Positions 1 through 64,000 of a stretch of 64,000 nucleotides of DNA are shown piece by piece. A program made the position numbers and the translations under genes. Source of the stretch: Pholiota molesta (Eukaryota > Basidiomycota > Agaricomycetes > Agaricales > Strophariaceae); contig JACGCK010000045.1 in NCBI GenBank assembly GCA_014925825.1, positions 186,001 through 250,000 of the forward strand. The letters are read 5' to 3'. The notes beneath the pieces were generated by a model. The model did not search any database, was not told the origin of the DNA, and was given only the letters and a program-made list of their open reading frames with translations. Each line of letters opens with the position of its first letter. Positions within the stretch are counted from its first letter, which is position 1.

Positions 1-3000
1 GCAAAGCGTTGTAAACGGCAGAACGAACTCCTTCGCTTTCGTCCACGAACTTGGCGACGAGTTTAGAAACAACTCTCTCGGACTTCATTCTGTCCTGGAA
101 CGGGCCTGTACGGAAAATATGAATTATTGCAGGGAAATAGCTTTGAACTTATATGACGAACCTTTGGTACCCAACGTCGACAAGGCTTTTACTGCAGCAG
201 CACGGACACGTTCATCTTTGTCGCCCAATTTACCAACTAATTTAGCAACAGACATTTCGGTCTTCATTGTCTCCTGGAATACGGCTATGTGGAGATTTGA
301 GAATTGTAAGCTTTTATTTTTGGCCAAGAAGTCAGGAAGTTAGAACTAACGGCGTTCAGACAGCTTCTCCAGAATCTGGATGGCTTGTTGCCGAGTTACC
401 CAATTTTCGTCTTCAAGCCGCTTCGTAATGGTAGGGATTGTAGCTTTGATGTCACTCTGATAGACCGCTACATTGGACAGTCAATTGCATCAATTTGAAG
501 AAGTACTGATATCCCAACCTTTTGCGCTCAGATCTAACATGGTTGATCGAGCTGCATTGCGACTGCGAGAACTCCCAAAAGGGTCCGACAATTTCTCAGC
601 CAGTTTGAAGATGACCTTTTCTGATTTTAACGACCTCTGGAAAACGTCTGAACATAGACATGAGGGAAGAAGTGAGATAGATATAATGACGAACCTTGGG
701 CACCAAATACAGAGAGTGCCTGCGCTGCTGTAGCACACACATCCTCATCGCGGTCATTTACAAATATATTGCAAGAATGGAAACAGTCTTCTCAGCATTC
801 ATGGACGCTTGGAAGTCAGCTGAATAAGAACATAATGAACGTAACCGTAAGATTCATCCAGGTGACATTAGATGGAACAAACCATTGGTAGCCAACTCTG
901 TGAGAACTTGGATTGCTTGTTGCCGGGTACTCCAGCTCTCGTCGCTGAGCTGTTGTACAAAACTGGAAATAGAAAGCAGCGATTTGATATCTTTACTGTA
1001 GATCTCTGAAACAAGTCAGATACAACAACTCCAGAAACATGACGTTTACCGACCGTGCGAACTCAATGTTGACATAGCTTGGACTGCTGCAAAGCGAACT
1101 TGATATAACTATCTGTCAGTCTGCCAAAGAGATTGGAAACGGCGTTTGCGGCATTTAGAGTCTCCTTGAAATAGCCTGATAAAATAAATGAGATAAATAA
1201 GGAAAAGAGATTGCGTATACTGAAAACCAACTTTGCGTGCCCAACGCTAACAAAGCCTTGATGGCTTCCGCACGAACATCTTCATCGTCATCCTCGAGCT
1301 TCGCAACAAATTTCTCGACAGCTCCATCCATCTTTATCGTTTCTTGAAACAGGGCTAACAAAATATGTGAGAAAGTGGACATGTGGTCGGTCAAAGGACT
1401 ACCTTGTTCAGAGAGCATTGCCAGTATGCGAATGGCTTCTCGTCGAGTAGCCCACTTTCACTGTCCAGTTGCGCAATATGATAGGGATTGATAAGTTGAT
1501 TTTGGCATGATACAAACCTGGAAAAAATGTTAGAGATAGACATACTAGGTCATCAGATTCAAGCGGATTCAAGCGACCAACCATAAGCGCTGGTGCTGAA
1601 TGCTCGAAGGGCTGCTGCGGCTGCAGTGCGAACATCCGAGTCGTCATCTTCTAGCTTATCCACAAGTTTAGGAATGATTCCTTCGATATTGAGCGTCTCA
1701 CGGAACACTTCTGAGCAGAAAATGAGTTAAGGTGGTTTTCGATAAAATGGAACGCACCAGACTCAGCAAGCTTTACCAATACTTGGACCGTTTTTTCACG
1801 AATACTCCAGTTCGTATTGTCCATCTGGTTGATCATCATAGAAATAGACGATTTAATACCATTCTGATACGGTTCTGCATAGAATGTTAAAAATAGTACG
1901 TAAATAATTCCGAATGACCAACCACGAGCGCTTAATGCCAGCACAGCTGCGACGGTTGCAGCTCGAACATCTGAATCGTCGTCCTCGAGTTTAGCGATCA
2001 GTTTGGGAATCATTCCTTCGACATTCAATGTCTCTTGAAGCGTGTCTGAAAGAGATATAGGTACAAAGAAGATCCGTTGATTAAAGGACACACCAAATTC
2101 GGAGAGCCTATTCAGGGTTTGAACGGTTTGTTCACGAATTCTCCAGTCACGCCCGTCGTCTAGGATTTTGATGATAACAGGGATAGACGATTTGATGTCG
2201 GACAGATAAGATTCTGAGAGGGAAAAGGTTGAATTTAAGATCTAGATAGTTGAATTTAGAGTAACCCACCGTGTCTGCTAAATTCTATCAAGACATCGGC
2301 TGCCGCAGCTCGGACATCCGAGTCATCATCCGCGAGTGTAGTGGCAAGTTTCATGATTCCACCTTCCTCTTCATCATCTTGGTGAAGGCATCTGAGGCAA
2401 AAATTAAGAGAAAGAAACGGCGATTAGTCAATTAACAGAAACGCACCAGAACGGAACTGCTCGCTAAATGTTACAAGGCCTTGATAACTGCAGCACGAAC
2501 ATACTCGTCAGTGTCTTCAAGCATAACGACAACTTTAGCAATGGCCCCGCTGGTCTCCACCGCGTCCTGGAATACTTCTGCAAATTTATGTTAATATGAC
2601 CGTGAATATTAATTATGATGGACCGACCATGTTCCGCCAGCGTTGTTAACATCTCGACCGCTTGTTTGCGTGTGGTCCAACTTTGACTCTCCAGCTGATT
2701 GAGGATTGTTGTAGAGATCGACGCTTTGATATCGCTCTCGTACAGTTCTGAAATTCAAAATCGCAATAAGCGCCTGAAATATAGCCTAATATTAGACCCA
2801 CCATGATCCAGAAGCTTTAAGGCGCTATTTCCTTCTTCTCCTTCATTGCGTGCTTGGGTTAACAGTTCGATCGCTCGGTTCTTCCATATCTTGACTGATG
2901 TTCATATTCTGCTCAACGTCTCGCTCATGACATTATCAATTTAGATACTCACCTAGTTCACTCCAAAGACCTTCGGTAATGGCCTTCCCGGCGTCAAACG

Positions 3001-4778
3001 CCGAATTCGGATCCTTTTCAAAGAACATCTGTTTCGGTCCATCAGAGGGAGTAGTAGCTTTCGAATCCCCGATAAACCTCGACATGTAAATGCAAGCATT
3101 GTATTTGCATACCTTCGACTTCAATAAACATTGCCAAACCAACTGCGCATATTTTCTTCAAATTCGCTTTGCCATGGAGGAGACCTCTGCATGCACTGGC
3201 ACCCGAAATTGCGCGGAGAGTGAGATCGGAAAAGGTTTTACCAATCATATTTTCCCAATCAACCTCTTCTACATCGTCCGTGTCATAGTCAACCTTCTTA
3301 GCGACAAGTCTGGTGATGTGAATGCTCAACGACAGTAAACGCCAATTCTCGGGAAAGATATTAGGTAATCTCCATTGGCGGTCAACGTCCTGCTTGATCC
3401 ACGGTGATTGATCGCCATCTGTAGACATACTAGCCTCGATGGATTTGAGAAGGACGCGTAGACAGGCGACACCTTGTTCAATCGGTGAATATAGGTTTCC
3501 CACAAGAGCTTGCCCGTTGATACCAGAGCTGGCTGTATCTTTCAGAAGCTCCAGCGCCGATGGTGCCTCCTTTATTTGCTGAACTCGACGGGAAAAGCTC
3601 TTCAGCCTCACGGAGAGGGCGTCAGCGATTCCAGAAGCTTGTTTCTCTACACCACTGTACCACTTCTCCGAGTCGTGGCTTTCCAATTTCGCATCCAACA
3701 TAGCTGCCGCGGAACAGAAAATCTCGTCATTGCAGACCGGTTCAGCCTCGAGACCAAGATTTTGATCTTAGAGTCTCTGTCCGCGTCATGAGCGCTACGA
3801 GCGTCATCAGATCCTCGATTTGGGCAAGAGCAGTTGACAGACGGAGGAAATTGGTAAGAGGTGTTTGATAAGGACATTCAGGTCGCCACAACGGAAGAAA
3901 TGTGAAGAAAGCATAAGCGAGAGCCCCTAAGGCGACGTAAACCAATACTTCGACGCCGATACCATGGTCATCACCGAATGACTGCACCACAAACCCAGAC
4001 AGAACATCGCGAGTCCAGCTTGAGTAGAAGCGGAACGCCGTGATGACAGACTCCATGTGCCAATCTTTCGTCGCACTGTCGCGCCTCCAGCGCTCCAGCG
4101 CTCGATCGGCAGGGTTGTTGGGAGGCTCGCGTAGGATTTGCCCGAGCCATCCCTTGGCAAGTACTCCCCAGAGAGCGCCGATGAGGGTGCGACAAGGCTA
4201 CCATACCAAAGATATCCGACTGCGCGAACAGGAACCGATGGTTCTCGAATTCCACAGGATTGGTGTCATTGGCAAGAATATGTGCTATTTTGTTGAGGGC
4301 GATGAGTTGTAGGTCAGGACGAAGGTGAAGCCGAAGATCGAGCAAAAACGCGGAAACTACCGCGGCGAAAAGACCCGCCTGTATAGTTTTGATTTGCTAA
4401 CAGTTCAAATAGCCGAAATGCATGGTATCACTCACGAAAACAAGCAGAGAATCCAATTCTGTTTCCAAATGCCTACTTTCCATTTGGCTTCGGCGGCGGC
4501 TTCCTCCTGGAATAGCTTCCAGAATTTATCGTTATTGTCTGAGTCGTCATCGGCGTTCTGTTCTCCTCCTGGACGAGGGTCTCTATCGGTTGCCTGTTTG
4601 TCTCTTGCGAACGGATCTGTGTTGCTTGGCTCGTTTGGTTGCTCCGCCGCGAACTTGGAAGAGCCCTTCTCCAAATCAGACGTCACAGGCTGCCATATTC
4701 CCAAAATTCAGGGAACGCAACCAATACTTCAAGTACTGCACTCACCGTCGAATTAGATCGGTTCCTCTTGAAGGCCAT
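1..4778 (-). CDS. DUF6535 membrane protein with HEAT-repeat ladder (3' end outside window)
   Basis: Many-exon gene. The chosen start ATG is at 4776-4778: a 33-nt first exon (MAFKRNRSNST) splices across 4740-4745 (GTGAGT donor) into an exon containing FWKLFQEEAAAEAKW, the usual opening of the fungal DUF6535 domain. Downstream come LIGALWGVLAKGWLGQILRE and VLVYVALGALAYAFFTFLPL, then RPECPYQTPLTNFL, the DUF6535 membrane part and its conserved CPYxTPL end. After a helical linker (about 3040-3700) follow more than a dozen short exons, each one HEAT/ARM-like repeat. Two types tend to alternate: type A (LQETLNVEGMIPKLIAKLED, DSDVRAA; for example 1920-2045) and type B (SSISMMINQMDNTNWSIREK; for example 1760-1880). 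Likely a membrane-tethered protein-interaction scaffold; function unknown. The domain call is from family knowledge; exon edges are approximate and the gene runs off the left edge. Confidence 0.8.
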
Positions 4779-5682
4779 AGGAGCTGGCGAGGTAGATAGA
4801 CGGAATTTGGTAAATCGTTTGGATCGCTCAGAATACACAGGGACAAGCTGAATCGGAGGGAAAGGAAATGTTAAAGGATTCCTCCGCTTTCGACTTATCA
4901 AGACTCGTGTGACGACTCAAACAAATTAGAGGTTATGTGGCTGGAGTTCGACGGCAGCAATTGACAGCTACATATGTCATGAACATACACAAATCCGAGA
5001 CCATCATACGAGAGCACAAGATAAGCGCTTAAGCAACTATTTTCTAGCTGTGAGGGAGCGTAAACTAGAATGCGGGTGCTAAAATTCTCTTCTAAGAGTG
5101 GCCGTACTTGCTTTTGCATTTTTTTTAACCAGTAATGCGTGCGCTACGATTCAGGTCTAAGTACTCCTTTATTATTTGCCATATCAGTTGCTGGCCTCAT
5201 GACCCACATATGAGTAATAGATGTGAGAAAGATCAGTAAAGACGAGACGTAGAAGGCTCTCGACAGCCGTATGGAAGGAATTTGGCAGAACCGCGGAAGA
5301 AGTGTCTCTTTAGACGCCCGGCACCAGCCCGGCGACCCCGGCCTGCCGGCTTGGGCGCCTGATAAGATTTGATGAGAGAATTATGACGAAAATAGTTGAT
5401 GGAAATAGTCAGAGTCCGAATTCGTACCTCAATGTACGAATGTTCACTAGCATCTGTCAAACAAAAGAAAAGAGGGCGCGTGGAATGAGGATAACGAAGT
5501 AAATAGATATGACTACTAGTCCACATGATCAAGAGTCCGATAGATTCCAAGTAAGATATGTACTGTGGTCACAGTTGGCCGCGGTGGCAAGAGTCTAATC
5601 TTTTGACAGACAGCTGAAATATCAAGCTAACAGAGTAGAACGTCAGAATTTTACACAGGTCCGTTGCCAAATATATTCACCT
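4779..5682. other. intergenic, no supported gene
   Basis: Upstream region of the DUF6535-HEAT gene. Short open frames only, none with recognisable content. A GC-rich block at about 5290-5365 (CCGGC-rich, partly self-complementary) stands out from AT-richer flanks but has no flanking repeats that would define an element. Confidence 0.5.
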
Positions 5683-6147
5683 TCAAAGCAAAGTAACCCA
5701 AGCACGATACTTGCTATACAAATTGTATGTCGTAGGCGGCTGGCCTTGCAACCACGTCGACTTCACTTTGATGGTCCCCGATATAGATGAAAAGTCATCT
5801 GCAGTCGCAGTGGGGTTCAACACTCCTGAGAACACCTCCAGTGGGTGTGCCTCGTCGAATATCATATCGAAGATGACAGTGTTCGCCGTGAAGTCAAAGC
5901 GGCCATTCTGGACAGTAAAATTCTGGCCGCATGATGTGCCTTTCGTATTTTGGAGAGGGCCCTTTTGCCAGTCCGTGCCAACGTTGTCCCAGTCGATTGC
6001 AAACTCCACGTTGAAGGACCGTGGCGAGGCACCTGGTCGGTTCCAGGTAGTGGTTAAATGTTGCCTTGCCAAGTGCGCGGTTCGACTTATTTTATGCGCA
6101 TCAGCAAAAGTTACTTATAGGTGGAATTCGGACTTACAAGGGGCCAT
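5683..6147 (-). CDS. small unknown protein, two-exon model
   Basis: A 126-residue open frame (5683-6072, extended upstream) has ordinary protein composition, with WNRPGASPRSF, FAIDWDNVGTDWQKGPLQN, FTVQNGRFDFTANTVIFDMI and a beta-strand-like C-terminus. A possible first exon is the ATG at 6145-6147 (MAPC), spliced to an acceptor near 6091. That model needs a weak donor (GTCCGA), because the better GTAAGT donor puts the exons out of frame, so the start is uncertain. No signal peptide or membrane segment is visible. The alternating hydrophobic pattern suggests a small beta-sandwich, perhaps a lectin-like fold, but I do not recognise the family. It could also be a 5'-truncated relic. Confidence 0.45.
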
Positions 6148-7014
6148 AACGTTTTTAGATGATATCTGGGCTTTGCAAATGCGGACTGTGATGTGTGCGT
6201 CTGTGGGACTACAATAATAATTCCATATTTATATTCGTTTCCCTAGCCTTGTGAAATTATCGGCGCTTGACACAACCGAAGGTTTCACCAGTCGCAAACA
6301 TAAACGCTGTCACTCGAACTGAAGTACGGAAGGCAAGGCACTACACACTAGCTATAGCAAAGTACTTCAAAAGCTCCAGATAGACACGAATTTCTCATGG
6401 CTTTACTTGCCGTCGGAGACAAGCTGCCACCGATGTTGGCCTTTTCTATCATGAACCATTTCCTCATGGAACTACTTACGAATTTTCTACCCAATTCTAC
6501 CCACTTCTTCCCAATCATCCGGGGTTTGAATGAAACTACACGACGGCGCAAGACCAATTGCCGTTCCGACCATTCAAAGCTTCAATATTCGATAGTCAGC
6601 TCCCACCAGAATATCCTACGTAACTGAACTGCTTCGCCTTGTATACCACCTCTCGGCGGTAGTTAAAGCCTACATGTCTTTCTGAATATCAAAATACCAC
6701 ATGAATCTCGACACTAATGACAGATGTCGCGTTCTAGGAGATCTAGCGAATGTAAAAACGAAATTGAGCCATCCGCGTCTTCTCCAGCTCATAAGATGAA
6801 GTGCGCTAAGTTCAACGCGCCGTTGAGCTGACAATATCTCGTGGATGCATAAAACACACGATCCTCATGCCATATTGAGTTAATAATTATGCAAAAGAAG
6901 TAGAAAATTAATATTATCCATGTCTAGCCATCCCCCAGCCCTTCAACGCCATCGTCTATTATTAAAAAACCACCTCCATCAAAGTCCATTTCACACCTTT
7001 CCCAACCCACCCCC
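6148..7014. other. intergenic, no supported gene
   Basis: AT-richer spacer with only short open frames. Nothing recognisable. The pyrimidine-rich stretch at 6990-7030 is the complement of the purine-rich 3' end of the next gene. Confidence 0.5.
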
Positions 7015-8996
7015 CTACTCCCACACCACCGCCCCTTCTCATCCACACTCGCCACCATCCCCCCGCTCTCCTTCCCCTTCTTCCCCTTCCCCTCCCCGCC
7101 GCGAACTGCGCCTTGATCCGCTCGCCTCCAGCTGCCGCTTATGCCGCTCCAGCGCGGCGAGGCGCTCCGCCTCCGCCGCGTCCCGCGCGGCCTTCCCGTC
7201 CTCCTGCCGCGCCCTATTCTGCCGCTGCTTCTTCGTCAGGGACTCCGGGGCCTTGGTGGCTTTGTGCGCGGGGTCGCGGCGGTGCCGCTGGGGAGGCGCT
7301 CTAGAGGGGAGGGATGGTGGGTTAGCGGGGTGCAGTGTGGGATAGACGAGCGTGAAAGAAAATAGATCAGCGGATCGTTGCCCTGAGCAGGAATAGATAC
7401 AGCCCAAAGTGGACACCCCTGTCTGCACCGAAGTAAAGGTAACTTTAGGGTTCGCCGCCCAGGGGTATGTCACGAAAGACAGTGTGCGAGCACGCGAACG
7501 CCATCAAGATTAGAGACATGGCAGACCTCGGCCGAGCGCACAGAAGAAAAAAATCGACCACAAGAAAAAGGCAACTCACTGCTCCTTCGCCCAGTAACCA
7601 CGCCCCACCCCTCATCGTCGTCCCCATCCTCGTTCTCAGCCGCGCTCCGTCGGCCGCCGTCGCCCTCCGCATCGGCGTCGTCGGTCGTCCGCACGTCCTC
7701 GTAGTCGCCCCACGTGAACCCGTGCGCGGGCTTCTCGTCTGGCCTGGGGCGCACGCGCACGACGCGTGCGAGGGTGGGGTAGTCGGGGGTTTCGAGCATG
7801 CTGTTTGGGTGGAAGCGAGCACGCGCAGGATTGGTAGATAGAATCCGTTGTAAGAATAGCCATAGCAGAGACAGGTTGGGATAATTCGAGAGGCATAACC
7901 AAAAACCACGGCGGAAAATAAATCAAGTAAAGACGAGCGTCAGTAAATCATCCAAGAAATGATATCGACCGAAACACGTACTCTTCGACGTGCGTCTTCC
8001 GGGGTTTCGGCACAAGCCTCTCAGCGAGCGTCTTCCTCGACTCCCCAGTCGCCCGCGCAGCAGCGCTCAGCAAAAACTCCCGCTCCTCTCCAGGCTTCGC
8101 TTCCTCGTCGTCGTCATCTTCCTCGTCCTCCTCGACGCTCGCATCGTCCGCCCCAGAGCGGTCGACGACAGGGGACGAAGTCCCGGTGCCCGACGGGGTC
8201 GTCTGCTCCGCGGCGGAGGCCTCAGCGGAGGTGGCGCCCTTCCCGCGCCGCGGCGCACCCACGCGCGTCCACGACCCGTCGGTGTCGAGCGAGGTGGTGG
8301 ACGCAGTAGGGCCGCTGAGGGCGGACGAGCCCGAGACGGGCTGCGCCTTGGATGTCTTAGAGTCCTTAGCCTGCTTCGGCTTGGGTTTGTCGTCTTTAGC
8401 GCTGGCCGCCTCGGGGGCGAGGGTCTGGGACGTGGAGGGCGACGCGGCGGCCGGCGTGGCGGCCTTGCCCTTCCCCTTCTTCTTCTTCTGCTTCCCCGCG
8501 CCCTCGCCGTCGTCGGCGGACGTGGGCGCCGCCAGCTGGATCTCGCTCGCGTTGAGGAAGTCGATCGACGCGGACACGCTCTGCGCGAGGGCGGGGGTCT
8601 CGCCCCCAGGCGTCCCCGTCGCGCTCGCGGGCTTCTTCCCCTTCTTCTTGGGCTTCTTCGGCGCGCCGCTGGCAGGCGCGGTGGCGGTATCCGCGTCGAA
8701 CTGGCCTGGCAACGAGCCGCCCGACGCCGCGACGGAGGCAGCAGGCGTCGCGGCGCCTCGACCGGGGCAGCAGGCGCAGGTGCAGCCTCAGCTTCAGACG
8801 CTTTCCCCTTGCCTTTCACCTTCTTGCCCTTCTTCTGGGGCGCGGTGCCGTCCGCTGCTGGTGCTGGGTGCTGCGGGCGCCGTGGCATCTTTTGGGGAGA
8901 TGGGTATATGGTTGTAGCCCAGGGCGACGCGCCGACGACGACGAGGGCGGTGAGGGCGGTCTCTGGGGTAACGTAGGAGCTTTGTGCGGAGCCCAT
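7015..8996 (-). CDS. conserved lysine-rich/acidic protein, frame broken
   Basis: Starts at ATG 8994-8996 (MGSAQSSYVTPETALTALVV, a short N-terminal hydrophobic stretch), then Lys-rich runs (KKGKKVKGKGKA; KKPKKKGKK), an acidic tract (EEDEEDDDDEEA), GESRKTLAERLVPKPRKTH, and after an intron MLETPDYPTLARVVRVRPRP, HGFTWGDYEDV, DDDEGWGVV and, in the last exon, LTKKQRQNRARQEDGKAARD. This order matches an unnamed protein that I recall as conserved in agaricomycetes. The text changes frame near 8748 (VEAPR to ATPAASVAASGG), near 7118, and again near 7085 and 7030, where the expected basic tail and terminal WE-stop would read if single bases were restored. Introns: about 7829-7950 (GTACGT donor) and about 7300-7580. 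Either consensus indels or a decaying gene. Confidence 0.65.
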
Positions 8997-9708
8997 TTTG
9001 GATGTAGTTCTTCGTGCTAAGAGAGGGGAGAGGAGGAGTTCTGACGTGGAGGACCCGCGCGTATCGAGCACGTGCTCCGCCAGCGGCAACAGACGCGGTG
9101 ATGTCACACCCAGCCGTCCCGCAGGCTTTAAATTATAGCAAATGTTCGCAAAATATTGAGATAAAATGTATGAGAAACCGTAATGGCTGGTCAAACCGCA
9201 ACGGAGAGCTATAAAGAAGTCTGTATAACATGACAGGAATTTATATTTTATTTTCAGAAATAAGAAAGACAATGGGAATTTGAAAGGAAGTTGAATCAAT
9301 ATAAGCCTTCCTCAAGCCTCGACATCGAGCTCGTATATCGTTCTGGTGTCCAGCCAAATTCACGAGGTGGCTAGCATTCGCGTTCGCATCTTTGAGTGAA
9401 TACGGAGTCCAAAATCAATTTTGGTGATAATACTGGTAGAGTTCATTAAATCAAACAAGGCCGAAGCGAAAGCCCTTAGGGACGTTATTCCATCGTGCTT
9501 TCGCACCGGCCCATACAGACAGAGCTCGAGAGTTTCCAGATGAAGAACATGCGCAGAGAGCGGCTCAACATCATTGCAGGTCAAGTTTACGACAATAACA
9601 GCGATTTCGTTGCGCCTCGCGCTCGCTATGTGCCCCACCTGGAAACGATCTCCCTCCGTTATATGTGTCTAGTCACTGATTTATCTGATCGGAGGGTCTG
9701 TGGGTGAA
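8997..9708. other. intergenic with one unassigned minus-strand frame
   Basis: Upstream of the lysine-rich gene. A minus-strand frame at 9360-9638 (HVLHLETLELCLYGPVRKHD, SIITKIDFGLRIHS) has leucine-rich-repeat flavour and may be another F-box/LRR relic, but it has no F-box, no convincing start and ends in a stop. Not called as a gene. Confidence 0.4.
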
Positions 9709-9837
9709 CTGTCGCAATACGCGCTCACTGCGTTACTCAAGCACCTGCACCTTCCCGCCCTTCGCAATTTGTACCTGTTCTCCACAGCAGAAGCGCGGTA
9801 TGGTATTACTGCCATTGCTGAGGTCCATGGTGTTCTA
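9709..9837 (+). pseudogene. F-box paralogue fragment (central LRR part)
   Basis: The plus-strand text LTALLKHLHLPALRNLYLFS, then TAEARYGITAIAEVHGVL, aligns with the block LSTLFQNLKLPALRTLSLSS ... ITEIHDVL of the F-box gene at 13235-14729 and its paralogues. Only about 40 residues are recognisable. There is no F-box upstream on this strand and no C-terminal TWGS block downstream. A truncated relic of the local F-box family. Confidence 0.6.
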
Positions 9838-10329
9838 ATGCCGGTTTGTATGCGGCCAGACTTAAAAAGCGGTTGCAGAAAAAGAGACCCAGTTGCCGAT
9901 CTCATAAGGGAATGAAGATATACCAAGTAGGGGCGATCGATATCCATTGTGTCGAAGAGAGATGAGTTAATGCAAGTAAGAGTACCGAAGTTCACATAAT
10001 CGTGGGATCGGAGTCTCAAGCATGTATGTTTTAAGACGACCAGTTTTGTGGGAGGGCGACAGCACGAACAGTCTGAACAGAGGAATCGATAGAATCATCT
10101 AACATCAAGGACTGCGCCGACGACCAAAAAAGTCAAGAAAGAAAACCAGAGGCATGGTTCCGGAAGACGACCCGTTTGCTAGCCAGGTGTCGCTTCTAAA
10201 TCCTCGAGGTACTCCAAGACGCGAATGTAGGATGCCACTGAGCGCAGATTCCGTCTTCATCACCCCGCTACTCCATACAACGTTCAACCGTCGAGTACAC
10301 GACAAGAGACGTTCACCTCCATCCCGTTT

Positions 10330-10528
10330 CCGTTTAATTTTAACGGAATGAGAGATCCGCCCATAGATCGAGAGTGTTGAGTGTCTAGTCATGCGCCAGC
10401 TGCCGTGAAACCTGGCAGAGCAGCATCGGCGCCGCCTTGGGGTCGGGCTGCATCACGTCGTCCTTGACGCATTGTCTAACACAGGTGAGTGAGATTTCCC
10501 TGAGGATCTCGTATGGAAATTCGCGCGC
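10330..10528 (-). pseudogene. F-box N-terminal fragment, frameshifted
   Basis: The minus strand reads FPYEILREISLTCVRQCV, then MQPDPKAAPMLLCQVSRQL and a stop at 10385-10387. This is the F-box opening of the local family (compare VSYDVLREIFFHCLP and APILLCHVCSSW at 23473). In a second frame the following block continues as SWRMTRHSTLSIYGRISHS (family consensus SWRAVALS-P-LWSHLH), so a frameshift lies near 10390. Beyond about 10330 similarity fades. No intact gene remains. Confidence 0.65.
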
Positions 10529-11792
10529 TAGGCTAAGACTGGCAGTAGGCCGAATTTACGAAGCTATTGTGCACAGAATCGTGGAGAGGAGAGATGGGTG
10601 TGAAGAACAGACAAGAGCCAAATGTCAACTTGAACGATGCGCTGAGCGTCGGGCCGGATGATATGACGTAATTTGTTTGGTATGGCTGATCGTACCGATC
10701 AGTTCTGTGGTCCGTTCGGTGCGGACCCGCAATTTCTTATGTCTTCCAGTCGCTACGTATCTCTGTCCCGCTCTTTACCATAGCTGCATGAGGCCCTGAG
10801 GCGAGGATAAATTCTAGAGGAGTATATCAAGCGGTTCGCTTGACACCAATTGTCCTTTTTTACTCTGAGAAATGGTAAGACATGTTTGTGCCAACGCTGT
10901 GATATACCATTCCAGGAAATGCGACGGGACGCGCATGTGCGCATTCATGAATAATGCGTATTATGCATGGCAAAGAGCAGAAGGTGAAGCCGTACTTTTC
11001 CTTCGACTTAGCCTCATAGATTACACCATGACGGATCGGCGACCACATATGAACTCATAGATCTAGAGTTGGCCTGCCCACGTTCCGAGCTTGCCCGAAT
11101 GTTTGGCTGGATCCCAAGAACGCAAAAGCGCCAATTCTTCGAATTGTACATCATGCAAGCTGGGCTGAATGTCGTAGAAGCTCAATGGAGGTTTAGCGCC
11201 CACAACTGCACAGCTTCGAGTTGTAATTTGCTGAGCGGGACTCTGCGAGACTGTGGAATCAACTCGACGTACCTGCAAAAGCGGAAAGTGAGACCGAACG
11301 CGGTGCCGCATGCGCTGATCACAATGCGAAGCCGAACGTGTGCCGAATAATGGCAACCACAGTATCAAGGTTCAGCGACCAGCGCTAACGGCGCTTGCGC
11401 CTATCATTAGTACGCGTAGTTTTTTCTGATACGCGCCAATATCTCTTGATTAGCAGTGGAGGCTCGCACAAAGTAAAGGGCCACAAAGGCGGTAGGTGCA
11501 CGCAGAAGGTCCAAACTTTCCTCAAGGTCAAAAAGTCTGTCAGCTTCCCTGCGTCACATATTAGGACGCTGACCTATGGGATCGGATGGGTCCGCCCTCT
11601 ATTTTTAGACAACGCGCTCCATCCATACCGCGACTCGGAGAGGCTTACTTTTTTTGCCTACTTCGAGTCCCGGCCCAGTTGTCATATAAAGGCAGTTCCA
11701 CAAATTCCCGGGCTTCCCTTCGTTTCTGCAGCCCACTTTTCTCAGAACGGCCACATTTTTGCGTCTGTTACTCCTTCCTCTAGCGAGAAGTA
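10529..11792. other. intergenic; one possible coding remnant
   Basis: Mostly featureless. A minus-strand frame at 11063-11368 includes KPPLSFYDIQPSLHDVQFEE and LLRSWDPAKHSGKLGTWAG, bordered by plausible splice signals, and reads like real protein. It cannot be joined to a start or family, so it is only noted. The last 400 bases are the upstream region of the MARVEL-like gene. Confidence 0.35.
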
Positions 11793-12637
11793 ATGGCACC
11801 TCGTGAGTATCACTCGTCGCGAATCTGCGTGCATTGGTGTTAATTATCGTTTCGCGCCGTTCAGAAAAAAAGGAGCAAGTTGTGGACAACCGTCCCTTCG
11901 TCCCTTCTACACGAGCTTTCCTCTACTTTCCGCGTTTGTCCTCATCTTCTGCTTGAGTGAGTTTCTCGCCACGCCGTTTTCACCTGAGGCTGACCATCTT
12001 TGCGACCGCGCTTCGCGCCTGCAGCCGCCGCGGACCTCGGTCTCGTCTCATACCAAATCCATAAATACGGTCGCTACGCACAAAACTATGCTAGTCTGGA
12101 ATACAGGAACTCCCTCGGCCTCTGTCTGTGCGCCTGCCTCATCTCGCTGATGCTATGCCTTGGACACTACTGGATCTCGATTGGACGTACGTACACCGCC
12201 CACATCGTAACTTGCTCCAGGCTCTGCGTCCCCCTTCGCTGACCTGATCTTCTGTGGATTGCAGTTACTACCTTCATCTCCTTGATCTGCGCCGTCTTCT
12301 TCGGTACCGTCGCTGGCATCATACGCACGACGACCCCGTTCCGCGGCACCTCATGCGACAGGCCACAGGACGCCTACCCGGAAAAGTGGCGCCCGTACTA
12401 CAAGGAGTGCGCCCGGGTCGTGGCCATGGAGGGTGTTTCCTGGTCCTTATGTGCGTTTGTTCCCATCTCGCTTAAGCGCCCATGTGTGACGGAGACTGAT
12501 GTGTGTCGCGATATCCAGGGGCGCTGTACTTGATCCTGATGGTCGGCTCGCTCCTGTATATGTTCCGCATCACGCCGCGCCCCACGCCAGGAAGGTACTA
12601 CTGGTCTCCGACGCACACCACGCCGTCGTCGGTGTAG
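11793..12637 (+). CDS. MARVEL-like four-helix membrane protein
   Basis: Four or five exons. Start ATG 11793-11795 (MAPR), a short exon, then LRPFYTSFPLLSAFVLIFCL (TM1). An intron with GTGAGT donor and CTGCAG acceptor leads to ADLGLVSYQIHKYGRYAQNY, then NSLGLCLCACLISLMLCLGH (TM2). The next intron, near 12186-12264, leads to TTFISLICAVFFGTVAGIIR (TM3), a long loop RGTSCDRPQDAYPEKW, and after a last intron ALYLILMVGSLLYMFRITPR (TM4), ending SSV-stop at 12635-12637. Length about 170 residues, the four-helix pattern and the aromatic/basic loop after TM1 fit fungal MARVEL-domain proteins, which act in membrane apposition or cortical membrane domains. The first splice has two in-frame alternatives (donor at 11803 or 11807). 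Confidence 0.7.
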
Positions 12638-13234
12638 AGGGTGCGCCGGCGAGAAAGTCAAGCGCGTGCGAGCTCCATCTGCCCTTCCGTTAAAATTCTG
12701 GTGCAGCCCTCAGCGCTTCAGATCGTTTGCCCGACTTTTGTTATTTCCTTTATTTGAATTGAAATTGGGCATTTAATGTTTTTATTTCGTGTTCGTTTAC
12801 CGTCCCGTTTTATTCTTCTTTCCAACCCTCACTTTAGGACATATCATTTATCTGTTTATATGGGTCGAATTTTCTACTTATGTGGCAATGTTCTCTTGCT
12901 GCCCTTTTATTATTTTGTTTTTCCCGCATGACCGAGACGCATTATAGTACGCACTTCGTTTAATTCAATTCATTTCCATTAACCCTAAATTGTTCAATCT
13001 GAGAGCCAGCAGTAAGTACTCTGGTTCGGTGAATTCGTACTGGCGATAGACTGCAAGGTCCGCCAGTACATAATCAGGAAGCAACTGGGAAGCACACACC
13101 AGCGAGGTTGTGGATGATGTGGGCGAATCAGGGCGATTATATAATCTAACGCCCATCGGTCATCTCAACTCGAGAAAATGATCATATACTTGACGCGAAC
13201 CTTCGCGAATCCGTCAACGTGCATTATCGGAGTC
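12638..13234. other. intergenic, no supported gene
   Basis: 3' flank of the MARVEL-like gene (T-rich) and upstream region of the next F-box copy. A short minus-strand frame at 12965-13156 (QLLPDYVLADLAVYRQYEF) is without context. Confidence 0.4.
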
Positions 13235-14729
13235 ATGTCCCTTACATCTATCGACAGCCCACTCAGATATGTCTCATACGACATCTTGCTGGAGATCTTC
13301 TTCCATTGTCTCCCAGAAAATCCTCTCGATGCAGTGCAACCAAACAAGTACCTCGTGCCAATACTCTTCTGCCACGTCTGTTCCTTCTGGAGGACAGTGG
13401 CGCTTTCAAGCCCGTCTCTTTGGACACATCTCCATGTTCAATTGCCCATACTTTGGGATGACAACAAAGAGCCCATAGTGCGCGATCGCGAGGCTCTCGC
13501 ACGCAAGGTAGAATTCATGACATGGTGGAGGACTAATCATGGTTCCCTGGCCCCGCTTCTCCGCGTCAGTCTCCATCGAAGGAGTTGGAGATTGAGAGAA
13601 AGGGAAGATGTTAGCCATTTGGAATCCAACATCGAAGACTTCCTTTGTGACTACTTATCCTCGGCGCAGTACCTCGATGTCGGTATATTCTATATCTACC
13701 TGACTAGACAAGGAGCCAAACGAGGACTGCCAGTAACCTCATTCTCCAAGTTACACACGCTGGTGTCCCATCGGAATCAGCTCACAGATGACGATGGCCT
13801 CAGCAATGTATATGATTATTCTGGTGATGTTGTCCATCCCAGATCCCCCGACACTACGACGTCTGATCACTGAAAACGAGGTAATCAAGGATGGTTACAC
13901 CAACCGGCTCGATAACTGGGCTATCCTGACACATCTGTCTCTACACTCTCTCCACCTTTCGCTCCGCGTTTGGTTTTCTTTCATCCGCAAATTGATTAAT
14001 TTGCAATGGGGCGATTTTTCTGTTTCAACATATGGTCAGGCGATAGAGCCTCTGGCGGCCACCCTCTCCTTCCTTTCTACCCTTTCTATGTATTCCCATT
14101 TTGGGAGCGATGCGTTCCCTCTCAGCACACTTTTTCAAAACTTGAAACTTCCCGCCCTGCGCACGCTCTCTCTTTCCTCCTCAGCGCCTTCCTGGCGCGA
14201 CACAGGCGCCATTACAGAGATCCACGACGTGCTGCAGTCGGCGCCAGGAATCACCAAGCTCTTTTTGGGCACACACGCCAGAGCAAAAGCAGGCTTTCTA
14301 TGCTTCGGGGTGCCCAATTCTGCCATGCCTACAGCAATCGGCGACACGGACATGTCGCTCGCGATGGATGCACCCCACCTCACGCACCTCCAAGTCGAGC
14401 TGCGGTGCGCGCAGACCGTGGACTCGGCTGTGCTGGCCAGACGGTTTGTCGAGGAGTTTTTCATTTCCAATTCTTGGCTCGGCTTAGCCAGCGCGATGAA
14501 CACCATCCGGACGATCACCGTCGTCGTCAAAAACGCTAAAAGAGATACCGTTCCAGATTTCTATAACATTATGGAGGATTTGTTGGTGTGGAACATTCAG
14601 AAATATGTTACGACGCCGACGAACGTTTCGTTTGAAGTCGTTCTAGCTGATAATGTGACGGGGGCGTACTTTGATGGGTCTGCGTGGAAGACTTGGGGTT
14701 CGCAGTCTGACAGTATCTACCACTTATAA
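13235..14729 (+). pseudogene. F-box protein, single -1 frameshift
   Basis: Intronless member of the local F-box family. Start ATG 13235 (MSLTSIDSPLRYVSYDILLE) aligns with the start of the intact 23473 gene. Frame one carries EIFFHCLPENPLDAVQPN, LFCHVCSFWRTVALSSPSLW and DYLSSAQYLDVGIFYIYL. Near 13822-13845 the reading passes to a second frame with DPPTLRRL, LFQNLKLPALRTLSLSS and the C-terminal WKTWGS. Aligning this stretch with the 23473 paralogue shows one missing base around GTTGTCCATCCCAG. Frame one ends 13871-13873. An intron is not a good explanation (see rejected list). F-box proteins are substrate receptors of SCF ubiquitin ligases; this copy would give a truncated receptor lacking most of its LRR-like part. 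Confidence 0.8.
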
Positions 14730-16497
14730 AACATAACACTTGAATAGTAGAATATGTACGATATCCTCAATCTGGTAGATTGCATACATTGCCACACTTC
14801 CTCGCTCGATCAAATCAACTCTGCATATATCCAGGCGCCGGCAGATAATTGCGCACAGCCAAAAAATTTTACAACTCTCGGGCCATCTCAAACTTTTACA
14901 CATCCAGACGATGCGGGTGAATAAGTGGTGCTTTAGGAAGGATACTTTGGGGTGCTATGTCCTACTTAGTACCAAAAAAATGAGATCTAAAGTATAGCCG
15001 AGGTGAAGATGACAAGTGTGAAAAGGTCGATCGACCCAATCAATGATTTGTTTATTGGCGGTCTACTATTTACACTCCAACTTACGAGCGGCGCCAGCAA
15101 TAATTCAAATACGCAATCCAGCACGCCCAAGTCCACGGTCACAAACGAAATCGGCGGGGTGGAGAGAGAACTAAATACCTCGGAATACATCACGCCTGAG
15201 AGAAACACGCGTTTCCGGCGCGTAACGAATGTCTTCGGGTATCACAAACTGTAGCCTTGGAGTGGGTCTACACTGTGTGTTTTGTGAGTCAAAGAAGCCG
15301 CGCTGGGACGAAGGAGGACACAGGCATGCGATGGGATGGGAGAGTTTGGGCGGTGCATGCGGGTGTTAGCGTGGATGGGTGTGCAGGTTGTAAGTATAGT
15401 TGGCTTGTCAGTTAAGGTTGTTGAATATTCTTAGGTGGGCGTCGCCGGAGTTATGAAGTGGGCTGGGATCAGCGCCTTTAAAAGACGGAGAGGTGTGCAC
15501 ATCATGGTCTATATCCGATCCCAGCAATGAGGCAACGACAAAAGACAAGCCAGCAGAGAATCGAAGGCCCTCCTATGGACGGAAAAATATCGCAGGAATC
15601 ACTCTAAATCATGGCGGGTGCGAAGAATGCATTGCCAACCGACCAGTGACCACAGTGTATATAGACGAGACGACGACGAGCGGGGATGGGTTGGTTTCCA
15701 GGCGAGATAACAATATCCCAGACATACTGCGGAGGCCGGCCACGTGTGGTGGACGTGTTGAGGCTTGACAGGATTGGGCGCCGCCGGCGGTGGGTGGCAT
15801 AGCGACCTCCGCGCACCTGCCCGCCGCCCGTCGCTGCCACAGTGTGCCACTCTCATGAAGCGCCCTGCTGATCATACGCAGACATCGGAGACCGGCAGCG
15901 ATATCCAGCCCGGGGACATTACAGATTTCGAGTCGTTGTCAATGGTGTGCATCGCTAGATCCGAGTTACATCATAAGTATCAGCGTGGAGATAGGTTCCC
16001 GGTTAGACGACTCGAAACCTGAATTCAGGTTGGGTGGATCAGGACGCCTCGCCATTATAAGATGTTAAGCAGAGAACGAGCGACGAGGGCGCCTTGACGC
16101 GCTCCTGACGCGTTGACGTCGACGAAGGAGAAATGAAGGGACATGTCACTTTGCGGCATGTCACGTTTTCTGCCCCACGACGACGATCCGATCAAAAAAA
16201 TACCAGAAAACATAACATCCGAAAACATGCAAGGGACCGACGCCCAATTATTGCATACCCCATCTACGACGATTCTACTTACGTACGTCTGGCCTGCTAC
16301 CTCCCCGCCTCCATCGCATCGTGAGCCATGTGTATTCTGACGCGTATCCCCAACTAGGTATCTGCCGTCCACCTGCGTGGCTGCGCTGTTATTCTTTGGC
16401 GCGTGCCCAACCGGCTTGACAAGTCAAATACATATCCACTCTCTTTTGCACATACACGTGCCCCACTCGGCTCCCGCCCTCTTTCTCGTCCCACTAC
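14730..16497. other. intergenic, no supported gene
   Basis: About 1.8 kb with only short overlapping frames, several in a GC-rich patch at 15600-15880. No motif, RNA gene or bordered repeat was seen. The last part is presumably the promoter of the 16.5-21.5 kb gene. Confidence 0.4.
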
Positions 16498-19400
16498 CAT
16501 GTCAGTGCCTAAACCCCGTCTGGATGTCCCTCTTTCGTCGCTCGCTGACCCCGTCTTCCTTGTTTCGACAGGCTAGTCACGACGAACAACGTTGAGAAGG
16601 AATAAATAGCATACCCATCATCACGATCTGCAGAAGTGCGCAAATCACATCACATCCGCATCTCTGTTCTGAGTACTGACTTGGGTGGTGGATAGATTCG
16701 TTATGGACCTCACGACAACGCCGAACCGACCCAGCACCTCATCACGCCGCCCCAGGGCCTCCATCCACAACCGTCACCACAGGCAGCGGCCTCGTCGTCC
16801 TCGCTGACAGAAGCTGGGAACAAATCCCTGGAGCGCATCCGCGCCTCGTCGCGAAGCACCACCATCAGCACCTCCTCCGCCTCCTCGTCCTCGACGTCCC
16901 TCCCCCGCTCCATCCTGCACCGCCCATCGCCCGCGCGGAGCGGGCCCGGGTCTCCGCTCCTGTCGAACTGCAGAGGGAACTTGGCGATGCGGTGTCAGTG
17001 TCAGCGTCAGCGTCAGAAGCCGCTGTTATTTTTGGCCCGGAACAGCCACGCCCATCTCCATCTCCACGCCTGCGAACGTTGTCTGGGAGCGGTCCTCCCC
17101 GACTTGAGGGCATGGGAGACTTGGCGTCAGGAAACGCCCGACGACCGCCGGATCCGTGACGACCCCTCCTCCCCTGCTCCCTCTGCCCCGCTCGCGTCGC
17201 GCTCCGCATCCTATGTGCCCCTGCCCTCCGCACACTCCCCGCGCGGGCCCTCGACGCCCGCACCCACCCACCCGCGCTCGCCCGCGAGCCCCAAGACGAG
17301 CTCGCTCCCGGCGCGCCTGGTGACGCCCCCAGGGCCGGGCGGCAGCATGCTGCTGCTCCCGGGGTCGAGTCCGCAGTCCAGCGCGTATTCCACGCCGTCC
17401 CCGCACCGCCGCCCGTCGCTCGCGTCGCCCCTGCCCGAGACGCCGTTTATACCCTCGCACCTCCCGAGGCCGGCGCTCAGGAGCCCGCCGGCGCCGCTGG
17501 ACCTCGCGCCGGCGACGCCGCTGCGCCAGCAGAATCAGAATCCGTATCATAGCGCGACGGGCTCGCTGTCCTCGCCACATGCGCAGACGCACGCGTGCTG
17601 ACGCCGTCGTCGTCGTCGCATCGCGCGGCGGGCCAGAGCCAGAGCCAGCATCAGAGCCCGGGCGCGCAGTACATCAGCGTCCCGCGCCCGGGTCGAGCGG
17701 GCTGCCGGACTCGCCGGGGTCGACGAGCGCGGCGATGATGAAGCGCCTCTTCGCGAAGCCCGCGCCGATATCGCCCGCGCACGGGTTCGGGAGCGGCGCG
17801 AGCGGGAGCGAGTCCGAGGGGGGCGGATGGGGCGTGGGGTGGGGCGGGTGTGGGTGTGGCGTGGGCGTGGGCGCGGGTGTGGGCGCGGTGTGGGTGTAAG
17901 GACAAGGTCGACGACGCGGTTGCGGAGCGGCAGTCCGCGGGGCGGGGTGCGGAGCGAGGAGGAAGTGAAGACTGGGGGTGGTGGGGGGGTGGGTGTGCCG
18001 TCGATAGAGTTCGATGTGGACCTGGACGGGCTGAACCGGGATATCGCGGCGATGGGGCGGTGGGTGGCGAGGCAGGATGCGAGGGGGTCGGCGGAGAGGG
18101 TGGTCGCGCCTGCGGCGTCGATGCCTAATTTGAAGGAGAAAGAGAAGGAGAAGAAAGTGCGCAACGTACTACGCCGGAGGCCCAGCGCCAACGCTGCCAC
18201 GCCTCCAAGCAGCCCGTTTCTCCACCGTCCACATCCTCTCCGGGCCGTGCGTCCAACGCCCAGCCCACACCGACATCGCCCTCCTCGCCCGCCTCGCGCT
18301 ACCCCCCATCGCACTTTCTCGCCCCTGAGCATCTCGCCGCTCGCCATCTCGCAGGAGACCTTTACGAAGGAGGACACCGCTTCATCCACCCGCCCACCCC
18401 GCCGCACAAACAGCCGCAGTCCCAGGGTACGAGCGGCGCGATGCACCGGTCGGCGTCGGCATCCGCCGCGTTGCCCACGTCCTCCGCGCGAGCGCCGCGG
18501 GCGCATCCCTTTCCAGTTTCGTCACAGTCGCCGCTGCATCCGCAGCGCCACCCCTCTGCGCAGACAGAGCAGGCGGCACCGGCGCCGCTGGGGCATGCGA
18601 GCTCGCTCCGCCCACACCCACACCCACACCATCTGCATCTGCCTGGCTCGACGCGGTCCGCCGCTAGCTCGCAGCCCAGCTCGCGCGGGAGCTCGCCGGG
18701 CGCAGTCCCATCGTCAGTAGCGACATACACGCCCCATCCACGTCTGCGACACCCAAACCCTCTGGCAATCGGCTGCCCCCCTCGGCCAGCCACAACAACC
18801 ACAACCACAACCACAACAACCACATTCGCCTCTGCTCCACTCGCCCATATCGCCACGTCGTCGACAGCAGGCAAGCGGGTGTCTTCGTCGGGAAGCCCAC
18901 GCCGGCGGCGTCGCTCGTGGAGGCGTATAAGAGCAGGAGCGCGAGCGCGAGGAGCGCCGGCTCGCGGCGGAGAAGGAGCGCCAGGAGCGCAGGGAGGAGC
19001 GGGAGATGGCACTGGGGTCAACTAGGAACACGGCCGCAGAACCGACGTCGCGGAGGCACAGCGTCTCGGGGCTCGGCGTGCGCGCGGCAGACCGGACGCA
19101 GGCGCAGGGGCAGGCGACGGTACAGGGGGCGGGTGGTGGGCAGGGGCAGGGGCATCGGTATGGCAACGCGCGCCTGGCGGCGCCTGAGCGGCGGCTCGCG
19201 GGCCTCGCCGCGGCGGGCTCGACGCTGACCGTGGACTCCGACGCCACGACGTCGAGCGGGCCGCACATCTCGGACGACGATAACGCGCGCGCGCATGCGG
19301 GCCCGGGGTTCGCGGCGATCGAGAAGCTCGCGAGCAGTGTCCTGGCCGACGCTGGCGCCGCCAGACCGACAACGTCCGACGCAGCTAGAAAAGAAATAAG

Positions 19401-21539
19401 GATCCGGTCGCCTGGGGGTGAGGACGGCGAGGACGGCGCGGACGTGGACGTGACGCCGTACTACACCGTCTTCGGGAGCTCCGCGACGCGCGTGGCCGCC
19501 GCGGACCGCCCCGTCGTGGAGGGCTGGGCGTACGGGCCGGGCTTCTGGGACTCCGACGTGCTCGGGCGGCGGCCCGCCGCCGCGGACGCGGCAGCAAAGA
19601 GAAGGAGAAGGAGGCAACGAGGAAGGAGAGCCTGGGCCGGACGCTCTCGCGCAAGGTGTCGGGGCGGTTCAAGAAGCCGGGCGGCGGCGGCGCCGGTGCG
19701 CTTGCCGACGAGGACAGGCAGGGGCGGGGCGGCGTGAGGGGGCGCGCGAGCATGCAGGATTCGCGGCGGAAGGGCGGCGGGAGCGCGGCGCGGAGGGACG
19801 AGACGGGGCGCGAGGCGGAGGAGGCGCGGGGGAAGATGCGGAACAGGCGCTCGCTGCGGCTGTCGATCGACAAGTTCTCGGATCTGGTGGATCGCGAGGG
19901 CGCGCCGGCGGTGCCGCCGTTGGTGCGGGGGAAGAGCGCGGTTGGCGTTGCGGGTGCGCCGCGGGTGAAGGAGAAGGAGGTGGGTTCGGATGGTGATACG
20001 GAATGCGAGAGGGAAGAGACGAAGAAACCGGCGAAGGCGAAGAAGGAGCAGGAGAAGGAGAAAGAGAAAGAAAAATCGACAGCGAGTCCGAGTGGGTCGG
20101 GTGCGTCTGGCGGCAACAGATTCTGGAAGCTGATGCGCCGGATCAGCGTGGGCGGGCTCAAGGAGAAGTACCGCGACGCCAGCCTCCCCCCGCCGCCGCC
20201 GCCTCCACCTGTGCCCGCCCTCCCTAAGGACATCCATTATACCCTGCCTGCCCTCCAGGCTTCACGTTCTAACGATTCCTCATTGAAACGACACGCCGTA
20301 GATGCAAAGAAGACCAAATCCGCCTCGTCTTCTCCGACCGCTGCCGACGTTCCTGTTCCGCAGAAAATAGTGCCGCCGCCTGCGCTCGTGCCGCAAGCGA
20401 AGGCGCCCGCTGCTGCTCCAGCCGTCACACCAGCAGTGGCAAGCACCAGCCAGCCGCGGCCCAGTACCACCACGCGCTCGTCCTCGCCTGTCTCCTCGGA
20501 CGTCGCGTCCTCGAAGTTCTTCCACCGCACCCACTCGGCGCGGTCCTCGACGTCTTCGTTCGAGGAAGAGCACCCGCCACCTCTGCCCAAAAAGAGCACC
20601 ATGGTCCTGCGGCACATCGTACCCCCTAGCGAGCTGGCCAAGACCCACGGGCACGACGAGGAAGCGGCATCGACGAGCCAGCGCGCACGGGCCGTTCCGG
20701 GGTCGACGCATCGCGTGCCGCGGCCGGATGACGACTGGGAGATCGTGCGCTCGCCCTCGGTCGAGCTCCAGTCGCTGCCTCTCCCGCCCCGCCGTCTGCC
20801 GCCACTACCTGCCACCGAAGCCGCCGCCACCGCCAGCGACACCCCCGGAGAGATAGAGCGCGCCGAGTCGCCGACCATCCCGTCCTTCTCGACGAGCGCC
20901 GCGGTCAACGCGTTCCCGGCGCGCCGCCTCTCGTCCACATTCTCCGCGCGCTCGCGGGCGTCGCCCAACTCTCCGCATGCGTCGTCGCCCTCGTCCAGGC
21001 TGCCCTCGCCGTCCTCCGTTGTCTCTCCGCAGAGCGCCACCGCCCTGCCGCCCCCGCCGCGGCCGCTGCGCAGCGCCCAGCGCCCCGTGACCATGGCAGG
21101 GCGTCCGCCGATCATCGCAGAGCCGCGCGCGCCCGCGTCCGCCTCCATCCCCATCCCCGCCGGGCGCAAGTCCGAGTCGCACATCCGCAACGCATCCTCC
21201 CCGCAGCCGCCGCCGCTCGCGCACAGCCGGCGCTCGTCCGGCGGGCTGAGCGGTGCCTCATCGTCGACGGCGACGGCGCGCCGCCGCAGCTCGTTCGGCG
21301 GGGGCACGGCGGCGAGCAGCGTGCGCAGCCTGAGCGTCAGTCTGGCGACGCCGCCGCCGGGCGCGGAGGGGTTCACGTTCCGCGAGATGGAGTCGGACGC
21401 GGGGGGGCGCGGGGCGCGGCCGGCGCTGAGCGAGCGCGAGAAGGCGGCGAGGTGGGAGGATTTGCTGGAGAGGAGTGCAAGGGCGGGCGGGACGCTGCAT
21501 CTGGCGGGCGGCGCGCGGGTGCTGGCGTCGGATCGCTGA
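16498..21539 (+). CDS. large Ser/Pro-rich disordered protein, multiple frame breaks
   Basis: One long low-complexity gene. Readable segments in order: SSSLTEAGNKSLERIRASSR (about 16800); PLPSAHSPRGPSTPAPTHPR (about 17230); STSAAMMKRLFAKPAPISPA (about 17730); PSIEFDVDLDGLNRDIAAMG (about 18000); AASLVEAYKSRERER (about 18910); VDVTPYYTVFGSSATRVAAA, then GWAYGPGFWDSDVLG (about 19450-19565); LGRTLSRKVSGRFKKPGGGG; RNRRSLRLSIDKFSDLV; NRFWKLMRRISVGGLKEKYR followed by an eight-proline run and VPALPKD; stop 21537-21539. The final 627-codon frame (19656-21539) is clean; upstream the sense text jumps frame at least five times. The start is uncertain: ATG 16498 (MSVPKPRLDVPLSSL) plus an intron to about 16697 is one option. 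The RRISVGGL-type block is reminiscent of unnamed basidiomycete proteins often labelled proteophosphoglycan-like. Function unknown. Confidence 0.6.
18790..18830 (+). repeat. ACAACC microsatellite inside coding region
   Basis: Tandem ACAACC/ACAACA units within the Ser/Pro-rich gene; depending on frame they encode poly-Thr, His-Asn or Gln-Pro runs. A likely place for length variation and frame slippage. Confidence 0.8.
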
Positions 21540-22112
21540 GGGTGGCGAAGTAGTGGATGGGTGTGGTGGCGTCTGGCCCTGGAGGTGCGGCGCGTACACG
21601 TTCGTTTTGTTTTCTGTCTGTTTTTTTTCCATCTCGTTTACGTAGTTCAGTTTCTTTGTTTCTGTTTTTTTTCCTTTTACATCGTGATTTTTCATGTCTT
21701 ATACACGACGATACGCTCACGTACGATATACCCCCTACATACAACTGCAAGCATCTATCCAAGTAGTACCTTTAACCTGTTCTATTTACTATATTACTTA
21801 TCTGAGACTCTCTCGTTATATATGCTCTGAAAATAATAACTGTGCTTAACTCAAGAATTCTCAGCTCAGATGAACTCTCGGAGAGTGCTCCCTCTCACTT
21901 TACGAGGCACGCCAGACCTCGGCGTTCGTTCTTGCTACATTATTACAGATTCAACATATATCCAAGCCAAGCGTCGTTAAGTTATGTACCGCGTCGTTCC
22001 AAAATGTTTATAGGTTGGATTATTTTGCTAAGGAACAGTCGCCATTGGTAAATACCAATATAGGCTGGAGATACGTTCATACTTCTCACCGAGCTGGTCC
22101 TTTCAAGCTCAA
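21540..22112. other. intergenic between convergent genes
   Basis: 3' flanks of the Ser/Pro-rich gene (+) and the NAD(P)-binding gene (-). T-rich after 21600; no further feature. Confidence 0.5.
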
Positions 22113-23033
22113 TTAGCCTAGGAAATCTGTTTCTCCTTTTTTGATGAAAGCATCCAAGCCGTCTTGAAGTGGGGTATCGCCTCCCACAATGTCGATTGCC
22201 AGTCCAGCTGCATCCTGTCTATCAATAAGCAACGCCAGTGCTTTGGCCACATCGTCCCTCTTTGACAATGAGAACTATTCAGCTACCGACTCCAATTCAT
22301 AGATATCAATCTTGACGCACCGATATCGTTTTATCCAAATGCGTTCTGCCAATCGCCGCTGTGCCCACACCGGGATTGCTGGTCAGTATTCCTGGTCGCA
22401 GTATAATCCATTTGAAGGCCGTGCGTTTGACAAGATTTTTGTCCGCTTCGTATTTACACTTCATGTACACTCCTATGGTTTTCCACAAGCGATTGGAAAC
22501 GGCGATGTCTTCCTCGTTCTAGAACCATAAATAAGAACTTGTTCCTGTAAATATTCTGATTGGGACGTACATAATGTGCGGGGACCTTGTCTGGATCGCG
22601 GACGTCGATTGCGGAGACCAGGATCAACAAAGGCTTCTTGCCTTCCACACCCTCGAGGGCATCGAAAACTTTCACAGCGCCTTCGTAGTCGACCTTTTGC
22701 GTCATTTCCGCCCCGCCTTTCCCACCAGCCCCGGCGGAAAAGTAAACAACATCGGCGCCTTGAAAGGCTTTCGTAAAGTCCGCCACCGGTGCATCTGCCA
22801 GGGACAGCACGAGTGGCTCTGCAGAGAGCTCTTTGATGTCGTTTTCTTGTGAAGGATCCTTGATGATAGACGTCACCGAGTGGTTTGGGGTGAGCAGCTT
22901 GGCGAGCCGCCGGGCGACCTGCGAGTTGTTTTCAGCATTGTACCGTTACGAGTACTAAGTACTAGCGCTCAGGATGATGGATTTTTTTACTGACATTACC
23001 GTGGCCCCCAATGATCACGACGTTTTTCGACAT
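22113..23033 (-). CDS. NAD(P)-binding NmrA/SDR-like epimerase-type protein
   Basis: Four exons. Start ATG 23031-23033: MSKNVVIIGGHGN, the glycine-rich dinucleotide loop, interrupted by a 5' intron (GTCAGT donor, CGCAG acceptor). Exon 2: VARRLAKLLTPNHSVTSIIK, FQGADVVYFSAGAGG, KPLLILVSAIDVRD. Exon 3: YMKCKYEADKNLVK, KWIILRPGILTSNPGVGT. Exon 4: RDDVAKALALLIDRQDAAGL, DIVGGDTPLQ, and stop at 22113-22115. Atypical-SDR NAD(P)-binding family, about 250 residues. The LRPG motif and C-terminal D(I/V)VGGDTP block are typical of fungal NmrA-like/YwnB-type proteins. The substrate is unknown; a redox sensor or reductase role is possible. The intron-1 boundary was chosen to keep the HGN|VARRL frame. Confidence 0.8.
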
Positions 23034-23472
23034 TTTGGAGGTATGTAAGACAGCTTGTTGGCAGGAATACTGAGGCGCGAACCCATAGCATGTAAGACTT
23101 AATGTAAGGAAACGTTGGCGTGGGCCAATGACGCCGACGCCTAATCTGGAGAAAGATAAGATGAGATAACAACTGGACTAGTACCTAAAATCGAAAGATC
23201 AACGCAACCAAAACGCAACGATCATCGCTTCAACTTCAGTTTCATCGCTTCATCACTTACTATCACTACGAGATATTCTATGTAGGATATTCTGACCATG
23301 TCATGCGAGATCGTGCAACGAACGAATTTAAAAAGACAGGGGCATTCGGCTACCACCGGCACCTGGACCGATTATATACAATCGCAATGATGGTAGATAA
23401 TCAAATTCAACCTCAACCAAATCTCAAATCGTTACGCGAATCCGCTCAGCCCACATTATAAGGAAGGCCTTC

Positions 23473-24972
23473 ATGTCCCTCAAATCTGCTAGCAGCCCGT
23501 TCAGAAATGTCTCCTACGATGTACTGCGCGAGATCTTCTTCCATTGTCTCCCTGAACATCCACTCGACGAAGTCCAGCCCAACACGAACATTGCCCCAAT
23601 CCTCCTCTGCCATGTCTGCTCCTCGTGGAGGGCAGTCGCACTTTCAAGCCCTTTCCTTTGGTCACATCTCCATATTAAGCTGCCTATTACTTGGGACTTA
23701 GACTCGGATGACGATTCAGAAGAAGAGCCGCTAGTGCGCGATTTCGAAGCTCTCGCCCGCGACATCGGATTCATGAAATGGTGGAGGACCAACCATGGCT
23801 CCATAGCCCCCTTCCTCTGCTTCGACCTCCATCGAAAAAGTTGGGACGAGTCATCGGTTGATCCAATTGGTCCAATAGACTCTCTGGAACCTGAAGCTGA
23901 AGATTTCTTTTTCGACTACTTGTCCTCGGCGCAGTATCTTGACGTTGGTATATTTTACGTCTATATGCTACGGCAAGGAGTCGATAGAGGATTACCAATT
24001 GCCACATCCTCCAAGCTACACACATTGGTGTGCCGTTGGGATCGATTTACGGGTAACGATGATCCCGATGATGAGTATGTGTACTCTTTTGAACTGCTAC
24101 CGTCCCAAATCCCCCCAACACTACGGCGTCTCTCCATACAAGATGAAACGATAACAAAAGATTACATGCGTAGACTCGATAACTGGTCCACGCTAACTCA
24201 TCTTTCTCTAAACCCTGTCTATCTGTTGTTCGACATCTGGTTTTCTCTCATCCGCAAATTGGTGAATTTGCAACGGGGCGAATTTGTTTTTACATTATTT
24301 GGTGATCTCCCTGATGCGATCGACCCCCCACAATACACACATTCGTCGCTTTCTACCCTTACCATGTCGTGCCATCACAACACCGCCGAATTTCCTCTCA
24401 GCACACTTTTTCAAAATTTACAACTTCCCGCCCTACACACGCTCTATCTCTGCTCGTCGGTGCGCTCTTGGAGCGACAACCGTGCCACCATCGAAATCCA
24501 CAATGTACTGAAGTCTGCGCCAGCGATCACAAAGCTCGTTTTGGGAACACACGGAGCGAGCTTTCTATGCTCCAAAGAGGATTTTGGCATGCCTAGTCCG
24601 ATTGATGACAACGACGGGCTGCTCTCGATGGATGCTCCAAATCTCTTACACCTTGAATTCGAGCTGCGACACGCGGAGGGGATGGACATGGATGTACTAG
24701 CCAGACGGTTCATCAAGAATTTGTTGACTTCCGGTCGCTGGCTAGACTTGACGAGCTCGACAAATACCATCCGGACGATCACCATCGCAGTCGAAAACAC
24801 GGCAAACCCTGCCATTCCGAATTTCTATTACATTATGAAGGACTTGTTGATGTGGAATATCCAAAGATATTTCACGACGCCAAACGTCTCGTTTGAGGTC
24901 GTTTCAGTGGTTGATGTAGGGATGAATGGTGTTTATATGTCCGCGTGGAAGACTTGGGGTTCGAAAATTTAA
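23473..24972 (+). CDS. F-box protein, intact paralogue 1
   Basis: Intronless, 499 residues. N-terminal F-box: VSYDVLREIFFHCLPEHPLD (residues about 13-32), APILLCHVCSSWRAVALSSP. Then WWRTNHGSIAPF, DYLSSAQYLDVGIFYVYM, IPPTLRRLSIQ, WSTLTHLSLN, STLFQNLQLPALHTLYLCSS, SAPAITKLVLGTH and a conserved end SAWKTWGSKI. The repeated LxxLxL blocks imply a leucine-rich C-terminal substrate-binding part. Predicted adaptor of an SCF ubiquitin ligase. First of three same-strand, same-family genes, clearly tandem duplicates; it is the best template for the frameshifted copy at 13235-14729. Confidence 0.85.
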   Translation: MSLKSASSPFRNVSYDVLREIFFHCLPEHPLDEVQPNTNIAPILLCHVCSSWRAVALSSPFLWSHLHIKLPITWDLDSDDDSEEEPLVRDFEALARDIGFMKWWRTNHGSIAPFLCFDLHRKSWDESSVDPIGPIDSLEPEAEDFFFDYLSSAQYLDVGIFYVYMLRQGVDRGLPIATSSKLHTLVCRWDRFTGNDDPDDEYVYSFELLPSQIPPTLRRLSIQDETITKDYMRRLDNWSTLTHLSLNPVYLLFDIWFSLIRKLVNLQRGEFVFTLFGDLPDAIDPPQYTHSSLSTLTMSCHHNTAEFPLSTLFQNLQLPALHTLYLCSSVRSWSDNRATIEIHNVLKSAPAITKLVLGTHGASFLCSKEDFGMPSPIDDNDGLLSMDAPNLLHLEFELRHAEGMDMDVLARRFIKNLLTSGRWLDLTSSTNTIRTITIAVENTANPAIPNFYYIMKDLLMWNIQRYFTTPNVSFEVVSVVDVGMNGVYMSAWKTWGSKI

Positions 24973-25264
24973 ACTATCTATCACGTCGCTTGTAGGGCAC
25001 ACCACAACATAGTGAATTCAGTTTTTTTGGGACGTACATATGTCTGATAATCTCATCATTCAATATATCTCGTTCATACATGCCCACCAACGAATCTCTA
25101 ACGAATTTGCTCTCTTGTGGACGACAACTGACCATGATGCGACCTATGCGGGCCGGAAGTAATCATTGTGGGCGAGGGCCGAAAGGGGCGTGCGTGGCGG
25201 CGTGGCTTTGGTGTGGCTTACTCTGGGCTTACATCCACTTATTCTTCGTTCTCGAATCACTGCC
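24973..25264. other. spacer between F-box paralogues
   Basis: Short promoter interval. No feature recognised. The frame of the next gene is open upstream, but the family alignment puts its ATG at 25265. Confidence 0.5.
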
Positions 25265-26824
25265 ATGTTCCCAGAATCTACTTTCGAAAGCCCAGTCAAC
25301 AAGCTTCCACACGACCTCCTGAGCAAGATATTCCTCCGATGTCTCTCTGAACATCCTCTGGACGATGCTCAGCCCGACACGACGATCGCGCCAATTCTCC
25401 TCTGCCACGTTTGCTCCTCTTGGAGGGCAGTCGCGCTCACAAGTGCTCCCCTTTGGTCTCATCTTTATAATTGTCTGCCGCTTTCGTGGGATAAACCCAA
25501 GGAAGGGGAGGGAGAGGAGGAGGAGATTAAACTTATGGTCAGGAGCAAGGTTGTTTTTGCACGCGCTCTTGAATTCTTGCAATGGTGGAGGACCAATCAA
25601 GGCTCTGTGGACCTGTTTCTCCGCCTCGATGTCAATCGAATGCGTTGGCATGACGGAAGCGTTTCCTTCAACACAGATCTTCCGTTCTGCATAGATCTTC
25701 TGTTCCACACAGATATGGCATCCGAAGATGAAGACTTTTTGTTTGATTACCTGTCCTCAGCGCATTACCTCGATGCGGGCGCATTCCATCCGTACCTTGT
25801 TAACCAACGCCTGAAGAGGGGTTTCCCAGTATCATTCCCCAGCCTTCGCTCACTCGTTATATCATGTTTCACACGATTTTCAGACGGTGAAATTGAGTAC
25901 CAACCAGATATCAAGATGCTTCCCCCTCAGACCCCCCCGACGCTACGGCATTTGTCTATTCAGGCCTACAAAATACCCAGAAACCATAGTCTTTATGATT
26001 GGTCGGCACTGACCCATATCTCTCTGGACGACGTCGATATCTTCCTCCATAGCTGGTTCACCATAATTCGTGCGTTGGTAGATCTGCAGTGGGGCCATTT
26101 CAAAGTTAACGTTATATCTGACCCTCCACATACCTTCGAACACACCCAACCTCCCATGGGTGTTCTTGCTAAGCTTTCGACACTCATACTGGACGTTCAC
26201 ATTCCAATTCCAAATGACGACTTCTCGCTTGGCACGCTCGTGCAAAACATGGAGTTCCCCACATTGCATACGCTTTCCCTTACCTCATCAGCAGGGGGAT
26301 GGTGCAGCCCCAATGCCCTCATCGACGTCCATAAAGTACTCAAAGCTGCTCCCGCACTTACGAAACTCGCCATAGGGATTTCCAACTCTCAAAGAGGCTT
26401 TCTATGCTTCGCCTATGGCGCCTCGGCCCTATACACCACGGACCTACCGTCTGTGATTAACGAAAATGTCGAGCCGCTCCGGCCGTATGCACCCAACCTC
26501 TCGCATCTTCAGGTCGAGTTAAGGTGTCTGCACGAATCCACCGTGGCCATACTGGCGAGGAATTACGTCAAGCTGTTCCTCCTATCGAAACGCTGGTTGG
26601 ATTTGGCGAACCCAATGAGCCAGATTCGAAAGGTGACCATCGTAATCAAAGCCATACCGTGGGACGTGAATTTGCAGTTCCACGGCATTTACAAGGCCTT
26701 GTTGAAGTGGAACATCAGGAAATATATCAAGGCACCCAATGTTTCGTTCGAAATACTTTCGGAAGCTGAGCAAGGTATCGGTAAATTTGGGGATGCATGG
26801 ATGTCATGGGGATCGAAGGTTTGA
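25265..26824 (+). CDS. F-box protein, intact paralogue 2
   Basis: Intronless, 519 residues. Start ATG 25265 (MFPESTFESPVNKLPHDLLS), chosen because the F-box sits about 14 residues in, as in the paralogues; the frame is open further upstream. Blocks: LPHDLLSKIFLRCLSEHPLD, APILLCHVCSSWRAVALTSA, a Glu-rich insertion (KEGEGEEEEIKL), WWRTNQGSVDLF, DYLSSAHYLDAGAFHPYL, PPTLRHLSIQ, WSALTHISLD, TLVQNMEFPTLHTLSLTSSA, APALTKLAIGI, and the end AWMSWGSKV. SCF substrate receptor by family. A decayed minus-strand copy of its middle part lies at about 41890-42390. Confidence 0.85.
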   Translation: MFPESTFESPVNKLPHDLLSKIFLRCLSEHPLDDAQPDTTIAPILLCHVCSSWRAVALTSAPLWSHLYNCLPLSWDKPKEGEGEEEEIKLMVRSKVVFARALEFLQWWRTNQGSVDLFLRLDVNRMRWHDGSVSFNTDLPFCIDLLFHTDMASEDEDFLFDYLSSAHYLDAGAFHPYLVNQRLKRGFPVSFPSLRSLVISCFTRFSDGEIEYQPDIKMLPPQTPPTLRHLSIQAYKIPRNHSLYDWSALTHISLDDVDIFLHSWFTIIRALVDLQWGHFKVNVISDPPHTFEHTQPPMGVLAKLSTLILDVHIPIPNDDFSLGTLVQNMEFPTLHTLSLTSSAGGWCSPNALIDVHKVLKAAPALTKLAIGISNSQRGFLCFAYGASALYTTDLPSVINENVEPLRPYAPNLSHLQVELRCLHESTVAILARNYVKLFLLSKRWLDLANPMSQIRKVTIVIKAIPWDVNLQFHGIYKALLKWNIRKYIKAPNVSFEILSEAEQGIGKFGDAWMSWGSKV

Positions 26825-27457
26825 ATATCGTTTAACATCGTCTAGTACGTAGTTTGAGAGTAGTTATACATCTCAATACAACTCGCGAATGCCGAAAATT
26901 GATGTTGGTTGAGCGTGACGTTGAACTTTCAACTTCGAGTCAGTGCCGGCACCCCACATGGTGAAATTCAGCTAGATTTAATACGTAAAGATTGCGCCGA
27001 TGCTGCTACGCCATGTATGCTCCCCGTGCTGGCCAGAGGGCGGTCGCCGGTCGCACACATCAGTCCAACTCTTTGATCTCAGCAAAAAACAATGATCTTT
27101 TAATTACAACTCAGCCTTCATGCTGGAAATAACATGCTGAAATCAATGCCAAAATCCAGACCGAACATCCCAACAGGACGAAACCTCATCTAGTTTGACA
27201 ATCGCATTCGCTTTACAAGAACTATGTATTGCTCGGGTAAGGCCGAGTAGACTGTACAGTCGTGATATTTTCAAAACACACGCGCTACACGTGTAGCTCT
27301 GTGTAGCTACTTATCGTCGTTGTGATCAGCGATTCAAATATTCAACTTTCCTTGTGACTAATACCTAACCTCTGGGACGACTGAACTCAAAGTCATCTCT
27401 GAACTTGTCTCGCCATATCAGATCTTTCGAAGTAACATCTCCTAGGACAACTTCGTG
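26825..27457. other. intergenic between F-box paralogues
   Basis: No gene supported. AT-rich spacer with a small CGCTACACGTGTAGC palindrome near 27281-27295. Confidence 0.5.
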
Positions 27458-28879
27458 ATGGCTTCTCAATCAACACGACTCCCATCTGCAGTATCCAGTC
27501 TTCCCCACGACGTTCTGACCGAGATATTCCCCCACTGTCTTCCACGATCGCCGATCGATACACTCCAACCAAACCCAAGAGTTGCACCGATGCTCTTGTG
27601 CCATGTTTGTTCCTCTTGGAGGGCGACCGCACTTGCAACCCCATCTCTTTGGTCGTATCTGTACCTCCGTCTACCTATTCAATGGGACAAAGATGGGCTC
27701 GGGCCGACTGTCTGGGACGTCAAAATTTTTGGAAAAAAAATTCAATGTTTGAAACGGTGGAAAGAAAACCAAGGTGCTAGGGCACCCTTCGTCCGATTTG
27801 AATTCGATCGACCGGACGGCTGGTATCACCCAGACTGGTATCACCCAATGCGGCCCAACATCATGAAGTTCGTTATAGAATACCTGTCTTCAGCACAATA
27901 TCTCGACGTCAGCTTATTCTTGCGGTACTTATCCAAACAAGATAGAGATTATGGATATAACATGGAATGTCCTCACCTCCATACTCTGGTCGTCAAATTT
28001 CCTACTTATGGCGACGACGACGACGACGAAGATCATAGTTATGCCAGTTCGCATTCAAACGACGATAGCGACGATGAAATTTTACCACCCCTTACGCTAA
28101 CTCATATCCCTCCAACTCTCCGACGATTTTCCATGCTACAAGGTGGCGGACTGCCCCGGGACTATAATAACAACTGGTCTACGCTAATGCATCTCTCACT
28201 GAAAACCATCTTCCTATCTTCGCTGAATTGGTCTTCGCTCATCCGTGGAGTATCCAGGCTTCAGTGGGGCAACTTCACCATTCTCCTCCTGGGTATCTTC
28301 CCAATTGCCCCACCCCCTAGCACCCTTCCTTTTCTTTCGACTATCTCGATGGATGTCGACAACATAGATGATGAATTTGTCGATATTCCGCTCACCATTC
28401 TCTTCAATGCCGTGCTGAGGTCCGCGCCAGCAATTACCAAGCTTGCATTGGGACCGAAATTTCTTTCCTCCGCTTATACGCTGACCAGCATCTTCGAGGA
28501 AGTGTGGAAAGATGAACCGCCACTCTCGGTGCTCGCTCCTCGCCTTAACCATCTCGAACTCGATTTTTGTTGTTCTGACGAAGATGACGACACAAAGCTC
28601 TCGCAATACGTTGCCCACTGGAAAGAGCTATTCTTCTCGACGAACTGGCTGGATTTTTCAAATCCAACAAACACAGTTCGGACCATGTCGATTTTCGTAA
28701 AATCGAATGCCAGCCGTGGTCCGTTGGCCTTTCCCATCAGGATGAGAGATAAAGTGTCAGCGGTAATTGAAGAGTACGTTCGGAAGGCAGATGACGTTGC
28801 ATTCAGAATCTTTCTGGTGGATAAACGCGAAACTTTGCCGGATGGGTGGCAGACATGGGATTCGCATTTATCGGAGTAA
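27458..28879 (+). CDS. F-box protein, intact paralogue 3
   Basis: Intronless, 473 residues from ATG 27458 (MASQSTRLPSAVSSLPHDVL). F-box: LPHDVLTEIFPHCLPRSPID, APMLLCHVCSSWRATALATP. Then YLSSAQYLDVSLFLRYLSKQ, an acidic insert (YGDDDDDEDHSYASSHSNDD), IPPTLRRFSML, WSTLMHLSLK, RSAPAITKLALGPKF, WLDFSNPTNTVRTMSIFVKS, and the end GWQTWDSHLSE. It is the most divergent of the three intact copies and shorter, lacking part of the central LRR block. SCF substrate receptor by family; target unknown. Confidence 0.85.
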   Translation: MASQSTRLPSAVSSLPHDVLTEIFPHCLPRSPIDTLQPNPRVAPMLLCHVCSSWRATALATPSLWSYLYLRLPIQWDKDGLGPTVWDVKIFGKKIQCLKRWKENQGARAPFVRFEFDRPDGWYHPDWYHPMRPNIMKFVIEYLSSAQYLDVSLFLRYLSKQDRDYGYNMECPHLHTLVVKFPTYGDDDDDEDHSYASSHSNDDSDDEILPPLTLTHIPPTLRRFSMLQGGGLPRDYNNNWSTLMHLSLKTIFLSSLNWSSLIRGVSRLQWGNFTILLLGIFPIAPPPSTLPFLSTISMDVDNIDDEFVDIPLTILFNAVLRSAPAITKLALGPKFLSSAYTLTSIFEEVWKDEPPLSVLAPRLNHLELDFCCSDEDDDTKLSQYVAHWKELFFSTNWLDFSNPTNTVRTMSIFVKSNASRGPLAFPIRMRDKVSAVIEEYVRKADDVAFRIFLVDKRETLPDGWQTWDSHLSE

Positions 28880-29303
28880 AGTAGAAGACTCGATCTTATT
28901 CCACTGATTTGTTGACTGTAATTGTTGCGACTCTGATTACTTTTTGTCCCGTAGATTGAATATTATCATTTGGACTTGCTCTTATGTCAATGGTTCGAGC
29001 GACTGATCACCACTCGTACGTTGGAAGCTATGGATGTGTATGTTTGTCATTAGAATTGGAATCAGATTGAAGGAATCTTGGAGCAGTGTGCGGACGATTA
29101 TCGGCTCATTCGTTGATATTATTGGATAGATGCAATCCCCAAAGTTGAAGATACAAAAATATTATAGATAATGATAGGTATATGTTATGTATATTACGAT
29201 TTTCAGGCAAATTAATGAAGGAGACCTTCTTAATGAGAATAGCTTGGAATGCAAGCCCAATATAGATCGAAACACGCACAAAAAGTAGATATGCGAAGAT
29301 GGT
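28880..29303. other. intergenic, convergent 3' flanks
   Basis: AT-rich stretch between the plus-strand F-box gene and the minus-strand Cys-rich F-box gene. No feature seen. Confidence 0.5.
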
Positions 29304-32214
29304 TCAAGGCGATCGTAACAACCACTCGAGGAAAGAAGGAACCATGGACCTACAGTCCGAATTGGAATTGCCTGCTTGGGCAGGGTCTGTTTTGGAAGGG
29401 GTCATCTTCACAGGCGGGCCTTCTCTTGGAAAGACATCCAGTGCCCGGTAATACATCGTCCCTTCTTCGTCATCCATGTTGTTAACGTCGCCATGAGTTC
29501 TATACAGCATTGTGAGTCAATAAATATATAAATGTAAATTTAAAGGGCCGACGCACGGATTTCGCCTGAAATGCTCAGCTAGAGCATCCCAATTCATACG
29601 TCCAGTATCCATAGTTGTGTCCCTGCATTTGATGCAGCGCCAAATCTTTTGTTTCGTAGATGAGTGGAACCCGCGGCTGACGCACTGCATGATCTCGAAC
29701 AAGTGAGCTTGAGTGGTGTCCTTGGGAGAAAGGCACTCCCAGGTCACCGAGACGTCTCCGAAATGCGCTTTGAGGCAATGCTGGACCTATATAGAGTACA
29801 ATGTCGAAAAGAGGGAATGAGTATTTAGGTGCGAGCAACACAAGAAGAGACGCAGAAACATACCGCATCTCGCCACGTCCATACCCGCACTTGGCGCTCG
29901 CCGTCGCACCGTGCGCCAAACGAGCACTTCAAGCACGCCAGGCGCGGATTCCGCTGATCCAGCTGCTTCGTCGTCGTTTCCCTCCAGTCCATCCCGCAGG
30001 CCTCCAGGATATTCCTCGTCGCGCGCGACGCCTGCTCATCGAACACCAGCGTCTTCGCGTCCCACGGCGCGTGCCGACACTGCTTGTACTCACGCTCCAC
30101 ACTCAAGCTCTCGTACGTCCGCGTTATGCGCTCCACGTACCCCTGGAACGTCATGGACGTGCATTGGTGATGCACGAATTGCGGGTGCCACATCACCGGC
30201 GCGTGGTCCTGGTTCTCCGCCGCGATCGCGATCGCCAGCGTAACGTTCGGCGTGCCCGCGGGGAACACGACGTCCGCGCGCAGCCGCGCCTGCTCCCAGC
30301 GACAGTGCATCGAGCGGTCCTTGCACCGGAACACGACCACCGCGCGCTCAAGGAAGCGCAGCCGCCATTCCCAGCGGCGCTCGCGGACCGGCTCGTGCCA
30401 CCAGCCCGCCTCCGCCCACACGCGGCTCTCCAGCATCTTGATCCAGAGCGCAGAGGCCACTTTCTCGCGCCATTCCGCAATTTCGGAGGGGAGCGCGCGT
30501 ATGAGACAAGGCATAATATCGCGGTCCATGTCGAGCTCGATGTTAGTGTCCGTGTGGATCAGGCGTTCAATGGGGGGAAACTCGAGGACGTCGGCGGGAT
30601 TGGGCATAGGCGAGTCCGCGGGGTATCTGCTGAGGTTCTCGGGTGTCGTGCGCCAGGTGACGTAGGCTGTGTGCACGAGCACGCGGCGGTTACGAATAGC
30701 GATACAGCGTATATTTTGCGTCCTCAGTCGAGATGCTTCAGTCATGTATTCGAGCATCTCGTCCTTCATTGCTGCCCAGGCTGAAAAGGTTGGAAGTGAG
30801 CAAATAGTGATATTGATATGAATGTCACTCACCCTTCTCGGTGAGCGGCTTGGGAGGCTTGACGAGGGGGTGCTGCTCGAACAGAGTAATGGTGGGCCAT
30901 GGGTTGATGGCACAAACACGAGCTTGCAGCTCATCGAGGAATTCGAGTTCGGCGCGATACCCGAGTTTTATCAGCTCGCCGCGAATACTGTCGCAACTTG
31001 GTAAATTTCTCTTTAAGGCCATCGAAAGGAAATCAAACGCACGCGTCGGCCCTCGCTTTTCGAGCATCTTCCAGTTCGCACTCTCTAATGCGGAAAACGC
31101 CTTCCACCCATTTTTTGCATTCCCGGGCATGCTGCGTCATATCAGAAAATAGCAAGTTGGGTGAGGCATCTGAATTGCGTACCGCAAGTCGTGCCTTGAC
31201 CTCCGCTCGTCTCTTGGCTACGAATTCAGAACGGGCACTAGGATTCTCGCTACTCGATGCTATTTCGAGATCATCAAGGAGCTTGTTGCGGTCCGCAACA
31301 GTGCAGTATGGCACGAAGCCTGCGACGCGTTATTTTAGAATTGCTTTTACATTAGGCTGATACATACCACTGTTCCAATTGCTGAAAGGAATGCACTTCA
31401 AGATGATTTGGTGAAGCTTGACGTTACGATCAAAGGAGGATTGCTGCAGTAACCTAAGGAAAATGAGTAAAATATCGAATCGAGCCGATATGGCTTACTT
31501 GTCTTTGGCACATTTCTTGCAGTAACGAACGCGCAGAGCGAAGTCGCATTTTTTCACGTTGTTCGTAAGGCAATTCTGGGCGCGAAGTCAACCAAATGAA
31601 AAGGATCATCGTTTATATTTGTGGCCCATACCTGACAGTGGCGGTCAAATATGAGGTTGGTCCAACACGGCAGCGACAGATCTTCCGGGCATGCAGGAAG
31701 TCCTTCAACGTTACTCAGTGTGGCCTTCCAGACAAAAGTCGATGAGCGATGCAAAAGCAACCTCCTAAGTTCCTTGGTCGTTCGCGCAAGACGCAGAATA
31801 TCAAGGGGTGCGAGGTGACTGAATATCTACAAAACTTTCTTTAAGAATCATAAATGTATAAAGCGAGGATAAATATCAAACCTCGAATAACACGTCCAGT
31901 GGCACCGAAGGCAACAAACCCAACTTGGCGCGTCCAGCCGCCCTCCGCGCTAAACCCGACGCGCTCTTACTCGTCCCCACGCTGTCCTCGGTACGCTCCC
32001 GTTTGATTTTCCTGTCCTGGACTCCTCGCAGTGCGATGTCTCTGCCATTGTCTGCCGTAATCCTGATCTTCTTTGCTCGAAGTTCGCGTGAGCCAACTTC
32101 TGCATGTTCTTCTGCATGTTCTGGTGTGCTAGGCTGGGCGTCCGCACGCGTAGCAGAGGTTATATTTGGCGTAAAGTAGTCCCGTATGCTTTGTGTGGGT
32201 ATTAGGGGATTCAT
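29304..32214 (-). CDS. Cys-rich F-box protein, copy 1 (intact layout)
   Basis: Multi-exon. Start ATG 32212-32214 (MNPLIPTQSIRDYFTPNITS), then a basic stretch and an F-box PLDVLFEV|IFSHLAPLDILRLARTTKEL split by an intron near 31880. Next WKATLSNVEGLPACPEDLSL, a CxnCxxC-type exon (CLTNNVKKCDFALRVRYCKK), PYCTVADRNKLLDDLEIASS, and a large exon with WAAMKDEMLEYMTEASRLRT, RYPADSPMPNPADVLEFPP and CLKCSFGARCDGERQVRVW. The C-terminal exons carry WRCIKCRDTTMDTGRMNWDA, LAEHFRRNPCVG and TMYYRALDVFPREGPPVK. Stop 29304-29306. Several Cys pairs suggest zinc binding. Of a type common in agaricomycetes; target unknown. A tandem second copy follows at 32625-41805. Confidence 0.8.
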
Positions 32215-32624
32215 GATGGGAAAAGCTGCAAGAGACACGGTACGTCGACCTCGCTGTCGTCGTCAGTGTCAAAGCGCGTACAGTCACTGTCACGTTTACG
32301 GGACACATGAGCGCGTCGCGCGTCGCGCAAGAAGTGTCACGCCGCCAGCCCGCGGCGCGCAGACCATTGGACTCGAGTGGCAAGCGCTTTCAATGTAAGC
32401 TTCTAATAGCAGGTCAAAAAATTATAGAATGCTTCATTGTAGGTTTGTATGATCGTTTTTATAACTAATGTGAAAAATGTGTCGCAGACAGCAATTGTTC
32501 TCAAAAAGAACAAGCATCACAAAGGAGCATCGGCGCGATTCCGAACAAAATAACAAAGGATGATCTGTATTAACGAAAACCGAATACATTTAAAAAGACA
32601 CTAAGAAAATCCGAAGAAAATGAT
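32215..32624. other. spacer between the two Cys-rich F-box copies
   Basis: Promoter of copy 1 and 3' flank of copy 2. The GCGCGTACAGTCAC(T/A)GTCACGTTTACGGG block near 32275-32302 recurs upstream of copy 2 (about 41871-41897), showing that the duplication included the promoter. Confidence 0.55.
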
Positions 32625-34569
32625 TCAGGGAGAAGGCGATCGCAACAATCGCTCGAGAAAAGGATTTCTTGGCCTAACTGGACCGTACTTCCATGCCTGG
32701 GCAGGATCCTTTTTGGATGGGATCATCTTTACGGGTGGGCCTTCTCTAGGGAAGACATCCATTGCCCGATAATACATCGTCCCCTCCTTGTTATCCATGT
32801 TGTCAGCATCGCCATGCGTTCTATTTATATTTATCACCGACAGTCAACGAACATATCATGCGAAATGTAAAGCAGGGCCGACGCACGGTTTTCGCCTGAA
32901 ATGTTCAGCTAGTGCATCCCAAGACATACGACCAGTATCCCTGATTGTGTCTCTGCACTTTATGCAACGCCAGATCTTTTGACTTCCGGACGGGTGAAAT
33001 CCGCGGAGGGCGCACTCGGTGGCCTCGAGTTGGCGTGCTTGAGCAGCGTCTTCGGGGCAGAGATACTCCCATGTCACTGAGGCGTCTCCGAAATGGGCAC
33101 TAAGGCAATGTTGAACCTGTATGAAAGACACAACAATCAATATCTGATATGGATCGTCAATCGACGGAAACATATACCGCATCTCGCCAAGTCCACACGC
33201 GTACTTTGCGCTCGCCATCGCATCGCACGCCAAACGAGCACTTCAAGCACACCAGGCGTGGATCCAGTTCGTCCAATTGCTTCGTCGTCGTCTTCTTCCA
33301 GTCCATGCAACATGCCACCAGAATATTTCTCGTCGCGCGCGACGCCTGTTCATCAAACTCAAGCGTATCCGCATTCCACACTGCATGCCGACACTGCTTG
33401 AACTCGCCATCCATACTGAGAGCCTCGTGCGTACGAGTACGGCGCTCGAAGTAACACATATGCTTCATGGAGGTGCACTTGTGGTGCACGAACTGCGGGT
33501 ACCACATCACCGGCGCGTGGTCCTCGTTCTGCGCCGCCATTGAAATCGCGAACGGGACGTTGGGCGTACCCGCAGGGAAAAGTTAAAACGACGTCCGCGC
33601 GGAGCCGCTGCTCTTCCCAACGATAGTGCATCCAGCGGTTCGTGCACCGGAACACGACCACCGCGCGCTCGAAGAAGCGCAGCCGCTTGTCCCAGAAGTC
33701 GCCCGCCATTTCGTACCACCATTGCGCGTCATCCCATACGCGGCTGCGCGTCACCTTCCCCAAGAGGTCCGAGGCGATGTCCTCGCGCCATTCCTCGATT
33801 TCGTCGTGCAGTGATCGCGCGAGGCAAGATACGACGCGGTCCATGTCGAGCTCGCGCTCGGTGCGTGTATGTACCATGCCTTTGATCGGCGGGAAATCGA
33901 GGACGTCAGCGAGATTGGGCATGGGCGCGTCCGCGGGGTATCTGCTGAGGTTCTCCGGTTTCCGCCGCCAGGTGACGTAGGCTGTGTACACAAGCGCGGT
34001 GCGGGTGCGGATGGCGATGCAATGCATGTTTTCCTTCCGTAGCCCAGAGGCTTCTGTGATATATTTGATCATCTCGTCCTTCATCGTAGCCCATGCTGAA
34101 ATTTTTGGAAATGAGCAGACAGTCGTGTCGCCGTGGATAGCACTCACTCTTCTCGGTGAGCGGCTTCGCAGGCTTGACGAGCGGGTGATCCTCGAATTTG
34201 ACGATCCTGGGCCATGGGTTGATGGCGCAAACGCCAGCTTTGAGTTCGTCGAGGAAATCAAGCTCGGCTTGATAACCGAGTTCTATTAGCTTCGCCCGGA
34301 TGCTAGCATAACCGCGGGCCTCGTAACCTTTTTCTAGGTCCATTAAACGGATGTGCAACACTCACGCTTCGGCTCTCGATTTCCGACAGTCAGCCAGCTC
34401 GCGCTCTCGACTTCGGAGTAGATCATTCATCCACGTTTTGCATGTTTGGGCATGCTATAATTCCATTGGTAAATAGAAACCAGATAAGTAACGAGGCTCC
34501 GTACCGCTAGCCGCGCATCGATTTCTGCACATTTCTTCGCCACGAAATCGGGAATGGCGTTGTGGTCCT
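32625..34569 (-). pseudogene. Cys-rich F-box copy 2, C-terminal half
   Basis: Second copy of the 29304-32214 gene: TMYYRAMDVFPREGPPVKMI, WRCIKCRDTIRDTGRMSWDA, CLKCSFGVRCDGERKVRVWT, WATMKDEMIKYITEASGLRK, RYPADAPMPNLADVLDFPP. One frame break is visible near 33585 (the -VVLTF- segment gains bases relative to copy 1). The coding text continues up to the 5-bp sequence GTCCT at 34565-34569 and stops there at the border of an inserted retrotransposon. It resumes at 40834 in the same exon and frame, so the gene was interrupted rather than decayed at this point. Confidence 0.8.
34565..34569. repeat. target-site duplication, left copy (GTCCT)
   Basis: Five bases immediately before the left LTR, identical to 40834-40838 after the right LTR. 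Confidence 0.9.
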
Positions 34570-34801
34570 TGTTGGTCTAGGAACGTAGACGAGACTCAGT
34601 GTCTGGAAGGAAGAGACGACTGTATTATTCTATACCTAGGAACGTAGACGAGACTATGAACATGTGTGAGTAACTTGTTCTATGGTATAGAATATAGGAT
34701 ATACCTCAGTGTCTGGAAGGAAGAGACGACTGAGGTGATCGGGAGGAGAGAATAAGGTTATATACTATGTAGCGTGGGAAAAGGGACATGATCATCTAAC
34801 A
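34570..34801 (-). repeat. 3' LTR of the Copia element
   Basis: 232 bp, identical to the other LTR. Contains two internal duplications: GGAACGTAGACGAGACT occurs twice (about 34579 and 34641), and CTCAGTGTCTGGAAGGAAGA, continuing GACGACTG, occurs twice (about 34596 and 34707). Confidence 0.95.
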
Positions 34802-34814
34802 CACCCCCATCATG
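34802..34814 (-). other. polypurine tract of the Copia element
   Basis: The minus strand reads CATGATGGGGGTG directly before the 3' LTR; GATGGGGGTG is the likely plus-strand primer of reverse transcription. Confidence 0.7.
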
Positions 34815-34924
34815 TCGAGAGAAAAGAGCGAAAGAAGAAAGAAAAAGGAAGTAAGAAGAGAACGAAAGATATTAAAGGAAATGTAAAAATAAAAATAATA
34901 AAAAAATAGGAAGAGAGAAAAGAA

Positions 34925-37297
34925 TTAAAAATCTACCGAGACGATTCCAAGAGAGCCACGATGCTTAAGGAAAGTTGGAGTGGGTAATGCCTTCGTAAAA
35001 ATATCTGCCACCATCTCGTCGGTCGGGATCCAAACGGTATCGAAAGTTTTGTCACTAATGAATTGACGGGTGAAGTGATATTTGACATCGATATGTTTCG
35101 ACTTCGAGACGTTCACGGAGTCGGGGTTGTTAAGCTGGCGGATCGTACTCTGATTATCACAAAGCAGAGGGAACGGCTGAGGAAATGGGAAGTCGAGAAT
35201 GCTCATAAAGGAGCGAATCCACAAAGCCTCTTTCATCGCATGAGCCATAGCATAGTACTCAGACTCCGTGGAGGAAGTGGAAACCGCTTTCTGTTTCGAA
35301 GACGACCAGGAAACCAAGCTGCCGTAGACGTAGAAAGCATAACCCGAAACGCTCTTGCGATCTTGTACGTCAGAAGCCCAATCTGCATCAGAAAGCCCAC
35401 AAGCCTGAAGATAAGGACGAACAGAAGCAGGAATGTCGTCAACCGGCACCGGGAATTGAAGAGCAGTATCCAGGGCACCAGCCAAGTAACGAAGAAGGCC
35501 TTTCGCAGCTAACATATGAGTACGAGTTGGGTTCGCGTTGAATTGTGACAGAGCGAGAGCTGTCGGCGCTAATTCGGGATGTGTGGTCATACCCAAATAC
35601 GTTGCCGTACCAACGATTCGCTGATAGAAAAGCTTCAAATCCGCATCCAAGAGACCAGGTAAGGCGTTATCAGGAGCTTCCGGGAGCTTCGACAGAGGCA
35701 TCGGTAAAGGATTACTCGAGGATTTCGCGTCGGACATTCCCCATTGGTCTAACAGGTCAGAGACAAGACCACGTTGGGACAACCAGAGCTTGCGAGCTGA
35801 ACGATCACGAGTTATGCGCATGCCAAGGTAAAGAGACGCTGGCCCAAGGTCGACAATGTCAATGGTAGCAAGAAGAGATTTGATAAACCAAGCATAAAGT
35901 GGAGGTGAGTTGGTTACCACGAGACCATCATCGACATGGACAGGTACGATCAGGAAGAGTGCGGTACCGGGCGGCGGCGGTGGAATTGATGGATGAGGTG
36001 GAGAATCCCAACGGCCAAAGAATACGGCATGGTCGACTTCACAGCGCACAAGACCCAACGCTTTCAGACGCGAAGCTAACAGGCGATACCATTTGCAGGC
36101 GGATTGACGTAGACCATATAGAGACACCCAGAGACGCAGCACCAAAGACGGATCATCCAGAAGGAAACCAGGAATCTGCTTGATGTACTGCGGGCGGTCA
36201 TCAACACCGAAAAGCGCATGCAGAAATGCCGTTTTGACATCGAAAGCCATGATTTCATGATCGTTCATAGCGGCCCAAGCGAGTATGATGCGAATGCTGA
36301 CCAACTTCACGACAGGAGCGTAAGTATCACCATAATCCTCGGGGAGCTGTCCACAGCCTTGTGCAACGAGGCGAGCCTTTTCCTTACCACGGATAATGGT
36401 ATGATTGGGATGAAATTTGAAATCAAACACCCACCGAACACCAATCGCTTTACGACCAGGAGGGAGAGGCTCGGGTGTGAAGGCTTTGCGTTCCGTGAGG
36501 CTGTCGAACTCGCGCTGCATCGCAGATTTCCAGACGAGGACATCGGGACGGGCAAGAGCTTCCTTGTAACATTCCGGTGGAACATCGGGATTGAATGTCT
36601 TGCGGCGAAACGGCGAAAAAGCGGCAAAACCCACCACATGGGTCACCCCCGTCAGGGAAGGATCTCGGGAAGGAAGAAATGAAGAAATACCATAAGAATG
36701 AAAAGTGTCCATAATAGGACGTTCGAAAGCAGAAAATGAAACAAAGGAATCAGAAAGAAAACGAGATAAAAGATTATAAGCGAACAATGAATGCACGGTA
36801 ACGACAGTATGGTAACATTGAACGGGAATATTACAGAAAGACAAAAAAACGTTTCGCTGATCAACAATACGAGGAAAAGAAACAGACAAAGCGGAATATG
36901 GAATTGAGCGAGAATGAAGAACACGAGTAGGATGTGATTCGATAGGTGGTGAAATAGCAGGTGTGGAAGAATCAGACAAAGCAACATCAGGCACAAGCGT
37001 ATAAGGAACCGTAACAGAAGAATCAGAAGAAAGAACATTGTCCAAAGGAGAAACATCATCGAGAAAATGTGGAGTAGACGGAAACCCAGATTCCAACTCA
37101 CTGAAAATGACATCGCGCGAAAACCAGTATTCCTGTAAGCGCACGAACTTTCCACCCAACGCGGCCTTCCTCATAGCCCACAAAGATAGCTTCAAAACGA
37201 CGAGGACTACCCTTGAGACGCAACTCAGGAGGGCGAATAGGAAAACACCGGCAACCAAAAGGACGTAGATGCTGGAGATCCGGAATAGCACCCCCAT
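34925..37297 (-). CDS. Copia pol, reverse transcriptase and RNase H part
   Basis: 790 codons open. The functional part begins inside this frame (VRLQEYWFSRDVIFSE) where the upstream pol frame is left near 37140. RT motifs: KAIGVRWVFDFKFHPNHTII, MAFDVKTAFLHALF (first catalytic Asp), SLYGLRQSACKWYRL, VPVHVDDGLVV (the catalytic DD, with HVDD in place of the usual YVDD). RNase H: LSDADWASDVQDRKSVSGYA, STSSTESEYYAMAHAMKEAL, LCDNQSTIRQL, KHIDVKYHFTRQ. It ends 124 bp before the 3' LTR. All key residues are present, so only the link to the upstream half is broken. Confidence 0.9.
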   Translation of the reverse strand: MGVLFRISSIYVLLVAGVFLFALLSCVSRVVLVVLKLSLWAMRKAALGGKFVRLQEYWFSRDVIFSELESGFPSTPHFLDDVSPLDNVLSSDSSVTVPYTLVPDVALSDSSTPAISPPIESHPTRVLHSRSIPYSALSVSFPRIVDQRNVFLSFCNIPVQCYHTVVTVHSLFAYNLLSRFLSDSFVSFSAFERPIMDTFHSYGISSFLPSRDPSLTGVTHVVGFAAFSPFRRKTFNPDVPPECYKEALARPDVLVWKSAMQREFDSLTERKAFTPEPLPPGRKAIGVRWVFDFKFHPNHTIIRGKEKARLVAQGCGQLPEDYGDTYAPVVKLVSIRIILAWAAMNDHEIMAFDVKTAFLHALFGVDDRPQYIKQIPGFLLDDPSLVLRLWVSLYGLRQSACKWYRLLASRLKALGLVRCEVDHAVFFGRWDSPPHPSIPPPPPGTALFLIVPVHVDDGLVVTNSPPLYAWFIKSLLATIDIVDLGPASLYLGMRITRDRSARKLWLSQRGLVSDLLDQWGMSDAKSSSNPLPMPLSKLPEAPDNALPGLLDADLKLFYQRIVGTATYLGMTTHPELAPTALALSQFNANPTRTHMLAAKGLLRYLAGALDTALQFPVPVDDIPASVRPYLQACGLSDADWASDVQDRKSVSGYAFYVYGSLVSWSSSKQKAVSTSSTESEYYAMAHAMKEALWIRSFMSILDFPFPQPFPLLCDNQSTIRQLNNPDSVNVSKSKHIDVKYHFTRQFISDKTFDTVWIPTDEMVADIFTKALPTPTFLKHRGSLGIVSVDF

Positions 37298-40200
37298 TCA
37301 TAAGACCATAAGGAGTAGCACCGGCAGGCAGAACAACCGAAGGCAGACGATTCTTAACGTACTGGGAGCAAAGAGCTGCGTCGAAAAAATACGACGGAGG
37401 GCAGCCAGCGTCGGCCAGTAACGTCTGAGCACCATCCTGAATAGTGCGATTTCGGCGTTCGATAAGCCCAGCTTGCTGATGAGCATACGGAGCGGTCTGT
37501 TGAATCGCGATCCCAGAGTCACGGAGGAAAGTACCCAATTCACCTTCAATAAATTCCTTCGCACCATCCATACGAATGGCTTTGACCCGACGATTCGTTT
37601 GATTCTCCCACAAGGCAATAGTACGTTTCACCTCAATATGAGAGTCACTTTTTAAGCGAAGTTCGATCAGACGGCCATACGTGGATTTCCCATCAACGAT
37701 ATCAAGGAGGAAACGACCTTTACGCCGACTAGCGACCGGGAAAGGACCCATGATATCAATGTGAACGACGTCAAGGAGCTCGGAAGGGCGATGGTTATGA
37801 GAGGCATATGGAGCTTGAGGTGCTTTACCAAGGACGCACGATACACAATGAGTGTCATCAAAAGAGCCGACGAAGGAAACACCAGTAGCATAACCCGGCT
37901 TGGTCAAAACCAGGCGAGTAATTTCACGACTAGGGTGACCCAGACGGCGATGCCACAGATCAGGTGAGAGAATGGAATTAGGAAAGACTGGGAACGCAGT
38001 AGGCGGTGCAGGGTCCAGAGGAGCAGGAGGATCAAGAAAATTGCACTGTAGGAAAGATAGTCTGTTGATACGAGTAGCCGAAACACGCAAACGAGGGCCG
38101 CTAGAGAGAGATTTGGGCAGGTATAGGATGGTATCGCGCACAACCGGGCCACCAGGAAAATGAAAATCAATACCTGCATCCTGCATAGCCCCAACAGACA
38201 AAAGATTCACCGGTACCTCAGGAGCATGTAGACAATCCTTCAGAGTCCAGACTATGGGCTGATCACCAATGTGGATTCGGAATTTCACATCTCCACGACC
38301 CATGGCCATCATAGATCCACAGTTCGCCGTTTTGATAGACACAGATTCCGTTGTAGAGTATGTCCAGAAAAATCGGCGATCACGGATGAGATGATTGGTA
38401 CAACCCGAGTCGAGCAGAGAATTGAAAAGGTGCGAACAAGACATAAAGACCAGTGGTTGAATAGTCGGAGAGAACAAGCCGTCTTCGGAAGCAATGGACG
38501 CGATGATAGGATCCTCACTAACGGACGCCAAAACATACGACGATAAAAAGATGTCATTGTTGACATGAGCGCTATCGACGGACACAAAGGCGGTGTCTAC
38601 GGGATCATCAACGAACAGAGGGACGGTGTCTTCAATCTGAATAGTATCTGCATGAGGTTCGTCGGGGGAAGGATCGGGAGGATCGCCATCTGGTACAGCA
38701 ACATGAGCCTGTGCCTTCGAACGGAAAGCTCGTCGAGATAGAACTTCGTCGCGTCGTCCTTCCATTGCACCCCCTTTTTGGTAGCAATCCGGAGTAGGAT
38801 GAGCACCCCCACAATTTCCGCAAGGGTCCTGATTTTTGGTTGTGATAGTAGTGGTTGTAGCGGATGAGGAACCGGCGGCGCGAGGAGGATAGGCTGTAGA
38901 AGATGAACGAGGAGCAGAATTAGATGTGCCAGGACGAGTTCGGGTAGCAGGAAGAGGGCGCGTGCGTTGGAGAGTGTTGTCGATATCCAGAACCGCGTCG
39001 AAGAGTTCATCCATGGGAGGGAGATCGTCATCCGGTGTCCTATTGACATGGTGCTCCAAAGTTTCGCGAAGATTCACATAGCGCGTATTGTTCGTAGGAA
39101 GACCCGCACAAAACATCTCGATGGCATCACGATGATCTAAAGGTCGACCAGCATGGCTCATCTGGAGGAGGCTAGTTCACCACGTAGTGATGAAGGTAGA
39201 CACAGAAACCGAAGGACCACAGTACCAAGTACGCAGTTTTGCGGCAACGAGCATAGCTGTACCATAATCACCACCCCCGTAGTATTGTTTGAGACGTTCG
39301 TAGAAGTCGCGTGCGGAAAGTTGAACAGGTGAATTCGGATCGCGAGATGGAATAACATTGCGGACAGTGGGAGATAGACGAGAGAGGATGATGTAGGATG
39401 CAATTTGGTCCCTGGACCACCAGAGCGCACTAGTTTGTTTCTCATCCACAGACGATAACGTCGAGACGATAGGAGGATACGTCGGCACAAAGTTCGGAGG
39501 GTAATAGGTCCCAGGATTGATAGTGGGAGAATTTACGTGATTCAACACCCCCGAATGGATGAGAAGTGCTATAACGCCATCGTGCCAACCCCCCCAGTCA
39601 GTTCTGCCCGTGAGAAGAGGAATATTTTTGGTATTTGGTAAAGCAGGGGTAGAAGGAGAAGGTAACGCAGGTGATATAATGGGAGAAGGAATAGGTGCAA
39701 CAGGAGAAGTAATGAGTGCAAGAGGAGAATGCTGATAATTGAAAGGAGAATCTAATTGACGAGAAATAGGTGTCGCAGGAACAGAAACTTGATGCGGACG
39801 AGTATAATTATAACGAAGACCAGATGCAGGAGAAGGATAACGCGGAGAATTCACAGAAGAAGAAGGCAAAAATAATGGATCGGCAGTTTGTGCAGCTGGG
39901 ATACGTCGCGAAACGGGAGAAAAATTCGAAGTCACGGGAGGACGTGCATTAATAGGAGAAAGTGACTGTATGCGCCCGAGAGGCGAATGTATGCGTGATG
40001 CAGGAGTATCATGAGAAGAAACGCGAGTGTGAGAAGAAGAAGGTGTTTGTATGCGGTTGGGAATTGAAGTAGGTGGTAAAGCAACACGCGGATTGCGGGG
40101 AGAATTGGTAGGAGGACGTTCTGAAGATTGAAGATTTAATGTACGCGGTGCATGAAGAGCAACACGCGAAAGTGGACGAATGCCAGGATAACGATCGACA

Positions 40201-40475
40201 AAAGACAAGTGATGAGAAGAAGATAAATTTTCCAATCCGCCCGAATATGACGGTGGCAAATGCGTATGAATAGAACGGGGTGTAACATACCCAGGTTCAG
40301 ATAAAGCTTGTAAAAGTGGAGACATATTTGATAAAGGGGCAGGACTGACATCGGGTGGAGGGACTGACGGCGAAATATTACGACTCACTTGGTCTCCATA
40401 TGCCGAGTACATGTGGCTTAGAGTATGATTGACAGAATGCGTACGGCTGTGCTCGCGTTGATTGTTAGACGCCAT
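37098..40475 (-). CDS. Copia gag-protease-integrase, one in-frame stop
   Basis: Begins ATG 40473-40475 (MASNNQREHSRTHSVNHTLS). A Ser/Pro-rich N-terminus is followed by a Gag part with LLTGRTDWGGWHDGVIALLI. An in-frame TGA at 39177-39179 interrupts ...FITTW*TSLLQMSHAGRPLD; the same frame then runs to 37098 with zinc knuckle CGNCGGAHPTPDC, protease LLDSGCTNHLIRD (DSG-type), integrase zinc finger LWHRRLGHPS ... HCVSCVLGK, and integrase core Asp (VVHIDIMGPFP), Asp (IRMDGAKEF) and Glu (AGLIERRNRT). TGA may derive from CGA by one C-to-T change. The frame ends in nonsense after GWKVR, where the +/-1 shift to the RT frame is needed. Confidence 0.9.
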
Positions 40476-40590
40476 AACGCAGGATAGATGATAAGAAAAG
40501 GCAAATAGGCAAAGGCGGGGATAAAAACAGCCAAGGCGAGATGAGAGATGAGCCTAGAGAAACGTCGGGACGCCTAGTATCCGAGAAGAA

Positions 40591-40601
40591 GGCCCATAAC
40601 C
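40591..40601 (-). other. primer binding site, half-tRNA type
   Basis: Immediately inside the 5' LTR the minus strand reads GGTTATGGGCC. Its complement GGCCCATAACC resembles the anticodon arm of initiator tRNA-Met (CAT anticodon), the site used by the half-tRNA priming known for Drosophila copia, rather than the tRNA 3' end. Confidence 0.65.
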
Positions 40602-40833
40602 TGTTGGTCTAGGAACGTAGACGAGACTCAGTGTCTGGAAGGAAGAGACGACTGTATTATTCTATACCTAGGAACGTAGACGAGACTATGAACATGTGTG
40701 AGTAACTTGTTCTATGGTATAGAATATAGGATATACCTCAGTGTCTGGAAGGAAGAGACGACTGAGGTGATCGGGAGGAGAGAATAAGGTTATATACTAT
40801 GTAGCGTGGGAAAAGGGACATGATCATCTAACA
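40602..40833 (-). repeat. 5' LTR of the Copia element
   Basis: 232 bp, TG...CA ended, no difference from 34570-34801 found by eye. Confidence 0.95.
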
Positions 40834-41805
40834 GTCCTTACTCTCTATCACGACTTCTATCTCATCAAGGAGCCCGTCTCGGTCCGCAACGGTACATCGT
40901 TTCTCAACGCCTGAATAACACGTTATTGCGACGAAACCGATATATTAATTCGATGCTTACGGTTGCCCATGTTCCAATTGCTGAAAGGGATGGCTTTCAG
41001 AATGATTTGGTGAAGGCTGTTGTTAGGTTCAAATGCAGATTCTTGAAGTAATCTGAAGAAGTTGAGTCAGAGTACTCGACTGATGAATGCGACTTACTTG
41101 TCGTTGGCACATTTCTTGCAGTAGCGAACGCGTAAAGCAAAATCGCATTTTTTCACGTTGTTCGTAAGGCAATTCTGGGTGCAAATACAGATGAACAAAA
41201 GGCGATTAGTTATATTGATGGCCCATACCTGGCAGTGGTGGTCGAATACGAGGTTGGTCCAACATGGCAGCGACATATCTTCAGGGCATGCTGGAAGCCC
41301 TTCAACGTTACTCAATGCGGCCTTCCAGACAAAAGTCGATGAGCGATGCAGAAGTAACTTCCTCAATTCCTTGGTCGTTCGCGCAAGACGCAGAAGATCG
41401 AGAGGTGCGAGGTGGCTGAATATCTACAAACTTTTCGTTAATAATCAAAAAATGTATAAAGCGAGCACAAACTCAAACCTCGAACAACACGTCCAGTGGA
41501 ACCGAAGGCAACAAACCCAACTTGGCGCGTCCAGCCGTCCTCCGCGCCGCGCTCTTGCTCGTCCCCACGCTGTCCTCGGTACGCTCCCTCTTAATTTTCC
41601 TGTCCTGAACTCCTCGCAGTGCGATATCTCTGCCATTGTCTGCCGTAATCCTGATCTTCTTTGCTGGAGGTTCGTGTGAGCCAACTTCTGCATGTTCTTC
41701 TGCATGATCTGGTGTGCTAGGCTGGGCGTCCGCACGCGTACTAGAGGTTATATTTGGCGTAAAGTAGTCCCGTATGCTTCGTGTGAGTAACGTCGGAGGA
41801 TCCAT
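40834..41805 (-). pseudogene. Cys-rich F-box copy 2, N-terminal half
   Basis: Start ATG 41803-41805 (MDPPTLLTRSIRDYFTPNIT), basic region RIKRER-like, F-box PSVPLDVLFEV|IFSHLAPLDLLRLARTTKEL (intron near 41480), WKAALSNVEGLPACPEDMSL, CLTNNVKKCDFALRVRYCKK, and RCTVADRDGLLDEIEVVIES up to the retrotransposon junction. Across the element the exon joins in frame to ..KDHNAIPDFVAKKCAEIDAR on the other side, using one copy of GTCCT. GTCCT at 40834-40838 is the right target-site duplication. The second F-box helix sequence differs slightly from copy 1. Confidence 0.8.
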
Positions 41806-41889
41806 AATGGGAAAAGTTTGGGAAAAGCTGAAAGATACACGCTACGTCGAGCTCAGCTTGTCAATGTCAGCGCGTACAGTCACAGTCAC

Positions 41890-42390
41890 GTTTACGGGTC
41901 ACATGAGCGCGTCGCGCAAGAAGTGTTCACGCAGCCAGTGCGAGCCAGCGCGCCGCGCGCACTGCCGCGCAGACCAAGAGTTAAGTACATATGGACATCG
42001 ATGAGGAAACGGGAGTCGGACCATGTCTTGGCTGATGAAGTAAGGGAAAGCGTGCGCAATGTGGGGAACTCCATGTTCTGCAACAGTGTTTGAACAGTGT
42101 GCAGCTGAGCGGGAACTGGTGATCACCTGGACCTGGAATACAAAACGGCCAAGGGCAGCGTCGAAAGCCTAGCAGGAGCACCCGTGGGCCGTGAGCGGCT
42201 GGGTGTGTTCGATGGTATGTGGAAAGTCATCATACGATATTAACTCTAAAATGGCCCCCACTGCAGATATACTAACGTACGAATTGCGGTGAACCAGGTA
42301 TGGAAGAAGATGTCGACATCGTCCAGAGAGTTCTGGGTCGGCGCTGACCAGTCGTAAAGACTATAGTTTCTGGGTAATTCGAGAACGAAG
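41890..42390 (-). pseudogene. fragment of F-box paralogue 2, inverted
   Basis: Minus-strand text in shifting frames matches the middle of the 25265-26824 gene: RNYSLYDWSAPTQNSLDDVD, then FTAIRTLVYLQWG, then MQNMEFPTLRTLSLTSSAK and FLIDVH. Stops and frame changes throughout; no F-box and no C-terminal SWGSK block. A partial, inverted duplicate lying just upstream of the second Cys-rich F-box copy. Confidence 0.7.
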
Positions 42391-43117
42391 ATTAATCGAT
42401 GCCGCTTTCGGATAAGTAACGGTTACATACATTATATGAGTACATCTTTGGTACATCTAACAAAGCCGTGCGGTAATAGATATACACTGGCGGCCTCATT
42501 CTATCCACGAGGCGATGCTGATCGCTGAGCGTCGAGCCTTGCACACACCGTTAAGACCTCTTTTTGGAAAGACGCTCGCGTTTGCAATGCGTTCTAACAT
42601 GTAAGACAGTAATTTGGTAACTTTTTTTGTAGTAGCAGGGTATACCAGGACACCAAATCGGTATTATCTGCGGCAGAGTGCCACCGTCACTGCAACACGG
42701 CGTTCCGCAAAACAGTGACCGGGATGGTATAGATATCAGTCAGTAATTCATATATCTATCTTCATACATAAAGGCTGGATAAAAGACATCCAAGGAATCC
42801 AAAGACATTCATCTGCCCACTCCGGACGCTTGTCAGTAACAACCAACCACATACTGTCAATAATGCAGCAAGCAGCCTTGCTGCAGCCTGCTGCCTGAGA
42901 CTCGTTAATTCGGAGTCCAAGTTGGAGACCGGATCTGCCAAGCCTTTTATGCCGTAATAGTAAACGATCAGCGCGAAATGCCAAGTCGAAACCGCACTTG
43001 TCCAAATATCGCCTCGCTCATAAAATGCTATATTCGCGTTGGCAATAATGTTGATTGGCGGCACTTCCTCTTCCTTCCTCCTTCTCCTCATCCGCTTTAC
43101 TGCGGCTTCAGGCTGCC
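42391..43117. other. intergenic, upstream of the glucanase
   Basis: No gene supported. A minus-strand frame at 42762-43256 overlaps the first glucanase codons and is a composition shadow. Confidence 0.5.
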
Positions 43118-45872
43118 ATGGCTGAACGGCCTTTCTCCGTCGTCTCCAGCCAGTCCCTAGCGCTCGCGGCGAACACCCCTCTGCCTCTCGACGATGACGC
43201 CTCTTCCATGCACGAACCCCGCCCCGCGTACCTGTCAGAAGGAACCGGCATCGCACCGCTCACCACGGAGTCACCGCGCGACTCGTACCTGCATTCGTCG
43301 CTGCACGACACAGAGTCTGGGGTGCTGCTGACGACGAAGAACGAGGGCGTCGTCGAGGAAGACGCCCCCACGCCAGCAGAGGACGCCGAAAAGCCCCAGT
43401 CCAAACGCCGTCGCCCGCTCCTCGTCATCCTGCTCGCGTGCCTCGCTTTGATCGTGTTGATTCTGGCGGTCGTTCTTCCGGTTTATTTCACGGTCATCAA
43501 GCCCCGTAGTCGTTCGTCTGCTTCGAGTGGTTCCGCCCCTGCCGCGACAGGGACTGGTAGTGCTACTGGTGGAGGAAGCACGTCGCCACCAGTGGCGAAG
43601 GATCCTGTCACGGGCGGTGATGGATCGACCATCAGACTTGCGAATGGGTCTACCTTTACTTACCAAAATAATTTTGGAGGCATTTGTGAGTACCCGTCTG
43701 CTCTTATTTTCACGGGTCATTGCCAGCGGCTATAATCCTGAGCGATTTTTGGTCAAAATCTGACATCATTTTCTATTTAGGGTACTCCGACCCCGACGAT
43801 CCTTACAACAACAAAGCACACCCCAACTCATGGACGCCCCCTCTCGAGCAAAAATGGGACTATGGCAAAGACCGCATATTCGGGTAAGCCCTGTTTTCGT
43901 TGTGCCGCACATCCTTTCTCAACCTCATACCTTCTAGCGTCAACCTCGGCGGCTGGTTCGTGCTCGAGCCCTTCATCACGCCAGCGCTCTTCCAAAAATA
44001 CCCCGACGCTATCGACGAATGGAGTCTCAGCATTCTGATGGCTGCCGACACTGCCAATGGTGGAATCGGCCAGATCGAGGAGCATTACAAGACGTTCATC
44101 GTGCGTCTCTTCATCCTTCATTCAATTGACTCGGTGGTGCTCATTTTGTTCGTAGACGGAGCAGGACATCGCCGCGATCGCCGCTGCTGGTCTGAACTGG
44201 GTCAGACTGCCGATTCCCTTCTGGGCCATCGATTCCTGGGGAGACGAGCCTTTCCTGACTAGGACCTGTTGGAAGTAAGTAGAATGGTTCGTGTAGGGAT
44301 GACAGGTTTCTCATTTCGACGAACTCTAGATACATCATCCAAGCGTTCCAATGGTGCAGGAAGTACGGAATCCGTATCAAACTCGACCTCCACACCATCC
44401 CAGGATCGCAAAATGGTATGTCCCATCATCAACTCAACTGCCTATCATACAACTCACCGAACCGATTTATTCAAACAAACAGGATACAACCATTCCGGCA
44501 AGACGGGGCAGATCAACTTCATGATGGGCACGATGGGCATGGCGAACGCGCAGCGCGCGCTGAACTACATCCGCATCATCACCGAGTTCATCGCGCAGCC
44601 CGAGTGGCGCGACGTCGTCGTGATGTTCGGCATCATGAACGAGGCGCGCATCGCGGATATCGGCGAAACCGAACTGCGCGGCTTGTACGTCCCCCTCTCC
44701 CCCTCCCTGTCCTGCGATAGCATTTTGCTGATTTCCTTGCCCGGATAAAGCTATGTGGAAGCGTACACCATGATCCGCGAGATCACGGGCGTGGGCGCGG
44801 GCAATGGGCCATTCATCAGCATCCACGACGGCTTCCAGGGGCTGAAAAACTGGGCGGGCTTCATGCAGGGCGCGGACCGCGTCGCGCTCGATATGCACCC
44901 CTATTTCGCGTTCAGCGGCAGCCCCGCGACGTCGCCGATCGACACGGGCACGGGCGCGGACGCCGGGGGGACGTGGCCTGCGGCTGCGTGCGATAATTGG
45001 GCGGCGTCTATGAACACGAGGTAGCGTTTTTCTCTCTCTTTTCCTTTAGCGAATTAACATGTGATTTTTTTTTCTTTAGTCGGACAGCCTTTGGCGTTAC
45101 GATCGCGGGGGAGTGGAGCAACAGCTGGAACGACTGCGGCCTCTTCCTGAGCGGCACGCAGAGCAAAGGACATTCGTACGGCGGCAACTGCGACGACTGG
45201 CAGGATTCGTCGAACTGGACCGCCGGGACGAAGGCGGGCATCCAGGCGTTCGCGGAGGCGTCGATGGACGCGCTCCGGGACTGGTTCTTCTGGACGTGGA
45301 AGGTACTCAATTTCCTCCTTCTACAATCCAATATGCACATACCCTAACACTTACTTAATTCGCTCTCGTAGATCGCGCCCGCCCAAAACGGGGTCGTCGC
45401 CGCCCCGCTCTGGTCGTACTCCCTCGGCCTCGCCAACGGGTGGATGCCGCCCGACCCGCGCAGCGCCAGCGGGAAATGCGGCCCGCCGTCGGGGCCCGTG
45501 TTCGACGGCGCCTTCGCGGCGTGGATGACCGGCGGCGCGGGCGCGGCGGGCACGGTGGGGCCCGCGCAGACGAGCCAGTACCCGTTCCCGCCCGCGGACC
45601 TGCAGGGCACGCCCGTCGCGGGGCTGCCGCTGTACACGCCCACGGGCGCGGTGGCGACGCTGCCCGCGCCGACGCTGACGGGGGCGAGCGGGAATGGGAA
45701 CGGGTGGTTCAATGCGAATGATGTGGAGCCGGCGCCGACGCCGGTGGCGGGGTGTGTGTACCCAGATCCGTGGGATGCGGTGGGCGCGGCGGTGCCGGGG
45801 GGCGCGTGCACGGCGGATGGTGTGGGCGCGGCGGTGCCTGCGGAGATTACGCCGCCGCCGCGGCGGCGCTGA
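43118..45872 (+). CDS. GH5 exo-beta-1,3-glucanase with N-terminal membrane anchor
   Basis: About ten exons. Start ATG 43118 (MAERPFSVVSSQSLALAANT), a cytosolic Ser/acidic tail of about 105 residues, KRRRP stop-transfer charges, TM LLVILLACLALIVLILAVVL, then a Ser/Gly/Thr linker: a type II membrane topology. Catalytic domain: VNLGGWFVLEPFITPALFQK, AAGLNWVRLPIPFWAIDSWG, IRIKLDLHTIPGSQNG, VVVMFGIMNEARI (acid/base Glu in MNE), LDMHPYFAFSG and FGVTIAGEWSNSWNDCG (nucleophile Glu in GEW). The C-terminus is Pro/Gly/Ala-rich, stop 45870-45872. Matches fungal exo-1,3-beta-glucanases of GH5 (subfamily 9 type) that trim cell-wall beta-glucan. Intron 1 splits GGI|WYSDPDDPY. The layout is standard for basidiomycetes, and both catalytic Glu are present. 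Confidence 0.9.
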
Positions 45873-46599
45873 GGCCTGAGGCTTTCTGAGGCGCCGCGTC
45901 TTTGCTTTCCTCCTGTTAGGGGGTGTTTTCGTTGCTGATGGTGTTGTTGGTTTCTAAATTCTGGGCGCATCGTGCATTTGTAATTTTAGATATATACCCC
46001 GGCCTGCCTGCTTCATGGACGGTTATTGTTTCCATACATCGTAGTTTTCCTGCATCATGGACCATTCTAGCATATCCGGGACTGTTTTCGTTTGCAGTAG
46101 TACATACACTCCTTACCTTTTTAATTAAAATGACGTTAATATTTTGCGTGCATGGTTTTTTGAGTTACGGCGTTTTTGAGAAAGACGATAGTGGGAATGG
46201 AGAGGTGTGTGATTCGGCTGGGTACTTGTCTTACTCTGAAACTGGCACCGCTGAAAATACCGACAATGCCCCCTCCAGCACTACCACAGCCTACCTTATC
46301 ATTTCATTTGGAAGGCCCAGTCACTAGTTACCTTGTATATATACAATCTCCTATATATACATCGGAGGATGGCTCACTGCGCGCGCATCTAACTCTAATG
46401 CGACCAGAGTTCAGACAGGGAAATAATTGATGAGCAGAAAAGAATTAGGCATTTGCATTCACACTTCCCCAGTGAAACCAAAGAAGCAAAGTGCGTTTTA
46501 AGCATCCCACAACCACAAGTTCTAGGAATCTTTGAGGAATCTGGCATTCTTTTTACGATGGATAATTGACAGCCCGTGCACCACCTGTCGTCGAATAAT
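45873..46599. other. intergenic, convergent 3' flanks
   Basis: 3' flank of the glucanase and of the first peptide-gene copy. From about 46550 the sequence (GATGGATAATTGACAGCC...) is shared with 50380 and, more divergently, 48645: the duplicated 3' flank of the peptide genes. Confidence 0.55.
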
Positions 46600-47426
46600 A
46601 TCACTGCTTAATGTACAGGCGAGGGTAGCATGATTGATACAAATGACCAACGCTCATGGAGATACAAGACTTGCACTATGATCATAAGTTGAATACCATC
46701 CCTTACGAATCTGGTAAAGAGACCAACGAGCCCCGACTGTGTCTCTATACAACATTGAACTGCTTACTTTCTACCGAAGAACATATTTGGATCGCGCACC
46801 ACTAAGCTCTGGGCGCCTTTTTCTGGAACCTCAGAAGGAAATTTTTTATGAAGCCAGTTGCGCGTTGTGATGCAGCTAGAACGCGTGCATTCGCTTGGTT
46901 TCTAAAGTTGCAAATAAGTCCCTACCCCGCTTCTAACTAACGTTGAACTGCTTACTTTTGGTTGTTGTTATTGTTATTGTTATTGTTGTTGTTGTCGTTG
47001 TTGGAAGCATGTTTGGCCGCACCCTTGATGGCCTTACGCCCCTCGTGTGATTTGGCAGCCTTCTTAGCACCCCCCTTTAAAAGTCTGATAAAGAGAAAAT
47101 ACGAGTACCATTCAGCCTCGTTCCAGCGCTCATTAACGGTTGAACGTTGACTGCTTACTTCAAGCCCACGGAGAATAGACCTGGGTCACGCGCCGCTAAA
47201 GTCTGAGGTCGAGAATCTACGGGTGCCACTGAGTCGTCATTGTGGTGGTGGTGATGGTGGTGGCGAGCGTCAGGAGGAATAACACTAATCATAAGGGGAT
47301 GGTATCAGTATAGAATCAGAGGCCGGTGCAGATCGAATGAAAAGGCAGGAGCCGTTAGACGTACAGGCTGAGGGCGGAAATCGCAAACAGCACAACAGTA
47401 AGGACAAAGGTTAAGATCTTAACCAT
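46600..47426 (-). CDS. secreted modular His/Asn-rich peptide precursor, copy C
   Basis: Start ATG 47424-47426; signal peptide MVKILTFVLTVVLFAISALS, intron, IPPDARHHHHHHHNDDSVAP and LAARDPGLFSVGLK, with the GTAAGC donor inside the last Lys codon. The next exon carries GGAKKAAKSHEGRKAIKGAA and an 11-12 Asn run encoded by AAC/AAT triplets. With the standard acceptor (TATCAG|A) a G6 tract (47072-47077) throws the frame and a stop follows; an acceptor nine bases further (AAAAG|G) restores it. The fourth exon has two open readings: one ends at a TAG near 46803 (FIKNFLLRFQKKAPRA), the other carries VVRDPNMFFGRK, matching the module ends of copy B. The protein is therefore not settled. Paralogue of 48767-49539. 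Confidence 0.55.
46958..47003. repeat. GTT/ATT trinucleotide tract encoding poly-Asn
   Basis: (TTG/TTA)n on the plus strand, read on the minus strand as AAC/AAT codons in copy C of the peptide gene. Confidence 0.85.
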
Positions 47427-47534
47427 CGTTAACAGTGGGTTAAGTGTGGTAAATTATTCCACGACCGGCGCGAATGTGTTGAGGGGTAGATTTGTGGGGG
47501 GAGAACCAGCTGAAGACAGCGGAATGCAGCGCCA

Positions 47535-47545
47535 CATATTATATA
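47535..47545 (-). promoter_or_regulatory. TATA box of peptide gene copy C
   Basis: TATATAATATG on the minus strand, 109 bp before the ATG. The same 11-mer stands at 49664-49674 and 51309-51319, so it is conserved across the three copies while flanks differ. Confidence 0.65.
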
Positions 47546-47616
47546 CCTTCCAAATGCTCTCCTCCGGTGCCTCGCCGGGATCTGACATAAGAAACGAAGG
47601 CATCCTTTTCAGTAAC

Positions 47617-47775
47617 CACTGCTGGAGGCAATCATTGTCTCATGTAAAAACAGCCCAGAAAAAGTATTTTTGAACGTGTTGCATAAACTGTTCCAAAAAA
47701 AACCCACGGAAACAGCGTTGGAACTTGTTCACAGTAGGCTGTTTCCGAAAGAAACGGCCATTGCCTCCAGCAGTG
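47617..47775. mobile_element. CACTA-like MITE, 159 bp
   Basis: Ends CACTGCTGGAGGCAAT ... ATTGCCTCCAGCAGTG form perfect 16-bp terminal inverted repeats, and the similarity extends imperfectly to about 39 bp (both arms end in AAACAGCC). The element is flanked by AAC on both sides (47614-47616, 47776-47778). CACTG ends with a 3-bp target duplication are the signature of CACTA/EnSpm elements. The paralogous position upstream of copy B (about 49782-49806) has no insert, which is an internal empty site. Non-coding, so mobilised in trans. It lies 72 bp upstream of the copy C TATA box. Confidence 0.8.
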
Positions 47776-47778
47776 AAC

Positions 47779-48766
47779 ATTATTAATGAGTCGGGAGAAG
47801 GCATATGGCTAACTCAAAAATCAAAGTTGAAGCTTGAAGCTTGAAAGCTTGAAGTTCGGCCACCAGTTGATGTCCGTGAAATACGGTGAAAAAAGGTTTT
47901 GTCAGCGAGTCCTAACCTTTCCCCAAAATACAACATCAGCCGTCTCGGCCGAATTAGCGCCCATCATGATCTTCAACGTATTGAATGCGGCAAGATCATT
48001 GTGCCAGACTTTCTCCTTGATCTTCGATGTGGCAGTTTGTTGATTCGTCTTGAGCGAGTCAACGCATTACACTCATGGCAGTTTCTGTGGATGCTTCCCG
48101 CTCTCTACAGGCGACTGTCAAATAATTCTTATAGGCGCTTGTGGGCGTCATATTAGGATCATGATCTACCATTAGCCCGTCACAAAGATCTCGAAAATAT
48201 CAAAATCCACAAATCACACCGACCCACGAGATCTTCTACACTTTTATGCACAGCTGACCTTGGACGCTCAAAGTTATGCCAGTATGAAAGCACCGAACGA
48301 GGTTTGGGACGACGTTTCTGATATCCGGTCACAGATCAAATAGCTGATAAGCATCTCAAGCTGCGTAGCCATCGACAATTCATTGATCCACATGATTGTT
48401 TACCTATGTAGAGTATGATATTGAAAGATAATCACAAGGCGTTATCATTATCATGCGGAAGATCAGATTATTGGAGCAAATGCATAGAGGCACGTCAGCC
48501 AAGTATAATTCCAAGGCAATCAAACCAAAAAAGGAGACCGCATGTACTGGTTGTATGTATGAACATTCATGATCGCAGAAATTCCAAGCATTTCCTCAAG
48601 TTTGGGTATGTATCCGACAACTGAATGATCACTCTTTTTTCAATGGATAAATGACGGCCAATGCACCAACCGTCATCAAGTGATATCACTGCTGAATGTG
48701 TACGCGAGGGTACTGTAATTAATACAAATGGCCAATGCTCGTGAAGATACAGGAGCCGTAATATGA
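47779..48766. other. spacer between peptide gene copies C and B
   Basis: Contains a small AAGCTTGAA tandem at about 47827-47852 and weak frames at 47834-48156 without recognisable content. From about 48640 the shared 3' flank of copy B begins. No gene supported. Confidence 0.45.
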
Positions 48767-49539
48767 TTATAGGAATCCCGCCACTACGACGGCACCCTTG
48801 AGAACCTTGCGTCCTTTGCGTGATTCTGCGACATGAACACCCTCCTTTACGATTCTGTTAAAGATCATTGAGCCTCGACTGGGTTTCTGAACAAGGTTGG
48901 GCTACTTACTTTTTACCGAAGGATAACCAATTTGGATCGCGCTCCGCTAGATTCTCGTAGGCGACTTCGGCCGCGCCCCTCATGAGCTTACGGCTTGTAG
49001 GTGATTTCGCAACGCGAACGCCCCCCCGTACGAGCCTGCAACAAAGACAGATGAGCCCGGCTCCTTGTCCAGCTAACATTGGACTGCTTACTTTTTACCG
49101 CGGCCGTGGCCATGGCCGTGGCCGTGGCCGTGGCCGTGGCCGCCTTTGGCCACACCCTGCACGAGCTTACGCGCCCCGCGTGACTTTGCGACATGAATAC
49201 CCTCCTTCACAAGTCTGATAAAGCGAAGATACGAGTAACATTCAACCTCGCTGCAGTGGCCAATTAGCTGTTGGCTGCTTACTTTTCGCCTAGAGAGAAC
49301 AGATTTGGATCGCGCGCCGCTAACTTCTGAGGTTGAGAATCCTCAGCATTTAAGGGTATCACTGAGTCGCCGTTGTGGTGATTATGGTGGCGAGCATCAG
49401 AAGGAATAGCGCTAATCAAGAAGATGTTATCAGCATTCAATCAAAGGATCAACCAAGGCTAAAGCCTTTAGACTCACACGCTGAGGGCGGAAGTCGTAAA
49501 AAGTGCAATAGTGAGAATGAAGGTAGAGATCTTGACCAT
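48767..49539 (-). CDS. secreted modular dibasic peptide precursor, copy B (intact)
   Basis: Five exons: 49478-49539, 49283-49411, 49092-49214, 48910-49035, 48767-48854; 175 residues. Signal peptide MVKISTFILTIALFTTSALS; spacer IPSDARHHNHHNGDSV; then LAARDPNLFSLGEK. Each later exon is one cationic module: LVKEGIHVAKSRGARKLVQG with a Gly-His run GHGHGHGHGHGHGRGKK; LVRGGVRVAKSPTSRKLMRG ending LAERDPNWLSFGKK; and IVKEGVHVAESRKGRKVLKG to the stop. All three internal junctions after exon 2 fall in a terminal Lys codon (AA|A or AA|G, phase 2), so modules begin (L/I)V and end in dibasic or EK text. The layout suggests Kex2-type cleavage into amphipathic cationic peptides; the GH and His runs could bind Cu, Ni or Zn. 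I recognise no named family. Introns are 55-68 bp with GTAAG donors. Confidence 0.8.
49092..49143. repeat. GGCCGT hexamer tract encoding Gly-His repeats
   Basis: (GGCCGT)n with one GGCCAT variant on the plus strand; read on the minus strand as alternating Gly and His codons (GGC CAC) in copy B. Confidence 0.85.
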
Positions 49540-49663
49540 CTTTGATAGTAGTGAGCTGTTTGTGGTAAGTTATTCAGCGACCAGCGCGAATGTGGTGAAG
49601 AGCAGTAGATTTGTGGGGGGAGAAAGGAAGAGAACCAGCTGAAGATAGCGGAACGCAACGCCA

Positions 49664-49674
49664 CATATTATATA
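49664..49674 (-). promoter_or_regulatory. TATA box of peptide gene copy B
   Basis: TATATAATATG, 125 bp before the ATG, identical in the other two copies. Confidence 0.65.
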
Positions 49675-50499
49675 CTTTCCAATTGAGTTTGCCTTCCAAA
49701 ATAATCGCCTCCGTCGTCGGCAAGTCATCAGCGGTATGCAGTAGTACATGTCGGGATCTGACATGAGAACGGAGGTATCCATTTTCGAACGTGTGACATT
49801 GATTAGTCGGGGCTATGTATGTTGATTCAGACAGCGTCACACCTTGACATCAACATCGCAACAGATCGCAACGGCTGTAGATAAGTACATGTACAGCTTT
49901 GGGATATTCATATGTAGATGCGCTACCAGGTTCAGTATGTATTTCAATTTTGAAGTCCTTTGGGCCCGCTTGGGCCCGTTGATTATCAAAGATCGATCAT
50001 GCCAAGATCATGCATCACAATGGATCATCGGCTGCGAGAGAATACCTCTTCGAATCACAGGAGTGAAGCATCAAACAAGATTTGCGGGGTGTCAGCGGAG
50101 AGCCACTCAAAATGCGAAGTTATGATGTACCCCGACTCCCGAGGATCTATACTTCTGTCCGTTGCACAAGCAGTCTCGTTCGCTTTGAGTATAGTTCGAT
50201 TATTGAACGATAAATATGAGCATTCAATATTCAGTATTAACAATCAACTTAGAAATAATCAATGAGCAGAAAAGAAGCGCGATTGACACTCACATTGCCC
50301 CAGTGAAACCAAAGAAGCAAAGGGCCTGTATTAGTGTAGGAACTTTGGTGATTACAGAAATTCTTCATCCCCACAATGGATAATTGACAGCCCGTGCACC
50401 AACTGTCGTCGAATGATATGACCGCTTAATGTACAAGCGAGGGTAGAATAATGGATACAAATAACCCATGCTCACGGAGATACAAGAATTGCATTATGA
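49675..50499. other. spacer between peptide gene copies B and A
   Basis: The 49844-50160 part is a diverged duplicate of 51385-51700 (shared GGGCCCGTTGAT, GATCAT(C/T) and GCGTCAACGGAGAG/GTGTCAGCGGAGAG blocks), that is, the duplicated upstream region. From about 50290 it is the shared 3' flank of copy A. No gene. Confidence 0.5.
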
Positions 50500-51206
50500 T
50501 TATAGGTTGAATATCTCCCTTACGAGTCTGTCAAAGAGACTATCGAGCCCTGAATGTGTTTCTGAACAACGTTGAACTGCTTTCTTTCTACCGAAAGAGA
50601 CCATATTTGGATCGCGCACCATTAAGTTCTGGAAGGCGCCTTTAAATGCAAAAACTTGAAGATCGAATTCGAGATCCGTGCCACCGTAGCCTGAACGCGC
50701 GCATTTGTGGGTTTGCTGAAGAGACAAATGAGTCCCGACTCCGATTCTAACTAACGTGGTGCTTACTTTTTGTCGGAGCCACTTTTGGCCACCTTCCCAA
50801 TGACCTTACGCCCTTCGCGTGATTTGGCGACTTTAACACCCGCCTTGATACCCCCGTTAGAAGTCTGATGAAAAGAAAATCCAAGTACCATTCAGCTTCG
50901 CTCCTGTCGCCAATTAACGGTTGACTGCTTACTTCAAGCCTATGGAGAATAGACCTGGGTCACGCGCCGCTAAAGTCTGAGGTGGAAAATTCTCAGCAAC
51001 TACGGGTGCCACTGAGTCGTCATTGTGCTGGTGATGGTGGTGGCGAGCATCAGGAGGAATAACACTATTCATAAGGGGATGATATCAGTAAAGAATCAGA
51101 GGTCGGTGCAGATCGAATGAAAAGGCTGGAGCCGTTAGACGTACAGGCTGAGGGCGGAAGTCGCAAAAAGCACAACAGTAAGGACAAATGTAGAGATCTT
51201 GACCAT
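50500..51206 (-). pseudogene. modular peptide precursor, copy A (degenerate)
   Basis: Start ATG 51204-51206, signal peptide MVKISTFVLTVVLFATSALS, then IPPDARHHHHQHNDDSVAPV and LAARDPGLFSIGLK. Exon 3 has the module GIKAGVKVAKSREGRKVIGK but in a frame not reachable from exon 2 through the TCAG acceptor; a G-tract (G5 at 50870-50874) is one base off. Exon 4 carries LMVRDPNMVSFGRK, but the donor that is GTAAGC in copies B and C is GAAAGC here, so the frame reads through intron text to a stop at 50500. Two independent lesions make a functional product unlikely, although the signal peptide and first module could still be made. Confidence 0.65.
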
Positions 51207-51308
51207 CGTTAACAGTGAATTGTGTGTGGTAAATTATTCCGCGACCGGCGCGAATGTGTTGTGGAGTAGATTGGGAGAACCAGCTGAAGATAGCGGAACG
51301 CAGAGCGA

Positions 51309-51319
51309 CATATTATATA
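51309..51319 (-). promoter_or_regulatory. TATA box of peptide gene copy A
   Basis: TATATAATATG, 103 bp before the ATG; same 11-mer as in copies B and C. Confidence 0.6.
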
Positions 51320-51834
51320 CCTTTTGACGAGTCGGCGGAAGGAATATGCCTGAGTATGCCAATCCAGACAGCAATGACATCGGTATAGCAATTGCTGCAG
51401 ATGAGTTCATGTACTGCTTCGTAAATATAGACACGGACCAGGTTGAGTGCTTCAAGTCCCATGGTTCCGATGTCATGGGCCCGTTGATAATCAATGAGCG
51501 ATTATGCACATGGATCATTCAAGGCCGGGAGAGAAGGCAACTTCGAGCGTACACACATTCTGGAAGTTTATGGAGTAGACATGAGTGCGAAGCATGAAAC
51601 ATGATGCATGAAGCTTGAAGCTTGAAGGAACATTGATTTTTGCGGAGCGTCAACGGAGAGAGGCTCATAGCGAGGCTACATATGATGTACTTGACGCCCG
51701 TCGCACGAATGAGTAGTCTCGGATACATACTCGGTTACATATTAAATACGGCAGCATCTGGTAGCATCAAGGTAGTAAAAACCGGCCTGTGTAATGGTTG
51801 ATAAGTACGAAACAATCGAAGTCGAAACGGGTTG

Positions 51835-51950
51835 TCGAACTCTCGGTCAGACGCTGTAACCAACTCAGCCATGGTGCACGATACCAATGACTTTAAATTG
51901 CCATTGGCCGAGAGGCTCGGCCTGATCAGGTTCGATTCCCAGTGATACCT
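51835..51950. other. tRNA-like A/B-box relics
   Basis: The minus strand has CATGGCTGAGTTGGTTACAGCGTCTGA, with an A-box-like TGGCTGAGTTGG and a GCTG/CAGC D-stem as in tRNA-Ser. The plus strand has TTGGCCGAGAGG and 24 bases on a B-box GGTTCGATTCC. Neither strand folds into a complete cloverleaf by eye. Probably tRNA- or SINE-derived debris. Confidence 0.35.
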
Positions 51951-52833
51951 CATCTGCAGCTTGGGCGCTTGGGTTTGGGTCCGGTGCGAATCCCGGGTCA
52001 ACAAGACCTAAAGCAATCGGAGGAGTAACCCAAGTGTAAGAATTCTGAGCTCAAATGTTTTTGGGAAAAACAACTCTCATTCAATCTGTACCTGTAAGAA
52101 TTGCAAGCTACGGTACGTCGTAGTAAGTAAGGTTTATAAGAAGATACACTAAAGTAGCTCACCTCGGATGTCGGGATGTAAAACACATATACATATACAT
52201 ATAAGGTTTTTAAAAAAAGGGTCCGTAATCATGCAACAAAGACAAAATTATAATACAAGAATTGCGCGCGAAAGCATGTAGGCTAAAAGTATCTGAAATT
52301 GACGGAAACAGAAAGAGGCGCGCACGCCATGCGCTCGCGGCGCGTTTGAACGCACGTTCGCATTATTCCAATATGGTCCTAAACAATAGTGCAAGGGAAA
52401 TCCTTTGTACAGGTCAAAGCGACACAGTAAGTACAACACATTATTGCTTTGGCATCGCACCCCGTGAGAGTTGCATGATCCATAGATAGAGTCTGGCGCA
52501 CGCCGCAGAGCATTGTCGGACTTCGCATAGCAGAGAAGATTCCCTAGCAAGTTATTAATTGTGTACGAATAGTCAGCCTGATAGACCTGGTAGGAATCAT
52601 CTCACCTGGCTGACGCTGTTCCAGATGCTCTTGCAGTCGTAGGATTAGTGATCTAGTGCTGTTTTTGGCGCTGCGCATGCAAGCGTCTGGGGAGGGCCGA
52701 AGAGTACGCGTCGATGGCCTTCTGTTGACCAAGCAATGACGAAACCTGTTCCTACGTCCAAAGCATAAAAAGCGAGAGCAGGGAGTACTGCAAACTAACA
52801 ACATACAGACCACATTCATCAGTCATAGCAGAC

Positions 52834-53520
52834 ATGGCGCCACACACAATTCACTTCGGCCTCCTTCTCCTGCCAAAGTATCAGTGGTTGGATGCCGCTG
52901 GCCCCGTGGACTTCTTTTACTCCCACACCCAGGAGTCCATGAGAGCCCTCAACCTGGACGAAGCCACCATCGCGAAAGCGCCGATCATCGAATGGCACTA
53001 CATCTCCCACGACTTCACGCCCGTCCAGGCCACGTCGGGTCCCGCAGGCATCCCCACAAACACCTACGCCGACTGCCCCGCGCTGGACTACCTCCTCGTC
53101 CCGGGAAACGACCTATTGCACCCGCTCCCCGAAGGGTGCGCCGAGTTCCTCTACAAGCTCATGGCGGACGACGGCTTCAAGGCTCTGCTCACGGTGTGCA
53201 CGGGCTCCATGGCGATCGCGCCGACCGGGATCCTGGACGGCCTCCGCGTGTGCAGCAACAAGTACGCGCTGAAGATGGCGGTGAACGCGGGGAACTTGTA
53301 CAAGAACGTCAAGTGGGTAGGGGATAGGCGCTGGCATGTCGAGGGGAAGGTGTGGAGCTCTGCGGGGATCACGGCGGGGATCGACCTCGCGGCTGAGTTT
53401 GCGAGGGTGCACTTTGATCCTGTGGTGGTAGAGTACGCGAAGATTATCGCGGAATATCAACCCAAGCCAGCGAAGCCAGACGCATTCGATTTTGTTCTTG
53501 ACGGAATTGACTTGGCTTGA
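52834..53520 (+). CDS. DJ-1/PfpI protein, isocyanide hydratase-like, copy 1
   Basis: Intronless, 228 residues. Nucleophile elbow ALLTVCTGSMAIAPTGILDG (Cys about 122 followed by Thr), QWLDAAGPVDFF with the Asp (about residue 20) that corresponds to the catalytic Asp of bacterial isocyanide hydratase, YADCPALDYLLVPG, and GITAGIDLAAEFARVHFDP. This set (Asp, CTGS, GITAGID) places it nearer to isocyanide hydratase-type members of the DJ-1/PfpI superfamily than to peptidases or glyoxalases. No signal peptide, so cytosolic. It is the most divergent of the four copies: GNDLLHPLPEGCAEF and a C-terminus ending DGIDLA. Substrate not shown; isonitrile hydration is a family-based inference. Confidence 0.8.
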   Translation: MAPHTIHFGLLLLPKYQWLDAAGPVDFFYSHTQESMRALNLDEATIAKAPIIEWHYISHDFTPVQATSGPAGIPTNTYADCPALDYLLVPGNDLLHPLPEGCAEFLYKLMADDGFKALLTVCTGSMAIAPTGILDGLRVCSNKYALKMAVNAGNLYKNVKWVGDRRWHVEGKVWSSAGITAGIDLAAEFARVHFDPVVVEYAKIIAEYQPKPAKPDAFDFVLDGIDLA

Positions 53521-54989
53521 GGGCGTTATTTCAGAACACGTATAATACCGTTTCTGGTACCTAAGCACTTCGTCATGTGAAATGTGTATGTACTTATTAC
53601 GGTCTGACGATCTTAAATAACGGAATGGTTTGCTTACGCTCAGTTTCGAGGGGAAATTGAAGGACTTGCGACTTACACTACCGTGCCGATCCTTATATCA
53701 AGAGATGCCAAGGACAAACAGCAGACAAGCAAGGCCGACGCGGGCGCGAAGACTCGGAAAGTGTGTTGGTACTGCAACGAGCTGCGCTAGCATACCTTCA
53801 GTTGGTCTAAGCCATGATGATCTCGGCCATTACGAATCTCCCGTCAGACTCGAGTGAATAGAAGGCTTCGCGACTCACATTGTATTCCTACACCTGATAC
53901 GGTCGACTGCTCTATCTCATTCCATGTCTAATTTTAGTCTTTGCTCTCAACGAATAATAGTACTCGTTCTTTTACTGGATTCAACTTCATTAGCATCAGA
54001 ATTCAAGCATTACGCTCAGACACGCGACACACCTTTTGGGTCATACTTGACAGCAGTGAACTTGATGAGCCACTGAGCACCACCATGTGCTAAGAATCCT
54101 CGAAGACGGAAACTGCAGCCCGCAGAACCGGTTTCAACGACGGAAAACTGGACGCAAGACTTCACACTGGACCTCTCCTTCTTGCACGACAGCAACACAA
54201 GGTTAAGTAGACCCGCGTGCGTTTGAGAAGGTGGCTCTAACACTGCAACAGGTCAATCGTATGCAAAAGATAGACATGGTAGGAATCTCACCTGGCTACC
54301 GTGCCTTCTCAGTCGGAGACTGAAGTCATCCAAAGATTTTTTTTTGCGCTGCGGAGGGCCGAAACACGTCGACGGCCATCTATCTGTTGAGCAAGCAATA
54401 ACGAAACCTGTTGCTTCACCCGCAGAAAAAAGGTCTGGAGCTTGTATTTGAGTCCGACGCGAGTCCTGGGTCCACGAATCCTGAAGCGGTCAGAAGAGCA
54501 ACCTAAACAATAGCGCAAAGGAAATTGTTTTGTACAGTTCAAGGCGACAAAGTAAGTTTAACACGTTACTGCTTCAACATGGCACTCAAGGATGGTTGCA
54601 TGGTCCATAGATAGAGCGTGGTCCAGAGCATTGACGGGTGAAACGTCGAACTTCGCATGACAGAGAAGGTGGCCCTAACAGGTCGATCATGTGCCAAGAG
54701 TTAGCTTGATAGACCTGGTAGGAATCGACTCACCTTGCTGCCGCCGATCTAGATGCCCTTGCAGTGGGAGTCCGAAGTGATCCAATGATATTTTTGGCGC
54801 TGCGCAAGGCTGCGCATGCAAGCGTGCGCTACCCAAGGCCGAAGAGTACGTGACGATGGCCGTATGTTGACCAAGCAATAACGAAACTTGTTCCTACGTC
54901 TGAAGCATAAAAGCCAGAGCAGACGGTCGTGTACTGGAAACTAAAAACATACCGACCACATTCACTAGCCAATCACACCCCTCGCAAAC
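53521..54989. other. inter-copy spacer of the DJ-1 array, unit 1
   Basis: Holds degenerate pieces of the unknown gene seen complete at 59590-60385 (-), a decayed bL33m copy (53928-54303, listed separately) and the pre-DJ-1 repeat (about 54310-54900). No intact gene. Confidence 0.55.
53928..54303 (-). pseudogene. decayed copy of mitochondrial bL33m gene, unit 1
   Basis: Exon 2 relic reads FTAVKYDPK followed by a GTGTGT donor at 54031 (intact gene: LSAVKYDPK). The exon 3 relic near 53928-53975 keeps ACTCGTTCTTTTAC...CTCAACGAATA similarity, and an exon-1-like splice site is at 54281-54303. The middle has unrelated sequence (about 54100-54240), so no protein is possible. Confidence 0.6.
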
Positions 54990-55676
54990 ATGGCGCCGCA
55001 GACAATCCACTTCGGCCTCCTTCTCCTGCCAGCGTATCAGTGGCTGGATGCCGCTGGTTCCGTGGACTTCATTAACAGCCACACCCAGTTCCTCATGAGA
55101 GTCCTCAGAGTGGATGAAGCCATCGTCGCAAAAGCGCCGAGCATCGAATGGCACTACATCTCCCACGACCTCAAGCCTGTCCAGGCCACTTCCGGTCCCG
55201 CAGGCATCCCCACGAACACCTACGCCGACTGCCCGGCACTGGACTACCTCCTCGTCCCGGGCCCCGACCCATTCGCCCCGCTCCCCGAAGGATGCGCCGC
55301 GTTCCTCCAGAAGCTGATGGCGGCCGACGGGTTCAAGGCCCTGCTCACGGTGTGCACGGGCTCCATGGCGGTCGCGCAGACCGGAATCCTGGACGGCCTC
55401 AGCGTATGCAGCAACAAGTACGCGCTGAAGATGGCTGCCGGCGCTGGGCTCTTAAACAAGAACGTCAAGTGGATTGGGGACAGGCGCTGGCATGTCGACG
55501 GTAGGGTGTGGAGCGCGGCGGGGATCACGGCGGGGATCGACCTCGCGGCTGAGTTTGCGAGGGTGCATTTTGATCCCGTGGTGGTGAAGATTGTGAAGGA
55601 TGCCTCCGAATACGAACCCAATCCAGCACAGCCAGACCCGTTCGGCCGTATCCTTGACGGAGTTGACTTATCCTGA
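54990..55676 (+). CDS. DJ-1/PfpI protein, isocyanide hydratase-like, copy 2
   Basis: Intronless, 228 residues, near-identical design to copies 3 and 4. QWLDAAGSVDFINSHTQFLM carries the presumed catalytic Asp; note GSVD here where the other copies have GPVD. ALLTVCTGSMAVAQTGILDG has the nucleophile Cys-Thr; GITAGIDLAAEF and HVDGRVWSAAG follow. It ends DRRW...FGRILDGVDLS. It lies 1.5 kb after copy 1 in the same orientation. The Pro-to-Ser change next to the active-site loop is the one difference most likely to affect catalysis. Confidence 0.8.
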   Translation: MAPQTIHFGLLLLPAYQWLDAAGSVDFINSHTQFLMRVLRVDEAIVAKAPSIEWHYISHDLKPVQATSGPAGIPTNTYADCPALDYLLVPGPDPFAPLPEGCAAFLQKLMAADGFKALLTVCTGSMAVAQTGILDGLSVCSNKYALKMAAGAGLLNKNVKWIGDRRWHVDGRVWSAAGITAGIDLAAEFARVHFDPVVVKIVKDASEYEPNPAQPDPFGRILDGVDLS

Positions 55677-56504
55677 GGGCGGTATTGCAGAACATGCATG
55701 ATATCCGTTTATGGTACCTGAGAATTTCGTTATGTGAAAGGTGTATTACAATATAAAAAGTTTGTTTACGGCGAGTTTCGAGGGGAAATTGAAGGACTTG
55801 CGATTTACATTGCACCGAGCTGGAGAATTTGTAAACAATTCGTCAAATAAGAGATGCCTAAGACAGTAAACAACACGACTAATGAAAATGCGAAGTCAGT
55901 CAAAGTGTTTTGGTACTGAAATGAGCTGCGCTAGCATGCCTGCATTTCGTTGTGTGAATGGTATTTAAAACTCACTCGAAGACCCTCCCGTCGCTCTCCT
56001 GCCACCTATTTACGACGTCTATCGTTGGCCAGTGTACAAACAACGTTTGCCAAGTTTTAGCACGATTCCCTCGTCCAGCGTCGACGTGTTGCTCACTTAT
56101 TCGGGGTTGTGATATGGATGGGTTGACTTATCTTGAAGATGATCTGATACGAAAGCTGTAATACCCGTTTGGGACCGGACGCAAGCCTTCGCTAAGCCTA
56201 AACCTCCCCTTATTGCACGACAGCGCCAAGGTTAGACCCGCGTCGTTCCAGAAGGTGGCTCTAACTGTGACAGGTCAATCGTATGCACATGGGGAGTTTT
56301 GATAGACTTGGTAGGAATCTCACCTGGCTACCCGCAAGTGTGCTCTGCGGAGGGCCGAAGACTACGCTCGATGCGGCCGTATGTTGACCAAGCAAGGCCG
56401 AAACTGTTGCTATATCCGAAGCATAAAGCCAGAGCAGACCGTCGTGTACGGAAAGCTATTAACATATCGACCACGCTCATCAGCCATCCACATCCATCGC
56501 AAAC
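55677..56504. other. inter-copy spacer of the DJ-1 array, unit 2
   Basis: Shortest spacer. A relic of the unknown gene at about 55980-56110 (-) still shows VHWPTIDVV-like and QESDGR text. bL33m exons 2-3 are missing; only its intron-side block and exon-1 splice region (56200-56335) remain, so this unit carries an internal deletion. Confidence 0.5.
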
Positions 56505-57194
56505 ATGGCGCCACAGACAATCCAGTTCGGCCTCCTTCTCCTGCCAGGATATCAATGGCTTGATGCGGTTGGCCCCGTGGACTTCATCAACAACCACAGC
56601 CAGTTCTACGTCAGCGCCCTCGGACTGGATGAAGTCACCGTCGCAAAAGCGCCGCGCATCGAATGGCACTACATTTCCCACGACCTCATGCCCGTCCAGG
56701 CCACCTCCGGGCCCGCAGGACTCCCAACGAAAACCTACGCCGACTGCCCAGCGCTGGACTACCTTCTCGTCCCAGGCCCCGGTTCATGGGCGGCGCCCCT
56801 CCCCGAAGGATGCGCTGCGTTCCTCCAGAAGCTCATAGCGGACGACAGCTTCAAGGCCTTGCTCACGGTGTGCACGGGGTCCATGGCAGTGGCGCAAACC
56901 GGGATCCTGGATGGTCTCCGCGTGTGCAGCAACAAGTACGCGCTGAAGAGGGCTGTCGGCGCAGGGCGCTTGAACAGGAACGTGAAATGGATTGGGGACA
57001 GGCGCTGGGCTGTCGACGGGAAGGTGTGGAGCGCGGCGGGTATCACGGCGGGGATCGACCTCGCGGCTGAGTTTGCGAGGGTGCATTTTGATCCTGCGTT
57101 GGTGGAGTTTGTGAAGGATATCTCGGAATACGAACCCAATCCAGCGCAGCCAGACCCATTCGCCCGTATTCTTGACGGAGTTAACTTGTCTTGA
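56505..57194 (+). CDS. DJ-1/PfpI protein, isocyanide hydratase-like, copy 3
   Basis: Intronless, 229 residues (one codon longer: GPGSWAAPLPEGC). QWLDAVGPVDFINNHSQFYV, YADCPALDYLLVPG, ALLTVCTGSMAVAQTGILDG (Cys-Thr), KRAVGAGRLNRNVKWIGD, GITAGIDLAAEF, and the end FARILDGVNLS. Same superfamily assignment as copy 1. All active-site motifs are intact. Its last 80 codons are almost identical to copy 4, pointing to recent duplication or gene conversion between copies 3 and 4. Confidence 0.8.
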   Translation: MAPQTIQFGLLLLPGYQWLDAVGPVDFINNHSQFYVSALGLDEVTVAKAPRIEWHYISHDLMPVQATSGPAGLPTKTYADCPALDYLLVPGPGSWAAPLPEGCAAFLQKLIADDSFKALLTVCTGSMAVAQTGILDGLRVCSNKYALKRAVGAGRLNRNVKWIGDRRWAVDGKVWSAAGITAGIDLAAEFARVHFDPALVEFVKDISEYEPNPAQPDPFARILDGVNLS

Positions 57195-58757
57195 GGGCGT
57201 TATTACAGAACACAGAATAAGCACTTCGTTATGTGAAATGTATATTATGATATTAGAAGTCTGACGATCTTGAATAAGGAAAGAGTTTATTCACGGTCAG
57301 TTTCGACGGGAATGTAGAGGACTTGCGACTTACATTGTACCGTGCCGGTGAATTCGTACACAATCGTTGATCCAAGAGATGCCCACGACAGTAGATAGAC
57401 AAGACCAACGCGAGCGCGAAGCCATTCAAAGTATTTCGGTACTGCAATGAACGGCGCTAGCATGCCTCCAGTTGGTTATGTGGGCGGTATCTACGAGTTA
57501 GAACTCACTTAAAGCCATGATGGCCTCGGTCATCGCGACCCTCGTCGCTCTCCTGCCATTTACCCACGACGTCTACTTCCGGCGAGTGCACCAAAAACGT
57601 TCGGCAAGTTCTAGTATGATCGCCTCCGTCCAGCGTCGACGTATTGGTTTGCTCGTTCCGGGGTGAGGAGAACGGTATGGGTTGACTTATCTTAAGATAT
57701 GGTATTGATCGAAAGTCTGGTGACCGTGAAGGAAGTACAAGCTTTAACGTGTAGCCATTGTTACAATATTATGTTAAGACCTACGGAAGGGTCTGTTTAC
57801 GGTCAGCTTCGAGGGAATAGAAGGCATTGCGACTCACTTCATTTCCTACACCTGATACGGTCGCAACAGTTCTATCTCATCTCATATCTACTTCTAGTCT
57901 TTTGCTCTCAACGAGAGGCACTCGTGCTTTTACTGAGTCCAACTTCATTAGAAGTCAAGCATTATGCTTAGGCACGCGACACACCTTTTGGGTCAGACTC
58001 ATACTGACGAAGTCGATGAGCACCCGAACGCGAGCCTTAGCTGAACGTCCTTCTTGCACGACAACAAGGTTAAACCCGCGTGCGTTCGAGAAGGTGGCTC
58101 TACCACTGTCACAGGTCAATCGTGTGCAAATGGTGAATTTGATAGACCAAATCTCACTTAGCTACTATGCCCTGTCAGTCGAAGATTATAAAGATGTCTT
58201 TGGCACTACGGAAGGTCGAAACGCGTCGATGGCCGTCTGTAGGCCAAGCAACAACGAAATCTATTGCTACATCCGCAGCATAAAAAGTCTGGAGATTGGG
58301 TTTGAGTTTGGCGCGAATCCTGGGTCAACAAGGGCTGAAGCGGTCGGAAGAGCAGCCTAGACAACAGCGCAAGGGAAATTAGTTCGTACAGTTCAAAGCG
58401 ACGCAGTAAGCATAACATGTTATTGCTTCGACATCACACCCAGTGAGAGTTGCATGCCATAGATAGAGCCTGGCCCAGAGTATTGACGGATGAAACATCG
58501 AGTTGACTTCGCATAGCAGAAGACGCTACCCTAATAAGCTAATCGTGTGCCAATAGTTAACTTGATAGACATGGTAGGAATCAACTCACCAAGCGTGCGC
58601 TGCGGAGGGCCGAAGAGTGCGCGTCGATGGCCGCCTGTTGACCAAGCAAAACAGCGAAACCTATTCCTAGGTCTGAAGCATATAAAACCAAATCAGATAT
58701 ACGGGAAACTATCAACATACCGACCACATTCATCAGCCATCCACATCCATCGCAAAC
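57195..58757. other. inter-copy spacer of the DJ-1 array, unit 3
   Basis: Relics of the unknown gene (about 57270-57700, -; HSPEVDVVGKWQESDEG still readable, then a stop), a bL33m relic (57888-58170) and the pre-DJ-1 repeat (about 58200-58690). Confidence 0.55.
57888..58170 (-). pseudogene. decayed copy of mitochondrial bL33m gene, unit 3
   Basis: Terminal exon relic starting CTACTTCTAGTCTTTTGCTC on the plus strand (intact: CTACTTTTTAGTCTTCTTGC), followed by the ACACCTTTTGGGTC splice-site block of exon 2 (DPK end). The remainder of exon 2 is replaced or lost. Confidence 0.6.
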
Positions 58758-59444
58758 ATGGCGCCGCAGACAATACACTTCGGCCTCCTTCTCCTGCCAG
58801 CGTATCAGTGGCTGGATGCCGCTGGCCCCGTGGACTTCATCAACAACCACAACCAGTTCTACATGAGAGCCCTCAAAGTGGATGAAGCCATCGTCGCAAA
58901 GGCGCCGAGCATCGAATGGCACTACATCTCCCACGACCTCGAGCCTGTCCAGGCCACCTCCGGTCCCGCAGGCATCCCCACGAACACCTACGCCGACTGC
59001 CCCGCGCTGGACTACCTCCTCGTCCCGGGCCCTGACCCATCCGCCCCGCTCCCCGAAGGCTGCGCCGCGTTCCTCCGGAAGCTCATGGCGGCCGACGGAT
59101 TCAAGGCCCTGCTCACGGTGTGCACGGGATCCATGGCGGTAGCGCAAGCCGGAATCCTGGACGGCCTCAGCGTATGCAGCAACAAGTACGCGCTGAAGAT
59201 GGCGGCCGGCGCGGGGCGCTTGAACAAGAACGTCAAGTGGGTTGGGGACAGGCGCTGGATCGTCGACGGGAAGGTGTGGAGCGCGGCGGGGATCACGGCG
59301 GGGATCGACCTCGCGGCTGAGTTTGCGAGGGTGCATTTTGATCCTGCGTTGGTGGAGTTTGTGAAGGATATCTCGGAATACGAACCCAATCCAGCGCAGC
59401 CAGACCCATTCGCCCGTATTCTTGACGGAGTTAACTTGTCCTGA
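58758..59444 (+). CDS. DJ-1/PfpI protein, isocyanide hydratase-like, copy 4
   Basis: Intronless, 228 residues. QWLDAAGPVDFINNHNQFYM, YADCPALDYLLVPGPDPSAP, ALLTVCTGSMAVAQAGILDG (nucleophile Cys about residue 122, then Thr), KMAAGAGRLNKNVKWVGDRR, GITAGIDLAAEFARVHFDPA, and the end FARILDGVNLS. Last of four tandem same-strand copies. A 306-codon frame on the opposite strand is a GC-composition shadow. Because GC-rich codons are fully in frame in all four copies, local sequence quality here looks good. Confidence 0.8.
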   Translation: MAPQTIHFGLLLLPAYQWLDAAGPVDFINNHNQFYMRALKVDEAIVAKAPSIEWHYISHDLEPVQATSGPAGIPTNTYADCPALDYLLVPGPDPSAPLPEGCAAFLRKLMAADGFKALLTVCTGSMAVAQAGILDGLSVCSNKYALKMAAGAGRLNKNVKWVGDRRWIVDGKVWSAAGITAGIDLAAEFARVHFDPALVEFVKDISEYEPNPAQPDPFARILDGVNLS

Positions 59445-59589
59445 GAACAGTGTTGCGTAGCACAGATAATATCCGTTACCTGTAAACTTCGTTATGTACA
59501 AGGTGTATTGCGGTATCGAAAGTCTGACGACCTTGAATAACGAAAGATTGTTTACAGTCAGTTTCGAGGAGAAATTGAAGGTGACTTGT

Positions 59590-60385
59590 GACTTACATTG
59601 TACCGTGCCGGCGAGTTCGTAGGCAACCCGTTATCTAAGGGATGCCCATGACAGAAAACGGACACGACCAACGAGAAAGCGAAGTCATTCAAAACAGGTG
59701 CGTGTGGTCCCAATGACATGAACTGAGAAGTTACTTACCCCACAGGGCCGTGGAATTCAACGGCGGCTCCGGAAACTGGCCATCATGCTTCGTACGCCAT
59801 TTAGCAGCCCCCAAACAACGCCCCGGGAACGATACCTCAGGAGTTTGGATGTCGGCCCCTTGAGCGGTGGGCATCAGAAACGCGAAAGAGCTTTAAATGC
59901 AGCAGCGGCAGCCTGGGTCAAGAATTCGGGATTGAACGGGGCCGACTCATCTGTATATAGTCGGACACTCGAAATGGATTCCCCTGCGCCTTCTTGGTAC
60001 TGTGATGATGCGATATTGAACATTCTGCCTTTATTATTGGGCGTCACCAGGTCTGAATTAGTGGTTTTGCCCTTCCAGTTTGCTGTCGCGGAGCTAGAAG
60101 CCTTTGCAGGGCGTTGTTGTTCTCTTCTTGCGCATTTTAGGAGTATTTTCTGCTGGTAACGAGCGGCGCTACAATACTTTCAGTTGCGTTGGCGGTATCT
60201 ATGAGGTAGAACTCACCCAAAGCCAAGACCTCGACCGTTATGACCCTTCCGTCGCTCTCCTGCCATCTACTCACAATGTCTACTTTCGGCCAGCGCACCA
60301 ACAACGCTCGCCAATGTCTAGAATGTTCGCCTCGTTGGCTCGATTGTCCCGGGGTAGGTAGGCTAATGGTTGTCTTATCTTGAAG
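59590..60385 (-). pseudogene. unknown multi-exon gene, best-preserved copy, two frame breaks
   Basis: Minus-strand exon LPTPGQSSQRGEHSRHWRAL, then LLVRWPKVDIVSRWQESDGR and VITVEVLALG|, with a GTGAGT donor at about 60216. The next exon reads ENTPKMRKKRTTTP, then (one base out) AKASSSATANWKGKTTNSDL, MFNIASSQYQEGAGESISSV, PFNPEFLTQAAAAAFKALSR, then (again one base out) LMPTAQGADIQTPEVSFPGR and KHDGQFPEPPLNSTALWG| with a GTAAGT donor at about 59740. The final relic exon near 59600 reads ELAGTVQ. I do not recognise the family. Diverged partial copies sit after each of the other DJ-1 genes, so it travelled with them. The two frame breaks may be real decay or consensus errors. Confidence 0.55.
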
Positions 60386-60637
60386 GTAATAGAGAAGTTG
60401 TAATATCCGTTTGTGGTACCTTAACAGTTAGATACTTCGTGACAAAAAATAAACATTGAGGGATCGTGTCTGACGACCATGAAGTGCAAGGTTTAAAGTG
60501 TAGCCAATGTTACAATATTAAGTTATAGCCTATGGAAGGGTCTGATTACGGTCAGCTTCGAATGAATGAAAAGTTTCGCAACTCACATTGTATCCTACAC
60601 CATGATACGGTTGCGACAATCCTATCTCATCCCACAT

Positions 60638-60922
60638 CTACTTTTTAGTCTTCTTGCTCTCGACGAATAGTACCCGCGCTTTTACTGAACATGCCTATGT
60701 CAAACATCATATCAAATGTAGAGGCATGCCACATACCTTTTGGGTCGTACTTGACAGCAGAAAGCTTGGGTCCCTGACGAAGCCGCTGAGTCGTGTAGAA
60801 AAAGCCAGTTTGCGCGGTGGATATTAGCCGAACGATGATTGTTCTGCGTTGTATAGTGTGAGTTGATAGACTTCATATTGGGAAGATTGAATGTTGTACC
60901 TGGCTTTCGCCTTCGCCGCCAT
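60638..60922 (-). CDS. MRPL39: mitochondrial large-subunit ribosomal protein bL33m
   Basis: Three exons, 58 residues. Exon 1 MAAKAKA (ATG 60920-60922); exon 2 RTIIVRLISTAQTGFFYTTQ, then RLRQGPKLSAVKYDPK; exon 3 VKARVLFVESKKTKK, stop 60638-60640. The order (A)KGK-RTIIVRL, GFFYT, P-L---KYDP-VKRHVLF-E-KK is diagnostic of the bL33 family; the yeast mitochondrial member is named MRPL39. Introns: about 60840-60898 (GTACAA donor, ACGCAG acceptor) and about 60695-60755 (GTATGT donor, TTCAG acceptor). It is the only intact copy in the window and lies at the end of the DJ-1 array, where partial copies of it are scattered. Essential component of the mitoribosome, encoded in the nucleus. Confidence 0.9.
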
Positions 60923-61901
60923 GGTTAATGCGTATGCGGGGAAGGGAGGGGAGAGGCTTTGAGTACAGGACGAACGAACAAAAACCGTGACATGCACAGC
61001 CGGCTAGTGCCGGACGGTTTGGTTATATAACACGGATTAGCCGGGCCGAATTAACAACATCGCCAAAGAAGCGCCTTGGAAGCGCCCTCTACGGCAACTC
61101 TACGGTGAAGGAATCCTATAAGTTCTGCTAAGATCCAATACACTGGTCGCAAACGTAGGTTAATAGAGGCTTTATTACAAATGTAATAAATCACCATAAA
61201 AATGTTCGGAACACTTCTAACGTTTGCAAGGCAGTTTTATAATAGAATCTTGATAGAATCCATTAGAATGCAAGTGTTCATTACAAGGGTTTGTTGAGCT
61301 GGAATTCTATGCGAGGAGTTCGAAAGTTACAAGTCCCTGGAAATCTTACGAAAACGTTACAAATAAATTCCAATATATTCTCGTAGCCGTACAATCTCAT
61401 ACAGCACTGTAAAAATGGATGGAATGTGTGAACGGTCCGTAAAAGTCATTCCAAATAGCTTGAATGGACATTCTCGTTACAAGTCTGGTTAATCTGAGTT
61501 GTATATTGCTAATCTTGACTGGTCTGAGATTCACTGATGGGTACTTCCCTTGGACCTATTATTTTGTCTTCATGTGTCGGACTCTAAATATAAAGGCGTA
61601 ATTCCTCCTGGTAGTGTCATTCTTCCTTTCTATACTTCCGCTATCTCACCTCGCCATTTTTTTTTTTTTTTGCTCCTACTATGTACCCGTCATCAACGTC
61701 GTTCTGCTGGCCACATGTCCTTCGCCCATATCACAAAGATAAGATAAGATATAGCGCGTAGCGGGTCGAAAACGGCCCGGATGCACGTGTGTACTTTTCC
61801 GCTGGTCAAAGCGAAGAGTTGCCCCCTTAAAACCTTCTACCTAACGGCAGCAGGAACATATCTGGCCACTCGGGAACTTCTTGGCGTATTCAGTGACTTA
61901 G
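60923..61901. other. intergenic, divergent promoters
   Basis: Between bL33m (-) and the Sld3-like gene (+). AT-rich with several GTTACAA motifs (61276-61480) and a T14 run at 61659-61672. No gene supported. Confidence 0.5.
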
Positions 61902-63648
61902 ATGGCAACAATAGGGTCGACATTCTATCACTTTGACCAACGAAAAATCGCGAATTGGTCAACGACACAGGAGAAAACAATTTCGCAAGAATACCCGTTC
62001 CAATTGCAGGACGAAATCCTGGAACAATATGTCCAACGAACATATCTTCAGTTTCTTTGGCTTCCACATGTATGTTTATCTCGCTCAATACCAGTCAATA
62101 CCGGACTTACATAGGTTTGATACACCCAGTCTCTCATGCCACTTCGCCTCCTCATCCCATCACTGCGACGCGTCAATATCCCATCTACGTCAGATTCAGA
62201 CGCGTCAATACACCCCATGCATGCCCTATTAGACCCTTTACTTCTGACGACGCGCTCAGCAACAAACAAATATCACGTCGAACTACCGCGGATCCTGATA
62301 AACGGTGGCGGGGCTGGGGAGATGGAGGAAACGATGATGTGGTATGCTGTTACGCACGAGAAGCCAGACGAGACCGTACTAGACAGTCAAATGATTCCAG
62401 AGCATGTTGAAGGTCCCTGGGTAGACGAGAAATGGCGCGAGGCATATCTGGAACGTATGGAGCGCCGCGAGTGAGTGTTCATCTGCACTTACAACATCAT
62501 CCATCGCTAACTTGTTACAGGGTTCAAATTCAGATTCTGCTCTATTTCTACAAGCTTTCCTTACCAGGCCCTCTTCCGCGCGCTAAGAAACCTCGAAAAC
62601 GGAAGCTACAGCCTGTAGAACCAGTTGTAACGACGGAGGAGCATCTCGAGGCCTTCATGGACAAGCTGTCAATGTGGCAACTCGTCGGCTCTCTAGACCG
62701 AGCAAAACCCACCACGAGTCAGAAGAAGACTGATGAGCGGGATTGGACGCAAGCCTTCCTCGAAGACATAGTTGAACGCTAGTGAGTCTGCTTTCCCCTC
62801 TAAGAAAGCCGTTATTCAAGTAGTATATCACCTTCAGCTTCAGATCACAACTCCCGGAGCTCTGCTCCCTCCTGCGATCCAAGCTCTTCCCATCATCTCC
62901 ATTCTCCGACGACGACGAAGACGTCAACGACACCCTCACCGCTCCCGATCCCGCCTCCCAAATCCCAGCTCCAGACCCCACCACCCGACGCTCCCTGTCC
63001 CGCGCGCCGTCCACCTCCCGCCTCCCCTCACCAACACCCTCCACCACCACAAACAAATCCCGCGGGGCCACCACCACGACCCACGCCCTCGCCCGCGCGC
63101 GCTCGCGCTCCCTCTCCGTCTCACTCGCGCAGGAGCAGCACGAGCGCGCGCGCGCCAGCGCCGCCCCGCCGAAGAAGCGCGTGCTCAACCGCGAGGTCAG
63201 CATGTCGCGCGTGTTCAAGCCCCGGCCTAAGCCCACTGTGCGCCCTCCGCCGCCGCCGCCGCCCGAACCGCCGAAGGGAAAGGAGAAGGATGTGGATGTG
63301 GTGCTGGTGGAGGACACGCCGCAGAAGCCGCGCGGCGCGTCGGCCGCGGGGCTGACCTTCGGGGTCGGGCGGCAGCCCTCGTTCGGCGCTGCGCCGTTGC
63401 GTGCCCTGTCCATGCAGAAGGCGGTCGGGGCGGGTGCTAACCGCGCTGCTGTGGTGCACGAACAGGAGGAGGATGACTCGGAGGAGTGGATGATGGACAG
63501 CTCGCCGAATATCGTGCTGCTGAACCCGCCGCCGAGGAGCAGTAGTGTGAGTAGCGGAGTGGCGGGGATGGATTCGGAGGAGGAAGAGGATGTGGGTATG
63601 GGAGAAGCGACGCCTAGCAAGCCTTCTAGGGTGTTGCGACGTCGGTAA
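61902..63648 (+). CDS. Sld3-like DNA replication initiation protein
   Basis: Four exons: 61902-62069, 62130-62470, 62521-62781, 62838-63648; phases agree and give 526 residues. Exon 1: TTQEKTISQEYPFQLQDEIL, EQYVQRTYLQFLWLPH. Exon 2: MPLRLLIPSLRRVNIPST and WREAYLERMERRE|. Exon 3: VQIQILLYFYKLSLPGPLPR, a basic KKPRKRK patch, EEHLEAFMDKLSMWQLVGSL. Exon 4: RSQLPELCSLLRSKLFPSS, then a disordered Ser/Pro/Arg-rich tail with a nine-proline run and VLNREVSMSRVFKPRPK. The ERREVQIQILL helix followed by L-LPGP and a MDKLSMWQL helix resembles the conserved core of fungal Sld3 (Pfam SLD3), which loads Cdc45 at origins after CDK phosphorylation. Assignment is from motif memory and is moderate. Confidence 0.6.
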
Positions 63649-64000
63649 TGGGAATGTACATCACTGTGTTTATGGAATATACCTCTTATTTTCAGCGCGC
63701 GTGCGCTCGGCCCTTGAGCTGGGCACTCCGCTGCTGCAAAGTATATGATTGCTGTGTTGTCTGCGCGAAGTGCTATGAAAGGCATCTTCGACAATATCCC
63801 ATTCAGCACCATTCTTCTCTTTCACAAGATGTAGTCAATCTTTTGAACATTTCCGCCAACATTGTGGTTCATCGCAGAGTACAAAACCATTTATCATCAA
63901 TCCCAAATTCCAAGGTACACGACATTCCACAATCATTCATATAATGATACTGCAATACTAAAAATTGTTCGATCATTCATTCGCAATATCATGAATTCAA
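63649..64000. other. 3' flank, no supported gene
   Basis: Downstream of the Sld3-like gene; AT-rich towards the window end. Short frames only. Confidence 0.5.

Follow-up and report, generated by a model that had tools for sequence, protein, structure and literature searches.

The window, the whole 64,000-nucleotide stretch of Pholiota molesta DNA that was analysed, is part of C389, one contig in an assembly of 65.6 Mb, and carries three tandem paralogues, g1, g2 and g3. The middle gene, g2 (48767..49539, minus strand), has five exons (49539-49478, 49411-49283, 49214-49092, 49035-48910 and 48854-48767) that splice into an open frame of 175 amino acids and a stop, and its four GT..AG introns are 55-68 nt long and in phase 2 throughout, with introns 2-4 splitting a Lys codon. 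An earlier note on this DNA had described a five-exon gene in which three successive introns cut the terminal Lys codon at the same phase; both descriptions were borne out, the first by the joined exons and by agreement with a deposited allele model, a 171-residue protein (P0001) from contig C58 that is identical to the spliced model of the g2 allele gB. None of the deposited proteins is identical to g2 itself, and the P0001 match is a second prediction, which does not prove that g2 is transcribed; judged from its sequence, g2 is a real gene. Exon 1 (49478..49539) encodes an apparent signal peptide, MVKISTFILTIALFTTSALS, recognised by inspection, and in the allele model a low-confidence helix is predicted over residues 2-20, the region of this exon. 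Exon 3 (49092..49214) encodes a module that opens LVKEGIHVAKS and closes GRGKK, with an (HG)n linker at its end. Exon 4 (48910..49035; LVRGGVRVAKS...RDPNWLSFGKK) and exon 5 (48767..48854; IVKEGVHVAESRKGRKVLKGAVVVAGFL and the stop) encode further modules, and the DNA of both is similar to that of exon 3.

The two paralogues that flank g2 in the same window had been overlooked. The first, g1 (46802..47426, minus strand; exons 47426-47365, 47284-47159, 47084-46956 and 46901-46802), encodes 138 amino acids and is deposited as P0005, which differs from the model at one residue, having Ala where the assembly codes Val (residue 22). The exon 3 of g3 (50622..51206, minus strand) is frame-shifted at 50767-50864 relative to the C58 allele gA, a shift that could be genuine or an artefact of assembly; the deposited P0003 is this frame-shifted g3, is shorter, and ends differently from the spliced reading of the gene, and gA encodes an intact protein of 128 amino acids (P0002). 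The cluster is present in both haplotypes: C58 is taken as the second haplotype because it carries the same three-gene order with matching neighbours on both sides, namely a gene at 44.3-45.9 kb and another at 52.7 kb. Six copies were compared, g1, g2 and g3 on C389 and their alleles gC, gB and gA on C58. P0001, P0002 and P0004 equal the spliced gB, gA and gC letter for letter, and these deposited models are predictions, not transcripts. A genome search for further members returned the two allelic clusters only, besides a weak match on contig C257 (E 0.2). All three paralogues share a 56-bp upstream block with TATATAATA, which lies at 49630..49685 (minus strand) and starts 135 nt before the ATG of g2, with counterparts at 47501-47556 (119 nt before the ATG of g1) and 51275-51330 (113 nt before that of g3).

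Around the cluster, remains of a Ty1/copia-type retroelement lie on the minus strand at 34928-39176 of the window, with matches to RVT_2, Pol_BBD, SH3_retrovirus and gag_pre-integrs, and tandem DJ-1/PfpI-type genes occupy 52740-57191 (PF01965 at 54969-55673 and 56463-57191). The flanking 52.7 kb gene resembles the adjoining DJ-1/PfpI-type copy, and several related stretches on C389, C58, C6 and C51 give the appearance of an expansion adjoining the peptide cluster.

The modules of g2 are related to one another beyond chance at the DNA level. Fifteen pairings of exon and intron pieces of g2 were each compared with 1000 shuffles, and in five of them no shuffle reached the observed score: exon 3 against exon 5 (29 of 33 aligned bases identical), exon 3 against exon 4 (28 of 37), the tail of exon 2 plus intron 2 against the tail of exon 4 plus intron 4 (43 of 54), and a piece of intron 3 against pieces of intron 2 (16 of 17) and intron 4 (20 of 22). 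The similarity of exon 4 to exon 5 is weaker, with 10 of 1000 shuffles reaching its score. Because intron as well as exon pieces are similar, it was probably a genomic unit, RDPN...GxK / intron / (L/I)VKEG..., that was duplicated. The earlier description of a cationic, exon-duplicated, apparently secreted repeat protein is supported.

The reading of g1, gC and gA ends in exon 4; behind it, as also in g3, a different frame of the DNA retains L-x-x-R-D-P-N. In g1 this relic of the second site lies at 46767..46805 (minus strand), at and behind the stop (LVVRDPNMFFGRK), and similar relics are found in g3, gA and gC. The persistence of the untranslated motif behind all four readings suggests that the ancestor was probably longer. 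Alternative splicing of these untranslated frames in g1 and g3 was considered by eye and rejected; the old donor in g3 and gA reads GAAAGC and GGAAGC, for which reason the frames are treated as relics, and their sites are marks of ancestry with no sign of present use. A simple repeat makes up the linker. In g2 it is (HG)n, from a hexamer tandem repeat at 49098-49142 whose length differs between alleles; in g1 and gC it is poly-Asn (46961-47003 in the window), and gA has none. The idea that (HG)n is itself a functional peptide was dropped because the paralogues carry poly-Asn or nothing at that position.

From the N-terminus onwards the proteins share a plan: a signal-like segment, a His-rich pro-piece, and then L-x-x-R-D-P-(N/G), once in g1 and g3 and twice in g2, each translated motif being followed by a Cys-free segment rich in Lys and Arg; g1 and g2 also have low-complexity linkers. 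The RDPN motif noticed earlier does recur, with the correction that it reaches upstream as LxxRDP(N/G). In g2 the proposed processing sites are LAARDPN (49303..49323, minus strand), with a cut after Arg54, Asp-Pro at 55-56 and a mature start at N57, and LAERDPN (48930..48950, minus strand), with a cut after Arg137 and a mature start at N140. Each of the 12 sites in the six copies, eight of them translated and four relics, carries L-x-x-R-D-P; Leu, Arg, Asp and Pro are invariant across the 12, and positions P3 and P2 vary. Shuffling yields LxxRDP by chance in only 2-9 of 5000 trials per protein. LxxR alone is not enriched (1148 of 5000 shuffles for g2), and in all six proteins examined every LxxR past the signal region has Asp-Pro next to it.

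The other candidate cut is KK. On the reading of the earlier note, Kex2 would cut after KK at the exon joints and so release one peptide per later exon (LVRGG...GKK, IVKEG...GFL), and both g2 and gB do have GKK at two joints out of three. The joint before module 1, however, reads GEK in g2, and across the six copies, where it is GEK or GLK, it never contains KK; joint 2, which is GKK in g2 and gB, reads KN in gA and gC and QK in g1, and KK is missing there from four copies of six. Other KKs occur in g1 and gC, one of them within a module. The cationic segment that follows LxxR-DP continues across the intron, and in all four proteins run joint 1 lies within an 18-residue hydrophobic-moment peak, as do joints 2 and 3 of g2; joint 2 of g1, gA and gC is not covered by one, and each protein has more peaks off the joints. 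Since KK is not conserved at joints 1 and 2, and since the amphipathic peak and a predicted helix cross joint 1, the idea that each later exon is a peptide bordered by KK cuts is not supported, and the module borders first drawn are probably wrong. As sequence conservation goes, L-x-x-R / D-P is the better-conserved candidate cut, and cleavage at KK as the main processing route is improbable; the KK joints of g2 may be secondary cuts.

Published accounts of kexin specificity bear on both candidates. Kex2 is described as favouring Arg at P1 and Leu at P4, with an expanded LxxR motif (PMC8528282), and acidic residues are reported to be over-represented at P1' of processed sites (PMC2515848). XA and XP dipeptides are described as being taken off by STE13 (PMC6339444, PMC7329392), and Coprinopsis precursors produced in Pichia reportedly gave products apparently cut after a single Arg, with XA/XP removed (PMC9769878). 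KK is named in one paper as a minor or lesser Kex2 site, which favours the KK model. A stricter Kex2 matrix given in PMC2515848 rejects both: residues other than Lys or Arg at P2 score 0 and Leu at P4 scores 0.09, so LAAR and LAER would fail, and P1 Lys scores 0, so KK is excluded as well. In the 12 sites P2 is Ala, Glu or Val, never Lys or Arg, and the dibasic site of STE13-processed precursors is accordingly lacking; the Asp-Pro that follows Arg in all 12 is an XP dipeptide of the STE13 type, with the Arg as the presumed kexin site. The P. molesta genome contains matches to the kexin P-domain and to DPPIV_N, both in general genes not specific to the cluster.

These features suggest that the three tandem genes probably encode secreted precursors. 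We propose that a kexin in the Golgi would cut after the Arg of LxxR and that a Ste13/DPPIV-type aminopeptidase would then strip the Asp-Pro dipeptide, releasing peptides that begin NLFSLGEKLVKEG, NWLSFGKKIVKEG and GLFS(I/V)GLKLL; the products of g2 would be one that starts at N57 and another that runs from N140 to L175, and the g1/g3-type product would be GLFS(I/V)GLKLL.... Outside the cell the released peptides would form cationic amphipathic helices, and their most likely role, the least certain step of the proposal, would be membrane or surface activity, either against competitors or at hyphal surfaces.

The four RDP-led segments tested carry a net charge of +5 to +8, and cysteines past the signal region number zero in all five intact copies. 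Amphipathicity is only modestly above that of shuffled sequences: for the four RDP-led segments 6.6%, 10%, 8.1% and 12.4% of the 2000 shuffled versions reach the observed value, and for four others 2.7-37%. AlphaFold2 models are poor (n=2, mean pLDDT 42.1 and 51.0); at this low confidence, helices are predicted from the Pro of RDP onwards and over joint 1, and disorder of the pro-region was judged from low pLDDT alone. In both allele pairs compared (the g3/gA pair is omitted, g3 being frame-shifted), residues 54-88 have no nonsynonymous differences, against 6 and 16 elsewhere, with a one-sided p of 0.26 and 0.007 and a pooled p of 0.003 for a region picked post hoc; synonymous changes in these residues are also few (0 and 1). 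Between paralogues, dN/dS over residues 54-88 is 0.57, 0.86 and 0.57, against 0.57, 0.58 and 0.59 for the whole, and the region is no more constrained than the rest. With amphipathicity modest, models poor and constraint mixed, we can only infer membrane or surface activity.

The predicted helix starts are also what would be expected if the protein were secreted whole and helical, with structural repeats. An Asp followed by Pro at the start of a helix is a usual N-cap, and Asp-Pro would then serve that purpose and mark no cut. The uncertainty of Kex2 preference for LxxR-DP sites favours this explanation too. An N-cap leaves unexplained, though, why the Arg and the Leu three residues further up are kept when the residues between them vary; the helices are of low confidence, and the (HG)n and poly-Asn linkers do not suggest one fold. 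An intact secreted helical protein is therefore rather unlikely. If peptides are released, they could also be signals, as has been suggested for basidiomycete precursors with the STE13 signature, and not membrane-active agents; the X-Pro after the cut is the very signature reported in basidiomycete KEX2-processed repeat proteins (KEPs). The precursors for which this was suggested are described as having dibasic sites and short repeated cores, whereas the sites here are monobasic and the predicted products basic and 36-80 residues long, and a signalling role seems very improbable. On the evidence of the sequences, we put at about even the chance that the genes encode secreted precursors from which an LxxR kexin cut and removal of Asp-Pro would release cationic, helical, membrane- or surface-active peptides.

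Protein searches against 5.77 billion proteins gave matches from Pholiota molesta only. One search, with a limit of E <= 0.1, kept 3 of its 1670 candidates. With the limit at E <= 10, a second kept 5 of 7998, scoring being confined to the candidates that had the most words in common with the query, and a third kept 2 of 10. Because the method relies on annotated proteins and on five-residue words in common, it may miss relatives that are unannotated or very diverged. No Pfam family was matched in the three proteins scanned, and the gene family was not found in print in the open-access literature. A PDB relative was rejected, the best match (E 0.015) covering residues 28-88, which take in the His-rich stretch; of two segments searched against PDB sequences, one gave no match and the other E 1.6 and 1.8. 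The Pfam and protein searches agree with the earlier note, which knew of no named family with this design, and on present sequence matches the cluster has so far been seen in one species, which is listed with a JGI genome link in a paper on post-fire fungi (PMC7055920). More tentatively, and with rather less than even probability, the cluster may represent a new mushroom family of linear, Cys-free, cationic helical peptides with an intron inside the peptide, growing by duplication of an exon-intron unit and released through a joint code, LxxR for kexin and Asp-Pro for a Ste13-type peptidase, that dibasic KEP searches miss. If so, it would be a clear case in which peptide number grows by exon-intron duplication and shrinks again, leaving untranslated relics in paralogues.

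Several known systems resemble the cluster in part. Dikaritin-type RiPPs were considered and rejected: an exon-wise search found 11 UstYa (DUF3328) matches among the best candidates in the genome, none of them on C389 or C58. Copsin is a Cys-stabilised fungal antimicrobial. As described, it is a kexin-processed mushroom peptide, as the products of the cluster would be, but the five intact copies have no cysteine past the signal region. Ece1/candidalysin and Ustilago Rep1, compared by description only, are secreted precursors that yield several peptides via kexin, as is predicted for the cluster, the candidalysin products being amphipathic and helical and those of Rep1 surface-active; their cut sites differ from those of the cluster. 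Ascomycete alpha-pheromone precursors are described as having an X-Pro or X-Ala dipeptide right after the cut, as here, but theirs is a dibasic KR cut with short cores, where the cluster has a single Arg and long cationic segments. In K2PP-type precursors, as published, the pro-piece closes with the expanded LxxR motif before the middle of the protein; KR or RR may take its place, and the pro-region in front is expected to be disordered. All five intact proteins (128-175 amino acids) have LxxR in their first half, within residues 49-55, with cleavage itself predicted; the cluster differs in its following Asp-Pro, in the second LxxR-DP of g2, which would free a second peptide, and in being a mushroom gene set and not a plant pathogen's effector.

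A further parallel may be drawn with the KEPs (PMC6339444, PMC7329392, PMC9769878), which are described as small fungal precursors with a signal-like N-terminus, repeated modules and candidate kexin sites, and with which the cluster also shares an STE13-type X-Pro after the site; its hydrophobic N-terminus was judged by inspection only. Unlike KEPs, the cluster proteins have no KR or RR, their modules are diverged, and their site is the monobasic LxxR. The KEP filter (PMC6339444) demands four or more fragments when a protein is cut at KR/RR or, failing that, at KK, and the intact copies give one fragment each with KR/RR (5 of 5) and 3, 3, 1, 3 and 3 with KK, g3 being omitted. As for the at least three similar repeats between sites, g2 has three DNA-related modules, not each bounded by KK. 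The cluster would, on its sequence, work like kexin-processed secreted precursors and yet it fails the published KEP filter. If the proposed processing is true, a monobasic LxxR-DP code is open to fungal peptide precursors and escapes a KR/RR/KK filter (PMC6339444), and mushroom genomes may for that reason hold more unlisted secreted peptides.
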